Below the pieces are notes generated by a model. That model saw only the letters and a list, made by a program, of their open reading frames with translations, was not told where the DNA came from and ran no database searches. DNA of 64,000 bases from Curtobacterium sp. S6 (lineage in GTDB: Bacteria; Actinomycetota; Actinomycetes; Actinomycetales; Micrococcaceae), in NCBI RefSeq assembly GCF_000710345.2, contig NZ_KL537415.1:164433-228432 (forward strand), written 5' to 3'. The translations under genes and the position numbers were made by a program. How positions within the stretch are numbered: the first letter of the stretch is position 1; each line of letters begins with the position of its first letter. Shown here in pieces: positions 1-64,000 of this stretch.

Positions 1-36
1 ATGCTGTCTGCGCACCGGTCCACGAGGAGGTAACTC

Positions 37-882
37 ATGGGATGCCAGAAGAAGGCTGAAAAGAAGGCCCAGAAGGCCGCAAAGCAGGCCCGCAAGTCGG
101 CAAACGCTCGTTACTCCGAGGGTGTCGACAAGGTCAACGATCTGACGACCAAGCTGCAGAAGCGTGCCGATCAGGCCAACGACTGGGCGCAGAAGGAGGT
201 CGCTCCCCGTATTCAGGAGCAGATCGACCGCGCCACCCCGGCCGTTGAGAACGCCGTGTCGAACGCCCGCGTGAAGGCCGGAGAGGCCGCAGGCGTCCTG
301 GCCGATAAGCTCAACTCCGCCGAGGTCAACCCGCAGGTCGAAGCCTGGACCACCAAGGTCACCGGCAACAAGAAGACCTTCAAGAAGGCGCAGAAGGCCG
401 CGGCCAAGCGCGCCGAGGAGTTCGCCAAGCAGCAGAAGAAGGCCAACAAGAAGTCCCACAAGGGTCTTCTCGTCTTCGGTCTGCTGGCCGCGGCAACCGT
501 CGCGGGTGTCGCCGCATGGCGCGCTTCCCGTCCGGTCGAGGATCCCTGGAAGACTCCGGCGGATGCCAACCAGAAGCCGGGTTCGGCCAAGAACGACCAG
601 CCGGGTGAGGCCGCCAAGCCCGTTCCGGCTGAACAGAAGGTCACCAAGCCCGCTTCGGCCCCGGCTCCGGCCAACCAAGAGGTCAAGTCGCTGAACGACC
701 CCAAGAACACCAGCCACCCGGCCCCGGGCGCCCCGATGGATAAGCCGGCCACGCCGGTCGCGGGCACCCCGGACGCCAAGGGCAACCGTCCGGCTGATGG
801 TCAGGACAAGGGCGAGGCCGAGAAGCCCGCTCGTCCGGGCAAGCACGAGGCCCCGAAGAACGATCAGGACGGCAAGAACTAA
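37..882 (+). CDS. Lys/Ala-rich coiled-coil protein with one membrane segment, function unknown
   Basis: Predicted 281-aa protein starting at an ATG 6 nt after a clear GAGGAGG ribosome binding site. Residues 1-140 are charged, Lys/Ala/Glu-rich and likely helical or coiled coil. Residues about 143-161 form one hydrophobic segment (LLVFGLLAAATVAGVAAW), followed by an RPVEDPWKTP motif of the kind seen after the membrane anchor in many actinobacterial hypothetical proteins. The last 110 residues are Pro/Lys/Ala-rich and look disordered. The N-terminal region is therefore probably cytoplasmic and the tail outside or at the membrane face, but the topology is inference. No enzymatic motif is visible. 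It stands alone on the plus strand and ends at a strong terminator. I do not recognise a characterised family. Confidence 0.75.
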   Translation: MGCQKKAEKKAQKAAKQARKSANARYSEGVDKVNDLTTKLQKRADQANDWAQKEVAPRIQEQIDRATPAVENAVSNARVKAGEAAGVLADKLNSAEVNPQVEAWTTKVTGNKKTFKKAQKAAAKRAEEFAKQQKKANKKSHKGLLVFGLLAAATVAGVAAWRASRPVEDPWKTPADANQKPGSAKNDQPGEAAKPVPAEQKVTKPASAPAPANQEVKSLNDPKNTSHPAPGAPMDKPATPVAGTPDAKGNRPADGQDKGEAEKPARPGKHEAPKNDQDGKN

Positions 883-901
883 GGTTCTTTCCTACTGAAC
901 G

Positions 902-943
902 ACGACGCCGCCGCGCTGATCCAGCGCGGCGGCGTCGTTTTTT
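902..943 (+). terminator. Rho-independent terminator
   Basis: A 17-bp GC-rich stem (arms 902-918 and 922-938, 3-nt loop) runs into six T residues at 938-943, 20 nt after the stop of the coiled-coil gene. It is the natural terminator of that gene. Confidence 0.9.
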
Positions 944-1057
944 ATGGTTCTGATACGTGATCATTCAATTCCGTGCCGGGATATCGACCGGTGAGGAAAT
1001 TGACGGTGGGCTTCGACCGGGAGAATCGGTTCCCTGCGCCGAGCGTTCACGCCGGGG

Positions 1058-1336
1058 TTAGAGGTCCCAACCGCCGTGACGGAGGTGTTCCTCCACGCGG
1101 TTGACGTCCTCGGGAAGTGGCATCTCGTCGGTGATCTTGGTGATCTCCACGCCGATATCCACGGTTCCCGCGGGAATGACCCCTTCGGCCTTGAGCTGTC
1201 GGCAGATGTCGACGATTTCGTCGTCACCCAGCCGACGCCGCAATACGGCCACCAGGGGGATATAGTCCTGGCTTGGCATTCCCTCGGGGTATCCAGCTCT
1301 GAGCCACCTGATCACGGAGGCAGCGATGTTTCGCAT
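1058..1336 (-). CDS. DUF3349 family protein
   Basis: A 92-aa soluble protein beginning MRNIAASVIRWLRAGYPEG and containing the DYIPLVAVLRRRL and DDEIVDICRQL patterns typical of the small actinobacterial DUF3349 family, which has known structures but no assigned function. An AGGAGGCG ribosome binding site lies just upstream of the ATG at 1336. It is the last gene of a three-gene minus-strand group, 33 bp after a small membrane protein that follows pitA. Co-transcription with a phosphate transporter suggests, but does not show, a link to phosphate uptake. No membrane segment or catalytic motif is visible. Its length is normal for the family. Confidence 0.85.
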   Translation of the reverse strand: MRNIAASVIRWLRAGYPEGMPSQDYIPLVAVLRRRLGDDEIVDICRQLKAEGVIPAGTVDIGVEITKITDEMPLPEDVNRVEEHLRHGGWDL

Positions 1337-1369
1337 GTCGCCTCCTTTCTTAGGGCTCTGGAGAGAACC

Positions 1370-1666
1370 CTACTTTTTGGCGAGACCCAAGAAGTTAAAT
1401 CCCGTCAAATGAAAGAGGAAATCCTTGGCGATCCAGAGGATCCCCATGAGAATCGCCGCGATAATCACGGCGAAGACGATGGTGCCCAGAATCCGCATGG
1501 GGGCGGACGCCGGACGGACCTGCACCACGGAGCCATCTTCCTGAACCTGGGTCTGGCCGGAATTGATGCGCATTCCCAGGGCGAAGAGGGCGGGGAGCCC
1601 CGCGCCCAAGACGATGCCCGCAATGGTCACGGGAATCAGATTCGACAGAAGCTGCAGAAAATTCAT
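1370..1666 (-). CDS. small two-helix membrane protein in the pitA operon
   Basis: A 98-aa protein starting at the ATG at 1666 (MNFLQLLSNLIPV), chosen over a longer reading because an AAAGGA ribosome binding site precedes it and the extra 23 upstream residues look non-coding. Two hydrophobic segments are visible: about residues 5-31 (IPVTIAGIVLGAGLPALFAL) and 58-80 (ILGTIVFAVIIAAILMGILW), joined by a polar loop. It lies 16 bp after the pitA stop codon, so it is almost certainly co-transcribed with the phosphate transporter. Small membrane proteins occur next to actinobacterial pit genes, but no function is established. An accessory or stabilising role for PitA is a guess from position only. 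Confidence 0.75.
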   Translation of the reverse strand: MNFLQLLSNLIPVTIAGIVLGAGLPALFALGMRINSGQTQVQEDGSVVQVRPASAPMRILGTIVFAVIIAAILMGILWIAKDFLFHLTGFNFLGLAKK

Positions 1667-1682
1667 GATGATCCTTTCGTGA

Positions 1683-2966
1683 CTAGCGGTTGAGTGAATC
1701 GGCTGGGTGGGAGCTGCTCGTGGCGTCCTGACCAATCATTTCGCCAACCTTCTGGGGAACCATCGGTCCGCCGAGAGAACTCTCAGCTTCACCGGGCTTC
1801 GGCGTCGCGCCGTCGAGGCTCGCGGAGTCGCCCTCCCAATGGTCGTTGACGTTGTCCTGCGTGACCGGGGTCTTGCGGGAGCGTGCCCACATGAAGCCCG
1901 ACAGTGCGATCAGCAGAGCAAAGACCACGAGGGCTCCGACGAGCTCGTTGCTCACCATCGCGACGAGATGAGCGATGAACCACGTGATCGCGCCGACGAT
2001 GGCTGCCGCGGGAATCGTGATGACCCAGGCGGCGACCATGCGACCAGCGACGACCCAACGGACCTCCGCGCCCCTGCGTCCCAGCCCGGTGCCGAGGATC
2101 GAGCCGGTCGCGACGTGCGTGGTCGACAGGGCCATGCCGAAGTGCGAGGAGGTCAAGATGATCGCGGCAGAAGCGCCTTCGGCAGCCATGCCCTGCGGCG
2201 AATCGATCTCTACCAGGCCCTTGCCGAGGGTTCGGATGATGCGCCAACCGCCGAGGTACGTGCCGAGGGCGATCGCGCCGGCGCACGTGAGCTTGACCCA
2301 GAACGGGATGTCCGCGCTCGGATCGATCGAGGAGGAGGCGACCAGCGCCAGGAAGATCACGCCCATCGTCTTCTGGGCGTCGTTCGTTCCGTGAGCCAGG
2401 GACACGAGCGATGCGGTGCCGACCTGACCCCAGCGGAAACCGCGTTCCTTCTGGTCGTCTCCGACCTTGCGGGTGAGGCGGTAGATAACGGCGGTGCCGA
2501 TGGTCGAGATGAGGCCGGCGACCACCGGAGCTGCAACGGCCGGAATGATGACCTTGGCGACGATTCCGGTCCACAGGACGCCGCTCACGCCGAGACCGGC
2601 GATCGTCGCGCCGATCAGGCCCCCGAAGAGGGCGTGTGACGAGCTGGAGGGAAGGCCCAAGAGCCACGTGAGCAGATTCCACGTGATGCCGCCGACCAGG
2701 CCGGTAAACACGATGATCATCAGGTCACTGCCGGAGGTCATCTGGAGGTTCACGACCTCCTTGCCGACCGTCTTCGCGACCTCAATCGAGAGGAACGCGC
2801 CAACGAGGTTGAGGATGGCGGACAGCGCAACGGCAACCTTGGGCTTGAGGGCCCCGGTGGCGATCGACGTGGCCATGGCGTTTCCGGTGTCGTGGAAGCC
2901 ATTCGTGAAGTCGAAGACCAGTGCCGTCACGATGACGATTGCGAGGATGATGAGTTCAGGTGTCAC
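1683..2966 (-). CDS. pitA: low-affinity inorganic phosphate transporter PitA
   Basis: A 427-aa polytopic membrane protein of the PiT family, which imports metal-phosphate complexes with protons. The N-terminal repeat carries the family signature FDFTNGFHDTGNAMATSIATGAL (residues 18-40) and the second half has the related SLAHGTNDAQKTMGVIFLAL; these GANDxxN-like repeats are the PiT hallmark. About ten hydrophobic segments are visible, with a polar C-terminal tail of about 60 residues. Translation starts at a GTG at 2966. It heads an operon with a small membrane protein and a DUF3349 gene. Two 11-bp-spaced GTTxACC repeats upstream resemble a PhoP-binding PHO box, which would suggest phosphate control. 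Length and composition are normal. Confidence 0.93.
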   Translation of the reverse strand: MTPELIILAIVIVTALVFDFTNGFHDTGNAMATSIATGALKPKVAVALSAILNLVGAFLSIEVAKTVGKEVVNLQMTSGSDLMIIVFTGLVGGITWNLLTWLLGLPSSSSHALFGGLIGATIAGLGVSGVLWTGIVAKVIIPAVAAPVVAGLISTIGTAVIYRLTRKVGDDQKERGFRWGQVGTASLVSLAHGTNDAQKTMGVIFLALVASSSIDPSADIPFWVKLTCAGAIALGTYLGGWRIIRTLGKGLVEIDSPQGMAAEGASAAIILTSSHFGMALSTTHVATGSILGTGLGRRGAEVRWVVAGRMVAAWVITIPAAAIVGAITWFIAHLVAMVSNELVGALVVFALLIALSGFMWARSRKTPVTQDNVNDHWEGDSASLDGATPKPGEAESSLGGPMVPQKVGEMIGQDATSSSHPADSLNR

Positions 2967-3010
2967 ATGTGAATTATGCCGACGCGCGTCTAAAGACCAA
3001 CCCAGACTTT

Positions 3011-3028
3011 GGTGAACATAGGGTTAAC
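3011..3028 (-). promoter_or_regulatory. PHO-box-like direct repeat upstream of pitA
   Basis: On the minus strand GTTAACC-n4-GTTCACC gives two 7-bp units at an exact 11-bp period, 45 nt before the pitA start. Streptomyces PhoP binds 11-nt units with core GTTCACC. A third looser copy (GGTTACC, 3037-3043) lies further upstream but out of period. Confidence 0.45.
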
Positions 3029-3141
3029 TCATTATCGGTAACCTGTGATTTTAACTATGTTCCCCGTAAGGTAGACAGTTTGCTCTCGGGAGGAGACAAT
3101 CCGCTTCCGGAGCACGCCCTTTCGAGCGGGAAGTACACACG

Positions 3142-3173
3142 AAAAAGGTCCCCTTCCGGTGGAAGGGGACCTT
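3142..3173 (-). terminator. Rho-independent terminator of the tRNA-Ala-like gene
   Basis: Arms 3145-3157 and 3161-3173 form a 13-bp stem with a 3-nt loop, followed on the minus strand by a T5 run. It lies 14 nt beyond the 3' end of the tRNA-like RNA, which supports its transcription as a discrete unit. Confidence 0.88.
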
Positions 3174-3186
3174 CATGCGTATTCGG

Positions 3187-3257
3187 TGGAGGCGAAAGGA
3201 CTCGAACCTCTATCTTCTGCCCGAAGGCAGCTGCGCTACCAGTTGCGCCACACCCCC
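3187..3257 (-). tRNA. tRNA-Ala-like RNA without a canonical anticodon loop (non-decoding candidate)
   Basis: This 71-nt element folds as a tRNA. Its acceptor stem is GGGGGUG/CGCCUCC with a G3-U70 pair and discriminator A73, the identity elements of alanyl-tRNA synthetase. The D-arm is almost identical to that of tRNA-Ala(UGC) 170 bp upstream, and the T-loop UUCGAGU is intact. The anticodon arm differs: CUGCC(UUCG)GGCAG (3217-3230) makes a 5-bp stem capped by a cUUCGg tetraloop, so no 7-nt loop with U33 and three anticodon bases can form. The T-stem changes relative to tRNA-Ala are compensatory (G51-C63 to A51-U63) or tolerated (G50-U64), which argues for selection rather than decay. CCA is not encoded. 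It has its own terminator. Automatic callers may report Arg, Pro or undetermined. A pseudogene remains possible. Confidence 0.7.
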
Positions 3258-3308
3258 GAATCGGTGCCGTCGCTTCGTGGATTTACCCATGTCAACGAGG
3301 CCTTGTAC

Positions 3309-3338
3309 AGCCTACAACAACGCCGCTGAATTGCCCAA
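3309..3338 (-). promoter_or_regulatory. possible promoter of the tRNA-Ala-like gene
   Basis: On the minus strand TTGGGC (3338-3333), an 18-bp spacer and TAGGCT (3314-3309) would start transcription about 45 nt before the RNA. A terminator separates this unit from tRNA-Ala, so an own promoter is expected, but the hexamers are weak. A TTGACA at 3295-3290 has no good partner. Confidence 0.3.
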
Positions 3339-3378
3339 GTGGCCCGCCCCGGACGCCCTCGCACGACCGACGGATAGC

Positions 3379-3419
3379 AAAAAGCCCGGGGCGTCGTCTT
3401 CACGATGCCCCGGGCTTTT
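3379..3419 (-). terminator. Rho-independent terminator of tRNA-Ala
   Basis: Near-symmetric hairpin (arms 3379-3392 and 3407-3419) with A and T runs on either side, 4 nt after the CCA end of tRNA-Ala on the minus strand. Confidence 0.88.
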
Positions 3420-3422
3420 CCC

Positions 3423-3498
3423 TGGTGGAGGCGAGGGGACTCGAACCCCTAACCCTCTGCTTGCAAAGCAGATGCGCTACCAATTGCGCCACGCCCCC
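3423..3498 (-). tRNA. tRNA-Ala (UGC)
   Basis: Cloverleaf with acceptor stem GGGGGCG/CGCCUCC including the G3-U70 alanine identity pair, D-arm GCGCAAUUGGUAGCGC, anticodon stem UCUGC/GCAGA with loop UUUGCAA (anticodon UGC), T-arm AGGGG-UUCGAGU-CCCCU and discriminator A. A CCA follows directly and is included in these coordinates. It lies between the DLW-39-like gene and its terminator, and is probably co-transcribed with tRNA-Ile, as usual downstream of gyrA in this group. Confidence 0.97.
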
Positions 3499-3502
3499 AA
3501 AT

Positions 3503-3622
3503 TCAGTCGACCACGTCCGTGGACTCTTGCCACGTGCGCTTGGTCTCCTGCGAGTCCTTGACTCGTTTGGTCACCACAAAGGCAACCGTACCGGCCGCGA
3601 TGGCCGCCAGGATCTTCCGCAT
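3503..3622 (-). CDS. DLW-39-like short protein
   Basis: A 39-aa ORF, MRKILAAIAAGTVAFVVTK followed by RVKDSQETKRTWQESTDVVD, preceded by an AGGAGG ribosome binding site 6 nt from the ATG. The N-terminus is one short membrane helix (residues 4-18) and the tail is charged, with the TW-x-EsTD ending that matches the DLW-39 type of Micrococcales miniproteins, named for their length and conserved end. It sits between tRNA-Ile and tRNA-Ala, its usual location near gyrA. Its stop is only 5 nt from the start of tRNA-Ala, so it must be processed from a shared transcript. No function is known for the family; the assignment rests on length, sequence pattern and position. Confidence 0.75.
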   Translation of the reverse strand: MRKILAAIAAGTVAFVVTKRVKDSQETKRTWQESTDVVD

Positions 3623-3649
3623 GGGAACCTCCTCGGAGAAAAGACTCTG

Positions 3650-3723
3650 TGGGCGTACCAGGAATTGAACCTGGGACCTCTTCGTTATCAGCGAAGCGCT
3701 CTAACCGTCTGAGCTATACGCCC
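3650..3723 (-). tRNA. tRNA-Ile (GAU)
   Basis: 74-nt cloverleaf with acceptor stem GGGCGUA/UACGCCC, D-arm with UAGCUCAGACGG, anticodon loop CUGAUAA (GAU), and T-arm CCAGG-UUCAAUU-CCUGG. CCA is not encoded. It is the first RNA after the gyrB-gyrA-DUF3566 block, followed by DLW-39 and tRNA-Ala. Confidence 0.97.
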
Positions 3724-3778
3724 TTATTGGCCTTGGGCCGGAATAAAACATTACATGACTACCCGGCTCCAGCCAAAT

Positions 3779-3822
3779 CCCCTTTCGGTGACCTCACCCA
3801 CAGGGTGGGACACCGGAAGGGG
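3779..3822 (-). terminator. imperfect hairpin terminator after the DUF3566 gene
   Basis: Long interrupted stem (CCCCTT-CCGGTG-CACCC paired with GGGTG-CACCG-AAGGGG) starting 11 nt after the DUF3566 stop on the minus strand. The following tract (ATTTGG) is weak, so termination may be partial. Confidence 0.5.
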
Positions 3823-3832
3823 AAACCTCTGA

Positions 3833-4423
3833 TTAGTCGTCGGTCAGGGTGACCCCGATGCCGCCGACCAGTTTGGCCGCGATGTTGTACAGGAAGGCCG
3901 AGATCACGCCGAGCAACGTCATGAGAACGACGTTCACGATCGACAGGATCGTCGCGTACAGGGCCACCTGTCCGAGGGAGAGGTAGTCCGTAATGGATAC
4001 CGCGTTGCCCTGGCTGGACAGCATCGACAGCACGGAGTCCACGCCGCCGAAGATGCCCGTGATGTCGAAGACGAGCCACAGGATCACGGTCGCCACCACG
4101 ACGACGATGCCCACGGCGACCGACAGCAGGAACACCAGCTTGGCGATCGACCAGAGGTCCACCTTGGCGACCGTCAGGTGCGCACGACGGACCTTCGAGC
4201 GAGGTGCCGGGCGAACCAAGGGACGAGATCCCGAGGCCGGGCGCCTCTTATTACCGTTCGAAGGGCCCTTCGACGGCGCGTTTTTGGTCGCCGTCACCGA
4301 TTCGCCTCGGGCCGAATTCCCTGCTGCGGGTTGCCGACGATTGTCGGCCGGCTTGCGTGCAGAGGAGCCGGCGGGCGCGGCGGAAGACCTGCCTGCCGCA
4401 TTCCCAGGTTTACTAGTGCTCAC
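3833..4423 (-). CDS. DUF3566 membrane protein
   Basis: A 196-aa protein with a basic, Ser/Pro/Ala-rich disordered N-terminus (residues 1-80) and a C-terminal DUF3566 domain that starts at [27 protein letters not shown]. Two transmembrane helices are visible, about residues 92-117 and 155-178. The family is encoded after gyrA throughout Actinomycetota (Mycobacterium tuberculosis Rv0007 is one) and has been linked to envelope or division functions, without a defined activity. Its ATG overlaps the gyrA stop by 4 nt (ATGA), so it is translationally coupled to gyrA, and the gene order gyrB-gyrA-DUF3566 is conserved. Nothing about length or composition is unusual. Confidence 0.9.
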
Positions 4424-7101
4424 TCATTACCTCCGTGTGATGAAGATTCCGACTCGGCCGGAGTATCGGTCCGTTCACTACTGTTGTCCAACGGTACTGC
4501 ATTTTCGGTATCGAGCACTTCAACCGAACCGTCCTCGGCAATCTCTTGCCCCTCATCAACGCCCTTGTCCTGATTTCGGGCGATAGAGATGATTCGGTCG
4601 TTCTTGGCGGGCTTGGCAAAAATGACGCCCATGGTGTCGCGCCCCTTCGCCGGGACCTCGGCCACGTGGGACCGAGCGACCTTTCCGGACTGCATGACCA
4701 CGAGGACTTCGTCGTCGGCGCCCACGATCAGGCCGCCCACCAGGTCCCCGCGATCCTCGACCAACTTGGCCACCTTGATGCCGAGACCGCCTCGACCCTG
4801 CACCCGGTATTCCTGAACCTTGGTGCGCTTGGCGTATCCGCCCTCGGTCACCACGAAGACGTACGAGTCATCGGTCACCACGTTGGCGGCCAGGAGCTCA
4901 TCGCCGTCGCGGAATTTCATCCCGGTGACGCCGCTGGTCGCGCGACCCATCGGGCGAAGGGCCTCGTCGCTCGCGGTGAAGCGCAGCGACTGTCCCTTGC
5001 GGGAGATCAGCATGATGTCGTCGTCGGCGTGGGCCAGCTGCGCGGAGATGAGCTCGTCATCCTCACGCAGGTTGACCGCGATCACGCCGGCGGTGCGGTT
5101 GGTGTCGTAGTCGCTCAGGCGGGACTTCTTGACGAGCCCGTGCTTGGTCGCCAAGACCAGGTACGGGGCGTCCTCGTAGGTGCGCAAGGCCATCACCCGG
5201 GCGATCGTTTCCCCCGGCTGGAACGCCAGGAGGTTCGCCACGTGCTGCCCCTTGGCGTCGCGACCGGCCTCAATCAGCTCGTAGGCCTTAGTGCGGTACA
5301 CGCGGCCGAAGTTAGTGAAGAACAGAATCCAGTTGTGCGTGGTGGTGACCACCAGGTGCTCGACGAGGTCGTCGCCACGCAACTGAGCGCCACGAATTCC
5401 CTTGCCGCCGCGGTGCTGCGAACGATATTGGTCGATCCGGGTGCGCTTGACGTAGCCGCCGCGGGTGATCGTGACGACCATGTCCTCTTCGGGGATGAGG
5501 TCCTCGACGGACATGTCTCCGTCGTATCCCATGAGGATTTGCGTGCGCCGATCGTCGCCGTAGCGGTTGACGATCTCGCCGAGCTCCTCCGAGATGAGAT
5601 CGCGCTGGCGCTGCTCCGAGGCGATGATCGCCTTGTACTCCTCGATCATGCGCATGAGCTCGTCGTGACGATCCTGGATTTTCTTCCGTTCCAGGGCGGC
5701 CAGGCGGCGCAACTGCATGTTCAGAATCGCTTGGGCCTGCGCCTCGTCGATGTCGAGGAATTCCATCAGGCCGGTGCGGGCCTCGTCGACCGTCGGAGAG
5801 CGGCGGATCAACGCGATGACCTCGTCGAGGGCGTCGAGGGCCTTGAGCAGGCCGCGGAGAATATGAGCTTCTTCCTCGGCCTGATTGAGACGGAACTGGG
5901 TCCGGCGCACGATGACGTCCATCTGGTGGTGGACCCAGTGGCGGATGAACGCGTCGATCGAGAGCGTGCGGGGCACACCGTCGACGATCGCGAGCATATT
6001 CGCAGAGAAGTTCTCCTGCAGCTGCGTGTGCTTGTAGAGGTTGTTCAGCACGACCTTGGCGACGGCGTCGCGCTTGAGCACGATCACCAGTCGCTGGCCG
6101 GTGCGACCCGAGGTTTCGTCCCGAAGATCGGCGATACCGGTGATCTTGCCGTCCTTGATGAGATCGGCGATCTTGATCGCGAGGTTGTCCGGGTTGGCCT
6201 GGTACGGCAACTCGGTCACCACGAGGCATGTCCGTCCGTGAATCTCCTCGACGTTGACGACGGCCCGCATGGTGATCGATCCGCGGCCGGTGCGGTAGGC
6301 ATCCTCGATGCCCTTATGACCCAGGATCTGGGCGCCCGTCGGGAAGTCGGGGCCCTTCACGCGCTGCAAGAGCGCCTCCAGGAGTTCTTCGTCGCTGGCC
6401 TGGGGGTTTTCGAGGTACCACTGCACGCCGTCGGCCACCTCGCGGAGGTTATGCGGCGGGATGTTGGTGGCCATACCCACGGCGATGCCGGAGGAGCCGT
6501 TGACCAACAGGTTGGGGAACCGTGCGGGCAGAACGACCGGTTCCTGGTTCTTGCCGTCGTAGTTGTCCTGGAAATCGACCGTGTTCTCCTGGATGTCCCG
6601 CACCATCTCCATGGCGAGCGGAGCCATCTTGCACTCGGTGTAACGAGGCGCGGCCGCGCCGTCGTTACCCGGCGAACCGAAGTTTCCCTGCCCGAGGGCG
6701 AGGGGGTAGCGCATGATCCAGTTCTGGATCAGGCGGACCAAGGTGTCGTAGATCGCCGAGTCGCCGTGCGGGTGGTACTGCCCCATGACCTCGCCGACCA
6801 CGCGGGCACACTTATTGAACGACCGGTCCGGCCGGTAACCGCCGTCGAACATCGCGTAGATGACGCGGCGGTGCACGGGCTTGAGGCCGTCTCGCACGTC
6901 GGGGAGGGCGCGGCCCACGATGACCGCCATCGCGTAGTCGAGGTAGGACCGCTGCATCTCGGTCTGGAGGTCGATGCGTTCGACGCGGTCGGTCAGCCGA
7001 GGGCCGCCCTCGAGGTCACCGCCGAGTACTTCGCCCTCGATGGGCTCTCCGGCCTGCGGGTCCTGAGGGTCGTTGGTCGAACCGTTGTCTTCGGTGCTCA
7101 T
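4420..7101 (-). CDS. gyrA: DNA gyrase subunit A
   Basis: An 893-aa GyrA, the breakage-reunion subunit that with GyrB introduces negative supercoils. Visible are the [30 protein letters not shown] start of the winged-helix domain, the [10 protein letters not shown] active-site tyrosine, and the quinolone-resistance region [17 protein letters not shown] with the drug-sensitive Ser and Asp. The C-terminal beta-pinwheel has a GyrA-box variant (QHRGGKGI in place of QRRGGKG) needed for DNA wrapping. An acidic tail of about 50 residues follows. It lies 93 bp after gyrB, and its stop overlaps the DUF3566 start. No intein is present. Confidence 0.98.
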
Positions 7102-7194
7102 GCTGTGTTCGTTCCGTCCTGGTGAAAGTCGTCAGTCGCGCGATATCGGTCATCCCGAGGCATTACATGCCTCAATGGGAATATTGAGTATCGG

Positions 7195-9605
<2,411 letters not shown>

Positions 9606-9926
9606 ATGACCGATCAACAGCTGCCCAATCTCGAGGAATGGTTGAACCGCGTCGCCGAGGAGCTCGATCTGCCGGGCGACGTCGTGGTGCCCGGCCCCAT
9701 TCTGGCGATGACCAAGGACGTGGCCCACGGGATCGTCCGCCCGGGGGCTCCCACGAGTTCCTTCCTGGTGGGGGTCGCCCTCGGCCGCCAGCTGGCCGAA
9801 GCCGAGGGCACCCACCCGGATCCTTCCACCACGGCGCAGTTGGAAGGCCTCACCCGCCGGGTCTCCGACCTGGTCTACGAGGTTCGGGCCGAAGCCGGCC
9901 TCGGCGAGGAGGCCCAGGAATCGTGA
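9606..9926 (+). CDS. DUF6457 domain protein, molybdenum-cofactor associated
   Basis: A 106-aa soluble protein (MTDQQLPNLEEWLNRVAEEL start) with the pattern DVVVPGPILAMTKDVAHGIVRPGAPTSSFLVG, which matches the small actinobacterial DUF6457 domain. That domain also occurs fused to MobA-type molybdopterin-guanine dinucleotide synthases. Here it stands alone, and its TGA overlaps the GTG start of fdhD by 4 nt, so both are translated from one mRNA. The pairing with fdhD supports a role in maturing a molybdenum enzyme such as formate dehydrogenase. The biochemical activity is unknown. No formate dehydrogenase gene is in this window. Confidence 0.8.
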   Translation: MTDQQLPNLEEWLNRVAEELDLPGDVVVPGPILAMTKDVAHGIVRPGAPTSSFLVGVALGRQLAEAEGTHPDPSTTAQLEGLTRRVSDLVYEVRAEAGLGEEAQES

Positions 9927-10765
9927 GCCGCAGCGAATCGCGCACCCGGGTGGTGCGAGTCTCCGAGGACGGGACTCGTGACGCTCGGGCCGACATGCTC
10001 GCCACGGAAGAACCGCTGGAGATTCGCGTCAACGGCCGCCGCCTCGCGGTCACGATGCGCACCCCCAGCGAAGATTTTTCCCTCGCCGCGGGGTTCCTCC
10101 TGAGCGAGGGCGTGGTCACCGACGGCGAGCAGATCTCCTCGATCCGGTATTGCCGCAAAGATTTTGGCCCGGGCGCCGAGGACGGCGACAACACGATCGA
10201 CGTCGTCCTGCAGCCGTGGGTCCTCCCGCCGCTTCCTTTCCAAGAGCGCAACGTGATGATGTCCAGCGCGTGCGGAATGTGCGGCCGCACGAGCATCGAT
10301 CAGGTGCACCAGAAGTCGATGTTTTCGGTCGATGACGATCCCCTGCGCCTGACCGAACGGTTCGTCCTGGACATGCCGCAGATCCTCCGCGATCGGCAGA
10401 AAGTCTTCGACCACACCGGCGGTTTGCACGCCGCAGGCCTGTTCGACGGCCGAACCGGCGAGCTCGTGGCCGTTCGCGAAGACGTGGGACGCCACAATGC
10501 GGTGGACAAGGTTCTCGGATGGGCGCTCTTGGACGGAAAGCTCCCGCTGAGCCAGCACGTGCTGATGGTCTCCGGTCGGGCGAGCTTCGAACTCACGCAG
10601 AAGGCCGCGATGGCCGGCGTGCCGATGCTGGCTTCCGTGTCCGCACCGTCTTCCCTGGCGGTCGACCTCGCCAGGGACTCCGGCATGACGCTCGCGGGTT
10701 TCGTCCGTGGGCATCGATTCGTCATCTACAGCGGCGGTGAACGGATCGTCGCCTCCGCCGACTAG
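9923..10765 (+). CDS. fdhD: FdhD sulfurtransferase for formate dehydrogenase
   Basis: A 280-aa FdhD. The protein transfers sulfur from a cysteine desulfurase to the bis-MGD molybdenum cofactor of formate dehydrogenase. The catalytic CGMC motif is present in SSACGMCGR, along with the family signatures EPLEIRVNG, FLLSEGV, HTGGLHAAG and REDVGRHNAVDKVLG. The start is the GTG at 9923 overlapping the DUF6457 stop; a much longer upstream reading frame exists but crosses that gene and lacks family similarity. It converges with dciA, and their stop codons share 10762-10765 (CTAG). Length is normal. Confidence 0.95.
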   Translation: MSRSESRTRVVRVSEDGTRDARADMLATEEPLEIRVNGRRLAVTMRTPSEDFSLAAGFLLSEGVVTDGEQISSIRYCRKDFGPGAEDGDNTIDVVLQPWVLPPLPFQERNVMMSSACGMCGRTSIDQVHQKSMFSVDDDPLRLTERFVLDMPQILRDRQKVFDHTGGLHAAGLFDGRTGELVAVREDVGRHNAVDKVLGWALLDGKLPLSQHVLMVSGRASFELTQKAAMAGVPMLASVSAPSSLAVDLARDSGMTLAGFVRGHRFVIYSGGERIVASAD

Positions 10766-11397
10766 CCGTAGGTGTCCCGCGGTCCGCGACCGCCCGGCGC
10801 GACGCGTCTGCCCTTGCGCCACGAGGGGACATTCGGGCCGAGCACGCTGATCTTTGTCACGATCCCCGGTCCCAATTCCTTCTCGAAGGTCCGCATGAGC
10901 TGCGGGGTCATCGTGCGGAGGGTCGTCGCGTAGTTGGTCGAGTCGCAGCGGATCACGACGACCGCGTCCTCGTAACTCTCCGGTTTGGAGTGGGCCGCTA
11001 TCGATGCGCCGACGATCTCGGACCAGCGCGACAACACGCTGCTGACCGCGACGGGCTCCTTCCATCCGCGGGAAGAGATCATGTGGGTCAGCACCGAACC
11101 GAGGCCTTGGGGATCCCGCGAGGACTTGCCCGGCCCGGTGTATCCGCCCAGGGTCCGGGGATCCCACGCCTCATCGCGCCAACGGCGCACCTTCGACTTG
11201 CCGGGCTCCGCGGAGACCACATCCCCGAAATCCCGAATGATCTTCTTGGCGGCATTCCCCGTGAGCCGACCTTCGCCACGTTCGAGCGCGGCGTTCCTCA
11301 GCCGTTGCAACAACGCGGCCGGAGCATCGATCTGGTTGCGCTCCAACACACGCCGGGCGGCCTCGCCGGTGGCGTCATCTCCGGGGTTCGTGGTCAT
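10762..11397 (-). CDS. dciA: DciA-type helicase loader (DUF721)
   Basis: A 211-aa protein with the DUF721 core WSEIVGASIAAHSKPESYEDAVVVIRCDSTNYATTLRTMTPQLMRTFEKEL near the C-terminus. DUF721 proteins are DciA, the ancestral loader of the replicative helicase DnaB used by bacteria that lack DnaC or DnaI. The N-terminal half is basic and probably disordered, as in other actinobacterial members. The ATG overlaps the recF stop by 4 nt (11394-11397), which fits the conserved dnaN-recF-dciA order near oriC. The partner helicase dnaB is at 36.2 kb. The protein ends convergently with fdhD. Confidence 0.92.
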   Translation of the reverse strand: MTTNPGDDATGEAARRVLERNQIDAPAALLQRLRNAALERGEGRLTGNAAKKIIRDFGDVVSAEPGKSKVRRWRDEAWDPRTLGGYTGPGKSSRDPQGLGSVLTHMISSRGWKEPVAVSSVLSRWSEIVGASIAAHSKPESYEDAVVVIRCDSTNYATTLRTMTPQLMRTFEKELGPGIVTKISVLGPNVPSWRKGRRVAPGGRGPRDTYG

Positions 11398-12638
11398 TCC
11401 GACTCATCCCCGTCTGGGGGCGCACCGGAATTCTCGTCGGCGTCCAGCCCCGTGCCCGACTGGTCCTGCACGACCACGGCCTGGCCCGGAGAGACCCGCA
11501 CGATGCGTCGCGCACTCTCCAGCTCGTCGGGCAGGTCCTCCTCGACGGCGCACGTCACCAGAACCTGTTCGGCGCCGGAAACGATCCGAGCCAGCCGCGC
11601 CCGCCGGGTCGCGTCGAGCTCCGCGAAGACGTCGTCGAGGATCAGGATCGGGCAGGCGGAATCGTCGTCGTGGTCGGCCTGGTGCAGATACCACGAGCCC
11701 AGCCGCAGGGCGAGGGCGTAGGACCACGTTTCACCGTGAGAGGCATATCCCCGAGCGGGAATATCTCCGAGGATCAGGCTGATTTCGTCCCGATGCGGCC
11801 CGACCAGGCTCATGCCCCGTTCGACCTCGTCGACGGCCCGTTCCTCGAGCGCGGACTCGAGCATCGCACCCAATTCCTGCAACGGAATGCGTGAGAGCGC
11901 CGCGATGTCGGCGCCGGCTCCCCGCCCGAGAGCGACGGATTCGTACACAAAGCCGAGGGTCTTCCCACCGTCGGTGAGCTGTTCATAGGCCCGGTCTGCT
12001 TGGGGCAAGAGACCGGCCAATACCTGGAACCGCGCCTGCATGATGCGAGCCCCGAGGTTGACGAGTTGACCGTTCCACACGTCGAGGGTCGCGCGTTCGT
12101 CCTCGCCGAGGGATTTTCCGACGCCGCGTTTGCGCAGCGACTTCAGCAGGGCATTGCGCTGCCGCAAAACCTTCTCGTAGTCGGCCCGGTACCCACCGAT
12201 GACCGGACGCAGGGAGACCGCGAGGTCGTCGACGAAACGACGGCGCCCCGCCGGTTCGCCCTTAACGAGGTCGAGGTCCTCCGGCGAAAAGAGCACGGTC
12301 TGGCAAATGCCGAGGGCCTCCCGGACACGCACCGGCGCGGCGCGATTAATCCTGACGCGATTGGCCTTTCCCGGGGCGAGCTCGAGTTCCATGACGGTCT
12401 GTTGTCCGCCACGAACCACCCGCGAACGGATATAGGAACGATCCGCGCCGACCCTAATCAGGGGGGCGTCGTTGCTGACCCGATGGGAAGACAGGTTTGC
12501 GGTGTAGTCGATGGCCTCGACGATGTTGGTTTTGCCCACGCCGTTCGGCCCAACCATGACGGTCAGTCCGGTGGTCAGCGGGAGATCCAGGAACCCGTAG
12601 GTCCTGAAGTCCATGAGCGAGAGGTGATCTATGTACAC
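11394..12638 (-). CDS. recF: DNA replication and repair protein RecF
   Basis: A 414-aa SMC-like ATPase that loads RecA at gaps. It has Walker A VGPNGVGKTNIVEAI near residue 30, the FSPEDLDLVKGEPAGRRRFVDDL segment, and the Walker B/D-loop LILDDVFAELD near the C-terminus, followed by VLVTCAVEEDL. The last about 30 residues are an acidic tail. It starts at a GTG 12 nt downstream of the dnaN stop and overlaps dciA at its 3' end. Position between dnaN and dciA is canonical. Confidence 0.96.
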   Translation of the reverse strand: MYIDHLSLMDFRTYGFLDLPLTTGLTVMVGPNGVGKTNIVEAIDYTANLSSHRVSNDAPLIRVGADRSYIRSRVVRGGQQTVMELELAPGKANRVRINRAAPVRVREALGICQTVLFSPEDLDLVKGEPAGRRRFVDDLAVSLRPVIGGYRADYEKVLRQRNALLKSLRKRGVGKSLGEDERATLDVWNGQLVNLGARIMQARFQVLAGLLPQADRAYEQLTDGGKTLGFVYESVALGRGAGADIAALSRIPLQELGAMLESALEERAVDEVERGMSLVGPHRDEISLILGDIPARGYASHGETWSYALALRLGSWYLHQADHDDDSACPILILDDVFAELDATRRARLARIVSGAEQVLVTCAVEEDLPDELESARRIVRVSPGQAVVVQDQSGTGLDADENSGAPPDGDESE

Positions 12639-12650
12639 CTCGCGGCCCCT

Positions 12651-13775
12651 TTACTGATTCGGCAGGCGAACGGGCATCAGCAGGTAGCGGTAATCCTTGC
12701 CGTCTTCGCCTTCGGGATCGTCCTGAGCGGACAAGACCGCCGGCTTGGGCGGCGTCGTGAAGGAGAACCGCACGTAGTCGCTGCCGAAGACGTTCAGCCC
12801 TTCGCTCAGGTACACGGGGTTGAACGCGACGGTGATGTCGTCGCCGTCCAGATGCGCCTCGAGGACCTCGTTCGCCTGCGCGTCTTCACCGGTTCCGGCA
12901 TCCAAGGTGAGCTGGCCCTGGCTGAACGCGAGGCGGACCGGGGTGTTGCGTTCGGCCACGAGGGACACGCGACGAACGGCTTCGACCAGTTCCGAGGTTT
13001 TGACCACCGCGTGGATGGGGGTCTGGTCGGGGAACAGCGAACGAATCTTGGGGTATTCGCCGTCGACCAGAAGACTCGTGGTGCGTCGACCACCGGATTC
13101 GAAGCCGACGAGTTCGTGCGAATCGGAGAGGGCGATCTTAAGCAGACCCGCATTGCCCAGGGTCTTGGCGACCTCGTTGAGGGTCTTGGCCTTGATGAGT
13201 GCGGAGGTCGAAATCTGGGGATCGGTGGGTTCCCAGGTGAGTTCGCGCATGGCCAGGCGGTAGCGGTCGGTCGCGAGGAGGGTCATGGTCGAACCCTCGA
13301 TCTCGACGCGCACGCCCGTGAGGATCGGCAGGGTGTCGTCGCGGCTCGCGGCGATGATCACCTGGGAGATCGCGTGAGCGAAGGCCGCGCCGTCGACCGT
13401 TCCGGAGACCTCGGGGAGGCCCGGAAGATCCGGGTATTCGGAGACCGGCATCGCCGCGAGGTTGAACTTCGCGGAACGGCAGTTGAGATAGACCTTTGAA
13501 TCGTGGGTCTCAAACTCGACGGGCGCCGAGGGCAAGGACCGGCAGATATCCGCGAGGAGTCGACCCGAGACGAGGGTTTCGCCTTCCTCCATCACTTCGG
13601 CGGCGATGTTGAGTTTGGCCGAGGTCTCGTAATCGAAGCTGGCGATCGAGACCTCGTTGCCGGAGGCCTTGATAAGCAACCCGGAAAGAACCGGTACGGG
13701 AGGCCGGGGCGAGAGGGAACGGGCCGTCCATGTGACGGCCTCGGCGAGTACGTCTCGGTCAACTGAGAATTTCAC
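12651..13775 (-). CDS. dnaN: DNA polymerase III sliding clamp
   Basis: A 374-aa beta clamp, the dimeric ring that tethers polymerase III to DNA. It shows the three-fold repeat of the family, the start MKFSVDRDVLAEAVTWTARSL, and the conserved end YRYLLMPVRLPNQ, in which MPVR is the clamp hallmark near the partner-binding pocket. Translation starts at a GTG at 13775. The oriC region separates it from dnaA, which points the same way. Confidence 0.98.
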   Translation of the reverse strand: MKFSVDRDVLAEAVTWTARSLSPRPPVPVLSGLLIKASGNEVSIASFDYETSAKLNIAAEVMEEGETLVSGRLLADICRSLPSAPVEFETHDSKVYLNCRSAKFNLAAMPVSEYPDLPGLPEVSGTVDGAAFAHAISQVIIAASRDDTLPILTGVRVEIEGSTMTLLATDRYRLAMRELTWEPTDPQISTSALIKAKTLNEVAKTLGNAGLLKIALSDSHELVGFESGGRRTTSLLVDGEYPKIRSLFPDQTPIHAVVKTSELVEAVRRVSLVAERNTPVRLAFSQGQLTLDAGTGEDAQANEVLEAHLDGDDITVAFNPVYLSEGLNVFGSDYVRFSFTTPPKPAVLSAQDDPEGEDGKDYRYLLMPVRLPNQ

Positions 13776-14221
13776 GTGCGCGAAGTCCCTCTCTGAAAAG
13801 TGGTCGGTCTGTACGACGAGCTTACCGGAGACGAGGTCTCCATAGGATTCTTGTAATTACGAGTGACCGGGCAGTTCTGGGCGGACCCGAAGGGGTCTGC
13901 CGGCAGGGTTCGGGAACGAAGATTTGTTATTTGGAATGATCTCTTTAAAGGATCAGTAGTGTTAATAACGCATGTGGATTCTGTGGAAAAGTGCCTGCAT
14001 CGCAGCCGGCAGTAGGGTTCAGGCTGTAGACATCCTGTGGGCTTTTTCCGCCGGCGGAGTGGACGGTCTGTGCACGGATTCCGGGGCTTCTCGAGGGATT
14101 CCACAGCCGCCGGCGAGTTCTCCCCTTAAGCTCCACAGAAGTCAACGGGTAATCCACACTTTCATCCACAGGTGTTAATAAACAGGTTATCCACCGGCAC
14201 CCGGGCGGCTGTGGATAAGTT
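13776..14221. other. oriC: replication origin oriC between dnaN and dnaA
   Basis: 446 bp without genes, rich in DnaA-box-like 9-mers. One is perfect, TGTGGATAA at 14210-14218 (TTATCCACA on minus). Single-mismatch boxes are TAATCCACA (14150-14158), TCATCCACA (14162-14170), TTATCCACC (14187-14195) and TGTGGAAAA (13982-13990). An AT-rich stretch at about 13919-13970 is a candidate unwinding element. The dnaN-dnaA spacer is the usual actinobacterial origin. Confidence 0.85.
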
Positions 14222-15895
14222 TCAGCCCTCGCGTTGCTGTTGCTTGATGCGGTTGGTCAGCTCGGTGACCTGGTTGAAGATCTGGCGGCGCTCGGCCATG
14301 AGCTTCCTGATCTTTCGATCCGCGTGCATCACGGTGGTGTGGTCGCGCCCGCCGAACTCCTGGCCGATCTTGGGCAAGGACATGTCGGTGAGCTCGCGCA
14401 GCAGGTACATCGCGATCTGACGGGCCGTCACGAGGGTCCGGTTCCGGGACTTGCTGCGCAGTTCATCCAAGGAAATCTCGAAGTAGCTGGCCGTCTGGCC
14501 CAGGATGACCGACGAGGTGATCTCCGGGACGCCGTCGTCGGTGATGAGGTCTTTCAGCACGAGTTCGGCCAGGGGCAGATCAACGCGCTGTTTGTTGAGC
14601 GAGGCGAAGGCCGTGACACGGATCAGGGCACCCTCGAGTTCACGAATATTGGTCGTGATGTTCGAGGCGATGTATTGCATGACGTCGTCGGTCGCGTCGA
14701 GATCTTCGTTTTGGGCCTTCTTGCGAAGAATCGCGATGCGGGTCTCCAGTTCGGGCGGCTGCACGTCGGTGATGAGGCCCCACTCGAAGCGCGACCGCAT
14801 GCGCTCGGCGAATCCGCTGAGCTGCTTGGGCGGCAGATCGGAGGTGATCACGATCTGTTTCTTGTGGTTGTGCAGGGCATTGAACGTATGGAAGAACTCT
14901 TCCTGCGTGTGCTCCTTGCCCGCCAGGAACTGGATGTCGTCGATCAGCAAGAGGTCGACGTTGCGATAGATCTGCTTAAAGCTGGAGCCTTCGTCATCAC
15001 GGATCGAGTTGATGAAGTCGTTGGTGAACTCTTCCGAATTCACGTACCGAACCCGGTGGGTCGGGTAGAACCGCTTGGTGTAATGCCCGATCGCGTGGAG
15101 CAGGTGCGTCTTTCCCAGGCCAGAATCGCCGTAAATGAAGAGCGGGTTATACGCACTCGCGGGATTTTCGGCGACCGCGAGGGCCGCGGCGTGCGCGAAG
15201 CGGTTGGACTGCCCCATCACGAAGGTCTCGAACATGTACTTGTCGTTGAGCCGAGCGGAGCTGTCCCACACGATGTCTTCTTGCCCGCGATCGTATGGCT
15301 CTCGGGGCATATCTTGCTCCTGCCGCGGCCCGTCCACGCGGGGCGCGGGAAGTTCCACATCGGCGCTGCGCAACGAGGAAGCTGCGGTCTCATCGCTGCG
15401 CGGAACATCCACGGGCGATGAATGCGAGGAAGCGTGTCCCCTCTCGGCCTCGAGCTCGCTGATGGGCGGAACCGAGGAACCGGAGACCGTCACGGAGTTC
15501 TCGTGCTGGAGAGAAGGCTCCGAGGCGCCCCGCGATGAAGGGGCAGAGGTCTCGGAATCTTCCCACGTTGCCGAGGGATGCGAGCGAGACGTCGACGGAG
15601 CCGGAGCCTGCGCGCTCGGGCTGTCCATGTCTGGATCGATGACGAAGGCTTCGGTGATATTGGGGCCGAAGGAGCGGGCGACCGATTCCGTGAACGCCTC
15701 GTGCATCTCGGTCTGGAAGATCGCGCGGGTGTACTCATTGGGTACGGCGATGATCAGGGTGGTGCCGAAGAGCCCCTGGGGCTTGGCAAGGGGCAGGAAA
15801 CCTCGGAGCCTGCGGGCGAGATCCACGTTGGCCTGAAGATCGGCGATGCACGCGTCCCACTGGGACTGAACCTCGTCGTTGCCCTGAATGCTCAC
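14222..15895 (-). CDS. dnaA: chromosomal replication initiator DnaA
   Basis: A 557-aa AAA+ initiator. Domain I (residues 1-90) precedes an acidic, Ser/Pro-rich linker of about 110 residues, long as in other actinobacteria. The AAA+ core has Walker [18 protein letters not shown], Walker [22 protein letters not shown] and the sensor regions. C-terminal domain IV carries the DnaA-box-reading signature [18 protein letters not shown]. The start is a GTG at 15895. DnaA boxes lie both in its promoter region (16.0-16.2 kb) and downstream in oriC, consistent with autoregulation. Confidence 0.98.
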
Positions 15896-16324
15896 TGTTC
15901 TCCTTGTTTTCGGGACGGTTGCTCGGCGAGCCGAGGACCTCCCTTGAATTTCCGCCCGATCCCGAGCCGCAGGGGCTCAAGAACGATCGGACATCGAAGG
16001 GGTGCCGACGGCCTATCCACGTGTTCTACCCAGGTTCTCCACACACTTATCCACACCTGTGGATATTGTGGAAAACCGTGGAGGGCTTTAGCTAGCTTAG
16101 GCCATGAGGGGCCCCTTCTGGCCCTCAAATTCCGGGGATTCTGTAATCACAGCTTTGTAGTTCCGCGGCATCCCGCGCCTCCTGGCGGATAAAAAAATTT
16201 TGGATTATCCACAGCTGTGAACAGTGGCTCACGCACAGGGTGGGGATGTGTCGAATCATGGCGTCGGCGTGGCCATCGATCCTTGTGGTGTGCGTCTAAT
16301 GTGCAGATTTTCCGGGATGAAGAC
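15896..16324. promoter_or_regulatory. dnaA upstream region with DnaA boxes
   Basis: Gene-free DNA containing two perfect TTATCCACA boxes (16047-16055 and 16205-16213) and single-mismatch boxes at 16035-16043, 16058-16066 and 16067-16075. A poly-A/T stretch (16191-16201) abuts the last one. This is the dnaA promoter area and may contribute to origin function as a bipartite oriC. Confidence 0.8.
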
Positions 16325-16354
16325 TTGACCAGGCCGTTGACTGGCTCGTAGAGT
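16325..16354 (+). promoter_or_regulatory. promoter of rpmH
   Basis: TTGACC (16325-16330), 18-bp spacer, TAGAGT (16349-16354), diverging from dnaA. The resulting leader before rpmH would be about 185 nt, in which I see no known riboswitch. Confidence 0.6.
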
Positions 16355-16545
16355 TTGTTAGTCGACTGCGCGTTGGACTATGCCCACCTGCCCGAATCCG
16401 CTTCCCGAAGCGTCGGGAGCTGGGAATCTGGTGTCCGACCGCGCGGAAGAACCGAAAGAGCCCATCTTCTGTTCCTGATCAGGATGCGGTCCGCAGGGAC
16501 CCACAGCAGGGTAGGCCCATACCGACAGTCTTTGGAGTTATTACA

Positions 16546-16683
16546 GTGAGCAAGCGGACTTTTCAGCCGAATAACCGCCGTCGTGCCAAGAAGCACGGCT
16601 TCCGTCTTCGTATGCGCACCCGCGCTGGCCGTGCCATCCTGGCAAACCGCCGCGCCAAGGGTCGCGCCTCGGTTTCGGCGTAA
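16546..16683 (+). CDS. rpmH: 50S ribosomal protein L34
   Basis: A 45-aa protein, [19 protein letters not shown] then [21 protein letters not shown] and ASVSA, an unmistakable L34, the small basic protein of the large subunit. It starts at a GTG at 16546 behind a GGAG ribosome binding site. It is the first gene of the conserved rpmH-rnpA-yidD-yidC-khpB-rsmG run, diverging from dnaA across the DnaA-box region. Confidence 0.97.
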
Positions 16684-16779
16684 CTGACTCCCTCTTCGAG
16701 GGGATCTCTTCTGGTCGGAAGTTTCTTCGGGAACTTCGTTGCCAGACGCCACACCGGTCCGCGTAGAAGGAGCCTTGAC

Positions 16780-17166
16780 GTGCTGGCACAACAGCACCGG
16801 ATGAGGACTTCTCGACAGTTCTCAGCAACTACACGTTCCGGCGTCCGCAGTGGACGCCGGAACTTAGTTCTATATGCGCGTCTTCTCTCTGAGGAATCCT
16901 CACCGAGCGTGTGCGGCTTCGTGGTGTCCAAGGCGGTCGGCAATGCCGTGACCCGCAATTTGGTCAAGAGACGACTCAGAGAACTCGTTGCCCCCGTCAT
17001 TGCGGCGCGTCCGCAGGGGCTGAGCATCGTCGTGCGCGCCCTGCCATCGGCTGCTCACACATCGTGGGCGGATTTGGCCCGGGATTACGAGGCCGCGTGG
17101 GAGAGCGTGGCGCGGAAACTCGGCGTCGCCGATGAGGCTGAAGCCACCGCCGAGGGCACGTCATGA
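16780..17166 (+). CDS. rnpA: ribonuclease P protein component
   Basis: A 128-aa RnpA, the protein cofactor that helps RNase P RNA mature tRNA 5' ends. The signature RNxVKRRLRE is seen as VTRNLVKRRLREL, with FVVSKAVGNAV just before it. The start is a GTG at 16780, giving MLAQQHRMRTSRQF, a typical beginning. It follows rpmH by 96 bp and overlaps yidD by 4 nt (ATGA at 17163-17166). The C-terminal about 20 residues are an acidic extension. Confidence 0.95.
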   Translation: MLAQQHRMRTSRQFSATTRSGVRSGRRNLVLYARLLSEESSPSVCGFVVSKAVGNAVTRNLVKRRLRELVAPVIAARPQGLSIVVRALPSAAHTSWADLARDYEAAWESVARKLGVADEAEATAEGTS

Positions 17167-17591
17167 GCGATTACCGTGAAGGTTCCGTTTCGGAGACCAT
17201 CGCGTCACCGGAGGAACGCCTCAAGAACGCCCCGTCGGAGTTCGTGCGCCCGCGGAATGTCGGCCAGGCCGTGTGGACGCTCCCCCAGAACCTCATCATC
17301 GGTTTCCTGCGGCTGTACCGCCGCATCGTCTCCCCGCTGTACGGCGATGTCTGCCGTTTCTTTCCGACCTGCTCGGCCTACGGACTGGAGTCCGTCACCG
17401 TGCACGGGACGGTCAAGGGCATTGGACTGACCGTGAGACGATTGATCCGGTGCCACCCCTGGGCGACCGGCGGCGTGGATCCCGTACCTCCTGGCCGGCG
17501 AACCTTTGCGCCGGGCACCGAGCCCAAGATTTTGCTGTTGAACCATCCGCCGACGGCGGAGTACACGACGCCCCACAAGCCTCGGGGCTAG
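17163..17591 (+). CDS. yidD: membrane protein insertion efficiency factor YidD
   Basis: A 142-aa YidD-family protein (family core about 80 residues) that assists YidC-dependent membrane insertion. The core LRLYRRIVSPLYGDVCRFFPTCSAYGLESVTVHGTVKGIGLTVRRLIRCHPW contains the conserved CRFxPTCSxY and RLxRCHPW motifs with their cysteines. The N-terminal about 45 residues and the C-terminal tail are extensions, common in Micrococcales. Its start overlaps rnpA by 4 nt, and yidC follows 13 bp after its stop. Confidence 0.95.
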   Translation: MSDYREGSVSETIASPEERLKNAPSEFVRPRNVGQAVWTLPQNLIIGFLRLYRRIVSPLYGDVCRFFPTCSAYGLESVTVHGTVKGIGLTVRRLIRCHPWATGGVDPVPPGRRTFAPGTEPKILLLNHPPTAEYTTPHKPRG

Positions 17592-17604
17592 GAGTCAATT
17601 CCTG

Positions 17605-18576
17605 ATGAATCCACTCGACATCATTCTGTGGCCCTTCAAATGGATCGTTTCGGCGGTCCTCTGGGTCTTCCACAGTTTGTTCACCGCCATCGGCATGGAC
17701 CCGGCCAGCGGCTGGACTTGGGTCCTGGCCATCGTGTTCATGACCTTTGTCATGCGTATCCTGACCGTGCCGCTGTTCATGAAGCAGATCAAGTCCATGC
17801 GTGGCATGCAGGAGCTTCAGCCCGAGATGGCCAAGATTCAGGCCAAGTACAAGGGCAAGAAGGACCAGCTGTCACGCCAGGCAATGGCTCAGGAACAGAT
17901 GGCCCTCTACAAGTCCAAGGGCGCCAATCCCCTGTCCTCGTGCTTCCCCATCATCGTTCAGATGCCGATCTTCTTCGGCCTGTTGCAGGTGCTCCGCGGT
18001 GTTCCCGCGGCGTCGGGTAACCACGAGGGAATCCTGGTGCTCTCGGCCGACATGGTGCATCAGTTCAACGATGCGTACATCCTGGGTGCTCCCCTGTTCT
18101 CGACGCTCATGCAGCCGGGCAACGGCAACCACGCCGCGACCGTGACCCTGGCGATCATCATGATCATCGCGATGTCGCTGACGCAGTTCTTTACCCAGCG
18201 ACAGCTGACGGCCAAGAACATGAGCGCTCAGGCCAAAGAGTCGCCGATGTACCGCCAGCAGCAGATGCTGATGTACCTCTTCCCGATCATCTTCGCGATC
18301 GGTGGCATCAACTTCCCGCTCGGTGTGCTCGTCTACTGGACCGTCTCGAACTTCTGGGCCATGGGCCAGCAGTGGTGGGTCATTCACAACAATCCGACTC
18401 CGGGCTCGGAAGCCGAGAAGGAGCTCAACCGTCGCCGCGCCGAGAAGGGCCTTCCCCCCGTCGGCAAGTCCAAGGAGGAGCACGAGGCGGAGCTTGAGGA
18501 GCAACGCGAGCGTGCCAAGGGCGGCCAGCGTCAGCAGCCCGTGGGCAAGAACCGGCAGAAGAAAAAGAAGAAGTAA
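17605..18576 (+). CDS. yidC: membrane protein insertase YidC
   Basis: A 323-aa Oxa1/YidC family insertase with five predicted membrane helices and no large periplasmic domain, the Gram-positive form. Features include WTWVLAIVFMTFVMRILTVPLF with the functionally important groove arginine, a cytoplasmic hairpin (MKQIKSMRGMQELQPEMAKIQAKYKG), and SCFPIIVQMPIFFGLLQVL. The C-terminal about 55 residues are Lys/Glu-rich, as usual for ribosome contact. It lies in the rnpA-yidD-yidC operon. A GC-rich stem-loop follows its stop codon. Confidence 0.96.
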   Translation: MNPLDIILWPFKWIVSAVLWVFHSLFTAIGMDPASGWTWVLAIVFMTFVMRILTVPLFMKQIKSMRGMQELQPEMAKIQAKYKGKKDQLSRQAMAQEQMALYKSKGANPLSSCFPIIVQMPIFFGLLQVLRGVPAASGNHEGILVLSADMVHQFNDAYILGAPLFSTLMQPGNGNHAATVTLAIIMIIAMSLTQFFTQRQLTAKNMSAQAKESPMYRQQQMLMYLFPIIFAIGGINFPLGVLVYWTVSNFWAMGQQWWVIHNNPTPGSEAEKELNRRRAEKGLPPVGKSKEEHEAELEEQRERAKGGQRQQPVGKNRQKKKKK

Positions 18577-18577
18577 T

Positions 18578-18621
18578 GCGAGGCTGTCCGGTTCCCGATG
18601 GTGGGAGCCGGACGCCGTCGC
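18578..18621 (+). other. intra-operon stem-loop after yidC
   Basis: TGCGA...GTCCGG-TCCC-6nt-GGGA-CCGGAC...TCGCA folds into a long interrupted hairpin immediately after the yidC stop. No T tract follows, so it is more likely an mRNA-stability or attenuation element than a terminator. Confidence 0.5.
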
Positions 18622-18700
18622 ATGTGGTCCCTTGCGGGTGCGTTACGTGCCCGAACCGATAGCTGCGTCGGACTGACGGACGCGGAAGCAGGAGTTGGAA

Positions 18701-19357
18701 ATGGTCGAGCACAACGAAGACCGCGCAGAGAGCACCGAAAATTCTGGGGTGGCGGAACCGGCCGCCGGTACGGATGAAGCGGCCCAGGCCGCGGAGGCGA
18801 CCGACGCGGACCTGACCCCGCAGCCGGCGGACGGCGATGCCGACGCTCATGCGACGGAGGCCGAAGAAGACACCGCGGAGGAAGACGAGAGCGAAATCGC
18901 CGCCGACTACCTCGAAGAGCTCCTGGACATCGCGGACCTAGATGGGGACATCGACATCGAGGTCCGTCAGAACAGGGCATATTTGTCGGTCGTGACCGAA
19001 GAGAACGAGGACGACCTCGAGCTCCTCGTGGGACCCCGCGGTGAGGTTCTGGACGCCCTCCAAGAGCTCGTGAGGCTTTCCGTCCTGGCGTCAACGGGCG
19101 AACGATCCCGTCTCATCCTCGACATCGCCGGCTATCGTGACCGCCGCGGGAACGAACTGCAGGAGATGGCCGAGCGAGCGATCGCGTCCGTCAAGGAGAC
19201 CGGGGAACCCCAACATCTCAAGCCGCTGAGCCCGTACGAGCGCAAACTCGTGCACGACGTCGTCGCCGAACACGGGCTGCACTCCGAGTCGGAGGGCGAA
19301 GGGGCCAAGCGCCACATCGTGATCTCTGCGCGCGAGCGGGGCGGAGCGGCAGAGTGA
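18701..19357 (+). CDS. khpB: KH/R3H-domain RNA-binding protein (Jag/KhpB)
   Basis: A 218-aa single-stranded nucleic-acid-binding protein. The start is set at the ATG at 18701 because a CAGGAG site is well spaced before it; a TTG two codons earlier is also possible. The first about 65 residues are acidic and disordered. A KH-like domain follows with the LLVGPRGEVLDALQELVRL loop, then an R3H domain with AERAIASVKETGEP, PLSPYERKLVHDVVAEH and SEGEGAKRHIVIS. In Gram-positives the protein works in post-transcriptional control of cell elongation. Its stop overlaps the rsmG GTG start by 4 nt. Confidence 0.93.
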   Translation: MVEHNEDRAESTENSGVAEPAAGTDEAAQAAEATDADLTPQPADGDADAHATEAEEDTAEEDESEIAADYLEELLDIADLDGDIDIEVRQNRAYLSVVTEENEDDLELLVGPRGEVLDALQELVRLSVLASTGERSRLILDIAGYRDRRGNELQEMAERAIASVKETGEPQHLKPLSPYERKLVHDVVAEHGLHSESEGEGAKRHIVISARERGGAAE

Positions 19358-19992
19358 ATTCGGAGACTGAGCTGACGGGCGCGGAGCGCGAGGCCGCTCA
19401 AACGGTCTTTGGGGACCGCCTGGAGCTCGCAGAACTGTACGTCGGGCACCTGGCGACCAGCGGGATCGAACGTGGCCTCATTGGGCCCCGTGAGGTCCCT
19501 CGGCTGTGGTCGCGTCACGTCCTGAACTGTGCCGTCGTTGAATCCCTGATTCAGGCTGAGGCGCGGGTCGCAGATGTCGGTTCGGGTGCCGGCCTTCCGG
19601 GGCTGTGCCTGGCGATCGCACGGCCCGATCTCCAGATTTCCCTGATCGAACCCCTGGAGCGCAGGATCATCTGGCTCGAAGAGGTGGTCGACGACCTCGG
19701 CCTGGATAACGTTGAACTCTTGCGTGGTCGCGGTGAGCAGTTTGTGGGCGACCTTGAGGTGGACATCGTGACGGCTCGGGCCGTCTCCGCCTTGGTGGGC
19801 CTGCTGGACATCACGCTCCCGCTTTTGCGTGGAACCGGAAGTCTTCTCGCGCTCAAGGGCAGGACCGCCGAGGAAGAAATGACCAAGGCGCAGAAAAAAC
19901 TCAATAAATACGGCGTGCGTTCCACGGAGATCTTGACCGTGGGCGAAGCGATCCTGGAACAGGCCACGACGGTGGTCCGCGTAGACCTGTAG
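19354..19992 (+). CDS. rsmG: 16S rRNA (guanine-527 N7) methyltransferase
   Basis: A 212-aa RsmG (GidB), which uses S-adenosylmethionine to methylate N7 of G527 in 16S rRNA. The SAM-binding motif VADVGSGAGLPGLCLAIARP, the acidic motif ISLIEPLERRIIWLEE and the later TARAVSALVGLL and LLALKGRTAEEE are visible. Loss of this gene elsewhere gives low-level streptomycin resistance. The GTG start overlaps the khpB stop. Length is normal. Confidence 0.96.
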   Translation: MNSETELTGAEREAAQTVFGDRLELAELYVGHLATSGIERGLIGPREVPRLWSRHVLNCAVVESLIQAEARVADVGSGAGLPGLCLAIARPDLQISLIEPLERRIIWLEEVVDDLGLDNVELLRGRGEQFVGDLEVDIVTARAVSALVGLLDITLPLLRGTGSLLALKGRTAEEEMTKAQKKLNKYGVRSTEILTVGEAILEQATTVVRVDL

Positions 19993-20229
19993 GGGTCCCT
20001 GCACTCCCCCGCTGCCGGGCGACCGTGGCGTTTGTCGGCGGCCGCTCGTGCTATCCGGCGCGCAGATGGCTCGCCTGGGTTGAGGCCCCCACACCGTGAC
20101 GGAGGCCCGTGGCCCGCGGATCGCCGGGAGAATCATCCACACGGAGGACCCCGACTGTTTCCATTGCCGGTTCCGGGTACTCTGGTGTGATGTGGAATCA
20201 ATCTCCGGATCGTGAAAGGGGTACCGCTG

Positions 20230-21261
20230 GTGGCAGGACGACATAGGGCTCCAGATCCAACGGACGCGGAAATGCCGCCGAACCCGCAAGACCAAACTGA
20301 ACCGGTTGTTCCGGATCAGAGTCGACATGTTTCACGTGAAACGGTTGAAGCCATAACGTCCAATATCAAGATCACGGACCGCCTGAAGTACCCCGTTGCG
20401 AGAGAGCTGATGAACGAAAAAAAGCGATGGAAGAAATTGGCGAAACAACCGGTTCCTCGTCCCGCAGAGACCCGAGTCTTCACCATCAGCAACCAAAAGG
20501 GCGGCGTCGGTAAAACGAGCACCGCGGTGAATTTGGCGGCCGCGATGGCGGATCGCGGATTCGAGACCCTCGTGGTGGACATCGATCCCCAGGGGAATGC
20601 CTCGACGGCGCTGAATATTGAGCATGGGGTCGAGGTGGACTCGACCTACGATGTGCTGATCGACGCGGCACCCATGCACGACGTCGTCAAGCAGTGTCCC
20701 GAATACCCCAACCTGTATTGCCTGCCATCGAATATTGATCTTGCCGGCGCGGAGATCGAGTTGGTCTCCCTGGTGGCGAGGGAACAACGGCTGGACCGTG
20801 CGATCCAGGACTACGCGAAATATCGCGAGGAGCAGGGTCTCCCCCGCCTGGACTACATTTTTATCGACTGCCCGCCGTCCCTCGGCCTTCTCACGATCAA
20901 CGCATTCGTTGCCGCGAAGGAAGTTTTGATACCCATTCAGTGCGAATACTACGCATTGGAAGGGCTCAGCCAGTTGCTCAAGAACATCGAGCTGGTCAAG
21001 AAACACCTCAATCCCACGCTGAACGTCAGCACTATCTTGTTGACGATGTACGACGGCCGTACCAATTTGGCCTCTCAAGTCGCTGCCGAGGTTCGGCAGC
21101 ACTTCCCGGATCAGGTTCTCGACGCGGTCATCCCCCGCTCGGTACGCATTTCGGAGGCGCCGAGCTACCAGCAAACCGTACTGACGTATGACCCGCAGTC
21201 CACGGGAGCGTTGTCTTACCTGGAGGCGGCGGTCGAAATCGCTCATAAGGGCGCGCAGTAG
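20230..21261 (+). CDS. parA: chromosome partitioning ATPase ParA (Soj)
   Basis: A 343-aa ParA. The deviant Walker A KGGVGKTSTAVNLAAAMADRG, VDIDPQGNAS and IDCPPSLGLLTIN identify it. I chose the GTG at 20230 because AAAGGGG lies at a good distance; an in-frame GTG at 20212 would add six residues. The N-terminal about 80 residues precede the ATPase fold, and residues 34-38 (VSRET) are the translation of an intragenic parS site. ParA binds DNA non-specifically and moves ParB-parS complexes. parB follows after 735 bp carrying four parS sites, so it likely has its own promoter. Confidence 0.95.
   Translation: MAGRHRAPDPTDAEMPPNPQDQTEPVVPDQSRHVSRETVEAITSNIKITDRLKYPVARELMNEKKRWKKLAKQPVPRPAETRVFTISNQKGGVGKTSTAVNLAAAMADRGFETLVVDIDPQGNASTALNIEHGVEVDSTYDVLIDAAPMHDVVKQCPEYPNLYCLPSNIDLAGAEIELVSLVAREQRLDRAIQDYAKYREEQGLPRLDYIFIDCPPSLGLLTINAFVAAKEVLIPIQCEYYALEGLSQLLKNIELVKKHLNPTLNVSTILLTMYDGRTNLASQVAAEVRQHFPDQVLDAVIPRSVRISEAPSYQQTVLTYDPQSTGALSYLEAAVEIAHKGAQ
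20329..20342. other. parS site 1, inside parA
   Basis: Perfect 14-bp palindrome GTTTCACGTGAAAC, the ParB-binding parS core. It is read in frame as VSRET within the ParA N-terminal extension. Confidence 0.95.
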
Positions 21262-21271
21262 CCTGCCCATG

Positions 21272-21307
21272 AAGGGCCCGACACCCCGTGGGTGTCGGGC
21301 CCTTTTT
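21272..21307 (+). terminator. Rho-independent terminator of parA
   Basis: A 15-bp stem (AAGGGCCCGACACCC paired with GGGTGTCGGGCCCTT) followed by five T residues, 10 nt after the parA stop. Confidence 0.93.
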
Positions 21308-21367
21308 GCGTCGTTTGGCCAATACGAGGTTGTGGGCCTTGGCGGGTTTGGGGTTTCGGAGGTTCGT

Positions 21368-21381
21368 GTTTCACGTGAAAC
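21368..21381. other. parS site 2
   Basis: Perfect GTTTCACGTGAAAC in the parA-parB intergenic region. Confidence 0.95.
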
Positions 21382-21415
21382 CATGGCGTGAGGCAAGGCT
21401 CTTGTAGCTATAGGT

Positions 21416-21469
21416 GTGGCCGTGGCCGTAGCCCTAGCCCTAGCCCTAGCCATGACCGTGACCGTAGCC
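21416..21469. repeat. degenerate hexanucleotide tandem repeat
   Basis: Nine consecutive 6-bp units: GTGGCC twice, GTAGCC, CTAGCC three times, ATGACC, GTGACC, GTAGCC. It lies between parS sites 2 and 3. A plus-strand frame reads as AVAVALALALAM, but no gene signals accompany it. Confidence 0.85.
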
Positions 21470-21492
21470 CCGGCCGAGGGCTCGGATCCGGT

Positions 21493-21506
21493 GTTTCACG
21501 TGAAAC
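21493..21506. other. parS site 3
   Basis: Perfect GTTTCACGTGAAAC, within the longer palindrome GTGTTTCACGTGAAACAC. Confidence 0.95.
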
Positions 21507-21676
21507 ACCATGAAACGGCATCGACACGTAGGGAACCTCATCGGGGTTCTTTGCAGGAAAAGATTAGGCTCTGTCCGGGCCGCGAGTTCACGTATTCGGA
21601 GCGCACTGCTCGCGTGGAGGAGGGGATCGTTGCGAAGGGCCGCGATGAGGCCGCCGCGTTCCGCTGGGCATAGCAG

Positions 21677-21690
21677 GTTTCACGTGAAAC
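21677..21690. other. parS site 4
   Basis: Perfect GTTTCACGTGAAAC in the parA-parB intergenic region. Confidence 0.95.
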
Positions 21691-21874
21691 ATGGTTAGGC
21701 CGTGCTGTTCTGCCTCATTCCTCCACACACGGCACGAGGAACGTCGATACTGATGGGAGGGCGGGTCCGCTCTCCCCCGATGATACCGGTCGGCCGTCAT
21801 CTCGGCATTTCATCAGACGGATCCTCATGGCCTGCCTACGGTCGACCGTGAGCTGTCTGCCGGCCGGGGCACGC

Positions 21875-21888
21875 GTTTCACGTGAAAC
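21875..21888. other. parS site 5
   Basis: Perfect GTTTCACGTGAAAC, 108 bp upstream of the parB start. Confidence 0.95.
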
Positions 21889-21996
21889 ATAGACGGAACT
21901 GTCTGCCCAATATGACCGACACTGTGGATAGCCGCCCGAAGTCGTGCGAAGTCCCGATAGACTGAGGTCCTATCCGGCTGAACATTAAGGAGCATC

Positions 21997-23523
21997 GTGG
22001 CAGAACGTCGTCGAGGCCTTGGGCGTGGTTTGGGATCGCTCATACCGACCGCCTCCGAGCAAGAAGTCAATAACGAAGCCGAGAAACAGGCCGCAACGGT
22101 ATCGAAGGAAGCGTCTGTTTCACGTGAAACGAATCCGAGTCCCGACGAGGCCGCCGAAACTCGGAGCGGCAAGGGAAGGAAAGGTTCTAGCGTCGGCGCG
22201 AAGACCAGCTCGTCTAGCCCATCCGGCACTCGATCGACGACGACCCGCAGTGCGAAGAAGTCGGCGCCCGCGGTGAAGAAGGCGGACGACTCGAAGAAGG
22301 CACAGACCGGCGTCACGTCGTCGAAGGGGGAGACCCCGGTTTCACGTGAAACACAGAGTTCGGGCGGCCAGCGGAAGGCGTCAACCGCCCAGAAGAGCCA
22401 GACGCGCAAGTCGACTGGTGCTCGGGCGGATATGGGTGCTGCTCTTCGTAAGAGTTCGGGCGGTCGTCGCCCCGTCGACTTCTTCTTCCAGCCCTCAGAA
22501 GCCATTCAGGAGCAAAAGAGCGGCGCGGAGAGCGCTGAAGAACCCCCGAAGGATGAGACTCCCTGGTCGTCCGAAGATGACGTTTCACGTGAAACGCACA
22601 AGCCCGGGGTCCAGGATGGTGAGCGCTCGAAGCCCGGTGCCAAGACAAAGAAGGCGGGCAAAGGGGACGATCAGTCGGGGTCCGAAGAACTTGTCAACGT
22701 TCCCGGAGCTCAATTCGGGGAAATCCCGGTGGGGGAGATCCACCCCAACAGGAAGCAGCCCCGTCAAGAATTCGACGAAGACGAGATGGAAGAGCTGATC
22801 CACTCGATTCGTGAAATCGGCCTCTTACAGCCGATCGTCGTTCGTCCGAGCTCCGAAGAGGGCACGGAAAAATATGAACTGGTCATGGGTGAGAGGCGTT
22901 GGCGGGCAACCCAGCGCGCCGGCCTGAAGACAATACCTGCCATCGTGCGCGATACGCAGGACGTGGACCTACTGCGCGACGCCCTTCTGGAGAACCTACA
23001 CCGAAGCCAGTTGAATCCCCTGGAAGAGGCCGCGGCCTACCAGCAACTACTCAACGAATTCGGCACGACGCAGGATGAACTCGCACAGCGCATTGGCCGT
23101 TCACGTCCGCAAATCTCGAATACGATTCGCCTTCTGCGACTCCCTGCATTGGTTCAGCGACGTGTCGCCGCCGGGATTCTGTCGGCGGGCCACGCGAGAG
23201 CGTTGTTGAGTCTCAGCGACCCGGCCGCCATGGAAAAGCTCGCGCAGAGGATTGTGGCGGAGGGCCTGTCGGTTCGCACCGTCGAGGAAATCATCCAGTC
23301 CGGCGCGGCAGAGAAACAGGAAAAGCCGGCGCGGAAGCCTGTCACGCCTCATCGGCATCATGAGAGGTTGGACTATATCGCCGACGCCTTCGCCGACAAG
23401 CTCGACACAAGCGTCAAGATCAATCTCGGATCTCGCAAGGGCAAAATGACCATCGAATTCGCCTCGGTGGAGGACCTGAACCGAATCATTTCCGTCTTGG
23501 ATCCGGAGATCGAGGGGGAGTAG
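21997..23523 (+). CDS. parB: chromosome partitioning protein ParB (Spo0J) with long N-terminal insertion
   Basis: A 508-aa ParB, well above the usual 300-400. The first residues [18 protein letters not shown] are the ParA-stimulating peptide. Residues about 25-230 are Ser/Lys/Thr-rich and look disordered, and three VSRET peptides at residues 41, 115 and 196 are translations of intragenic parS sites. The conserved ParB/CTP-binding domain starts near residue 233 ([15 protein letters not shown]) and has [12 protein letters not shown] and [22 protein letters not shown], then the helix-turn-helix that reads parS ([22 protein letters not shown]). A dimerisation domain ends the protein. ParB is a CTP-dependent clamp that spreads from parS and recruits SMC. 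The GTG start follows AAGGAG. Confidence 0.95.
22117..22130. other. parS site 6, inside parB
   Basis: Perfect GTTTCACGTGAAAC, translated as VSRET at ParB residue 41. Confidence 0.95.
22339..22352. other. parS site 7, inside parB
   Basis: Perfect GTTTCACGTGAAAC, translated as VSRET at ParB residue 115. Confidence 0.95.
22582..22595. other. parS site 8, inside parB
   Basis: Perfect GTTTCACGTGAAAC, translated as VSRET at ParB residue 196. Confidence 0.95.
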
Positions 23524-23563
23524 TCACGTCCCGCTGGAGCTGTTCCGGGCCGTCGTAAACAAC

Positions 23564-23605
23564 AAAAGACCCGCCGTGTTTCACGTGAAACACGGCGGGT
23601 CTTTT
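23564..23605. terminator. bidirectional terminator between convergent parB and trxA, built on a parS site
   Basis: A 42-bp perfect palindrome: A4/T4 flanks, a GACCCGCCGTG stem and a parS core in the centre. It lies 40 bp after parB and 18 bp after trxA, and its A/T flanks fit termination in both directions. Confidence 0.9.
23578..23591. other. parS site 9, inside the parB/trxA terminator
   Basis: Perfect GTTTCACGTGAAAC at the exact centre of the 42-bp terminator palindrome. Confidence 0.95.
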
Positions 23606-23623
23606 CCTATTCAGGAGGCGTCA

Positions 23624-23950
23624 TTACGCCAGGAAATCGGCGAATTCCTTCTCCAGGACGGCCTTCGGCTTGGCGCCGATGGAGGTCTTGGCGACCTCTC
23701 CGCCCTTGAAGACATAGATCGCCGGAATCGAGGTGATGCCGTACTTAGCGGCCGTCTCACCGTTCTCGTCGACGTTGAGCTTGACGACGTCGACCTTCTC
23801 GGCGTGCTCCTCAGCAATCTGGTCCAGGATCGGTCCGACCTGGCGGCACGGGCCGCACCATTCGGCCCAGAAATCGACGATCACGGGGCGATCGTTCTTG
23901 AGGACATCCTCTTCGAAGGAGGCGTCGGTAACAGCCTTAGCGTTGCTCAT
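23624..23950 (-). CDS. trxA: thioredoxin
   Basis: A 108-aa thioredoxin with the redox motif WAEWCGPC and the cis-proline loop TSIPAIYVFKGGE. It reduces protein disulfides in the cytoplasm using electrons from thioredoxin reductase. I start it at the ATG at 23950 (MSNAKAVTD), which has GAAAGGAAACACC upstream; a longer frame into the spacer has no thioredoxin similarity. It lies 50 bp after trxB on the same strand, the standard trxB-trxA pair, and converges on parB across a palindromic terminator. Confidence 0.96.
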   Translation of the reverse strand: MSNAKAVTDASFEEDVLKNDRPVIVDFWAEWCGPCRQVGPILDQIAEEHAEKVDVVKLNVDENGETAAKYGITSIPAIYVFKGGEVAKTSIGAKPKAVLEKEFADFLA

Positions 23951-24000
23951 GGTGTTTCCTTTCGGATGTGGGGTATCTGGCGATACCGATGTGGGTTGGT

Positions 24001-25020
24001 TCAGAGGGATTCGAGGTAGTGTTGCGCGTCGATTGCGGCCACGCAACCGGAGCCAGCCGCCGTGATGGCCTGACGGTAGGTGGGGTCAATGACGTCACCC
24101 GCGGCGAAGACTCCAGGAATGTTGGTCTTGGAAGAACGGCCCTGCACGGCGATGGTTCCGTCGGGCGTGAGATCCAGCTGTCCCTTGACGAGGTTGGTGC
24201 GGGGATCGGAGCCGATGGCCACGAATAGGCCCTCGACCTCGAGGCGCTGGGTCAGGCCGGACTTCAGGTTCTTGACCTGAAGCGCTTCGGTCTTGTTCTC
24301 GCCCTCGATGCCGACAACCGCGGAATCCCAGACGAAGGTGATCTTGGGGTTGTTGAGCGCGCGTTCCTGCATGATCTCTGAGGCACGGAGCGAATCGCGG
24401 CGGTGAATGATCGTCACGCTGGAGGCAAAGTTGGTGAGGAAGAGGGCTTCCTCGAGGGCCGAATCTCCGCCACCGACCACGGCGATGGGCTTTTGCTTGA
24501 AAAAGAAACCGTCACAGGTTGCACACCAGCTCACGCCGTGCCCGGAGAGCCGTGTTTCGTCCTCAAGACCGAGCTTGCGGTACTCGGAACCCGTCGAGAT
24601 GATGACGGACTTGGCGTGGTGCACGGTGCCGTCCTGCAACGTGATCTTCTTGAGGTCGCCCTCGAGTTCGACGCTCTCGACGTCTTCGTACTGAATATCC
24701 GCGCCGAAACGTTCGGCCTGTTGCTGCATGTTGGACATGAGCTCGGGACCCTGGATGCCCTCGATGAATCCGGGGTAGTTCTCCACCTCGGTGGTGGTCA
24801 TGAGGTCGCCGCCGGCCTCGACAGAACTCGCGAACACGACGGGGTTGAGATTTGCCCGTGCCGTGTAGACGGCTGCCGTGTACCCGGCCGGGCCGGAACC
24901 GATGATCGCGACGTCGTGGACGACAGTGGACTCGGAATCCGCCTGGCGGGGAGCCTCCGCGTCTTTCTCGGAGAGATTGATCAACGGTGCTGCACCTTGT
25001 GAAAAGACGCTATCGCTCAC
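24001..25020 (-). CDS. trxB: thioredoxin-disulfide reductase
   Basis: A 339-aa FAD/NADPH enzyme that reduces thioredoxin. It has the FAD motif VAIIGSGPAGYTAAVYTARA, the redox-active CATC in WCATCDGFFF, the NADPH motif VVGGGDSALEEALFL, and the C-terminal FAD motif GVFAAGDVIDPTYRQAITAAGSG. The first about 35 residues are an extension. GAAAGGAA precedes the ATG. It forms an operon with trxA downstream. Confidence 0.96.
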   Translation of the reverse strand: MSDSVFSQGAAPLINLSEKDAEAPRQADSESTVVHDVAIIGSGPAGYTAAVYTARANLNPVVFASSVEAGGDLMTTTEVENYPGFIEGIQGPELMSNMQQQAERFGADIQYEDVESVELEGDLKKITLQDGTVHHAKSVIISTGSEYRKLGLEDETRLSGHGVSWCATCDGFFFKQKPIAVVGGGDSALEEALFLTNFASSVTIIHRRDSLRASEIMQERALNNPKITFVWDSAVVGIEGENKTEALQVKNLKSGLTQRLEVEGLFVAIGSDPRTNLVKGQLDLTPDGTIAVQGRSSKTNIPGVFAAGDVIDPTYRQAITAAGSGCVAAIDAQHYLESL

Positions 25021-25251
25021 TGAATTCCTTTCGTGACGGCCATGTCATGGCGGTTGCCGGGAGCCGAAGCCATCCTGACGGTTCGGCTGGTTGATGATCT
25101 GATGATGAAACCCGCGGGGCCCCGGGAATATTCCGCGTCCCCGAGCCCACCGTCGTGCACCGACGAAACGCCGCTGACGGCCCCGAGACGCCCCGTCCAA
25201 CCCGCGGAGACGCCGCGGGCAGGGGCGCAGGGAATCTGGCCTACTGGGAGG

Positions 25252-26706
25252 CTATTTGACGGCGATTTCGCCGATGTGGACGCCGTAGTTGTATCCGCCA
25301 ATCGGGGAGGAGACCTGCGGAAGCTGCGTGACGTAGATGATGACGTAGCTGGAGTCCTTGGACTTAGCCTCGTCGGAGAGATCAACCGTGGTCTGCCCGT
25401 TCTGGAACGTTCCTTGGCCCGCATTGGTCGCGCCGTCCAGGGTGGGGGAGTCGTTGGTGTAAACGGTGAACTGACCGCCGGTGCTCTTGGGCGAATCGAT
25501 AGTCACCTGATTGACCTTCGCCGGCTCCTGAAGCTTGGTCGCCAGCCCGAATCCCTTGATCAACTCGCCGAAGGTGGGGGAGGAGAAGCCGTAGCTGGTC
25601 CAGTAGGACGACGCGTTGCCGTCATACGTCTTGGGCAACGTGGCATCTTGGTCCGACATCAAGGTGGGGTCGTCGGGGACCACACGGGAGACGGAATCAA
25701 TCTGGGGTGCCGCTCCGGAGGAATCCTTGCTGGAGGAATCCGAACTCTCCGAACCCGACTGGCTGGCCGCCGAGGTCACCGTGCCGCTGGGCACGGAACC
25801 GGAGCTCGAGACCAGGTTGCCGAGACGGCTGAACCCGAAGATCACCAGCAGGATCAGCAGGATGACGATGACGGCTGCGGTGATCCACAGCCCGATGAAG
25901 CTTCGCCGCCGGGGACGGTCTTCGTACTCGTCCTCGTCGTAGTACTCCTCGTCGTCGCCGTAATATTCGGCGTCCTCCTCGGGGTAATCGTCTTCGAACT
26001 CGGCGTCGTCCTCATAGGTAGGGGCCGGCTCGAAATCTTCCTGGTAGTCGTAGCGGTTGTCGCCGTCGTAGCTGGAGTCAGAGCCCCGCAACGAGGCCGC
26101 GGAAGCCGCCGTGGCACCACCCGCGACGTCGGTCGCGGCGCGATCAAAGAGGGTTCCGCCGCTCGAGGACCCGCGGGACGAGCGACGCGCGGGAGGCTCC
26201 TCGCCGAAGGCCTCGTAGTCCGCATCGGTCCACTCGGTGACCGGAGCCGCGGCTTCCTCCTGGCGTTCGTCGATCTTGGCCTGGGGCGAGGTCTCGGTGC
26301 CGACCTGCTCGTAATCAGAGACGGGAGCGGCAGGGGCATCCGTGCCCCCGAAGATCTGGCCGCCGAGCTCCTCGTTGTCGGAGGAGGTGTCGTCCTGATG
26401 GTCCGTCAACAGCAGATCCAACAGGTCGTTGGCCTGGGCGTGCGAGGTGATCAGATAGGTGACCTCGTCGGACTGGCCGAGGTCCAGCACCTGAAGGCTT
26501 CCGGACCGCGAGCCCGTGGCGACGTCGCGCGCATTTTCGATGAGGAGGTCGCTGTGGTCAGGGCTCGCGACAAGGATCGAGACCTTGCGTTCCAGGACCT
26601 GATCTTTGCCATCGAGGACCTGATCCTGCGCGGCGGTGGTGATGATCTGACCGGTCACCTTATAGCGGCCGCCCAGGACTGAGCCGAGTTGGATAGCCTG
26701 CGTCAA
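25252..26706 (-). CDS. membrane protein with kinase-like N-terminal remnant and discoidin-like C-terminal domain
   Basis: About 484 aa from a TTG at 26706 behind a GGGGG site; no ATG or GTG is available downstream of murJ before the first recognisable residues. Residues 7-60 (GSVLGGRYKVTGQI...VLERKVSILVASP) resemble the N-lobe of an STPK-type kinase, but no catalytic HRD or DFG follows, so this would be a pseudokinase remnant. A long acidic low-complexity stretch (EDDYPEEDAEYYGDDEEYYDE) comes next, then one membrane helix (LWITAAVIVILLILLVIFGF) and an external beta-rich domain (QVTIDSPKSTGGQFTVYTN) similar to F5/8-type domains. In M. tuberculosis MurJ carries a pseudokinase and a C-terminal extracytoplasmic domain in one chain; here the equivalent appears separate, 71 bp after murJ. 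Confidence 0.7.
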   Translation of the reverse strand: MTQAIQLGSVLGGRYKVTGQIITTAAQDQVLDGKDQVLERKVSILVASPDHSDLLIENARDVATGSRSGSLQVLDLGQSDEVTYLITSHAQANDLLDLLLTDHQDDTSSDNEELGGQIFGGTDAPAAPVSDYEQVGTETSPQAKIDERQEEAAAPVTEWTDADYEAFGEEPPARRSSRGSSSGGTLFDRAATDVAGGATAASAASLRGSDSSYDGDNRYDYQEDFEPAPTYEDDAEFEDDYPEEDAEYYGDDEEYYDEDEYEDRPRRRSFIGLWITAAVIVILLILLVIFGFSRLGNLVSSSGSVPSGTVTSAASQSGSESSDSSSKDSSGAAPQIDSVSRVVPDDPTLMSDQDATLPKTYDGNASSYWTSYGFSSPTFGELIKGFGLATKLQEPAKVNQVTIDSPKSTGGQFTVYTNDSPTLDGATNAGQGTFQNGQTTVDLSDEAKSKDSSYVIIYVTQLPQVSSPIGGYNYGVHIGEIAVK

Positions 26707-26777
26707 AAGTAACCCCCGCGCTGTTTGGGTCGAAGTAACAGTTCGATGATACCGGCGTACCGGCCATGTGGCCTTAT

Positions 26778-28412
26778 CTAGCGACCAATTCGTGCCAAGA
26801 CCGGGCGAAGAATTCCTTCCATCTCCCGGACCCGGAACATTCGTAGGGCCCCGAGATAGACCAGGGCCATGACTATTCCGCCGATGACGACCGTGACGAA
26901 CGCCGTGATCTGGCTGTGCCACGCGAACCCGTCGAACGATCCGCCGCCCATCAGATGCAGGGCAATATAGCCAAAGACGCCGGCGAAGATCGCCGAGATC
27001 GTCACCCGGAGGTGGGTTTTGACGATATTCGCCAGGTCATAATCGCCGAGCCACTTCTTCAAGCCACGGTGGAACAGCAGGGTCGCCAGGATGTTTTGTC
27101 CGGCGTAGAGCCCCGCGAGGCAGAACACGATGTATTGCGGTTGGACGCGCCCCACGAGGAAGCCCAAGACGATCACCAGTACCGCCGAGATGGCCTGATT
27201 GATCAGGGGAGTCTTGGCGTCTTCGTGGGCGTAGAAGGCTCGGCCCATCATGAACGCGATCGTGAGGAACGGGCCGCCGAGGGCGATCACCGAGATCACC
27301 TGGCCGACGACCGCTCCCTGAGCCGGATCGCCGCCGCCGAACAGCATCCCCACCGGCCCGGCAAACACCACGAGGGCGACCGCGCAGAAGATCGTCGCGA
27401 CCGAGCTGATGCGCAGGCCACGGGACAGGGTCTGGACCAGCGAGGCGTCGTCGTTGTTGTCGGCGTGTCGGGACATCTGGTTGAACAAGACGGTGGCGAT
27501 CGACAAGCCGATCACCCCGTGGGGCAGCTGATAGAGCATCGTCGACTGATCGAGCATGTTGTTGCCGGCGATCGGGTGGTCGTACTTCTCTTGGAATCCT
27601 TCCGGGGTGGTCGCGATGTGCGCGAGGAACAGGAAGGACAGGTTGGCCACGACGCCGGTGGCCAGGGTCCAGCTGGCGAGCCGGGCCGCCGTGCCGAGCC
27701 CGATGCCGCGCCACCCGAGCTTGATGCCTAGACCGAGCTTCAATGCCTTGAGGGGAATAAAGAGAATGAGCGCCTGCGCCACGACGCCGATGGTCGCCAT
27801 TCCGGCCAACCAGAAGGTCTTGTCGGTGGTCCAGTGAGCCGGGTCGTGGTCCCCGGTCTGCCAGGTACCAAACAGCATGATGAACACCAGCAACGACGCG
27901 ATGGCGACGATATTGTTCAATACCGGAGCCCACATATACGCGCCAAAGGCGCCTCGGGCGTTCAGGATCTGCCCGACGACCGTGTACAGCCCGTAAAAGA
28001 AGATTTGGGGGAAGCACCAGAGCGCGAAGGTGGTGCCCATGTCGAGCTTTTCGGGTGACCAGTCGCTCGCCATGACCGAAATGATCGGCCGCGCGCAGAG
28101 GACCACGATGGCGGTGACCACGGCCAGCCCGATGACGGCCAGGGACAGCAGTCGAGAGATGTAATCCGCGCCGCCGTCGGGCTTCTTGGAGGCCTTGATG
28201 ATCTGCGGAACCAACACGGCGTTGAACATGCCCGCGGCCACGAGGACATAGATGAGGTTCGGCAGCGTGTTGGCCAGGGCGAAGACGTTACCGGTGGTCG
28301 TTGAAGCGCCAATGGCGACGGCCAACAGCATCGTCTTTACGAAGCCGAGGACGCGCGAAACCATGGTTCCCGCGGCCATAATGGCGCTGGAACGAGCACC
28401 GGTACGTGCCAT
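26778..28412 (-). CDS. murJ: lipid II flippase MurJ (MviN family)
   Basis: A 544-aa MOP-superfamily flippase that moves lipid II across the membrane for peptidoglycan synthesis. It begins MARTGARSSAIMAAGTMVSRVLGFVKTMLL, the usual MurJ start, and has about 14 hydrophobic helices with LPHGVIGLSIATVLFNQMSRHA and GRAFYAHEDAKTPL motifs. It is the compact form without the long C-terminal extension of mycobacterial MviN; the following gene supplies similar domains. A NUDIX gene lies 63 bp upstream on the same strand, so an operon is likely. Confidence 0.94.
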   Translation of the reverse strand: MARTGARSSAIMAAGTMVSRVLGFVKTMLLAVAIGASTTTGNVFALANTLPNLIYVLVAAGMFNAVLVPQIIKASKKPDGGADYISRLLSLAVIGLAVVTAIVVLCARPIISVMASDWSPEKLDMGTTFALWCFPQIFFYGLYTVVGQILNARGAFGAYMWAPVLNNIVAIASLLVFIMLFGTWQTGDHDPAHWTTDKTFWLAGMATIGVVAQALILFIPLKALKLGLGIKLGWRGIGLGTAARLASWTLATGVVANLSFLFLAHIATTPEGFQEKYDHPIAGNNMLDQSTMLYQLPHGVIGLSIATVLFNQMSRHADNNDDASLVQTLSRGLRISSVATIFCAVALVVFAGPVGMLFGGGDPAQGAVVGQVISVIALGGPFLTIAFMMGRAFYAHEDAKTPLINQAISAVLVIVLGFLVGRVQPQYIVFCLAGLYAGQNILATLLFHRGLKKWLGDYDLANIVKTHLRVTISAIFAGVFGYIALHLMGGGSFDGFAWHSQITAFVTVVIGGIVMALVYLGALRMFRVREMEGILRPVLARIGR

Positions 28413-28475
28413 ATTTGCTAAGCCCTAACGATGAAGGATGGGAGCGTCCCCGTCGGGGGCACCACCCACACGTTT

Positions 28476-28976
28476 CTACAGTTGATGGATGATGTATTCC
28501 CTGGCGATGTCCGCGATGCGACGCTCATTCGGGAAAGACAGCTTGCGTCCGAGATCGTCGATATTGGACCACGCAACGTCGATGGCCTCGTGATCGGGGT
28601 CCTTCTCCGTGGTGAGGTAACCACCGGTTGCTTGGAGGAGGAAGTGGTGGACCGTCTTGTGGACCCGGTGTCCGGAAACGGTGAACCAATAGTCGATGGA
28701 ACCGAGTGGCGCGAGGACTCGTCCGGCGATCCCCGTCTCCTCTTCGATTTCGCGGCAGGCGGCTTCCTCGTTGGTTTCTTCGCCCTCGGGGTGTCCCTTC
28801 GGGAGACACCACTCCAGGCGGCCGCCGCGGTTAATGCGCGCAATGATGGCGACGGGATGATTCGCGGTCTCAAGGTCGACGACGATACCCCCGGCAGAGA
28901 CTTCTTCCACCGTGGGCAAGGGCGAAGGCGGGGTGAATGCCCGCTTCTTCGGCGCCCGGGGAACTGGAAAAGTCAT
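28476..28976 (-). CDS. NUDIX hydrolase
   Basis: A 166-aa NUDIX protein. The Nudix box GHPEGEETNEEAACREIEEETGI fits GX5EX7REUXEEXGU completely, with the metal-binding REIEEE intact. The preceding LEWCLPKG and following DYWFTVSGHRVHKTVHHFLL fit MutT-like enzymes that cleave nucleoside diphosphate-linked substrates. The N-terminal about 25 residues are Pro/Lys-rich. The substrate cannot be read from sequence. It is the 5' gene of the NUDIX-murJ group and diverges from the CCA-adding enzyme gene, as in many actinobacteria. Confidence 0.93.
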   Translation of the reverse strand: MTFPVPRAPKKRAFTPPSPLPTVEEVSAGGIVVDLETANHPVAIIARINRGGRLEWCLPKGHPEGEETNEEAACREIEEETGIAGRVLAPLGSIDYWFTVSGHRVHKTVHHFLLQATGGYLTTEKDPDHEAIDVAWSNIDDLGRKLSFPNERRIADIAREYIIHQL

Positions 28977-29100
28977 ACGTCCACCTTACAGAGTTCGACC
29001 TTGACACGTGCTGGATGAGGGTCCGTGTGAACGAGGTCTTGTTGTGGATGACGGCGGCGGGCGCGCCGCGGGCCCGGTTTTCTGGCACGATTTAAGCACT

Positions 29101-30522
29101 ATGGCAAACCTCTTTGACAGCTCATCGATCCATCCCGTCGCCCTCGAACTCGGAAAGCTCTTCGAGGACCGGGGATTTGAGCTGTCCCTCGTGGGCGGCC
29201 CCGTGCGTGACCTCTTTCTGGGCCAGGCAGCGCTCGACCTGGACTTCACGACCAACGCCACGCCGGACGAAACCCTCGACGTCGCCCGCGGGTGGGCCGA
29301 CGCCCACTGGGAAATCGGCCGCGACTTCGGCACGATCGGCCTTCGCAAGGGCGATGCCATGATCGAGGTGACGACGTACCGCGCCGAGGCCTACGACGCC
29401 GATTCCAGGAAGCCCGCCGTCGCCTTTGCCCGGAAGCTGGAAGACGACCTCTTCCGTCGGGATTTCACGATCAACTCCATGGCGCTCCGACTGCCGAGCC
29501 TGGAACTGGTGGACCCCTACGGCGGGATCAAGGATCTCTCCGCCGGGCTCCTGCGGACCCCGGGCACTCCGGAGGACTCCTTTTCGGACGACCCGTTGCG
29601 CATGATGCGCGCGGCCCGATTCGTCTCTCGCTTGGACATCGATCCGGCTCCGGAGGTCGTGCAGGCCATGACCGGTATGGCCGATCGGATCGAGATCATC
29701 TCCGCCGAGCGCGTGCGTGACGAGCTCGTGAAGCTGATCATCGGCAAGAATCCCCGCCGCGGCGTCGAGCTGCTCGTGGACACCGGCCTCGCCACGCACG
29801 TGTTGCCCGAGATCCCGGCCCTTCGGATGGAAACCGATGATCAGCACCATCACAAGGACGTCTACCAGCACTCCCTGACGGTGATGATGCAGGCCGTCGA
29901 CCTCGAGACCGGCCCCGATGGCGCCGTACCGAGCCCCGACTTCACCCTGCGTTTTGCGGCCCTGATGCACGACATCGGGAAACCGGCCACCCGGAAGATG
30001 GAGAAGAACGGCTCGGTCAGCTTTCGGCACCACGACGTCGTGGGCTCCAAATTGGCCAAGAAGCGCATGCGTGCCCTGCGCTTCGACAACGAGACGATCA
30101 AGAACGTCGGTCGCCTCGTGGAGCTTCACATGAGGTTTTACGGTTATGGCGAGGCCGGGTGGACCGACTCGGCGGTGCGGCGGTATGTCCGGGACGCCGG
30201 AGACCAGCTCGAACGCCTGCATCGCCTGACGCGCTCCGACGTGACGACCAGGAACCGTCGGAAGGTGCAGCGCCTCGGACGGGCCTACGACGACCTCGAA
30301 CGTCGGGTCGCCGAGCTGGCCGAGCAGGAAGAGCTCGAGGCCATGAGGCCCGACCTCGACGGCCAGCAGATCATGAGCATTCTGGGCATCGCGCCGGGAC
30401 CCATGGTCGGCAAGGCATATAACTTTCTGCTCAATCTCCGGCTCGACGAAGGGAGCTTGGGGGAGGAAGAGGCCGAGCGGAGGCTCAAGGCCTGGTGGGC
30501 CGAATCCGACCACGCCTCCTGA
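29101..30522 (+). CDS. cca: CCA tRNA nucleotidyltransferase
   Basis: A 473-aa enzyme that builds or repairs the CCA end of tRNAs, using CTP and ATP. The head domain has LVGGPVRDLFLGQAALDLDFTTNATP with the catalytic DLD, and RRDFTINSMAL. Later motifs are DPLRMMRAARFVSRL and the C-terminal HD domain with LMHDIGKPAT. The start is placed at the ATG at 29101, because the upstream in-frame sequence is the divergent promoter region. It is needed here because tRNA-Ile and the tRNA-Ala-like RNA in this window do not encode CCA. Length is normal for actinobacterial members. Confidence 0.95.
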   Translation: MANLFDSSSIHPVALELGKLFEDRGFELSLVGGPVRDLFLGQAALDLDFTTNATPDETLDVARGWADAHWEIGRDFGTIGLRKGDAMIEVTTYRAEAYDADSRKPAVAFARKLEDDLFRRDFTINSMALRLPSLELVDPYGGIKDLSAGLLRTPGTPEDSFSDDPLRMMRAARFVSRLDIDPAPEVVQAMTGMADRIEIISAERVRDELVKLIIGKNPRRGVELLVDTGLATHVLPEIPALRMETDDQHHHKDVYQHSLTVMMQAVDLETGPDGAVPSPDFTLRFAALMHDIGKPATRKMEKNGSVSFRHHDVVGSKLAKKRMRALRFDNETIKNVGRLVELHMRFYGYGEAGWTDSAVRRYVRDAGDQLERLHRLTRSDVTTRNRRKVQRLGRAYDDLERRVAELAEQEELEAMRPDLDGQQIMSILGIAPGPMVGKAYNFLLNLRLDEGSLGEEEAERRLKAWWAESDHAS

Positions 30523-30612
30523 CGGTGCCGGAGGGCGGTTCCACGATCGGGTGAGAGCTGTCTCTACCACCGCGGGTAGAGCCGGAGGGTAACAAGCACT
30601 CATACCCAGGTA

Positions 30613-30661
30613 TGAAAAACGTCCTGGTTCCCTGAATTTCCAGGGGAACGGGGCGTTTTTG
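30613..30661. terminator. terminator after the CCA transferase gene
   Basis: AAAAACGtCC...TTCCCTG-loop-CAGGGGAA...GGCGTTTTT: an interrupted stem with flanking A5 and T5, about 90 bp after the stop. The flanks are symmetrical, so it could act both ways. Confidence 0.85.
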
Positions 30662-30722
30662 CCCTTAGGGTGGTAGCGGACGACATTTTCCCCGGTCAAT
30701 ACCGGGTAAGGAAGGAGCCACC

Positions 30723-31766
30723 ATGATCGAGGTCTCTGGCCTCACCAAGCAGTATGGGTCCAAACGTGCCGTCGATGACATCTCGTTTTCTGTCCAGCCG
30801 GGCAAGGTCACGGGGTTCTTGGGGCCGAACGGCGCCGGGAAATCGACGACGATGCGCATGATCCTGGGTTTGGAGAAACCGACCGCGGGCGAGGCACTCG
30901 TGGATGGACAGAAATACAACCATCTCTCATCCCCGCTCACGACGGTCGGGGCGTTGCTCGAGGCGCGGGCGGTTCACCCGCGCCGCAGCGGTGTCAATCA
31001 CTTGCGCGCGATGGCGCTGACCCACGGCATCCCGAAATCGCGGGTGGACGAGGTCATCGACATTACGGGCCTGAGCAGTGCCGCCGGCAAAAAGGTTGGC
31101 GGCTACTCGTTGGGCATGGGTCAGCGGCTCGGCATCGCCACCGCGATCCTCGGCGACCCGACCACGGTGATCCTGGATGAGCCGGTCAACGGCCTCGATC
31201 CGGAGGGCGTGATCTGGGTTCGCCAGATGGCACGTTTCCTCGCCTCAGAGGGCAAGACCGTGTTCCTCTCCTCCCACCTGATGTCGGAAATGGCGCAGAC
31301 CGCCGACCACCTGATCGTGATCGGCCAGGGCAAGGTCCTGGCGGATCAGCCGCTCAAGGAATTCCTGAACCAGACCGGAGACGAGCAGGTTCTGGTTCGC
31401 ACCGACGACCCCCAGGCCTTCGCCGAGGCCCTTCGCCAGGATCAGGTGGGGGTGACCCAGCGGGAGGACGGTTCGTTGATCGTCAGAGGCAACGGGCGCG
31501 AGGTCGCCCAGCGGGCCCAGTCCCACGGCGCCCTGCTCTGGGAGATCACCCCGCAGCAGGCGAGCCTGGAACAGGTTTACATGTCGATGACGCACGATTC
31601 GGTCGAATACCGCTCGTCGGATCCGAACGCCGGCCTCGGGTCGGGCGCCGCGCACAACAACGGTGCGACGTCGCAGGCTCCCGTGAACCGAGGGCCTCAG
31701 GATCCCGGCTATACCCCGGCGCACTCCACCGAACAGGACACCCCCTGGAACCAGGAGGAGAAGTAA
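30723..31766 (+). CDS. ABC transporter ATP-binding protein
   Basis: A 347-aa ATPase of the ABC-2 exporter type. Walker A GPNGAGKST (about residue 38), Q-loop region, the signature YSLGMGQRLG, Walker B TVILDEPVNGLDP and the H-loop LSSHLMSEM are all present. The last about 80 residues extend past the nucleotide-binding domain and become polar and disordered. A GGAGCCACC site precedes the ATG. The permease follows after 3 bp. Sequence resembles actinobacterial antibiotic or bacitracin-type exporters, but the substrate is not predictable. Confidence 0.92.
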   Translation: MIEVSGLTKQYGSKRAVDDISFSVQPGKVTGFLGPNGAGKSTTMRMILGLEKPTAGEALVDGQKYNHLSSPLTTVGALLEARAVHPRRSGVNHLRAMALTHGIPKSRVDEVIDITGLSSAAGKKVGGYSLGMGQRLGIATAILGDPTTVILDEPVNGLDPEGVIWVRQMARFLASEGKTVFLSSHLMSEMAQTADHLIVIGQGKVLADQPLKEFLNQTGDEQVLVRTDDPQAFAEALRQDQVGVTQREDGSLIVRGNGREVAQRAQSHGALLWEITPQQASLEQVYMSMTHDSVEYRSSDPNAGLGSGAAHNNGATSQAPVNRGPQDPGYTPAHSTEQDTPWNQEEK

Positions 31767-31769
31767 GCA

Positions 31770-32660
31770 ATGAGCACGAGCGTAGATACGCGCGAAACGC
31801 GGGGGTCGCAGCCCGCACGTTCCCAAGAATCGAAACACAAGCTGTCGTTCATCGGCGCCTTGCGGGCCGAGTCCCTGAAGTTCCGGACGTTGGTCTCGAG
31901 CTGGGTCATGCTGATCATCACGGTGGTCCTGATGGCCGGGTTCTCCGCGCTGACGGCGTACCAGGCCCGCACCATTAAGACCTCGCTGGACGACGCGATC
32001 AAGAACGGCAAGCAGCCGGATCCTTACCTGATGCAATTGGGCGATCCCGCCGCCTACGGACGGCAGGCCGTGGATTCGGGCTATATCTTTGCCTACATCA
32101 TCCTGGCCGCGATGGCCGTAGTCTTCATCGCGTCTGAATTCGCCAATAAATCGGTGATCTCGACCCTGACCGCGGTTCCCCGACGGGGCATGGTCTACGT
32201 CGCCAAGACGGTGCAGATCACGATCATCGCGATCGTGGCCGCGATCGTCTCCGGGGTTTTGTCCTGGCTCATGGCGCAGTGGGTGCTCTCGGGCGTGGAC
32301 CTGACCTTCGGCCTGTTCGAAGAGCAGACGCTGATGAACATCCTGGGCCTCATCGTGGTCTTCGTTCTGACCGCGTGGATGGGCATCGGCCTGGGCGCGA
32401 TCATCCGGAATAACGCCGGGGCGATCGTGATCCTCGTGGTCCTGCTGTTCATCCTGCCGCTGATTCTCATGCCCTTCCAGTGGGAATGGGTTCGGGACTT
32501 CCAGAGCTACATCCCGCAGCAGTTGAGCGGAAACCTGACGAACCCCTTCGAGTCGCAGACCGACCCGAAGTACGTCGAGTCGGGTCTCTGGTACGCGGTG
32601 TGGTCGGTGGTGCCCCTGATCCTGGGGTACTTCTCCTTCACGCAGCGCGACCCGAAGTAG
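31770..32660 (+). CDS. ABC-2 type transporter permease
   Basis: A 296-aa membrane protein with a polar N-terminus of about 30 residues and six hydrophobic segments, starting LVSSWVMLIITVVLMAGF and ending GLWYAVWSVVPLILGYFSF. The pattern FAYIILAAMAVVFIASEFANKSVISTLTAVPRRG is typical of ABC-2 permeases, where the EFxxxTxxT-like stretch contacts the ATPase. It is 3 bp downstream of its ATPase and both lie under one promoter. A strong hairpin follows the gene. Confidence 0.9.
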   Translation: MSTSVDTRETRGSQPARSQESKHKLSFIGALRAESLKFRTLVSSWVMLIITVVLMAGFSALTAYQARTIKTSLDDAIKNGKQPDPYLMQLGDPAAYGRQAVDSGYIFAYIILAAMAVVFIASEFANKSVISTLTAVPRRGMVYVAKTVQITIIAIVAAIVSGVLSWLMAQWVLSGVDLTFGLFEEQTLMNILGLIVVFVLTAWMGIGLGAIIRNNAGAIVILVVLLFILPLILMPFQWEWVRDFQSYIPQQLSGNLTNPFESQTDPKYVESGLWYAVWSVVPLILGYFSFTQRDPK

Positions 32661-32688
32661 CACGCACGGACGTTGTGGCTTCCGCGAA

Positions 32689-32719
32689 CGATGGCGGCGG
32701 TGTTTCACCGCCGCCATCG
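32689..32719 (+). terminator. hairpin after the ABC permease gene
   Basis: Perfect 14-bp stem (32689-32702 with 32706-32719) and a TTT loop. There is no T run, so it is terminator-like only. Confidence 0.5.
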
Positions 32720-32732
32720 GCGTATCCGAGGC

Positions 32733-32802
32733 AATAGTGAGCCTTGTCGACTCGCCGCGGGCATCCACGGAGCGCGAACGTGCATGCCGCGGGCTCACTA
32801 TT
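32733..32802. repeat. 70-bp imperfect inverted repeat
   Basis: Outer arms AATAGTGAGCC (32733-32743) and GGCTCACTATT (32792-32802) are perfect complements, with inner CCGCGGGCAT and ATGCCGCGG arms that also pair apart from one bulge. It lies upstream of the TM2 gene with no T tract. Its role is unknown. Confidence 0.7.
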
Positions 32803-32875
32803 CGGTGAGGGGACCGGTAGCGTAGATATTCCCGATGGATCACACGCGGCCAATCGACCGACCCGAGGAGGGGCC

Positions 32876-33220
32876 ATGAGCCACCCGCAACCCGAGCATC
32901 ATTCCCCGCAGTACATCAATCACGACGGTGGCCCGCGGCCGGTCTACGTCGTCCGAAAGAGCGTGCTGCTCTCCTATATCCTGTGGTTCTTCCTGGGCGT
33001 CTTCGGAATCCACAAGTTCTATCTGCGGGCACCCTTCATGGGAATCTTCTATCTGATCCTTCACGGCCTCGGGTGGCTGCTCGCGCCGATCCTGGTCGGC
33101 TACGTTTTCTTCGCCCTGTTGGGCCTGCTGATGCTGATCGACCTGTTCACCATCCCGGTGCGCGTGGGTCTGATCAACGCGGGCGAGACGGCCCGGCTGA
33201 ATAATCGCCGTCGCTTCTGA
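32876..33220 (+). CDS. TM2 domain-containing membrane protein
   Basis: A 114-aa protein with the TM2 pattern SVLLSYILWFFLGVFGIHKFYL...GIFYLILHGLGWLLAPILVGY...FALLGLLMLIDLFTIPVRV. The two or three membrane helices separated by the GxxxHKFYL motif are characteristic. I start it at the ATG at 32876, which directly follows GAGGAGGGGCC. The first about 35 residues are His/Pro-rich. TM2 proteins occur widely in bacteria with no agreed function. It stands between an ABC exporter operon and the rpsF operon. Confidence 0.88.
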   Translation: MSHPQPEHHSPQYINHDGGPRPVYVVRKSVLLSYILWFFLGVFGIHKFYLRAPFMGIFYLILHGLGWLLAPILVGYVFFALLGLLMLIDLFTIPVRVGLINAGETARLNNRRRF

Positions 33221-33415
33221 GCCCGACGACGCCCGCCGAGCAGCGGTTCAACGGTGATCTGACTCCCACAGGGGTGGTCAGGCTTGCCAGGTGCTGTAAA
33301 CTCGGTGAGGTCTGTGTCGACTCGGTCAATCGCCGAGCGCGCCGGCAACGCACATGCGAACCTCCTGCTACGGAAATACCGTAGCCGCCAAAGACCAAAG
33401 GAGGTGGGTTCAAAC

Positions 33416-33715
33416 ATGCGTGAATACGAACTCATGGCCATCATTAACCCCGAGGTTGACGACCGCGCCGTTGAGACGACCCTCAACAAGTTCCTCGACG
33501 TCGTTCGTAAGAACAACGGCACCATCGAGAACATCGACATTTGGGGCCGTCGCCGTCTGGCTTACGAGATCCAGAAGAAGACCGAAGGCATTTACGCCGT
33601 CGTCAACTTCACGTCCGAGCCGGACGTCGCCAAGGAACTGGACCGCGTTCTGAACTTGAACGAGTCCATCATGCGCACCAAGATCATCCGCCCGGAAGAG
33701 CAGAAGATCTCCTAG
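33416..33715 (+). CDS. rpsF: 30S ribosomal protein S6
   Basis: A 99-aa S6, [20 protein letters not shown], with the conserved [22 protein letters not shown]. It binds 16S rRNA with S18 in the platform of the small subunit. AAAGGAGG precedes the ATG, and the first gene of the rpsF-ssb-rpsR-rplI cluster is the expected location. Upstream in-frame sequence is excluded because it lacks similarity to S6. Confidence 0.97.
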
Positions 33716-33801
33716 TTTCCACAATTCGTCCGGAACCGTGCCATTCGGCCGGATCCGGTGATTGACTGGAAGCATCATTCAATACGACTCAGGAGGTCAT
33801 G

Positions 33802-34422
33802 ATGGCTGGAGAAACCATCATCACGGTCGTCGGAAACCTCACCGCCGATCCTGAACTGCGGTTCACCCCCTCGGGTGCCGCGGTCGCGAACTTCACGATC
33901 GCCTCGACTCCGCGTACTTTCGACCGTCAGAGCGGCGAATGGAAGGATCAGGAAGCCCTGTTCCTCCGTTGTTCGATCTGGCGCGAGGCCGCGGAAAACG
34001 TTGCGGAGTCCCTGACCAAGGGACAGCGTGTCATCGCCCAGGGTCGGCTCAAAGCACGGTCGTATGAAACCAAGGAGGGCGAGCGCCGCACCTCGATGGA
34101 GCTGGATGTCGACGAAGTCGGCCCCTCGCTCCGATTCGCTACCGCGTCGGTTAACCGCAACCAGCGTTCCGGAGGAGGAAACTTCGGAGGAAACCAGGGC
34201 GGATTCGGTGGAAACACCGGTCAGGGCCAGGGTGCTGGTAGCGGCCAGGGAGGCTTCGGAGGCAACTCCGGGGGCTCGAATGGTTACGGCGGTAACGGTT
34301 TTAACCAGGGTGGAAACCAGCGGGGCGGCCAACAGGCTCCCGCGGCGGACCCCTGGGGCCAGCAGAACTCCGGTGGTAGCTACGACTGGAGCGCTGGCCA
34401 GGACGACGAACCGCCGTTCTAA
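33802..34422 (+). CDS. ssb: single-stranded DNA-binding protein
   Basis: A 206-aa SSB. The OB-fold occupies residues 1-115 ([50 protein letters not shown]). A Gly/Asn/Gln-rich linker of about 75 residues follows, and the protein ends in DDEPPF, the acidic tip that recruits replication and repair partners. Two ATG codons adjoin; the second (33802) is better spaced from AGGAGG. It sits between rpsF and rpsR as in most bacteria. Confidence 0.97.
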
Positions 34423-34507
34423 ACCGAGGCGCAACCTCTCGATTCATTGATAAACCCATCCCGCGGTGTGAAAGCCGCGGGCTCCACAACACTGAAGGAG
34501 CACCACG

Positions 34508-34744
34508 ATGGCTAAGGCTGAAATTCGTAAGCCCAAACCAAAGCAGAACCCGCTGAAGACTGCTGAAGTCACCGAGATCGACTACAAGGACGTCGCTCTC
34601 CTGCGTAAGTTCATCTCCGACCGCGGCAAGATCCGTGCGCGTCGCGTCACCGGCGTGACCGTTCAGGAGCAGCGCAAGATCGCTCAGGCAATCAAGAACG
34701 CCCGCGAAGTTGCCCTGTTGCCCTACTCCGGCGCTGGCCGCTAA
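34508..34744 (+). CDS. rpsR: 30S ribosomal protein S18
   Basis: A 78-aa S18 with the conserved [20 protein letters not shown] and [29 protein letters not shown]. The N-terminal part lacks the cysteines that some actinobacterial S18 paralogues use to hold zinc, so this is the zinc-free form. AAGGAGCACC precedes the ATG. The gene follows ssb by 85 bp and precedes rplI by 20 bp. Confidence 0.97.
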
Positions 34745-34764
34745 AGAGAAGGAGAGTAGAAGAC

Positions 34765-35214
34765 ATGGCAAAGATCATTCTGACTCAGGAAGTCACCGGC
34801 CTCGGTGCCGCTGGCGACGTCGTTGAGGTCAAGGACGGCTACGCCCGTAACTTCCTCATGCCCCGTGGCCTCGCCACCGTGTGGACCAAGGGCGGCGAAC
34901 GCCAGATCGAGTCGATCCGCAAGGCCCGCGAGGCACGTGCGCAGCACAACCTCGAGGACGCCCAGGCCCAGGCCGAGAAGCTCTCGGCAGCGACCGTCTC
35001 GGTTCCGGTTCACGCCGGTGCTGAGGGCCGCCTCTTCGGCACGGTCAAGCCGGCCGCCATCGCCGACGCGATCGAGGCCGCCGGCCTCGGCTCGGTCGAC
35101 AAGCGCGCCGTGACCGTCGAGAAGAACATCAAGCGGACCGGACGCCACACCGTGGCCGTTCGCCTCCACGAAGATGTCGTCGCCAGCATCGAGATCGACG
35201 TCGTCGCATCCTAG
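34765..35214 (+). CDS. rplI: 50S ribosomal protein L9
   Basis: A 149-aa L9. It begins [35 protein letters not shown], the family signature, and has a long central helix joining the two RNA-binding globular domains. AGGAGAG precedes the start. It is the last gene of the ribosomal/ssb group and is followed by a hairpin terminator. Confidence 0.97.
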
Positions 35215-35274
35215 GTGCCGGTGAAAGCGTGACGATTCTCCTGACCGAGATCGCCGCGTGAACACCAATCGAAG

Positions 35275-35312
35275 CCCGGACCTTTCCTGCGGGAGAGGGT
35301 CCGGGTTTCGTT
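35275..35312 (+). terminator. terminator after rplI
   Basis: CCCGGACC (35275-35282) pairs with GGTCCGGG (35298-35305), with additional inner pairing, followed by TTTCGTT. It closes the rpsF-ssb-rpsR-rplI group. Confidence 0.8.
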
Positions 35313-35369
35313 GTCTGTGGGGGAACAACGGCACAGTGCACGATCAGATTGCCGTGGAAAGATGAGGCT

Positions 35370-35786
35370 ATGGCCCAAACGAGTAAGCAGTCCGACTGGG
35401 AAGCGATGTGGGACGAAGCCGACGGCGACGTCTCCGAGAGTCGTCCCCACGGTCGGTTCAAGAGAACAGGCCGGAAGAACAGCCGGTTCCCTATGCTCCC
35501 CAGCACCAAGCTGCTGGTCATTGCGACGGGTTTCTGGGTCGCGTCGATCGTTCTGATCGTTTTGGGGTTCTTCGCCGGAAATTCCGGGTCGACCTCGACC
35601 GTCCTGGGGTTTTTCCTGGTGTGCCTGGTGGTCTCGGCCATCGCGGCCGCCTTCGCGAGCTTCCTGGCCCTCTTCGGTCTGTTCAAGTACCGCCGCCGCA
35701 AGGTTTTCAACCTCATCCTTCTGCTGATCTCCGTGGCGACCAACCCGTTGGTCATCCTGATGGTCGCGATGAGCGGGGTGGCCTGA
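35370..35786 (+). CDS. three-helix membrane protein of unknown function
   Basis: A 138-aa protein from the ATG at 35370; the GATGAGG just before it serves as a ribosome binding site, and an earlier TTG is less likely. The N-terminal about 45 residues are polar and basic. Three hydrophobic segments follow: LLVIATGFWVASIVLIVLGFF, LGFFLVCLVVSAIAAAFASFLALFGLF and VFNLILLLISVATNPLVILMVAM. I do not recognise a family. It lies between rplI and dnaB and precedes the DnaA-box cluster. Nothing in the sequence suggests a catalytic role. Confidence 0.7.
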   Translation: MAQTSKQSDWEAMWDEADGDVSESRPHGRFKRTGRKNSRFPMLPSTKLLVIATGFWVASIVLIVLGFFAGNSGSTSTVLGFFLVCLVVSAIAAAFASFLALFGLFKYRRRKVFNLILLLISVATNPLVILMVAMSGVA

Positions 35787-36230
35787 GGTCCCGTCATGCC
35801 GAGGGGCAAGCCGGGCCCGCCGCGAGGAAGCGGCATCGTCTCTCACGGATCGTGAACGACGATGAGCGCGACATCCCTGCCGCTCCACAAGTTATCCACA
35901 AGCGTTTCGCTGGGTTGGGGAAAACTCGGTGTGAGTCGAGGCCCAGAGAACCTTCAACCCGTGGATGAGGGCTGGAAGTCGCGGAATAGTAACCAGGTTA
36001 TCCACAGGGCGGCTTTGGGAAAAACCCCTTGTTATCAGGGGTGATGTAGTACAAATTTATTTATCCACAGGCTTATACCCAAGGGGTCCACAAGTGCGTC
36101 GGCCTTATGCACAAGTTATCCACACCTAGAACGGTGGCGAGTGGAAAACCCCGCCGGGGGCCGGCTCCGCAATGGGTCGGGAAGTCAGTAGGCTGGGGTA
36201 GCAGCGGCGTAGAGAAGGAGACCCAAACCG
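35787..36230. promoter_or_regulatory. dnaB upstream region with a DnaA-box cluster
   Basis: 444 gene-free bp with four perfect TTATCCACA boxes (35892-35900, 35998-36006, 36061-36069, 36116-36124) and one TTATGCACA (36105-36113), all in the same orientation as dnaB. An AT-rich patch (about 36029-36064) lies between boxes 2 and 3. The density of perfect boxes exceeds that of the dnaN-dnaA spacer. The dnaB promoter must lie here. Confidence 0.85.
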
Positions 36231-37583
36231 ATGGCCGAAGCGGTCCAGGAACACGATGTAGGGCGGACACCGCCCCAGGACAACGTGGCCGAGCAGTCCG
36301 TGCTCGGCGGCATGATGCTCTCGAAGGACGCCATCGCGGACGTCGTCGAGGTGCTCATGGGGGTCGACTTCTACCGTCCGGCTCACGAGTCGATCTACGA
36401 CGCGATCATCGATCTGTACGGCAAGGGCGAGCCCGCCGACGCCATCACGGTCGCGGATGAACTGACCAAACGCGGCGAGCTCAGCCGTGTCGGCGGCGCA
36501 GCGTACCTCCACACCTTGATCTCCTCCGTGCCGACCGCTGCCAACGCGGGCTTCTACGCCGAGATCGTCCGGGAACGGGCGGTATTGCGCCGCCTGGTCG
36601 AGGCCGGCACCAAGATCGTGCAGCTCGGCTACTCGCAGGACGGCGAGGTCGACGACGTCGTGAACCAGGCGCAGGCCGAGGTTTACCAGGTTGCCGAACG
36701 CCGCACCTCCGAGGACTACGTGATCCTTAAGGAGATCATCGGCGAGACCGTCGAGGAGATCGAAGCCAACGGGGACAAGACCGACGGCATGCAGGGCGTC
36801 CCCACCGGGTTCTACGAACTGGACGAACTCACGCACGGGCTGATGGGCGGGCAGATGATCGTCGTCGCCGCCCGACCCGCGGTCGGTAAGTCCACGCTAG
36901 CCTTGGACATCGCCCGGTCCGCCGCGATCCATCACAATCAGGCCGCGGTGATCTTCTCCCTGGAGATGTCCCGGAACGAGATCGCGATGCGCCTGCTCTC
37001 CGCCGAGGCGTCCCTGAACCTCTCCGACCTGCGCCGAGGCTCGCTCGAGGACAGCCAGTGGTCCAAGATCGCCGAGGTCATGGGACGGATGGATAAGTCC
37101 CCGCTATTCATCGACGACTCCCCGAACATGTCCATGATGGAGATCCGGGCCAAGTGTCGCCGGCTCAAGCAGAAGAATAACCTTCAGCTCGTGGTGCTGG
37201 ATTACCTTCAGCTCATGTCCTCGGGCAAGCGCGTGGAATCGCGTCAGCAAGAGGTTTCGGAATTCTCCCGTTCACTGAAGCTCCTGGCCAAGGAGCTCGA
37301 GGTTCCGGTCATCGCGCTCTCGCAGCTGAACCGTGGCTCCGAGCAGCGCAACGACAAGAAGCCGATGATCTCCGACCTGCGTGAGAGTGGTTCCATCGAG
37401 CAGGACGCCGACATGGTGATCCTGCTCCACCGCGAGGACATTTACGACAAGGAGTCCCCGCGCGCCGGTGAGGCCGACGTGATCGTGGCCAAGCACCGTA
37501 ATGGCCCCACCAAGACGATCACCGTCGCCTTCCAGGGCCACTACTCGCGGTTCGCCAATATGGCCAACGACGGCGGCTTCTAG
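36231..37583 (+). CDS. dnaB: replicative DNA helicase DnaB
   Basis: A 450-aa hexameric helicase that unwinds DNA at the fork. It has the N-terminal DnaG-interacting domain (PPQDNVAEQSVLGGMML), Walker A in ARPAVGKSTLALDIARSAA, Walker B QLVVLDYLQLM, and the ELEVPVIALSQLNRGSEQRNDKKPMISDLRESGSIEQDAD region with the arginine fingers. No intein interrupts it, unlike some mycobacterial dnaB genes. It is loaded by DciA (dciA at 10.8 kb). A cluster of DnaA boxes lies upstream. Confidence 0.97.
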   Translation: MAEAVQEHDVGRTPPQDNVAEQSVLGGMMLSKDAIADVVEVLMGVDFYRPAHESIYDAIIDLYGKGEPADAITVADELTKRGELSRVGGAAYLHTLISSVPTAANAGFYAEIVRERAVLRRLVEAGTKIVQLGYSQDGEVDDVVNQAQAEVYQVAERRTSEDYVILKEIIGETVEEIEANGDKTDGMQGVPTGFYELDELTHGLMGGQMIVVAARPAVGKSTLALDIARSAAIHHNQAAVIFSLEMSRNEIAMRLLSAEASLNLSDLRRGSLEDSQWSKIAEVMGRMDKSPLFIDDSPNMSMMEIRAKCRRLKQKNNLQLVVLDYLQLMSSGKRVESRQQEVSEFSRSLKLLAKELEVPVIALSQLNRGSEQRNDKKPMISDLRESGSIEQDADMVILLHREDIYDKESPRAGEADVIVAKHRNGPTKTITVAFQGHYSRFANMANDGGF

Positions 37584-37706
37584 CCGATACCCCCGGACGG
37601 CCGCGGGTCTCGTGGGACTCCGCGGCGACTGTGGCCGCCGACACGAACGCGTCATGAACCCTCATGAACTTCGCCACACTATCCGGTTCGGCGATACCTT
37701 GAGGGG

Positions 37707-39110
37707 ATGAGCTCCGCCGCACCCTCTGAGAACTTTGGAACGCCCCGCCACGGCACCGCGGAATACGACCACTACTCGGTCTCCGCGCGCATGGACCGGC
37801 TACCGGTCCTGCGCTCCCACCGGATGATCACGGTGATCGTGGGCCTCGGGGTGTTCTTCGACCAGTACGAGAACTTCCTGGCCGCGACCATCTCCAAGGT
37901 CCTCCAGAACGACTTTCTCCTCTCCGGGACGGTGCTTTCCCTCGTGCTGGCCTCGGCGTTCCTGGGACAGTTCTTGGGCGCGATCTTCATGGGCCGCCTG
38001 GCCGACCGGGTCGGACGACGCACCGCGTTCATCGTGAACCTGCTGTTGTATTCGGGTTTCTCCCTCATCGCGGCCTTCGCGCCGAACGCCGAATGGCTGA
38101 TCGTCTGCCGCTTCATCGCGGGCATCGGGATCGGCGGCGAATACGCGCTGGCCGACTCGTATCTCTCCGATCTCCTCCCGAAGGCTTCCCGCGGCCGCTT
38201 CATCGCGTGGGCGTACACGGTCAGCTTCCTCGGCATCCCGGCGGTCGGTTTGCTGGCCCACTGGTTGGTGCCGCTGACCCCGCTGGGTATCAGCGGATGG
38301 CGGTGGCTGTTCGTTCTGGGCGCCCTCGGCGGGTTCATCGTGTGGTTTGTGCGCCGCGGGGTCCCGGAGTCGCCACGCTGGCTGGAAACCCAGGGGCGGC
38401 TGAGCGAGGCGCGGGCGATCGTGGAGAAATTCGAGGACGAGGCCCGTGCCGCGGGCAAGACCCTCGCCGAACCTGACGCCTCGATCCGTCCCGTCACGGA
38501 AGCCAAGGTTCCCTTCCGAGAGATCTTCCAGAAGCCGTTCCGCAAGCGGACCTTGATGCTGTCCGCGATGAACTTCCTGCAGGTCTTCGGGTATTACGGT
38601 TTTGGCACCGTGGCGGTCCTGGCGCTGAGCGCCAAGGGATTCGACGTCGTCGAGTCCATTGGGTACACGGCGCTGACGTACTTCGGGTATCCGCTGGGAT
38701 CGATCCTGATCATTCCGTTCATCGAAAAATTCGAGCGGAAGTACCTGGTGATGGTGACGGCCGGCCTCATGGGCGTGTTCGGCCTGGCCTTCGGGTTTGG
38801 CACGGGGCCCGCGTGGGTGGTGATCGCGGGCGTGCTGTTCACGATGGCGAGCAACATGTTCTCGAATTCCTACCATGTGTTCATGGCGGAGAATTTCCCC
38901 ACGCGGGTCAGGGGAACCGCCTCGGGCTTCGCGTATTCGCTGTCTAAGCTGACCAGCGCATTTCTGCCGTTCCTGCTGCTCCCGTTGCTGAGCGGGGCCG
39001 GTTCGGCGGCGGTGTTCTCGGTGGTTGCCCTCGCGATGGTGCTACTGATCCTGGACGTCGGCATCCTGGGGGATCGCACCACCGGGCGTAGCGCGGATCG
39101 GGAGGCGTAG
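37707..39110 (+). CDS. MFS transporter
   Basis: A 467-aa major facilitator with 12 predicted helices. The loop 2-3 motif is GRLADRVGRRTAFIV and the loop after helix 4 is RFIAGIGIGGEYALADSYLSDLLPKASRG, characteristic of sugar/metabolite:H+ symporters. The first about 45 residues are polar. It lies 124 bp after dnaB. Relatives include metabolite and aromatic acid porters, and the substrate is not deducible. It ends convergently with the AAA-TIR gene, 27 bp apart. Confidence 0.88.
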   Translation: MSSAAPSENFGTPRHGTAEYDHYSVSARMDRLPVLRSHRMITVIVGLGVFFDQYENFLAATISKVLQNDFLLSGTVLSLVLASAFLGQFLGAIFMGRLADRVGRRTAFIVNLLLYSGFSLIAAFAPNAEWLIVCRFIAGIGIGGEYALADSYLSDLLPKASRGRFIAWAYTVSFLGIPAVGLLAHWLVPLTPLGISGWRWLFVLGALGGFIVWFVRRGVPESPRWLETQGRLSEARAIVEKFEDEARAAGKTLAEPDASIRPVTEAKVPFREIFQKPFRKRTLMLSAMNFLQVFGYYGFGTVAVLALSAKGFDVVESIGYTALTYFGYPLGSILIIPFIEKFERKYLVMVTAGLMGVFGLAFGFGTGPAWVVIAGVLFTMASNMFSNSYHVFMAENFPTRVRGTASGFAYSLSKLTSAFLPFLLLPLLSGAGSAAVFSVVALAMVLLILDVGILGDRTTGRSADREA

Positions 39111-39137
39111 AGACGGGGCGCCCGTTCCGTCAGCGGG

Positions 39138-41555
39138 TCAGAGAGTCTCCAACCACGCCCGGACGGACTTCTCCATAGACCTGATGGTGCGCGCGGCCGA
39201 TAGAAACGCCTTCGAGGTCGGCACCAGGTGGCTCGAAAAATAAGGCATCTGGCCGGCGACTTTTTCCAGCTCGGCTGTCTCCATATCGCCTAGTTGATCT
39301 GCCATGGCCTCAAGTTGCGGCATGAGGTCTGGGGGAAGTGCGCTTCGGTCAATCTTCGATGCCGCGGACAGCGCACGATTCAGCGATGTCATGAGGTTCT
39401 CCCAGGTATTCGACGCTTTCCGTCCGCTCTCGATGAGGTTTTGGTTCGGGGTTGCCAAGGCCTTTTCCGCGCGTGCCAGTGCCTTGCCGCGATCGAGTCC
39501 TGCCGCGGCGATCCGTGGAGGTATCGTCCGAAACTCTCGCCCTAGGCGGTCGAAATCCTCGAGAAATTCAAGGATATCTTTTTGGGCCTGAGGCATAAGA
39601 GATTCCGCGGCCTCCATATATTCCATGAATCCACGAGGGGGTTCATCGTGATCCCCTGAGGCTCCTTCGGGTGATTCGTCGGAAGCTACCGGTTGCGATT
39701 CTCTCTCGGTCATGACCTCGTCAAGGCGCCGAGCAATCTCCTCCACCGCCTGCCGATATTCTGCCGACGAGCGGTCTGAGACGCGTCCCTTATGCGCATC
39801 CAGGTACTTGATGGAACGCAGGCGCGTGAAAAGTGGTGTCTGAGCAGGGGCAGAGCCCAATTCGCGTGGTGTGATCCAGATGAGTGGCAGAAGTAGGTTT
39901 TCCGACCCACTGCGTTGCGCGGCGTCCGAGAATTGGGTGAACTCGTCCTGACACGCCTCACTCTTCACGTAGCGCGGTGTGATGAAGGGAAGGAAAAATG
40001 TTGACGTGCGTAATCCGTCATTGATACTCCTCTGGAGTTGCTGCCCCCAATGGATGGATTGGACGTCCAAGAACAGTTGGATGGAGCGTCCGAAGCGCCC
40101 CTCCATGGTGTCCTGAATGTCCAACGCAAACTGGCGAATATCGCCGCCGGTGGCCGACTCTTGATCCTTGTGCGTGTAGCTGATGAAGACGGTGGCGTCG
40201 GTCATGGACGACATGGGTTCGCTTTCTGGCGAGGCGGACGGAAGTGGAAGGGCTAGATCTTCTGTGCTGGGGGACTCCTGGGGAACCCAGAGCCGTTCAT
40301 CGTGCAGGCTCGATAGGGGAATGGCCCAGAGATTATCGTCGAATGCGACGGATCGGTCACCCGTGTACACGACGAATCCCCGGTGGAACCTTTCGCCGTA
40401 ATGATTCTTGAAGGCGCGTATGCCCTTGAAATGCTGAGGAGTGGCCGATCCTGAGCTTTTGACCTCGACGGCGACGAGGCGCCCCTGGGAATCCTGGAGA
40501 ACCATGTCGACCTCATGGGTCCGGCCCTGGGTAATCTCCCGCCAATGGGTGAGGCGCGTCAGAGTCTCGGACCACCCGAGGTGGGCCACCAGCTGCTGAA
40601 CGACGTGGGCTTCCAGGAGTCCTCCGCGAGCACCGGCGTCCCCGAGCGTGCGGTCGATGGAGAGCACCACGGACGCGGAAAGCGCGGTGTCTGCGGGGTA
40701 GACCTTCGAGGTTGAGCGGGCCGACTTCTTGACCGGGCGATGAAAATTCGGAATTTCGTGGAGAAGAAAGCGGCGTTCCAGAACATCGACGTACCGATTG
40801 ACCGTTCGACGATCTATTCCGAGGGCCGTCGAGATCGCCGTGGCGTTGAATTCCCCCGCTGGGTTCATGAGCAGATGGGAGAGTACGTCGTGAGCGGTGC
40901 CGGCGTCCATTTTTTCGCCGGGAAGGACATTGTCGGTGAGGAGACCCGCGATGTCGTGTTCAATCCTGTGCGCCAAAACCAGTCCCGATGTGGCTTCTTC
41001 CGTGACTCGGTAGCGAGGAAGTCCACCGAGAATCACGCGTTCCTCCCAAGGGCGTACGGCGGAGGAAGCGGCTCCGGCGGCGTCGGGGGTCCCATCGAAG
41101 AGACGGTCGATGACCGACCAGGGCCGAGCGGGTGACGCCGACAGCTCCGCCTCACTCAAGGGTTCGAGCGTGAGCCGGGAGACACGGCGGGCGAGGGGGT
41201 CGGTGCCTCCCAAGCCAGTGCGGCCGATGGCGGCGGATCCAGTCAAGATGCACCGGACGGCATCGGACCTTTCGTCTAACAAGGCCTTAAGCGCCAGGGG
41301 CAAGCCCGGGAGTAATTGCGCCTCGTCAATCGCGAAGGGGACGGGAAGGCTTCGAAGCCACGCGAGGGTGTTTTCCGATGCCGCGGCATAGTGCGTGGGA
41401 TCCGTCAGGGTGACGATGGTCGTGATCGTGCCGGCCTCGTGAAGAGCCCTCAAAAGTCGCGTCTTGCCGACGGCACGGGCACCTTCGATGATGACGACGG
41501 GCGACGACTCGAGGAGCTCGACGACCCGCGATTCGATGAACCGAGGAACGTACAT
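39138..41555 (-). CDS. AAA-type ATPase/DUF4143 protein fused to a TIR domain, candidate defence effector
   Basis: An 805-aa fusion from the ATG at 41555. Residues 1-200 are an AAA_14-like ATPase: start MYVPRFIESRVVELL, Walker A GARAVGKT (25-32), Walker B FAIDEAQLL (74-82). Residues 200-425 form a winged-helix and DUF4143-type region ending in a PD-(D/E)xK-like arrangement (EVD 348-350, VEVK 363-366). Residues 452-615 are a TIR domain (TDATVFISYTHKDQES, FLDVQSIHWGQQLQRSI, YVKSEACQDEF) with E538 in the position of the NADase glutamate. Residues 640-805 are predicted helical. TIR proteins in bacteria commonly degrade NAD+ or make signals during phage infection; that role here is inference. The start gives a possible leaderless mRNA (TACAAT 7 nt before ATG). 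Confidence 0.85.
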   Translation of the reverse strand: MYVPRFIESRVVELLESSPVVIIEGARAVGKTRLLRALHEAGTITTIVTLTDPTHYAAASENTLAWLRSLPVPFAIDEAQLLPGLPLALKALLDERSDAVRCILTGSAAIGRTGLGGTDPLARRVSRLTLEPLSEAELSASPARPWSVIDRLFDGTPDAAGAASSAVRPWEERVILGGLPRYRVTEEATSGLVLAHRIEHDIAGLLTDNVLPGEKMDAGTAHDVLSHLLMNPAGEFNATAISTALGIDRRTVNRYVDVLERRFLLHEIPNFHRPVKKSARSTSKVYPADTALSASVVLSIDRTLGDAGARGGLLEAHVVQQLVAHLGWSETLTRLTHWREITQGRTHEVDMVLQDSQGRLVAVEVKSSGSATPQHFKGIRAFKNHYGERFHRGFVVYTGDRSVAFDDNLWAIPLSSLHDERLWVPQESPSTEDLALPLPSASPESEPMSSMTDATVFISYTHKDQESATGGDIRQFALDIQDTMEGRFGRSIQLFLDVQSIHWGQQLQRSINDGLRTSTFFLPFITPRYVKSEACQDEFTQFSDAAQRSGSENLLLPLIWITPRELGSAPAQTPLFTRLRSIKYLDAHKGRVSDRSSAEYRQAVEEIARRLDEVMTERESQPVASDESPEGASGDHDEPPRGFMEYMEAAESLMPQAQKDILEFLEDFDRLGREFRTIPPRIAAAGLDRGKALARAEKALATPNQNLIESGRKASNTWENLMTSLNRALSAASKIDRSALPPDLMPQLEAMADQLGDMETAELEKVAGQMPYFSSHLVPTSKAFLSAARTIRSMEKSVRAWLETL

Positions 41556-41557
41556 GT

Positions 41558-41593
41558 CGAAGATTGTACATTCAGGGGTGCGAAGATTGTACA
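41558..41593 (-). promoter_or_regulatory. 13-bp direct repeat with -10 elements upstream of the AAA-TIR gene
   Basis: CGAAGATTGTACA occurs at 41558-41570 and 41581-41593 (period 23 bp). Read on the minus strand each copy contains TACAAT, a good -10 hexamer; the proximal one ends 7 nt before the ATG, so transcripts could be leaderless. A TGTACA palindrome lies further upstream. Confidence 0.5.
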
Positions 41594-41674
41594 TCCTGTG
41601 TACAGAGTTCCCCGTGACCTCGACATTCCGGATCCACGTAGGTCCGCCGCCCGATACCGAGTCTGGACGCAACC

Positions 41675-41706
41675 GTGGGGCGCTCGCCATGCGGTGAGCG
41701 CCCCAC
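41675..41706 (-). terminator. stem-loop between the secreted protein and AAA-TIR genes
   Basis: Perfect 11-bp arms GTGGGGCGCTC (41675-41685) and GAGCGCCCCAC (41696-41706). No T tract; terminator-like for the upstream secreted-protein gene. Confidence 0.5.
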
Positions 41707-41744
41707 GGGCCGTTGGTTAATCCTCAGGGCCGAAGCCGTGGGAT

Positions 41745-42407
41745 TTAGACGGCCTTAGTCTCAAATACCCCGCCCTTCATGGTGGAGGAATTGACGGTTC
41801 CATTGGCATCCGTCGCCACAATAGTGGCGATCCCCTGGTCATCGATGGTCAGGGATTTGGCGTTGGCAAAAAGTTTATTGGTGGAGCCCGGAAGGGTCTG
41901 GTGTGAATTGTATCCGTCGTCGGTCGGGGTCAGATAAATGACCGATGTTCCGGAAACGAAATAGATATTGCCCTCGCGGTCAACATTGGTGTTGGCGTAA
42001 TGGACCTCGGGTGTGCTGAACATTGCTGTGGGGGCCATCGGAAGGCTGCCCGAACCGTTGTCTTGAGCGAAGCCCACCGCGCGGCCGTCCTGGTAAACGG
42101 CATAGCCCACGGCCCCTGTTTGCGGCGCTGTGGCCACGGGCGGCGTATCCAGGAAGTAGGTGCGGATCTCGAGGTTACCCTGGACCGGATGGTTCACGAC
42201 CTGGCGTGAGGTTTCCTGCCAGGTTCCGGTCCACGTGTCGTCGAAGGTCGGAAGTTCCGCGGCGGCCTGCGTGTCAGCCGCCTGAGGAGCCGCCGCCGGG
42301 CTCGCGGCCATGGCGGGTGTTCCGGCGAACAGCGACGCCGCCAGGAGGGCGGCGCTACCGCCGCTCGCGAGGGTAATCTTCATTCGATTCGAGGTGGTGC
42401 TGCGCAT
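41745..42407 (-). CDS. secreted protein of unknown function
   Basis: A 220-aa protein with a Sec signal peptide: basic start MRSTTSNRMK, hydrophobic core LASGGSAALLAASLFA, and a likely cleavage after AMA in GTPAMAAS (about residue 34). The mature protein has a Pro/Ala-rich linker and then a beta-rich region including REGNIYFVSGTSVIYLTP and DDQGIATIVATDANGTV, which may form repeated strands like a propeller or lectin domain. No cysteines or catalytic residues stand out. I do not recognise the family. A GGAGAGG site precedes the ATG. It appears to be a single-gene unit. Confidence 0.75.
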   Translation of the reverse strand: MRSTTSNRMKITLASGGSAALLAASLFAGTPAMAASPAAAPQAADTQAAAELPTFDDTWTGTWQETSRQVVNHPVQGNLEIRTYFLDTPPVATAPQTGAVGYAVYQDGRAVGFAQDNGSGSLPMAPTAMFSTPEVHYANTNVDREGNIYFVSGTSVIYLTPTDDGYNSHQTLPGSTNKLFANAKSLTIDDQGIATIVATDANGTVNSSTMKGGVFETKAV

Positions 42408-42902
42408 GTTGGTTCATTCCTCTCCTTCGGTCCGCTCGTCTCCGAGGTGGCTCCGGTGCGGGGTCCGAGTGGTTGGTGTTTCCCATCATTTGCTGATGAC
42501 ACTGTGAACCATTCCTCAGGATTCCGGGTGGAACAAGGACTTCCTTGAATTTAAAACCAACTCGATACGCAGGTCACGAGGACGTCACTATTTCAAATCA
42601 CAGTGACCCGCTATTCCGCGCGGAACTGACAAGCCGACAATCCCGCGAACGCGGGTCACAACGCTCACCGCGATAATTCCTCAACCGGAGGAGCCGGGAT
42701 TATTCAAGGGTTTGAAATATGACCGCTTCGTGATCACCGGAATCGACTCCGGGAAATATTTCTCTCCCGGGCAGGGACGGTTCGCCGAGGCGGGGTCGAG
42801 CGTGCGTGACGAAGAGTTACCTAGGCCTGGGGTGCGGTCTTCCCGAGGGGTACGTTCGGCTCTACATCATCTCCGCGCACCTTCCGAGAAAGTTCGAACC
42901 CC
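42408..42902. other. intergenic region upstream of the thiosulfate transporter
   Basis: 495 bp, partly AT-rich (42520-42600) and containing the short palindrome AAGGACTTCCTT (42536-42547). It must hold promoters for the flanking genes. I see no gene and no riboswitch I can support. Confidence 0.5.
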
Positions 42903-44321
42903 ATGATCCTGACCGGCCTCCTCATCGGCGCCCTGCTGGGCATCGTCATGCAACGGGGACGCTTCTGCGTCACCGGAATGCTGCGGGATATCTTCCTGCT
43001 GAAATCCTGGCGGACCTTTACCGCCCTGATGATCGTGATCGCCGTCCACGCCGTCGGAATCGCGGCCCTGACCGGCGCGGGGATTATTTCCCCCGAGTAC
43101 CCGACCTTCGCCCCCGCGGCCGTCGTGATCGGCGGGTTGCTCTTCGGCATGGGCATCATCCTCGCCGGGGGTTGCGCCTCGGGCACGTGGTACCGCGCCG
43201 CGGAAGGACTCGTGGGGTCGTGGATCGCGCTCGCGATGTACGCGCTCTCCTCGGCCGCCATGAAGAAGGGCGCGCTCGGCGGCCTGAACACCGGCATGAA
43301 AAAGTGGGACACCGGGCTCACGACGATTCCCGCCGCCCTCGGTCTTTCGCCGTGGCTGTTCGTCGTTGTCCTGGTCGCGATCACCCTCGTGATGGTGCGT
43401 CACTTCTTGCGCAGGGAACGCCAAGCGGCCAAGCCCGCGACCCTCGGCGGTCGGTCCGCGTGGAAGCGGCCCCTGCACTTCTACGTTGCGGCCGTGCTCG
43501 TCGGTCTCCTCGGGGTCATCGCCTGGCCGCTGTCCGCGGCGACGGGCCGTAACGACGGGTTGGGCATTACCTCGCCCTCGTCAAACCTGGTGAAATTCAT
43601 CGTGACGGGCGACGGCGCGACGATCGACTGGGGCGTTCTCCTCGTGCTCGGCCTCTTCGTGGGGTCCTTCGTGGCGGCCAAGGCAACCGGAGAATTCCGC
43701 GTGCGCGTTCCCGACGCCGCCACGGCCGTTCGCTCGGCGATCGGCGGCGTCATGATGGGCGTGGGAGCCTCGTGGGCGGGAGGGTGCACCGTCGGTAACG
43801 GCATGGTCCAAACCAGCCTGTTCAGTGTCCAAGGATGGGTCGCTCTGGTGTTCATCGCGCTGGGTGTGGGGCTCGGCGCCAAACTCTGGCTCAAGCCGTC
43901 CCGGACGAGGCCCGCGACCGAAGGCACCTACTCCACGGATCAGAGCCTCGGTGGCACCGCCGGATCCGCCGACATCGAAAACACGCCCGCACCCGGCGCC
44001 GGAGAAACCTCACCCTTCGGTGGATTTGCGGCGGCGCCGGGAGCGCTCGCGGTCAAGGCTCCGGAAGCCTCGGCCAAGGTGCGTGACCTGGGTGAAGGGT
44101 ACTACGCGCTCGATTCCTTGGGCGCGGTCTGCCCCTTCCCCCTGATCGAGGCGAAGGACGTCATGACGACCCTCGCCAGCGGCGACCACCTGGTCATTGA
44201 CTTTGACTGCACCCAGGCCACCGAGGCCATTCCGCACTGGGCCGCCGAAGATGGCCACGAGGTCACGGACTTCCACGAACGCGGAGAGGCCAGTTGGCAG
44301 ATCACGCTGCGGAAGGCCTAG
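42903..44321 (+). CDS. thiosulfate transporter TsuA (YeeE/YedE) fused to a TusA-like domain
   Basis: A 472-aa fusion. Residues 1-330 are a YeeE/YedE membrane transporter with two inverted halves. The cysteines known to relay thiosulfate are present: C22 in RGRFCVTGM, C91 in LAGGCASGTWYR and C295 in WAGGCTVGNG. After a Pro/Gly/Ser linker (335-395), residues 400-472 are a TusA fold with the sulfur-carrying cysteine C410 in GAVCPFPLIEAK. In characterised systems the separate TusA-like TsuB is needed for thiosulfate uptake through TsuA; fusion would deliver sulfur directly from the channel. It lies convergent with an aldo/keto reductase, 4 bp apart. Substrate assignment rests on the conserved cysteines. 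Confidence 0.9.
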   Translation: MILTGLLIGALLGIVMQRGRFCVTGMLRDIFLLKSWRTFTALMIVIAVHAVGIAALTGAGIISPEYPTFAPAAVVIGGLLFGMGIILAGGCASGTWYRAAEGLVGSWIALAMYALSSAAMKKGALGGLNTGMKKWDTGLTTIPAALGLSPWLFVVVLVAITLVMVRHFLRRERQAAKPATLGGRSAWKRPLHFYVAAVLVGLLGVIAWPLSAATGRNDGLGITSPSSNLVKFIVTGDGATIDWGVLLVLGLFVGSFVAAKATGEFRVRVPDAATAVRSAIGGVMMGVGASWAGGCTVGNGMVQTSLFSVQGWVALVFIALGVGLGAKLWLKPSRTRPATEGTYSTDQSLGGTAGSADIENTPAPGAGETSPFGGFAAAPGALAVKAPEASAKVRDLGEGYYALDSLGAVCPFPLIEAKDVMTTLASGDHLVIDFDCTQATEAIPHWAAEDGHEVTDFHERGEASWQITLRKA

Positions 44322-44325
44322 GGGC

Positions 44326-45288
44326 CTAGGCGAAGTCGGAGGACGCGGCGTCGAGCTGGGCAACCTCGGAGTCGCTCAGCGTCAGGTCGGCGGCCGCCAG
44401 GACGGACTGAAGCTGCTCGGTGGTGCGTGCCGAGGCGATGGGCGCGGTGACGCCCTTGGCCAGAAGGTACGCGAGGGCGACCGAGGTGATCTCGACGTCG
44501 TGGCTCCGGGCGACCTGATCGAGGGCGTCGACGACGCTCAGGCCGTTCTCGATGCTGGTTTCTGAGAAGTAGTCATCGATCATCGACTGGCGGGCGGTCC
44601 CCTTCACGTCGTCCTGGGACCGGTACTTACCCGTGAGGAACCCCGAGGCCAGCGAGAAGTACGGGAAGACGGCGGCGTCATACTGGCGGGCGATCGGCGC
44701 GTAATCCTGTTCGAAGTCCCGGCGCTTGACCAGGTTGTAGTGCGGTTGGATCGCCACGGGGACGGTGAGCCCTTCGGCGGTCGCGAACTCGAACCAGCGC
44801 GACATGCGCTCGGGACTGTAGTTGGACAGGCCGATGCTCTTGGCCTTGCCGGACTTCACGATCTCGTCGTAGGTCCGGGCCTGATCCTCGATCGCGACCG
44901 ACTCGTCGTCGAAGTGCGCGTAGTAGAGGTCGACGTAGTCGGTCTGGAGGCGTTTCAGGGAGTCGTCGATGGCCGCGATGACGGTCTCGCGGGCCTGACC
45001 CTGATGTTCGGGGTGGCTGCCCGCCTTGGTCGCGATGACGACCTCATCCCGTCGACCGCGCGCGGCCAGCCATTCGCCGAGCACCGTCTCGGACTCGCCG
45101 CCCTGATGCCCTTCGGCCCACGCCGAGTAGACGTCGGCGGTATCGATGAAATTGCCTCCGGCCTCCGTGAAGGCGTCGAGGACGTCGAAGGACTCCTGAC
45201 GGTCCGAGGTCCACCCGAAGGTGTTGCCGCCCAGGTTGATCGGGAACACCGAGATGTCGGTGCGGGGGATGCGCTGAAGTTCTGCCAT
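44326..45288 (-). CDS. aldo/keto reductase
   Basis: A 320-aa NADPH-dependent TIM-barrel reductase. It shows GGNTFGWTSD, the catalytic Asp and Tyr in FIDTADVYSAWAEG, the lysine in VIATKAG, and the histidine position in DLYYAHFDDES. The start ATG at 45288 follows AAGGAGG at 7 nt. Sequence fits the AKR family near YghZ and L-glyceraldehyde reductases, but the substrate is not predictable. It probably forms a single-gene unit, with a GNAT gene 170 bp upstream. Confidence 0.93.
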   Translation of the reverse strand: MAELQRIPRTDISVFPINLGGNTFGWTSDRQESFDVLDAFTEAGGNFIDTADVYSAWAEGHQGGESETVLGEWLAARGRRDEVVIATKAGSHPEHQGQARETVIAAIDDSLKRLQTDYVDLYYAHFDDESVAIEDQARTYDEIVKSGKAKSIGLSNYSPERMSRWFEFATAEGLTVPVAIQPHYNLVKRRDFEQDYAPIARQYDAAVFPYFSLASGFLTGKYRSQDDVKGTARQSMIDDYFSETSIENGLSVVDALDQVARSHDVEITSVALAYLLAKGVTAPIASARTTEQLQSVLAAADLTLSDSEVAQLDAASSDFA

Positions 45289-45458
45289 GAGGTCCTCCTT
45301 GGTTGTGGGGCATGATCGCCCCGAGGTATTTCCCGTCACACGTAACGAGGTGGCCTGCGCTGATATTCCGTTCGGCACACGAAAACCGTGACATTCCCGG
45401 AGTGGAATATCTGCCGCGCTGCCTCGGTCTGTCAGGGTGGGGCGGGGGCAGGACGCCG

Positions 45459-45953
45459 TCAGGCCGCGCCGAAATCTCGCAACGCTCGACCGTCGAGCCG
45501 GTAGGTCTGCCAGCCGTCCATCGGCTCGGCGCCCAAGGACTCGTAAAACTGGATCGAGGGTTCGTTCCAGGTGAGGACCGACCACTCGACGCGCCGATAG
45601 CCGCGGTCGAGAGCGGTTGCGGCGAGAGTTCGCAAGAGCTGCTTGCCGAGACCCGAGCCGCGGCGCTCGGGGCGCACGAAAAGGTCTTCCAGGTAGATGC
45701 CGTGTTCGCCCTCCCAGGTGGAGAAATTCAGGAACCAGATGGCGACGCCGTCGATGCGTCGCCCCGTCCCGCCTTCGGCCTCCGCGACGAAAGCAAAGAC
45801 CGCCGGGTTCTCCCCGAAGAGCTGTTCCCGGAGGCGATCCTCGGTGACTTTGACCGAATCCGCCTCGTTCTCGTACCCGGCGAGGGCTTGAATCAGTTCG
45901 AGGATTTCGGGGGCGTCGTCGGCCACGGCGGGGCGAATCGGAGAAGTAACCAT
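45459..45953 (-). CDS. GNAT family N-acetyltransferase
   Basis: A 164-aa acetyltransferase from the ATG at 45953 (MVTSPIRPAVADDAPEILELI). The acetyl-CoA-binding motif A is YLEDLFVRPERRGSGLGKQLL, and later motif B is RRVEWSVLTWNEPSIQFYESLGAE. The pattern ENEADSVKVTEDRLREQLFG with WEGEHGIYLEDLFV resembles the spermidine/diamine acetyltransferase (SSAT-like) branch, so an amine substrate is plausible. A longer reading from an ATG at 46013 adds 20 residues without conservation. The ribosome binding site is weak. Confidence 0.85.
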   Translation of the reverse strand: MVTSPIRPAVADDAPEILELIQALAGYENEADSVKVTEDRLREQLFGENPAVFAFVAEAEGGTGRRIDGVAIWFLNFSTWEGEHGIYLEDLFVRPERRGSGLGKQLLRTLAATALDRGYRRVEWSVLTWNEPSIQFYESLGAEPMDGWQTYRLDGRALRDFGAA

Positions 45954-46055
45954 GGACACACCGTAAGACCTTGCCGCCAAAGGGTTCCAGGCCGCCGATG
46001 TCACATATTGCATGGAGTAACCTCAATAGTAGGCTGAAACACGTACCTACGAGAC

Positions 46056-46080
46056 GCACCTCATATTAGGGGTGCGTTTT
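46056..46080 (+). terminator. hairpin with T tract in front of the M20 gene
   Basis: GACGCACC-T-CATATTA-GGGGTGCGTTTT on the plus strand, an 8-bp stem with a T4 run. No plus-strand gene precedes it, so it may be an attenuator in the leader of the M20 gene. Confidence 0.55.
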
Positions 46081-46124
46081 CCGTGGGTCCAGTACGTCGT
46101 CGAGCGAAGAATCGTAGTTACATC

Positions 46125-47345
46125 ATGTCGAGCCTGACCGAATTGGTTACGTCCACCATTTCCGAGAATGCGGAGGAGATGGTGGCGCTGCGCCGCGAGC
46201 TCCACCAGATCCCGGAGCCCGGCCTGCATCTGCCCCAGACCGCGGCACGCGTCCGACGCGAATTCGCGGAATTGGACATGGAGATCACCGACGCGAACGA
46301 GGTCTCGGGTTTCGTCGCGGTGCTCCGCGGCGGCAAGGCGGCCAAGACTCCGCTCGCGGAGCGACCCATCGTTCTGTTGCGGGCCGATATGGATGCGTTG
46401 CCCGTGGCCGAGGAATCCGGGCTACGCTGGGCCTCCCAGAACGGGGCCATGCACGGGTGCGGGCACGACATGCACATGGCCGGGATCGTGGGCGCGGCCC
46501 GGGCGCTCCACGCGGTCCGCGAGCAGCTGACCGGCGATGTCGTGTTCTTCCTCCAGCCTGGCGAGGAAGGGTGGGATGGGGCGCAGCACCTGATCGATGA
46601 GGGGCTCCTCGAAGCCGCGGGACGCTTGCCGGATCACGCGTACGGCCTGCACGTCTGGTCGGCCCAGTTCCCCACGGGAACCATCACGGCCCGGCCCGGC
46701 CCCCTGATGGCTTCCTCCGACACCATGGTCGTGCGCGTCCACGGCCGCGGGGGCCACGGTTCCGCGCCGCACAAGGCGCTGGACCCGGTGCCCGTCGCCG
46801 CGGAGATGGTGACGCAGTCGCACGTGTTGGTGACCAGGGAATTCGACATCTTTGATCCGGTCGTCGTGACCTGCGGGAGCGTCGTGGCCGGGTCGGCCGC
46901 CAACGTGATTCCGGACCACGCGACCGCCAAATTCACGCTGCGCGCGTTCACCCCCGAGACGCGTCTCCGGCTCATGGACAGCCTGTCGAGGCTCTTCGAG
47001 GGCATCGCCGCCGCGCACGGCACGACCTGCGAGGTCGAGGAGCGGAAGCTCTACCCGGTGACGGTGAACCAGGCCGAGGAGACCGAGTACCTCGCAGATA
47101 TCACCGAGAAGGCGTTCCCCGGCCGCTGGACGGAGCTGGAGCAACCGGTCGGCGCGTCCGAGGATTTCTCCAAGATCCTCGAGCGGATTCCCGGGGCCTA
47201 CGCGTTCGTCGCCGCCGTCGACCCTGAGAAAGACTTCGAGACGGCGGCCTTCAACCACTCTCCGTTCGCGACCTATGACGACTCGGTGCTGACCGACTGC
47301 TCAAGGCTCTTGGTGGACCTCGCCCTGGGACGCCTCACCTCCTGA
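46125..47345 (+). CDS. M20 family amidohydrolase
   Basis: A 406-aa metal-dependent amidohydrolase, likely an N-acyl-amino acid or hippurate-type hydrolase. Metal ligands are visible in RADMDALPV, MHGCGHDMHMAG and EEGWDGAQHLIDEG, and the dimerisation/substrate motif is GRGGHGSAPHKALDPV. The start is set at the ATG at 46125 (MSSLTELVTS). A 71-bp gap leads to an MHS-type permease, so the pair probably imports and cleaves an acylated compound. The preceding hairpin may control it. Confidence 0.9.
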   Translation: MSSLTELVTSTISENAEEMVALRRELHQIPEPGLHLPQTAARVRREFAELDMEITDANEVSGFVAVLRGGKAAKTPLAERPIVLLRADMDALPVAEESGLRWASQNGAMHGCGHDMHMAGIVGAARALHAVREQLTGDVVFFLQPGEEGWDGAQHLIDEGLLEAAGRLPDHAYGLHVWSAQFPTGTITARPGPLMASSDTMVVRVHGRGGHGSAPHKALDPVPVAAEMVTQSHVLVTREFDIFDPVVVTCGSVVAGSAANVIPDHATAKFTLRAFTPETRLRLMDSLSRLFEGIAAAHGTTCEVEERKLYPVTVNQAEETEYLADITEKAFPGRWTELEQPVGASEDFSKILERIPGAYAFVAAVDPEKDFETAAFNHSPFATYDDSVLTDCSRLLVDLALGRLTS

Positions 47346-47416
47346 CCCCCGGACCCGTCCGCACCGGCGCGGGGCCCGCATCAACGCACCAGAGAACCTC
47401 ACGAAAGGATCCCACC

Positions 47417-48718
47417 GTGAGCACATCCACGACTTCCCCGACGCGTGTCCGCGGGGGCCAATCGAACGTCAAGACCCTCCTCGGGACCGGTATCGGCAAC
47501 GCGCTGGAATGGTTCGATTGGAATATCTACGCGAGCTTTGCCGTGTATTTTTCGACGCAGGTTTTCAATAAGGCGGATCCGCAATCGGCTTTCCTGGAAA
47601 CGATGGCGATCTTCGCCGTGGGCTTCGTCGCCCGTCCCTTCGGCGGCGTTCTCTTCGGATTCCTCGGCGACCGGTGGGGGCGGAAGCGCTCGCTCACGTT
47701 GGCCGTGGTCAGCGCGTCGGTCGGCTCATTGATCGTGGCGCTCTGCCCCACCTACGACCAGGTGGGCTGGCTCGCCTCGGCCCTGTTGCTGCTCGGCCGC
47801 TTGGTCCAGGGGCTCTCCCACGGCGGCGAGCTCCCGGCGGCCCAAACGTATTTGGCGGAACACGCGCCGCCCAAGAAACGTGGCCTTTTCGCGAGTTCCA
47901 TCTACATCACCGGCACCCTGGGGCTGCTCTGCGGGCTGATCCTGGGCCTGGTCCTTCAGTCCACGCTGAGCGACGAGCAGATGGCCGCGTGGGGTTGGCG
48001 CATCCCGTTCGTCGTCGGGGCCGTGTTGGGCATCGTCGCGATCTGGCTGCGCTCCACGCTGGAGGAGTCCGAGGTGTTCACCGAGCACATGGACGCGGTC
48101 AAGAAGAACGACGTGCGGAAGCAGAACATTTTCGTCGCGATCCTCAAAAACTGGCGCACGGGACTGCAGGTGATCGGCATGACGGCGGGGCTGACCGTCT
48201 CTTATTACGTCTGGTCGGTCACGATGGCCTCGCTGGCCACGACCACGTTCCACTACTCGTCACAGCACGCGTTCACCGCCTCGCTGATCGGCAACGTGGT
48301 GTTCATCCTGGCTCTGCCGGTGTGGGGCATCGTTTCGGACAAGATCGGTCGGAAACCGTGCATCTTCATCTCGGTCATCGGTTCGTTTGTGTGCAGCCTG
48401 CCGCTGATGAAACTCGTCTCCGGCGGAGAGTTCTGGCAGCTGGCCCTGGCGATCTGCGTCCAACTGATCTTCCAGGCGGCCTTCCTCGGCCACGGGCCGG
48501 CGACGTACGCCGAGATGTTCTCCACGGACCAGCGGACGGCCGGATTCGGCGTGCCGTATTCCATCGCGATTGCGGCCTTTGGCGGCACCGCGGGATACGT
48601 GCTGACGCTGATCGGCAACCCCTACATCTTCGCGCTGTACTCGATGGCCCTGCTGGTGATCTCGGGGTTGACGGTCCTGACGTTGCCGGAAACCAAGGGT
48701 AAAGACCTCCGCGCGTAG
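47417..48718 (+). CDS. MHS-type MFS transporter
   Basis: A 433-aa permease of the metabolite:H+ symporter family. The family start GNALEWFDWNIYASFAVYFSTQVF and the loop motif GFLGDRWGRKRSLTLAVVSASVGSLIVALCP are clear, with LGRLVQGLSHGGELPAAQTYLAEHAPPKKRGLFASSI. Relatives carry alpha-ketoglutarate, proline/betaine, citrate or shikimate. GAAAGGATCCCACC precedes the GTG start. It is the second gene after the M20 amidohydrolase, and the substrate may be that enzyme's substrate or product. Confidence 0.9.
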   Translation: MSTSTTSPTRVRGGQSNVKTLLGTGIGNALEWFDWNIYASFAVYFSTQVFNKADPQSAFLETMAIFAVGFVARPFGGVLFGFLGDRWGRKRSLTLAVVSASVGSLIVALCPTYDQVGWLASALLLLGRLVQGLSHGGELPAAQTYLAEHAPPKKRGLFASSIYITGTLGLLCGLILGLVLQSTLSDEQMAAWGWRIPFVVGAVLGIVAIWLRSTLEESEVFTEHMDAVKKNDVRKQNIFVAILKNWRTGLQVIGMTAGLTVSYYVWSVTMASLATTTFHYSSQHAFTASLIGNVVFILALPVWGIVSDKIGRKPCIFISVIGSFVCSLPLMKLVSGGEFWQLALAICVQLIFQAAFLGHGPATYAEMFSTDQRTAGFGVPYSIAIAAFGGTAGYVLTLIGNPYIFALYSMALLVISGLTVLTLPETKGKDLRA

Positions 48719-48726
48719 GGCCCGGT

Positions 48727-49785
48727 TCACTCGAAGCGGTCGCCCGCTGTGACCCACGCGGGAAACGGGTCGGGCATGTGTCGCCAGGACGCCGGGTCGG
48801 AGAGGAGCTCGGCGTCGTCGAGCACCGCTTCGTCGAGGATGCGGGTGAGCTCCACCGGGCGAAGATCGATCCCGGTCAGGATGATGTCCTGTCCGAAACT
48901 CAGCGGTTCGCCGGGTGTGGTGTCGTCGCGGGCCAGCGGATCGATGACCATCACGGCCCCGGTGTGCGACCACGCGGCCGTGATTCCGGGGCGGCTCGCC
49001 AGGCGGCAGAAGCCGCAGGATCTGATGACTTTTCCTCCCGCGCCGGGCTCGAGGTATTCGTCGAGAGCGCGCTGAAGCCTCACCGGGTTAAAGGGCCGCG
49101 GGTTGGTGTAGCGCATCGATGCGACCCGCGGGTGCTTCGGCCGCGCCGTGTGCAGGCCGTTCAGGTGGGCAATCCAACCGGGACGTACCTGGTGGGAGCC
49201 GTAGGTTTCCGCGGCGTCGTCGGCTCCTTGCCGGAAGGATTCGTACGCGTCTTGTTCGAGGACAATCTTGGCCCACGGGGCGAGCTCCCCGATGAGCGCT
49301 CGGATGAGGTCACGCTCCTCGCTCGGCACGTGTTGCGCGTTCGTCAGCAGGGCGGTGGAGCAGTATTCGATCTGTTGCGCCGTCAACAAGGCGCGGGCCG
49401 ACGCCGTCGTGAAGGCCGTGCCGTGATGGAACTCGAGGTGTTCGACGCGGTCGGTGCGTTCCAACTCGCTGAAGAAATGCGTCGCGTCGATCACGCAGAC
49501 GACCTCGACGAGCCGCGTGGGTTCCTCCGGATCGACCAGGGAACCGATAATTGCCGGCATCGGCGCTTGCACCGGGTACTCGACGACCACCCGGGAGGCC
49601 GCCGTCCAAGGGATCAGCGCCGTGGCCTCCCGGACCGGGTCCGCGGCCGCGGCCAGCCGTTCCGCGTGGATGAATTCGCTTCCGGACCGTTGGGCGATGC
49701 CGTGCGCGACGGCGCTGCGCTCGGGCACGCACGAACCCACGACGGCGGTGACGCTGGTCAATTCCACTCCGTGACTCCTCTGCAT
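48727..49785 (-). CDS. CobW C-terminal domain protein lacking the P-loop, zinc-starvation gene
   Basis: A 352-aa protein of COG0523 type. The C-terminal CobW_C domain is clear (MRYTNPRPFNPVRLQRALDEYLE, GKVIRSCGFCRLASRPGITAAWSHTGAVMVID). The N-terminal part keeps the position of a GTPase domain (VTAVVGSCVPERSAVAHGIA) but has no GxxxxGKT and no CxCC metal motif, so it should not bind GTP in the usual way. COG0523 proteins deliver zinc to client enzymes; a P-loop-less version may be a metal-binding or regulatory partner. It diverges from a cysteine-free L36 gene across a Zur-like box 33 bp before its start, the context of zinc-limitation genes. Confidence 0.85.
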   Translation of the reverse strand: MQRSHGVELTSVTAVVGSCVPERSAVAHGIAQRSGSEFIHAERLAAAADPVREATALIPWTAASRVVVEYPVQAPMPAIIGSLVDPEEPTRLVEVVCVIDATHFFSELERTDRVEHLEFHHGTAFTTASARALLTAQQIEYCSTALLTNAQHVPSEERDLIRALIGELAPWAKIVLEQDAYESFRQGADDAAETYGSHQVRPGWIAHLNGLHTARPKHPRVASMRYTNPRPFNPVRLQRALDEYLEPGAGGKVIRSCGFCRLASRPGITAAWSHTGAVMVIDPLARDDTTPGEPLSFGQDIILTGIDLRPVELTRILDEAVLDDAELLSDPASWRHMPDPFPAWVTAGDRFE

Positions 49786-49817
49786 TCGGATTTCATGCGT
49801 ACACTATAGCGTGTAAT

Positions 49818-49832
49818 TGCGAATCATTCTCA
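49818..49832. promoter_or_regulatory. Zur-box-like palindrome
   Basis: TGCGAATCATTCTCA resembles the actinobacterial Zur site (TGAAAATCATTTTCA). It lies between the divergent COG0523-like and L36 genes, 14 bp from the L36 start, so Zur-Zn could repress both. Confidence 0.6.
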
Positions 49833-49845
49833 TAAAAGGAGCACG

Positions 49846-49968
49846 ATGAAGGTCAGAGCATCGATCCGGTCCCTCAAGAACCAGCCGGGCGCGCAGGTGG
49901 TCAAGCGCAAAGGGCGCATCTACGTGATCAACAAGGAGAATCCCCGCATGAAGGGCCGTCAGAAGTAG
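49846..49968 (+). CDS. rpmJ: 50S ribosomal protein L36, cysteine-free (zinc-independent) form
   Basis: A 40-aa ribosomal protein, [20 protein letters not shown] then [20 protein letters not shown]. It lacks the CxxC...C/H zinc ribbon of standard L36 and matches the alternative type-B form (YkgO-like) that replaces it under zinc starvation and so frees zinc. AAAAGGAGCACG precedes the ATG. A Zur-like box sits just upstream, shared with the divergent COG0523-like gene. A zinc-binding copy is presumably elsewhere in the genome. Confidence 0.93.
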
Positions 49969-50065
49969 GTTTCCGGGAGGTTCGGGGGTGACGAGGCCGG
50001 GCGCGGGGCGCAGAATGAGGGAGGTGCCCGGGGAATCCGGGGGCGCGACGTACGAAAGGGTCGAC

Positions 50066-50821
50066 ATGTCCACCACTCTCATCACGGGTGCCTCCTCCGG
50101 AATCGGCACCGAACTTGCCCATCGATGCGCCCGGCGGGGGGACGACCTGATCCTGGTGGCCCGTCGCAGGGACCGCCTCGAAGCGCTCGCCGCCGAGTTG
50201 ACGTCCCGGGATGGAATCGACGTCGAGGTCGTGGACATGGATCTTTCCACGACCTCGGCCGCCGCCGAACTCTGGGACCGCTTGTCCTCGAGGCGGGTGG
50301 ACACGCTCATCAACAACGCGGGATTTGGCAACGGTGGCACGGTGGTCGACGCCGACCCGGAACTCCTCGAGAAAGAGGTCCGGTTGAACTGCCTCACCCT
50401 GGTGGGGCTGACGCGTCGCTTCCTCGCGCCCATGGTCGAGAGGCGAAGCGGCACGATTATCAACATCGCCTCCACCGCCGCGTGGCAACCGGTGCCGAAT
50501 ATGGCCCTCTACGCCGCGACCAAGGCGATGGTCCTCTCCTTCACAGAGGCGTTGTGGGCCGAGGCCAAGCCGCATGGCGTTCGGGTGGTCGCGGCCTGCC
50601 CCGGACCGACCGACACGGAATTCTTCGACCACGCCGGAACCGCCGCGCGAGTCGGTCGGATGCGCACCACCGAACAATTTGCCGAAACTCTGTTCTCCCA
50701 TCTGGATGGGAGATCCCCGAGCTTCATCGACGGATTGGCCAACAGGGTGGTCGCGAAGGGCGCGGCCTTGATGCCGAAGAAACTCGTGCTGAAGATCGCC
50801 GGGGCGGCGATGCGGGACTGA
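50066..50821 (+). CDS. short-chain dehydrogenase/reductase
   Basis: A 251-aa SDR from the ATG at 50066 (MSTTLITGASSGIGTELA), after GAAAGGG. Cofactor motif TGASSGIG, the structural NNAG in LINNAGFGNGG, the catalytic Ser in IINIASTAAW and the YxxxK pair in LYAATKAM are present, followed by CPGPTDTEFF. NAD(P)-dependent oxidoreduction is expected, but no substrate can be named. The gene stands alone between L36 and an amino-acid permease. Confidence 0.92.
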   Translation: MSTTLITGASSGIGTELAHRCARRGDDLILVARRRDRLEALAAELTSRDGIDVEVVDMDLSTTSAAAELWDRLSSRRVDTLINNAGFGNGGTVVDADPELLEKEVRLNCLTLVGLTRRFLAPMVERRSGTIINIASTAAWQPVPNMALYAATKAMVLSFTEALWAEAKPHGVRVVAACPGPTDTEFFDHAGTAARVGRMRTTEQFAETLFSHLDGRSPSFIDGLANRVVAKGAALMPKKLVLKIAGAAMRD

Positions 50822-50965
50822 GCCTGACTCGTGGCCGGCCACGGCCTGACGTGGCGAGGGTATGGCGGACACCGTGGCTGTATATTGAGTGAATGACGTC
50901 ACATGACGTACCGTGGTTGCCCAGGTCACCTATAACTTCCCCCCACCCCCCCTGAGAGGCGGACC

Positions 50966-52423
50966 ATGAGCGATCAGTCAGCACCGGAAAACACCGAGAA
51001 CCTGTCCCGAGGGCTCAAGAATCGACACCTTCAGCTGATCGCCATCGGCGGAGCTATCGGCACGGGCCTGTTTTACGGCTCCGGGAAGCTCACCAACGTG
51101 GTGGGCCCCGGCCTGCTGGTGGTCTACGCGGTCATCGGCTTCATCCTGTTTTTCGTGATGAGGGCGCTGGGCGAGCTGTTGCTGTCGAACCTGAACTACA
51201 AGACCTTCGGCGATATCGCCAAGGACAACATCGGTCCCTGGGCCGGGTTCATGGTCTCGTGGAACTACTGGTTCTCCTGGGTGGTTGGGTGCGTGGCCGA
51301 CCTCGTCGCGGTCACCGCCTATATCCAGTACTTCTGGCCCAATGTTCCGGTGTGGCTACCCGCGCTCATTACGGCGCTCGGCCTGATTGCCCTCAACCTT
51401 CAGCCCGTGAAGGCCTTCGGGGAGACGGAATTCTGGTTCGCGATCATCAAGATCGTGGCCATCCTTGCCCTGATCTTCGTGGGTATCGTGCTGATTCTTC
51501 GCGGCTACGAGAACGGCGACGGGACTCGGGCGGCCGTATCGAACCTCTGGGAGCACGGCGGCTTCTTCCCGACCGGGTTCACCGGGTTCATGCTCGGCTT
51601 CCAGCTGGCGATCTTCTCGTTCATCGGCATGGAGCTCGTGGGTACGACGGCCGCCGAGACCGAGAACCCGCACCGTAACCTTCCGCGCGCGATCAACTCG
51701 ATCCTGCTGCGCATCGTGATCTTCTACATCGGCTCGCTGGCGGTGATCATGATGGTGACGCCGTGGAACCACATCGACCCGGAGCAGAGCCCGTTCACCA
51801 CCATGTTCGGCAATGCCGGGTTCGCGGGGGCGGCCTTGGTCGTCAACCTGGTGGTGCTGACCTCCGCGGCGTCGAGCGCAAACTCCGGCGTATATTCCGC
51901 AACGCGCATGTCTTTCGGTCTCGCCAAGGATGGACACGCCCCCAAGGTCCTGAACATGACGACCCGGCGGGGAGTGCCCCGGAACGCCGTTTTCTTTACC
52001 TCGGTGTTCCTCTTCGCCTCGATTCCGCTGCTGCTGGGCGGGGACGCCTTGACCCAGGCCTTCACGGTGGTCAGCTCGATCTGTTCCGCGGACATCCTGT
52101 TCACCTGGGGCTCGATCGTGGTCAGCTACATCATCTACCGGCGTCGGCACCCCGAGCGGCACCGGGCCTCCGGATTCAAGATGCCGCTGTCAACGATCGC
52201 GCCGTGGGTCGTTCTGGTGTTCTTCGTCTTCATCGCGTTCACCTTGACCCTGAGCGAAGACACGCGGATCGCGGCCTACCTGAGCCCGGTGTGGTTCATC
52301 TTCTTGGCCGTGGCCTGGCAGTTCGTCAAGCGCCGGTTGATCAGCCAGAAGCGCCCGCTCACGGCCGAGATCCCCGTGGTCACGCCGCAGGAGATCCGGA
52401 ATCAGTTCAGGGACGACGCCTAG
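50966..52423 (+). CDS. APC-superfamily amino acid permease
   Basis: A 485-aa permease of the amino-acid transporter family with 12 helices. The start LSRGLKNRHLQLIAIGGAIGTGLFYGSG is the family's hallmark, followed by FGDIAKDNIGPWAGFMVSWNYWFSWV and the helix-6 SFIGMELVGTTAAETENPHRNLPRAI. Relatives carry proline, GABA, asparagine or D-serine/alanine with protons. The ATG follows AGAGGCGG. The upstream 140 bp include a TGACGTCA palindrome (about 50896), role unknown. It is a single-gene unit. Confidence 0.92.
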   Translation: MSDQSAPENTENLSRGLKNRHLQLIAIGGAIGTGLFYGSGKLTNVVGPGLLVVYAVIGFILFFVMRALGELLLSNLNYKTFGDIAKDNIGPWAGFMVSWNYWFSWVVGCVADLVAVTAYIQYFWPNVPVWLPALITALGLIALNLQPVKAFGETEFWFAIIKIVAILALIFVGIVLILRGYENGDGTRAAVSNLWEHGGFFPTGFTGFMLGFQLAIFSFIGMELVGTTAAETENPHRNLPRAINSILLRIVIFYIGSLAVIMMVTPWNHIDPEQSPFTTMFGNAGFAGAALVVNLVVLTSAASSANSGVYSATRMSFGLAKDGHAPKVLNMTTRRGVPRNAVFFTSVFLFASIPLLLGGDALTQAFTVVSSICSADILFTWGSIVVSYIIYRRRHPERHRASGFKMPLSTIAPWVVLVFFVFIAFTLTLSEDTRIAAYLSPVWFIFLAVAWQFVKRRLISQKRPLTAEIPVVTPQEIRNQFRDDA

Positions 52424-52473
52424 GGCCGGCATCCCGGGGCGGGCCGAGGGTCCGGCCCGGGAAGCAGCGTCGC

Positions 52474-53778
52474 CTATGCCTGCACGACCCGGCGAAGGGT
52501 CGGGGTGGTGGCCACGGTGGCGACCCAGACGATGCCGATCCCGGCCAACAAGACCGCCAGAATGACCAGCAGGGTCAGGGGGCTCATGAGCATCGCGCCC
52601 CCGACGATGGGCGCCGCGGTCACGCAGGCGATCGCCACGGTGATGATCATGACCGTCAGCAGGGACCTCATGACCGAAAGCTGCCGGATCTGCGCCTGGT
52701 CCGCGATGGACATGCCAACCCGTGACAGGGCGACGTAGAGCTCCCGACGGTCGAGCACCTGGGCCGTTTGGTTGATGCTCACGGAAGCGGCCACCATGAC
52801 GAAGGAAATGACGAGGGCCAGGATGACGCCCGTTTGGATGTCGTTGTTGAGCATCACCTCTTCCGGCCTGGCATTGGGACCCGAGCCCGCCGAGATCATC
52901 GCCATTCCGGACCCGGCGACCACGGCCAAGTAGATGCTGAACCCGACGCCGCCGACCTGACGCCACATTTCCTGGGGCGACTCGAGGACATTGCGCGCGG
53001 CGATCAGCGTGACGGCGGTGCGGGCCTTTTTCGCCTGTCGCGTGGCGACCCACTTCAGCACCAGGGGCCCCAGGAAGTTGATCCCGAGCAGGGGAACGAC
53101 CATCGCCAGAACGAGGAAGATCAGGATGAAGGCCCCGGCGAGGCCGCCGACCGCCGCGATCATGACCTGCGCCAGCAGGAATACCACCACGGCCACGATC
53201 AACCGGGTGCGGCGAACTCTTCTCGGCGTCGTGCGGGACCGCACGCTCAAGGGCGTGATGTGCACCCGGCTGAGGCCCAGGAGGGAACTGCCGACCGCGA
53301 GCGCGAGCAGCGCGAGGATCCCGACAATCAGCAGGCCGGGACCCATCCACAACCCGGAGGCTCCGATCGGATCGCCGTTGAAATGGACCAGCCCCACCAG
53401 CGGAGACAAGAGAAGGTACAAGATGACACCCAGGGCGATCCCGGCGCTCGCCAGCACGGAGGCCTCTGCGACGGACACGGCCCGCAGCTGAGACTTGGAG
53501 GCGCCCAGAAGGCGCAGGGTGGACAGGCGTCGGTCCCTTTGACGTGCCATGAGCCTGCCGGCCGACGACATGAGGGCCGCCATGGGAATGACCAGGAGCA
53601 ACAGGGCGAGGACGGCGCAGGTGCCGTACATCAGGCCGTTCTCGCCCGGGATCGACATGAGGTATCGGGCTCCGCCGAGGACGATGAACCAGATGGCGCT
53701 GGTCATCATGAACGCGGTGACCGGCAGGATCCAGGTTCCGCGGTCCTCGAAGGTCTTGCGGAGGAAGAGGGGAATCAT
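52474..53778 (-). CDS. FtsX-type ABC transporter permease
   Basis: A 434-aa membrane protein from the ATG at 53778 (MIPLFLRKTFEDRGTW), overlapping the ATPase stop by 4 nt (ATGA). It has two FtsX-like halves: an N-terminal group with MARQRDRRLSTLRLLGASKSQLRAVSVAEASVLASAG, the FtsX signature where subunit contacts lie, and a C-terminal group with RRELYVALSRVGMSIADQAQIRQLSVMRSLL. About eight to ten helices are visible. With its ATPase it forms a MacB/LolCD- or bacitracin-type module. Confidence 0.88.
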   Translation of the reverse strand: MIPLFLRKTFEDRGTWILPVTAFMMTSAIWFIVLGGARYLMSIPGENGLMYGTCAVLALLLLVIPMAALMSSAGRLMARQRDRRLSTLRLLGASKSQLRAVSVAEASVLASAGIALGVILYLLLSPLVGLVHFNGDPIGASGLWMGPGLLIVGILALLALAVGSSLLGLSRVHITPLSVRSRTTPRRVRRTRLIVAVVVFLLAQVMIAAVGGLAGAFILIFLVLAMVVPLLGINFLGPLVLKWVATRQAKKARTAVTLIAARNVLESPQEMWRQVGGVGFSIYLAVVAGSGMAMISAGSGPNARPEEVMLNNDIQTGVILALVISFVMVAASVSINQTAQVLDRRELYVALSRVGMSIADQAQIRQLSVMRSLLTVMIITVAIACVTAAPIVGGAMLMSPLTLLVILAVLLAGIGIVWVATVATTPTLRRVVQA

Positions 53779-54488
53779 CGCCGGCCTCCCAGCCCGTCGT
53801 CGACGACGTGGCCGTCGTTGAGCCGGATGGTCCGGGAGCATCCCGCCGCGACCTCGGGGTCGTGCGTGACGATCACCAGGGAGGCACCACGGGAGGCGGT
53901 CGATTCGAGAAGGGCCCGCAGGACCTGATGCGAGGTGTCGCTGTCCAGGGCGCCGGTCGGCTCATCGGCGAAGACGACGTCGGGCTGGGTGACCTGCGCC
54001 CGGGCGATGGCGACCCGTTGAGCCTGACCACCCGAGAGCTCACCGGGCCGTCGGTTCTCCATGCCGCCGAGGCCCAACGCGGCGAGCCAGCGGGCGGCCT
54101 CGCGTTCGGCCTCGGCGCGGTCCGTTCCAGAGACCATGAGGGCCATCGCGACGTTTTCGATGGCCGTCAGCTCGGGCAGGAGGAGGCCTTCCTGGAAAAC
54201 GAACCCGATGCTGTCCCGGCGTAGCGTGGCCCGCGCCTCGGAGGACATCGCGGAGATCTCCACGGGGGCCGTTCCGGACCCGAGGTTCAGCTGTACGCCG
54301 CCGTGATCGGGCGCCATGATGCCGGACAGGATGTGCATCAGGGTCGACTTGCCGGAACCCGACGGGCCCATGATGGCCACGGATTCTCCGGGCATGATCG
54401 TGACGGATACGTTGTCGAGGGCGCGCGTCGACGAGAAGGCCTTGAAGAGGCCCTGCGCGTTCAGGCGTGGAGCGAGATAAGTGGTCAT
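53775..54488 (-). CDS. ABC transporter ATP-binding protein, MacB/LolD type
   Basis: A 237-aa ATPase. Walker A is GPSGSGKSTLMHILSGI, the signature LSGGQAQRVAIARAQV, Walker B DVVFADEPTGALDS, and H-loop VTHDPEVAA, which fit the MacB/LolD/BceA branch that pairs with FtsX-type permeases. The permease start overlaps its stop. It lies downstream of a UvrA-like gene by 93 bp on the same strand, so the three may share a transcript. In Gram-positives such modules often give resistance to peptide antibiotics. Confidence 0.92.
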   Translation of the reverse strand: MTTYLAPRLNAQGLFKAFSSTRALDNVSVTIMPGESVAIMGPSGSGKSTLMHILSGIMAPDHGGVQLNLGSGTAPVEISAMSSEARATLRRDSIGFVFQEGLLLPELTAIENVAMALMVSGTDRAEAEREAARWLAALGLGGMENRRPGELSGGQAQRVAIARAQVTQPDVVFADEPTGALDSDTSHQVLRALLESTASRGASLVIVTHDPEVAAGCSRTIRLNDGHVVDDGLGGRR

Positions 54489-54581
54489 GTCTCCATGCTC
54501 GTTGCGGAGCCCCTCGAGATCAGCGGAGCTGCCGATGATCCTGGGGGATAGCCGGGTGTATCCGGTCCGGTAGGGCGCGCT

Positions 54582-57107
54582 CTACCGGGTCTCGGATGCC
54601 GCCAGCCACCGGCCCGTGACGGATTCTTCGCAGGACCCGACCTCCGCCGGCGTTCCCGCGACGAGAACACGGCCCCCACGATCGCCGGCCCCGGGGCCGA
54701 GGTCGATCACGTGGTCCGCCTCGGCGATGACCCGAAGGTCGTGTTCGGCCAGTACCACCGAATTGCCCTGGTCCACCAGCCGGTTCAGCTCCGCGATGAG
54801 GAGGTCCACGTCCGCGGGGTGGAGGCCCGTGGTCGGCTCGTCGAGCAGGTACATCGTGTGTCCCCGGGGAGCGCGCTGGAGTTCGGTCGCCAGCTTGATC
54901 CTCTGGGCCTCTCCGCCGGATAGCTCCGTCGCGGGCTGACCCAGGGTCAGGTAGCCCAGCCCGATCGCGTTGAGGGCCTTGAGCGCGCGGGAGACCAGCC
55001 GGTCCTCCTCGAAGAAGCCGAGCGCGTCCCGCACGGACAGATCGAGGACCTCGGCGATGGTCTTGCCGTTCCAGGTGACCTCGAGGGTTTCGGGGTTGTA
55101 GCGGGCGCCGTGGCAGTCGGGGCAGGGGGAGTAACTGCCCGGAAGGAAGACGAGCTCTACCTCGATCTGGCCTTCCCCCTGGCACGTCGGGCAGCGTCCT
55201 TCGACCACGTTGAAGGAGAACCTGCCGATGCCCCAGCCGCGCGCGGCGGCTTCGGTGGTGCCGGCGAACAGTTTGCGCACGCGGTCGAACAGGCCGGTGT
55301 ACGTTGCCAGGCAGGACCGCGGGCTGCGGCCGATCGGCTTCTGGGTGATCTGCACGAGTCGGTCGATCGCCTCCGTGCCTTCCGCGCCGGCCAGGTCCAC
55401 GTTTTCGACCGCCTCGTCGTCCAGGACGCTCGACCGAACGCTGTGACGCAGGACCGGCGCGATGACGTCGCCGAGCAGCGTGGACTTGCCCGAACCCGAC
55501 ACGCCGGTGATGGCGGTCAGGACGCCCAACGGGATCGAGGCGTCGACGCCGCGAATATTCCGCACCGAGATGCCACGCAACGTCAGTTCTCCCGTGGGGG
55601 TGCGGGTCTCCTCGTCGCCACGAGGCGTCGGATGCCCCCTGTACAAGTACGGGGCCGTGGCGGAATCGGGGACGTTTGCCAGCTGTTCGACCGAGCCCGA
55701 GTGCAGGATCCGGCCGCCGTCCACCCCGGCCGCCGGCCCGACATCGACCACCCAGTCTGCGTGTTCGACGAGGCGCATGTCGTGCTCGACCAAGAGGACC
55801 GAATTCCCCTCATCGAGGAATCGCTGGAACAGATCCAGCAGGATCCCCTTCTCGCTGGGGTGCAATCCCGCGGAGGGCTCGTCCAGGACGTAGGCCACGC
55901 CGAAGAGCCCCGAGCGCAGCTGCGCGGCGAGGCGTAACCGCTGCATCTCGCCGGTGGACAGCGTTTGGGCCGCCCGGTCCAGGCTCAGGTGGCCTAGGCC
56001 CAGGCCGACCATGGTCTCGAGGACGGGCACCACGTTCGGCAACAACAAGCGCTCGGCCTCGATCTCGGGGCTGTCCGGCAGCTTGCCCACCTCGATCCGA
56101 CGGGCCGAAAGGAGCTCCAGGATTTCCTCGGCCGATCGCGCGTTCAACTCGTAGATCGGTTGCCCGAGGTAGGTGACCCGCAGGGCATCCGGATTCAGCC
56201 GGTGCCCCTGGCACGTCGGGCACGTGAAGGTGTCCAGAAAACGCAGGGCTCGCGCTCGCGTCTTCTCGGATTTGGCGTGGTCCACCGACTTCAACAGGTA
56301 ACGGTTGACCGACTGCCACCGGCCCTTATAGGTTCCGTGCGCCTGGTCGACGCCGCGCTCCGGGTGCACCTCGACCACGGGCTGCTCGTCGGTGAACAAG
56401 ATCCAGTCGCGCGTCTCGCGGGGAAGATCGCGCCACGGAAGATCCATGTCGGCGATGCCCAGGGTGCGCACGATGTCGTGGAAATTCTTCCCCAGCCAAG
56501 CCCCCGGCCAGGCCTGGATCGCGCCCTCGTTGATCGACAGGCTGGGGTCCGGAACCATCGAGCGTTCCGTGGGCTCGTGGATGGTGCCGGCGCCGTGGCA
56601 TTGGGGGCACATTCCCTCCGGCGTGTTGGGGCTGAAGGTCTCGGCCAGGAGCCTGCCGCCGTGAAGGGCCGAACCGCGATCCAGGACGTCGCGGGGGTGA
56701 TCGCCCGCGCGGGAGTACAGCAGGCGGATGCCGTTCGAGAGCGTGGTGATCGTCCCGACGCTGGACCGCGCGCCTCCGCCGCTGGTGCGTTGCTCGAGGG
56801 CCACCGTGGGTGGCAACCCCGTGAGCGATTCGACCCTCGGGTCCATGGTGCTCCCGATGAGCCGCCGGGCAAAGGGCGCGATGGATTCGAGGTAGCGACG
56901 CTGGGATTCACCGTGGATGGTTCCGAAGGCCAGCGAGGACTTCCCCGACCCCGAGACGCCCGTGAAGGCCACCAGCTGACCTCGCGGAAAACTCGTGGAG
57001 ACGTGGCGCAGATTGTGCAGGTGAGCGTCCCGGACGGCGACGGCGTGTTCCTCCGGCAGGCTCTGATCGGTGCGGTCGGTCGTGGTGCGTGGTTCCGAGA
57101 AGGGCAT
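54582..57107 (-). CDS. UvrA-like ABC-ATPase, short paralogue (UvrA2/DrrC type)
   Basis: An 841-aa UvrA paralogue, about 110 residues shorter than housekeeping UvrA. Both nucleotide-binding domains are present: Walker A GVSGSGKSSLAFGTIHGESQRRYLES and GVSGSGKSTLLGDVIAPVL, signatures LSTGEMQRLRLAAQL and LSGGEAQRIKLATEL, and zinc-binding CPQCHGAG, CPTCQG and CPTCQGEGQIEVE...CPDCHG. Much of the UvrB-interacting region is reduced, as in UvrA2 or DrrC, which remove or tolerate DNA-intercalating drugs. It lies between an MFS pump and an ABC pair on the same strand, all possibly resistance-related. It may be a DNA-damage or drug response gene rather than core repair. Confidence 0.9.
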   Translation of the reverse strand: MPFSEPRTTTDRTDQSLPEEHAVAVRDAHLHNLRHVSTSFPRGQLVAFTGVSGSGKSSLAFGTIHGESQRRYLESIAPFARRLIGSTMDPRVESLTGLPPTVALEQRTSGGGARSSVGTITTLSNGIRLLYSRAGDHPRDVLDRGSALHGGRLLAETFSPNTPEGMCPQCHGAGTIHEPTERSMVPDPSLSINEGAIQAWPGAWLGKNFHDIVRTLGIADMDLPWRDLPRETRDWILFTDEQPVVEVHPERGVDQAHGTYKGRWQSVNRYLLKSVDHAKSEKTRARALRFLDTFTCPTCQGHRLNPDALRVTYLGQPIYELNARSAEEILELLSARRIEVGKLPDSPEIEAERLLLPNVVPVLETMVGLGLGHLSLDRAAQTLSTGEMQRLRLAAQLRSGLFGVAYVLDEPSAGLHPSEKGILLDLFQRFLDEGNSVLLVEHDMRLVEHADWVVDVGPAAGVDGGRILHSGSVEQLANVPDSATAPYLYRGHPTPRGDEETRTPTGELTLRGISVRNIRGVDASIPLGVLTAITGVSGSGKSTLLGDVIAPVLRHSVRSSVLDDEAVENVDLAGAEGTEAIDRLVQITQKPIGRSPRSCLATYTGLFDRVRKLFAGTTEAAARGWGIGRFSFNVVEGRCPTCQGEGQIEVELVFLPGSYSPCPDCHGARYNPETLEVTWNGKTIAEVLDLSVRDALGFFEEDRLVSRALKALNAIGLGYLTLGQPATELSGGEAQRIKLATELQRAPRGHTMYLLDEPTTGLHPADVDLLIAELNRLVDQGNSVVLAEHDLRVIAEADHVIDLGPGAGDRGGRVLVAGTPAEVGSCEESVTGRWLAASETR

Positions 57108-57134
57108 GCCACGACACTACCGCCGCGCGACGGG

Positions 57135-58379
57135 TCACCGCCGTTTCGCGGGACGCTCCTTGACCCCCTTGGGGAGCTTGACGGTCGAGGCGAAGAGCCC
57201 CATCCAGGCCGCGCCGGCGATCGTGAGAACCCCCGTGGAGACCAGAGCGAGCGGCAGCGTGGCCACGGCCAGCAGGCCCGCCACGAGGGCGGGTCCGCCG
57301 AGCTTGCCGGAGTTGTTGAAGATCGCCCAGATACCGAGGAATTTGGCGCGCCCCACCTTGGGGCTGAGGTCAGCGCCGATGGTCATGTTGACTCCCGCGC
57401 CGAGCCCATTGCCGATGGCCATCACGATCACCGCGAGGATGGTCCACAGGAGAACCGGCTGAACCGACATCACGAGGAAGCCCGACCCGAAGATCACCAG
57501 GCAGACGATGAGAACCGCGGATCTCCCGAGCCAGTCCTTGATGTAGCCACCGGGGAACATCAACACCAGCTCGAGCGCCGCCCCGAGGGCCACGAGCAAC
57601 GAGATGCCCGATTCGTGCAGGTGGATGTGTACGCCCCACAGCTGGATCATCATGGGCTGGACGGCCCGGGCGAGGGAAAGGATCGTGACGGACACGCCGG
57701 CCAGCAGGACGGCCTTCCATCGGACGTCGAGTTTGCTCGGTGCCGGGCCCTCCGCGGGATTGACCACCGGCGTCGAGGCCGTGGTCTGGCTCGGCACGGC
57801 GTCGAAACCGCGGTTGAGGGCCGGCACGCACAACACGATCACGGCCAGCACGGCGCAGAGAGCGCTGAAAATGTAGACCGACCACAGTGGAAACCACAGC
57901 AGCAACATCGCGCTGATCATGGGACCGATCAAGTTGCCCACGCGCTGGGTTCCGCCGAGGGCGGTCATGGCCCGTCCCATGTGGACCGCCGGCATCTTCT
58001 CCGCGACGACCGCCTGGCGTGCCAGACCCCAAATATCCTGAACGGGCGCCAGGAGCATGAGCAGGACGATGTACAAGATCAGGGACAGGGGCTTGGCGAC
58101 CGAGCCCGAGAGGGAGAGCACCAGGAGGGCCGTGATGGCCACGGCGGCGCTCGTGCCGAAGATCATGGCCTTGCGGTCGCCGATCTTGTCGATCAGGATG
58201 CCCACCGGCACCGTGAAGAGCAGGCTGGCCGCACCCATCAGGGAGACCACGGCGCTCGAGAGGGCATCGCTGGCGCCCAGGCTCAGGGCCGAGAGGACCA
58301 GCACGGGTACGGTCGCCCCCACGCCGACGGCGAAAAGCAGAGACGGCACGATGACCGGCCAAAAAATGGGGCGAAGCAT
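57135..58379 (-). CDS. MFS transporter
   Basis: A 414-aa major facilitator with 12 helices. The start MLRPIFWPVIVPSLLFAVGVGATVPVLVLSAL and the loop motif GILIDKIGDRKAMIFGTSAA are characteristic of drug:H+ antiporter-like members, and GGYIKDWLGRSAVLIVCLV repeats the motif in the second half. It lies 27 bp upstream of the UvrA-like gene on the same strand, so co-transcription is likely. Drug or metabolite efflux is plausible; the substrate is not known. Confidence 0.88.
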   Translation of the reverse strand: MLRPIFWPVIVPSLLFAVGVGATVPVLVLSALSLGASDALSSAVVSLMGAASLLFTVPVGILIDKIGDRKAMIFGTSAAVAITALLVLSLSGSVAKPLSLILYIVLLMLLAPVQDIWGLARQAVVAEKMPAVHMGRAMTALGGTQRVGNLIGPMISAMLLLWFPLWSVYIFSALCAVLAVIVLCVPALNRGFDAVPSQTTASTPVVNPAEGPAPSKLDVRWKAVLLAGVSVTILSLARAVQPMMIQLWGVHIHLHESGISLLVALGAALELVLMFPGGYIKDWLGRSAVLIVCLVIFGSGFLVMSVQPVLLWTILAVIVMAIGNGLGAGVNMTIGADLSPKVGRAKFLGIWAIFNNSGKLGGPALVAGLLAVATLPLALVSTGVLTIAGAAWMGLFASTVKLPKGVKERPAKRR

Positions 58380-58425
58380 GAGGGCCAGCCTACTCCCGGG
58401 GTCGTCTCGACCTTGAAATATGAAA

Positions 58426-58465
58426 GAGGGCCGTTATCGCATCGGGTGATGCGGTAACGGCCCTC
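58426..58465 (-). terminator. hairpin terminator downstream of the small secreted protein gene
   Basis: 18-bp near-perfect stem (58426-58443 with 58448-58465), followed on the minus strand by CTTTCAT. It separates the secreted-protein gene from the MFS gene. Confidence 0.75.
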
Positions 58466-58488
58466 AGTGTGGTTCTAGCTTAAGGGAC

Positions 58489-58893
58489 TCAGCCCACCCA
58501 GGTGATGCTGATGTAGGGGTCGAACTGAGCGGTCTGAAGGATGTGAGAATCCTTGAGGTCCACGACGCCGTCCTTGACCTCGACGCGGTGCTGCTCGTGC
58601 TGGTCACCGGAGGTGATCGAGACGTCGTAGGTGCCGTTCGGGGCCGGCAACTCACCGGGGCCGTCGGTATTGGGCACCTTCAGGAAGTACGTGGTGGGGT
58701 TCTCGGTGGACCGGACCAGCGCGGCCTGCTCCACGCCCTGCGGGGTGCTCTGCGTGCTGACGGCCTTCGCCTCGGACGAAGGAGCGGATGTGGCCTGCGC
58801 GGGCCCCATCGAGACGACGCCGGCACCGAGCGCGAGCGCGACACCGGCGGCGGCCATGGATGCCTTACGGGTGAGGTGCTGGGTGCGGATCAT
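58489..58893 (-). CDS. small secreted protein of unknown function
   Basis: A 134-aa protein from the ATG at 58893, behind an AAGGAGTTATCTC site. The signal peptide is MIRTQHLTRKASMAAAGVALALGAGVVSMGPAQA, with AQA as the likely cleavage motif at about residue 34. The mature part is about 100 residues, Ser/Gln-rich at first and then beta-rich (PTTYFLKVPNTDGPGELPAP, GTYDVSITSGDQHEQHRVEV, FDPYISITWVG). No cysteine or catalytic pattern is seen. Related only in style to the 41.7-kb secreted protein. Single-gene unit with its own terminator. Confidence 0.75.
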   Translation of the reverse strand: MIRTQHLTRKASMAAAGVALALGAGVVSMGPAQATSAPSSEAKAVSTQSTPQGVEQAALVRSTENPTTYFLKVPNTDGPGELPAPNGTYDVSITSGDQHEQHRVEVKDGVVDLKDSHILQTAQFDPYISITWVG

Positions 58894-59661
58894 GAGATAA
58901 CTCCTTGGTCGAAACGTTCCTGAATCCATGTGCAAGATCAGGCGTTCCCCACGCTAACCCCTGATTTTTGGGGGTAGACGAGCCCGTGATGCGGCCCTTG
59001 ATCGGTCACAAAATGATCAATTCCGCGCGCTTCCGGGCCAGCGCCGTCGTTTTCTGTCCCGTGGTGGGTTGCCGCCGTGAATGGGCGTTATTCGCTCGTG
59101 ACCGAATCATGAGGAAGTTCCCAGGTCGGCGGGCTCCAGGTGGCTGGTAGTTGCGGTGCCGTGGGGTGCCGGCGTGGGGCTCGCCGACCGGGCTACCGGG
59201 CCGCATGATCCCCTGGCCCGAACTGCGACGGAAAATGCGGATAAATTGCGTTGGTTCATGCGGTTGCCGACGGGTTAACCCCCTCCACGCGCTCGTCGCC
59301 TCCGCGAGGAGAGGATATGTGAGCTTATAGATAAGATTCGAATGAAAGGTTTCCGGAAATGCATTATTCGACGGTAGATCGATGTTTTCGCGTGTGATAG
59401 GAATGGTCGCCGCCGTTTCTTTGAATCCCCCGAGATTCCGGGGAAGCCCGCTCATTGCGGGGGAGGCGACGCCGTGACCCGGTCGTTGATAATGCCTCGC
59501 GAATACACGAGGAACGTTCATCGCTTCAATATTATGACGCCCAATATGTTGTGACGCGATAGTGAATATCGACGCTGTCTGTACGTCTCTTCGGCGTCAT
59601 CCTCGATGGATACCTTGATGTGGCATCGCACATCAATCGTTTATTCAGTGAGGTATTCACA
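58894..59661. other. gene-poor region upstream of phoD
   Basis: 768 bp, AT-richer than its surroundings around 59320-59580. A 171-aa minus-strand ORF (59006-59521) has no ribosome binding site or family and is not called. One GTTCATC half-site (59517-59523) could be a PHO-box remnant, but I see no second 11-bp unit. Confidence 0.5.
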
Positions 59662-61242
59662 GTGCAGAACGCATCGTCCGGAAACGGTTCGGGACTCAAT
59701 CGTCGGAAGCTCCTTCAACTCAGCGGCGTCTCCGCCACGGCCCTGGCCCTGGGGATCAACTTCTCCGGCGCCCGAGCCGCCGAGACTCCGGGGCAGGAAT
59801 TCGTCGCGGAACCCGATCTCAAGGACGTCTTTGGGTTGGGAGTTGCGGCCGGCGCCCCTCGGCCGGACGGTGTGGTGTTGTGGACGCGCCTGACCCCGCA
59901 GCCGTTGGCCGAAGACGGCCTCGGCGGCATGCCTCAGCGGCCGATCACGGTGAACTGGCAGGTGGCTCGGGACGAGGGCTTCGTCGGCATCGAGAAGGAG
60001 GGAGATGCCCTGGCGCAGCCCGAGCTGTCCCACGCGGTCCATCCGCGGGTCGAGGGGCTCCAGGCCGGCACCGAGTACTTCTACCGGTTCCGGGTGGGCA
60101 CCGAGATCAGCCGCGTCGGCCGTTTTAAGACCCTTCCCGCGGCGAATACGGGGCTCTCCAAATTCTCCTTCGGCTTTGTCAGCTGCCAGGCGTGGTACCA
60201 CGGGCACTTCACCGCGCATAAGCACCTCGCGCAGGAGCAGGACCTGGACCTCGTGCTGTTCCTCGGCGACTACATCTACGAGTACGGCATCACCGAAAAG
60301 AACCTCACGCGCCAGGGCGCCGAGGTCGGTCCGGCCCACCGCGTGGAGACCAAGACGTTGGCCCAGTACCGCCTCCGGTATTCCTTGTTCAAGACCGATC
60401 CGCACCTTCAGGATGTGCACGCGCGGGCCGCCTGCGCCGTGATCTGGGACGACCACGAGGTGCAGAACAACTACACGGGCAAGTTCCCGGCGGAGTCGAC
60501 CCCGGACCCCAACTTCCGCGAGCGGATCGCGGCGGCCTACCGGGCGTTCTACGAGAACATGCCGCTGGACGTCGAGGCCTTGCCCCAGGGCGACTCGAGC
60601 GACATCACCACCAAGATCGACGTCGGCAATCTCATTCGCTTTTCCCTGCTGGACAGCCGCCAATTCCGTGACCCGGCCCCGAAGGACGAGGCCGACCGGA
60701 CACGTCCGGACCGGACCATTTTGGGTCCGGATCAGGAAGCCTGGGTCGCGAATTCCTTGCAGACCAGCCCCGCGACGTGGAACATCCTGGCCAACGGCGT
60801 GGTGCTCACGCCCATCACCGATGACCGCACGGATCAATGGGACGGGTACCCCGCGGCCCGCGAGCGGATGCTGGAAGTCATGAACCGCGCCTCCAATCCG
60901 GTGATGCTCTCCGGAGATATCCACAAGCATTCGGCGGCCGAACTGAAGCAAGACTTCAACGACCAGAACAGCCGAACCCTCGGCGTCGAACTCGTGTGCA
61001 CCTCGGTCGCCTCGGACGGCGACGGCGCCAAGACGGACAGCAACACCAGCGACTGGCTGGACCACCCGTACGTCAAGCAGTACGACGGTCGCCGCGGGTA
61101 CGTCCACGTGACCGTGACGCCGCAGGATATGGTCTCGAGCTTCTACTGCGTCGACTGGATCGAGAAGGACGACACGGCACCGAAGCAGCTCTCGGCGCGG
61201 TTCTACACTAAGGCCGGCCAGATGTCCTTGAGCCGGATGTAA
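59662..61242 (+). CDS. phoD: PhoD-family alkaline phosphatase, Tat-exported
   Basis: A 526-aa secreted phosphodiesterase/phosphatase. A twin-arginine signal LNRRKLLQLSGVSATALALGI lies near residues 11-31 with AxA-type cleavage at about GARAAE. PhoD motifs are VVLWTRL, FSFGFVSCQAWYHGH, the metal-binding LFLGDYIYEYG, the IWDDHEVQNNY block, and VMLSGDIHKH. The GTG at 59662 is chosen because GAGG precedes it and the Tat motif then lies close to the N-terminus; an upstream GTG at 59620 adds 14 residues. The enzyme binds Ca2+ and Fe3+ and releases phosphate outside the cell, which fits the pitA uptake gene at 1.7 kb. Confidence 0.93.
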   Translation: MQNASSGNGSGLNRRKLLQLSGVSATALALGINFSGARAAETPGQEFVAEPDLKDVFGLGVAAGAPRPDGVVLWTRLTPQPLAEDGLGGMPQRPITVNWQVARDEGFVGIEKEGDALAQPELSHAVHPRVEGLQAGTEYFYRFRVGTEISRVGRFKTLPAANTGLSKFSFGFVSCQAWYHGHFTAHKHLAQEQDLDLVLFLGDYIYEYGITEKNLTRQGAEVGPAHRVETKTLAQYRLRYSLFKTDPHLQDVHARAACAVIWDDHEVQNNYTGKFPAESTPDPNFRERIAAAYRAFYENMPLDVEALPQGDSSDITTKIDVGNLIRFSLLDSRQFRDPAPKDEADRTRPDRTILGPDQEAWVANSLQTSPATWNILANGVVLTPITDDRTDQWDGYPAARERMLEVMNRASNPVMLSGDIHKHSAAELKQDFNDQNSRTLGVELVCTSVASDGDGAKTDSNTSDWLDHPYVKQYDGRRGYVHVTVTPQDMVSSFYCVDWIEKDDTAPKQLSARFYTKAGQMSLSRM

Positions 61243-61258
61243 TTCCAATACCTTGATG

Positions 61259-61326
61259 CCCCTCGGGTCGCCTGCGTGACTCGAGGGGCGCTGTCATAGC
61301 CTCGCGGTGATCGCCGCGAGGCTATG
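61259..61326 (+). terminator. tandem stem-loops after phoD
   Basis: A first hairpin pairs CCCCTCG (61259-61265) with CGAGGGG (61282-61288); a second has a perfect 13-bp stem (61295-61307 with 61314-61326). Neither has a T run. Confidence 0.55.
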
Positions 61327-61803
61327 TGGGTGATGATTACGACGGCGTTATGCCCGGTGAATCTCCTATATTGCGGGCGACCTTGTCCCTCATGGGTGAC
61401 TTGTATAACATCCTTTCTCGCGGACGCTGGTCTATCGGTGCCTCATCATTCTTGGGGGCAAGCGCCGCGACCGCTCATACGGTTCTTGAGAGGGTTTCAC
61501 GATGAGAACAGGCTCAGAGATTTTCGCGATTCGTATCCCGGGCGCCGAGTCCGGTTCCTGACGGTCTCGGTCTCCTGGGGGCGCTTGGTCGTGCCCATCG
61601 CACCGACCATCGCGAAAAACCCCCGACGGCCCTTCCCTCGAGGAAGCGCCAGCCTGAGCACCGTCGCGAATCTTTCATCGGGGCCCTAGGCCCCTTATAG
61701 AGGCAAACCCGCCAGAAGCTTGTGACACTGCGGTTTGCCTATCTCTTCCTGCCCAATTAACAGTGCGGTCTCATCGTCGAGGCCGTGTGAAAGGGGAATC
61801 GTG
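61327..61803. other. intergenic region upstream of the second ABC exporter
   Basis: 477 bp with an inverted repeat AGGCAAACC (61701-61709)/GGTTTGCCT (61732-61740) about 64 bp before the ATPase gene. A 121-aa ORF (61324-61689) lacks an RBS and family and is not called. Confidence 0.55.
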
Positions 61804-62523
61804 ATGGAGCCCTTGGTGACCGGGATGGGCCTGGTCAAGAAATATCCGAAACGCGAGAGACCGGCCGTCGACGGCTTGGATCTCGCCATTTACCCGGGTG
61901 ACGTGATTGCGGTCGTTGGACACAACGGAGCCGGCAAGTCGACGCTCTTCGACATGATCGGTGGTTTGTCACGCCCCACTTCAGGAACCGTGACGATCAA
62001 CGTCGACCGGACACGTATCGGATGGTGTCCACAGCGCGAAATCGTGGATTGGTCGTTGACCGTGCGGCAGAACATCGCATTAGGTCTCGAGCTGCGCCAA
62101 CCTGCGCTTCGTCGGAAATCTCGCGCGGTGGTAGCCAAAGTCGCCGAAACGCTTCGGCTGGATGCCCACTTGGATAAGACGGCTCAAACGCTTTCGGGCG
62201 GGGAGCTGCGGCGGACCCAGATTGGCCGCGCCTTAGCGGGGGATCCCGAGCTGATGATTCTCGACGAGCCCACCACCGGATTGGACCCTGAAGGCATCGA
62301 GGCGGTGTTTGGGTACCTCGATGACCGTCGACGGGATGGCGCGGCCGCGCTGATCAGCACCCACGAAACCTCGCGTTTTTCCGGCCACTGCACTCGCGTG
62401 GTTGCGATCAGCGGGGGACGGATGATCGCCGACATGCCCGTCGACGAATACTTGGCGTGCTCATCGCGACCGACGGAAGACCTCTGGGACGTTTACCAGC
62501 AGTTGAAGGAGGACTCTCGCTGA
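61804..62523 (+). CDS. ABC transporter ATP-binding protein
   Basis: A 239-aa ATPase. Walker A GHNGAGKSTLFDMIGGL, signature LSGGELRRTQIGRAL, Walker B LMILDEPTTGLDPEG and H-loop STHETSRF are visible. A GTG directly precedes the ATG at 61804; AAAGGGG is suitably placed for either. It overlaps its permease by one nucleotide (TGATG), so they are translationally coupled. ABC-2 exporters with this organisation carry antibiotics, lipids or peptides; the substrate is unknown. Base composition is lower in GC than the core genes, in keeping with the accessory right end. Confidence 0.9.
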   Translation: MEPLVTGMGLVKKYPKRERPAVDGLDLAIYPGDVIAVVGHNGAGKSTLFDMIGGLSRPTSGTVTINVDRTRIGWCPQREIVDWSLTVRQNIALGLELRQPALRRKSRAVVAKVAETLRLDAHLDKTAQTLSGGELRRTQIGRALAGDPELMILDEPTTGLDPEGIEAVFGYLDDRRRDGAAALISTHETSRFSGHCTRVVAISGGRMIADMPVDEYLACSSRPTEDLWDVYQQLKEDSR

Positions 62524-63251
62524 TGCGCCCGCTCATCCTCACGAAATTCCATTTCGCGTCCCTGTGGAATTGGCGAAATTCGTATCTTGGCCGTTTCATC
62601 GAACCGGTCGCATACCTACTGTTCTTGTCCGCGGGCCTTCAAGGGGCATTAGAAGATCGAACCGGGCCGTACGCCGAATTCATCCTTGCCGGAATGGTCT
62701 GCTTATTGTCCTTCCGAGCCGCGACGGCCAGCATGAGCGATGTCTCCAATGACCGTAAGTGGGGCGTGTTTGCCATCTACGCCCTGCAGGGTGGGTCGAC
62801 TATGGGCTACATGCTGAGCATCGTGATTTTTGCGTCGTCGGTGTTCCTGGGGCAATTGATTCTGCTGTTGTTGTGCTCATTTCTGGTTTTCGGAGGTTCC
62901 GCGCCCGATGTTGGGTCGATGTCGTCGTTGGCGGGGCTGGGAATTCTCCTCGTGATCGGGTGGAGCGGGTTTGGGGCGGCCCTCGGAGGCAAGATCAATT
63001 CGTATGCTGCTCGTGACTTGGTGGTCACGGTGACGTCGCTGCCGGTCATCTTGGCGGCGCCGCTGTTCTATCCGATTTCTGGCGGATGGCTCGGAATCGT
63101 CGCGGCTTTTAACCCTTTGACGTACCAGGTGGAGGTTCTCCGGGAACCGGCCGCGGTCTGGGTGTTGGCCGTGGCGGCGTGGGCCGTCGTGGGGTTCCTG
63201 CTGGCGGTGTTTACTCTGCGACGTGCGGAGAGCCTGAGTCGGGAGCGGTGA
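62523..63251 (+). CDS. ABC-2 type transporter permease
   Basis: A 242-aa permease starting at the ATG that overlaps the ATPase stop. It begins MRPLILTKFHFASLWNWRNSYLGRFIEPVAYLLFL, where FIEPVAYLLF is the ABC-2 consensus before helix 1. Six helices follow, including LSIVIFASSVFLGQLILLLL and PVILAAPLFYPISGGWLGIVAAFNPLTYQVEVLR, the ABC-2 loop-helix end. Resembles NodJ/DrrB-type permeases. The predicted substrate is open. Confidence 0.9.
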   Translation: MRPLILTKFHFASLWNWRNSYLGRFIEPVAYLLFLSAGLQGALEDRTGPYAEFILAGMVCLLSFRAATASMSDVSNDRKWGVFAIYALQGGSTMGYMLSIVIFASSVFLGQLILLLLCSFLVFGGSAPDVGSMSSLAGLGILLVIGWSGFGAALGGKINSYAARDLVVTVTSLPVILAAPLFYPISGGWLGIVAAFNPLTYQVEVLREPAAVWVLAVAAWAVVGFLLAVFTLRRAESLSRER

Positions 63252-63583
63252 CGACGCGGGATAGTAGTCAATAACGCAGAGTGGCGAGTGGACGTCTCGA
63301 GTGCAACGAATCTCCATAGATGCATGGATCGAACTCCTCGACAAACTGCACACTGCGAATTTCGTTCGCAGGTTCACCGTTCACAACCATCTCAGAACAC
63401 GTGATGAGATCGCGACCGAACTTATATTCCCGTTGGTGAGGTGCTCTGGCCCGTGGGCGGGATGCCGAAAGGCAGGCGCTCTTCGCGGAAGTACATATTG
63501 AGGCGGGGAGCAGTCTGAGCGTTCTAGGTTCGAAAATGAAGTGATGTGGTAATCTAGGCGCAGAATAGTGAAGGGAGCCCGAG
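63252..63583. other. intergenic region before the right-edge ORF
   Basis: 332 bp, lower GC than the window average. Short ORFs on both strands lack ribosome binding sites and families. I see no gene. Confidence 0.5.
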
Positions 63584-64000
63584 GTGGCGATCGATGAGGG
63601 GCGCGCATGGGCGCTACGGACACTGGGAGTTGACGGCGTCTTGGTTCGGGAGCAAATCCCAGCCATTATTCGCAACTGCCACGAGAAGATGGCGAACGCG
63701 CAGGCGGAAGCTGACATGAGGCACACCGGGGTGTATGGGCAGATATGGCGTAAGTGTCTGGATGAGTTCGTCTCGGTGCTCGGGCAGCTTCCATCTGCTG
63801 AGATCGTTCCACGGCGAGGCTACAGGCTGGTCTCATTCAATGGCGTGGTCTTGTTCCCCTGGCGCTTCGCCAGGGATCGATCCACGGACATCGGATCGCG
63901 CCCTTTCGCAGTTTCAGAATCGCGCATCTCACTATTCACGCAGGAACGAGACGTCGCACAGCAGCATCTCGACATTGAGTTCGAACACTCAGAACTGAGT
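63584..64000 (+). CDS. truncated ORF of unknown function at the window edge
   Basis: An open frame of 139 codons from a GTG at 63584 (AAGGGAG nearby) that runs off the right end without a stop. It begins VAIDEGRAWALRTLGVDGVL and contains YRLVSFNGVVLFPWRFARD and VAQQHLDIEFEHSE. I do not recognise a domain in the visible part. The low GC of the surrounding 2.7 kb and the neighbouring accessory genes suggest horizontally acquired DNA. Nothing more can be said without the downstream sequence. Confidence 0.6.
   Translation, partial: MAIDEGRAWALRTLGVDGVLVREQIPAIIRNCHEKMANAQAEADMRHTGVYGQIWRKCLDEFVSVLGQLPSAEIVPRRGYRLVSFNGVVLFPWRFARDRSTDIGSRPFAVSESRISLFTQERDVAQQHLDIEFEHSELS

Follow-up and report, generated by a model that had tools for sequence, protein, structure and literature searches.

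A tRNA-Ala-like RNA with a UUCG-capped anticodon arm, conserved in Kocuria massiliensis, and its possible role as a non-ribosomal alanine carrier

The locus and the tRNA-like RNA

The window, the whole stretch of 64,000 nucleotides of Curtobacterium sp. S6 that was analysed, carries on its minus strand a series composed, in order of transcription, of tRNA-Ile(GAU), a 39-codon ORF, tRNA-Ala(UGC), a terminator-like hairpin, a tRNA-Ala-like RNA (here called the element), a terminator-type hairpin at 3173-3145 and a phosphate-transporter-like gene. An orthologue of the element is present at the equivalent site in Kocuria massiliensis (contig NZ_LT835159.1; G012, L074), which serves for comparison throughout. 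The features are, in window coordinates:

3649..3723, minus strand: tRNA-Ile(GAU) (ARAGORN, Rfam)
3503..3622, minus strand: 39-codon ORF between the tRNA genes (by eye), presumably DLW-39-like
3423..3498, minus strand: tRNA-Ala(UGC), the decoding gene of parent type (ARAGORN, Rfam)
3258..3317, minus strand: leader of the element, with 42 of 59 aligned bases shared with K. massiliensis
3187..3257, minus strand: tRNA-Ala-like RNA, G1 to A73, 71 nt (Rfam match, ARAGORN, fold)
3217..3230, minus strand: anticodon arm, a CUGCC-UUCG-GGCAG hairpin with its UUCG loop at 3225-3222, the same in K. massiliensis
3195..3211, minus strand: T-arm, AGAGG-UUCGAGU-CCUUU, with A49-U65, G50-U64 and A51-U63
3145..3173, minus strand: 13-bp terminator-type hairpin (compared with K. 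massiliensis)
1683..2966, minus strand: transporter gene 3' of the element in both species (ORF list), which we take to be a PiT-type phosphate transporter (pit)

The element matches the tRNA model RF00005 on the minus strand from 3257 to 3187, over model positions 1-71, with 54.6 bits (E 9.9e-10; gathering score 29). ARAGORN reports it at 3257-3185 as 'tRNA-???' with the two-letter anticodon 'tc'; the end at 3185 takes in the CC following A73, and the CCA is incompletely encoded (ACCG). The minimum-energy fold is a cloverleaf of -28.8 kcal/mol in which a 5-bp anticodon arm is capped by cUUCGg. The fold energy by itself is unremarkable, since 23 of 200 shuffles fold equally well (z-score -1.32). 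The element has the cloverleaf and the covariance score of a tRNA and lacks the 7-nt decoding anticodon loop, in place of which there is a 6-nt cUUCGg with the closing pair formed.

Aligned to the neighbouring tRNA-Ala(UGC), the element differs in 13 of 73 columns, which are 11 substitutions and two deletions, one of an anticodon-loop base and one of a variable-loop base. The anticodon loop has changed from UUUGCAA to CUUCGG and the variable loop, now of 4 nt, from GGGUU to AGAU. The 5-bp anticodon arm has come about through loss of the pair 27-43 (U27 to G, now G/A) and gain of C32-G; elsewhere the acceptor pair 6-67 has gone from C-G to U-G and one U of the D-loop has become C. In the T-stem the pair 51-63 has changed from G-C to A-U, a true double change, and 50-64 from G-C to G-U by a single change to a wobble, so that the initial annotation, which had called the T-stem differences compensatory, was right for the first pair and not for the second. 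A49-U65 pre-exists in tRNA-Ala(UGC) and was not gained by the element. What is kept includes G3-U70, A73, G18G19, U8, A14 and the T-loop, and with them the bases on which the L-shape depends; the tRNA-Ala identity bases G3-U70 and A73 are also present in the K. massiliensis orthologue. Judged by this alignment, the element is a paralogue of the adjoining tRNA-Ala(UGC).

Conservation, origin and distribution

The element and its orthologue, which scores 51.4 bits against RF00005, are identical at 70 of 71 bases, the sole difference lying in the variable loop. The tRNA-Ile (74/74) and tRNA-Ala (73/73) genes are identical in both species, and the flanks of the element are 63.0% (spacer before) and 64.1% (stretch after) identical. 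Four-fold sites differ at 42.4% in gyrA, 40.9% in gyrB and 52.4% in pit, and the probability of one change or none in 71 unconstrained bases is 8e-16 at p = 0.42 and 3e-8 at p = 0.25. The stem of the terminator-type hairpin differs in 4 of 13 pairs, with three double compensations, one change to a wobble U-G and none broken. This comparison of two species shows purifying selection on both the element RNA and its terminator. A result that points the other way is the minimum-energy fold of the K. massiliensis 71-mer (-31.6 kcal/mol), which departs from the cloverleaf although it retains the UUCG arm.

The initial annotation had described a tRNA-Ala-like RNA at 3187..3257 with a 5-bp anticodon arm closed by cUUCGg, incapable of normal decoding and provided with its own terminator, all of which agrees with the above. 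It had also named beforehand conservation of the tetraloop in relatives as a check, and the K. massiliensis orthologue bears this out. Its placing of the element upstream of tRNA-Ala has to be corrected, as the element lies downstream in transcription order.

A possible -10 (TAGGCT/TAAGCT) can be seen by eye at 3314-3309 on the minus strand. A consensus promoter scan returned nothing at the expected place before the element, this candidate included. Before the transporter gene there are GTTAACC-GTTCACC repeats (window 2990-3040, minus strand), also found in K. massiliensis, which we take to resemble a PhoP box.

The trailer of the element, CCACCGAA, resembles the tRNA-Ala trailer of relatives (L003-L005), and the tRNA-Ala of this locus is followed by CCACCAGG; from this likeness we infer that the element arose by tandem duplication of tRNA-Ala. 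There has been no recent gene conversion, since both species differ from tRNA-Ala at all 13 columns and agree with each other at 12.

The element is rare, and two orthologues only are present among the genomes scanned. Among 395 genomes of the family the UUCG-closed-arm pattern was found in two, each within the 35 of the genus (this genome and K. massiliensis), and in an order sample of 396 it was found in one, again this genome, the sample being without the K. massiliensis genome. Stretches from four other genomes (G010, G011, G024, and L004 from G025) carry tRNA-Ile and tRNA-Ala with no tRNA-like gene after them. A search of 390 genomes for a shortened tRNA-Ala with any loop gave, beyond both orthologues, only G296, with two matches having a normal-looking TGGCA loop. 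An origin from a mobile element was considered and is not supported: eight of 50,697 phage records match the element at 76.0-82.3% identity (annotated as tRNA-Ala in five, as tRNA-Pro in one and unannotated in two), and six of 72,556 plasmid records match a 211-base stretch, none covering more than 34% of it. Reading the ORFs of window 1-10000 by eye brought up no integrase.

Candidate enzymes, proposed role and alternatives

The genome gives 48 matches to the tRNA model, and their T-stems were read by script in 45 and by eye in three (Thr GGU, Met CAU and Phe GAA). A51-U63, with any 49-65 pair, is carried by 10 of the 45 script-read tRNAs, the element counted, and is therefore ordinary when taken alone. 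Together with A49-U65 it is found in the element alone among the 48. All four decoding tRNA-Ala genes (UGC, CGC, and GGC twice) have A49-U65, G50-C64 and G51-C63, and because these four are present the element is not needed for decoding. The T-loops of tRNA-Thr(GGU), tRNA-Met and tRNA-Phe (L191, L198, L199) start with A54 (GATCGA), not U54.

Passages of PMC4052509 describe three tRNA-Gly species of Staphylococcus aureus in which strong EF-Tu pairs are swapped for A49-U65 and A51-U63 and G18G19 is also replaced. In these non-proteinogenic tRNA-Gly the two pairs, which appear in PMC9976931 as well, are tied to weak EF-Tu binding. Of the cell-wall tRNA signatures the element carries both pairs and keeps G18G19. 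The pair G2-C71, named essential for FemX identity in the same passages (PMC4052509), is present in the element, and the table of a review has positions 35 and 36 among the conserved positions of tRNA-Ala. The T-stem combination of the weak-EF-Tu type, as read from the sequence, is a new point.

The conservation of an extra tRNA-Ala without anticodon loop suggests an alanine carrier acting beyond protein synthesis. The reading we prefer, with a little less than an even chance, is that tRNA-Ala(UGC) was duplicated and the copy, our element, made into a dedicated non-translational alanine carrier, whose likeliest user is a FemX-like protein. Such an RNA would be transcribed separately, processed and given its CCA. 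AlaRS requires G3-U70 and not the anticodon, and on the strength of G3-U70 the element would be charged with alanine. The charged RNA would then bind EF-Tu and the ribosome poorly and stay free for an enzyme that uses Ala-tRNA, most likely one of two FemX-like proteins, which would put alanine on the stem lysine of peptidoglycan. In wider terms, the UUCG cap, the presumably weakened EF-Tu contact and the kept charging end may together represent a tRNA gene rebuilt as an obligate non-ribosomal aminoacyl carrier, with its alanine set aside for making cell wall or other non-ribosomal products; we hold this tentatively, at slightly below even odds. Several observations tell against the preferred reading: the FemAB proteins are far more widespread than the RNA, G18G19 is retained, A51-U63 by itself is ordinary and A49-U65 is older than the element, leader and trailer can pair, the K. 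massiliensis 71-mer does not fold best as a cloverleaf, positions 35 and 36 count as conserved in tRNA-Ala, and the orthologues number two.

FemAB proteins (PF02388) are above cut-off in all 35 genus genomes, three of which are 65-87% complete, and in three of 14 of the control; the RNA is found in two of the same 35. The ligases occur throughout the genus and the RNA does not, so that their distribution lends no support to a link between FemX and the RNA. This genome has two FemAB proteins above the Pfam cut-off, and the top NCBIfam match of both is FemX UDP-MurNAc-pentapeptide-lysine alanyltransferase, at 19.3 and 54.6 bits against a cut-off of 500. A search of the open-access literature gave no peptidoglycan type for K. 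massiliensis. A cell-wall link of the element is plausible. The initial annotation had proposed an alanine donor for cell-wall bridges or another non-ribosomal use; the T-stem pairs shared with staphylococcal tRNA-Gly and the FemX-like proteins speak for this in general, but the specific link to bridges is not supported, in view of the FemAB distribution, of the retained G18G19 and of a UUCG-armed gene in a genome without FemAB match (L104, see below).

All the evidence for a non-ribosomal carrier would fit equally well if the charged element served an Ala-tRNA enzyme other than FemX, in lipid aminoacylation, in the making of a peptide natural product or in N-terminal tagging. In favour of such a user are the match to PF09924 (aminoacyl-lipid synthase C-domain) in this genome and in K. 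massiliensis, and the independent gene of L104, which has a UUCG arm, G3-U70 and A73 in the genome without FemAB match. PF09924 is, however, found in 22 of the 35 genus genomes without tracking the RNA, and CDPS in none of 35, a weak negative as the control was also silent; we regard this alternative as unlikely.

Likewise unlikely is an uncharged tRNA mimic, that is a regulatory or protein-binding RNA which might titrate AlaRS, RNase P or a nuclease and be embedded in a longer transcript through pairing of leader and trailer. These are indeed complementary in the precursor, as AUUC/GAAU here and CUUC/GAAG in K. massiliensis (one compensatory pair), and in silico the extended leader-trailer fold of our precursor reaches -32.2 kcal/mol against -28.6 for the cloverleaf, 3.6 better; in this prediction the pairing could impede processing of the element. 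A mimic would not need G3-U70, A73 and the acceptor stem, yet all are kept. A role as T-box ligand depends on the anticodon. The identity with a Y RNA was rejected, there being no Ro protein (TROVE) in any of the 35 genus genomes, with the control matched in one of 14, and no RF02553 among the Rfam matches with an E value of 1 or less in window 1-12000.

A nuclease-proof decoy, in which a body of tRNA-Ala type that offers no anticodon loop to cut would shield the decoding tRNA-Ala against tRNA-modifying toxins or anticodon nucleases, appears very unlikely. Conflicts between tRNAs and nucleases are common in viral genomes, and viral contigs also carry UUCG-armed tRNA-like genes, but these differ in acceptor and in the 3-70 pair; anticodon nucleases read the very loop that is missing here, and inspection of the adjoining ORFs by eye showed no defence gene.

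The loss of the anticodon and the rarity of the gene could suggest a decaying pseudogene or an artefact of sequencing or assembly. This is rejected as highly improbable: with a near-identical orthologue in another species amid diverged flanks and four-fold sites, the element is neither, the terminator is compensated, and the sequencing error that the initial annotation had allowed for is excluded. Least probable of all is a working tRNA decoding through its 6-nt loop, after opening or as a frameshifter; CUUCGG may in principle be unpaired and ARAGORN gives 'tc', but cUUCGg is an exceptionally stable tetraloop and the Ala codons are already served by four other tRNA-Ala genes.

In the open-access literature searched, no earlier example of a natural anticodon-less alanine donor or tRNA-Ala was found. 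If the element is a non-decoding RNA with a charging end, it would offer a clean natural test, in which a phenotype of removal could hardly be attributed to decoding. An undetermined call by a tRNA finder may, as here, conceal a gene under selection.

Other UUCG-armed genes and known systems

A scan for the UUCG-arm pattern gave at least 80 stretches in the species collection and 19 in viral contigs. Among the 99 stretches listed, 45 form an ordinary 7-nt loop, 33 are better paired with a 6-nt loop and 21 fit neither; when 31 of the listed 33 (without L039 and L075) were compared with Rfam, a tRNA match overlapped the pattern in 19. Not all are anticodon-less tRNAs: L034 resembles a tRNA-Leu with UUCG in the variable arm, the match of L107 adjoins one to YrlA, and in the archaeal L043, L059 and L093 the tRNA matches span 123-129 bases.

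Ten other loci were submitted to ARAGORN, of which nine were called 'tc' (L104, L067, L080, L053, L121, L116, L129, L131 and L122) and L066 was uncalled. The nine share with the element the cUUCGg anticodon arm and differ from it in sequence and place, and they look like independent origins. L104 is the only one of them to combine G3-U70 and A73 with an acceptor paired along its whole length. This UUCG-armed gene (L104:2314-2243, minus strand) is from Microbacteriaceae and lies near tRNA-Thr(CGU); its 51-63 is an A/G mismatch (by eye). FemAB gave no match in this genome, whose completeness is not given, and the UUCG-arm pattern was absent from five other searched genomes of its genus.

Several tRNA-like genes deserve mention. 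Two Pseudomonas species carry an identical UUCG-armed gene directly before tRNA-Arg(CCG) (L067:5043-4971 and L080:3158-3086, both minus strand). One CUUCGG-armed tRNA-like gene is shared by two Proteus genomes and four viral contigs (L037, L112, L114, L115, L123, L127) and is perhaps prophage-borne. Four actinobacterial loci (L040, L050, L063, L086) have a tRNA-like stretch with a 7-nt CUUCGGA loop, a CATGGAG/CTCCATG acceptor (C1-G72) and U73, which is odd for tRNA-Arg(UCG). In L107:994-1210 a YrlA match (994-1129) precedes another tRNA-like stretch (1167-1210), which has a UUCG arm and may be a second Y RNA.

Three known systems can be set beside the element. The bacterial Y RNAs (YrlA, RF02553) have, like it, a tRNA-like module without decoding; the module was reportedly described by Chen et al. 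in 2014. The element is unlike them in having a complete acceptor stem with A73, in a genus without Ro and with no RF02553 match to the locus. The tRNA-Other of Bacillus cereus, a pseudo-tRNA, is also a tRNA-like gene judged to be outside translation. In the published passages on it, it has retained a Trp anticodon, is charged only poorly (with Lys in vitro), borders a genomic island and occurs within longer RNAs, whereas the element is a tRNA-Ala duplicate inside a tRNA-Ile/tRNA-Ala cluster. The non-proteinogenic tRNA-Gly of S. aureus are, like the element, surplus to decoding, with A49-U65 and A51-U63 and with FemX-type proteins in the genome; the element differs from them in its alanine instead of glycine identity, in the removal of the anticodon loop, in the retention of G18G19 and in a cell-wall role that is putative.
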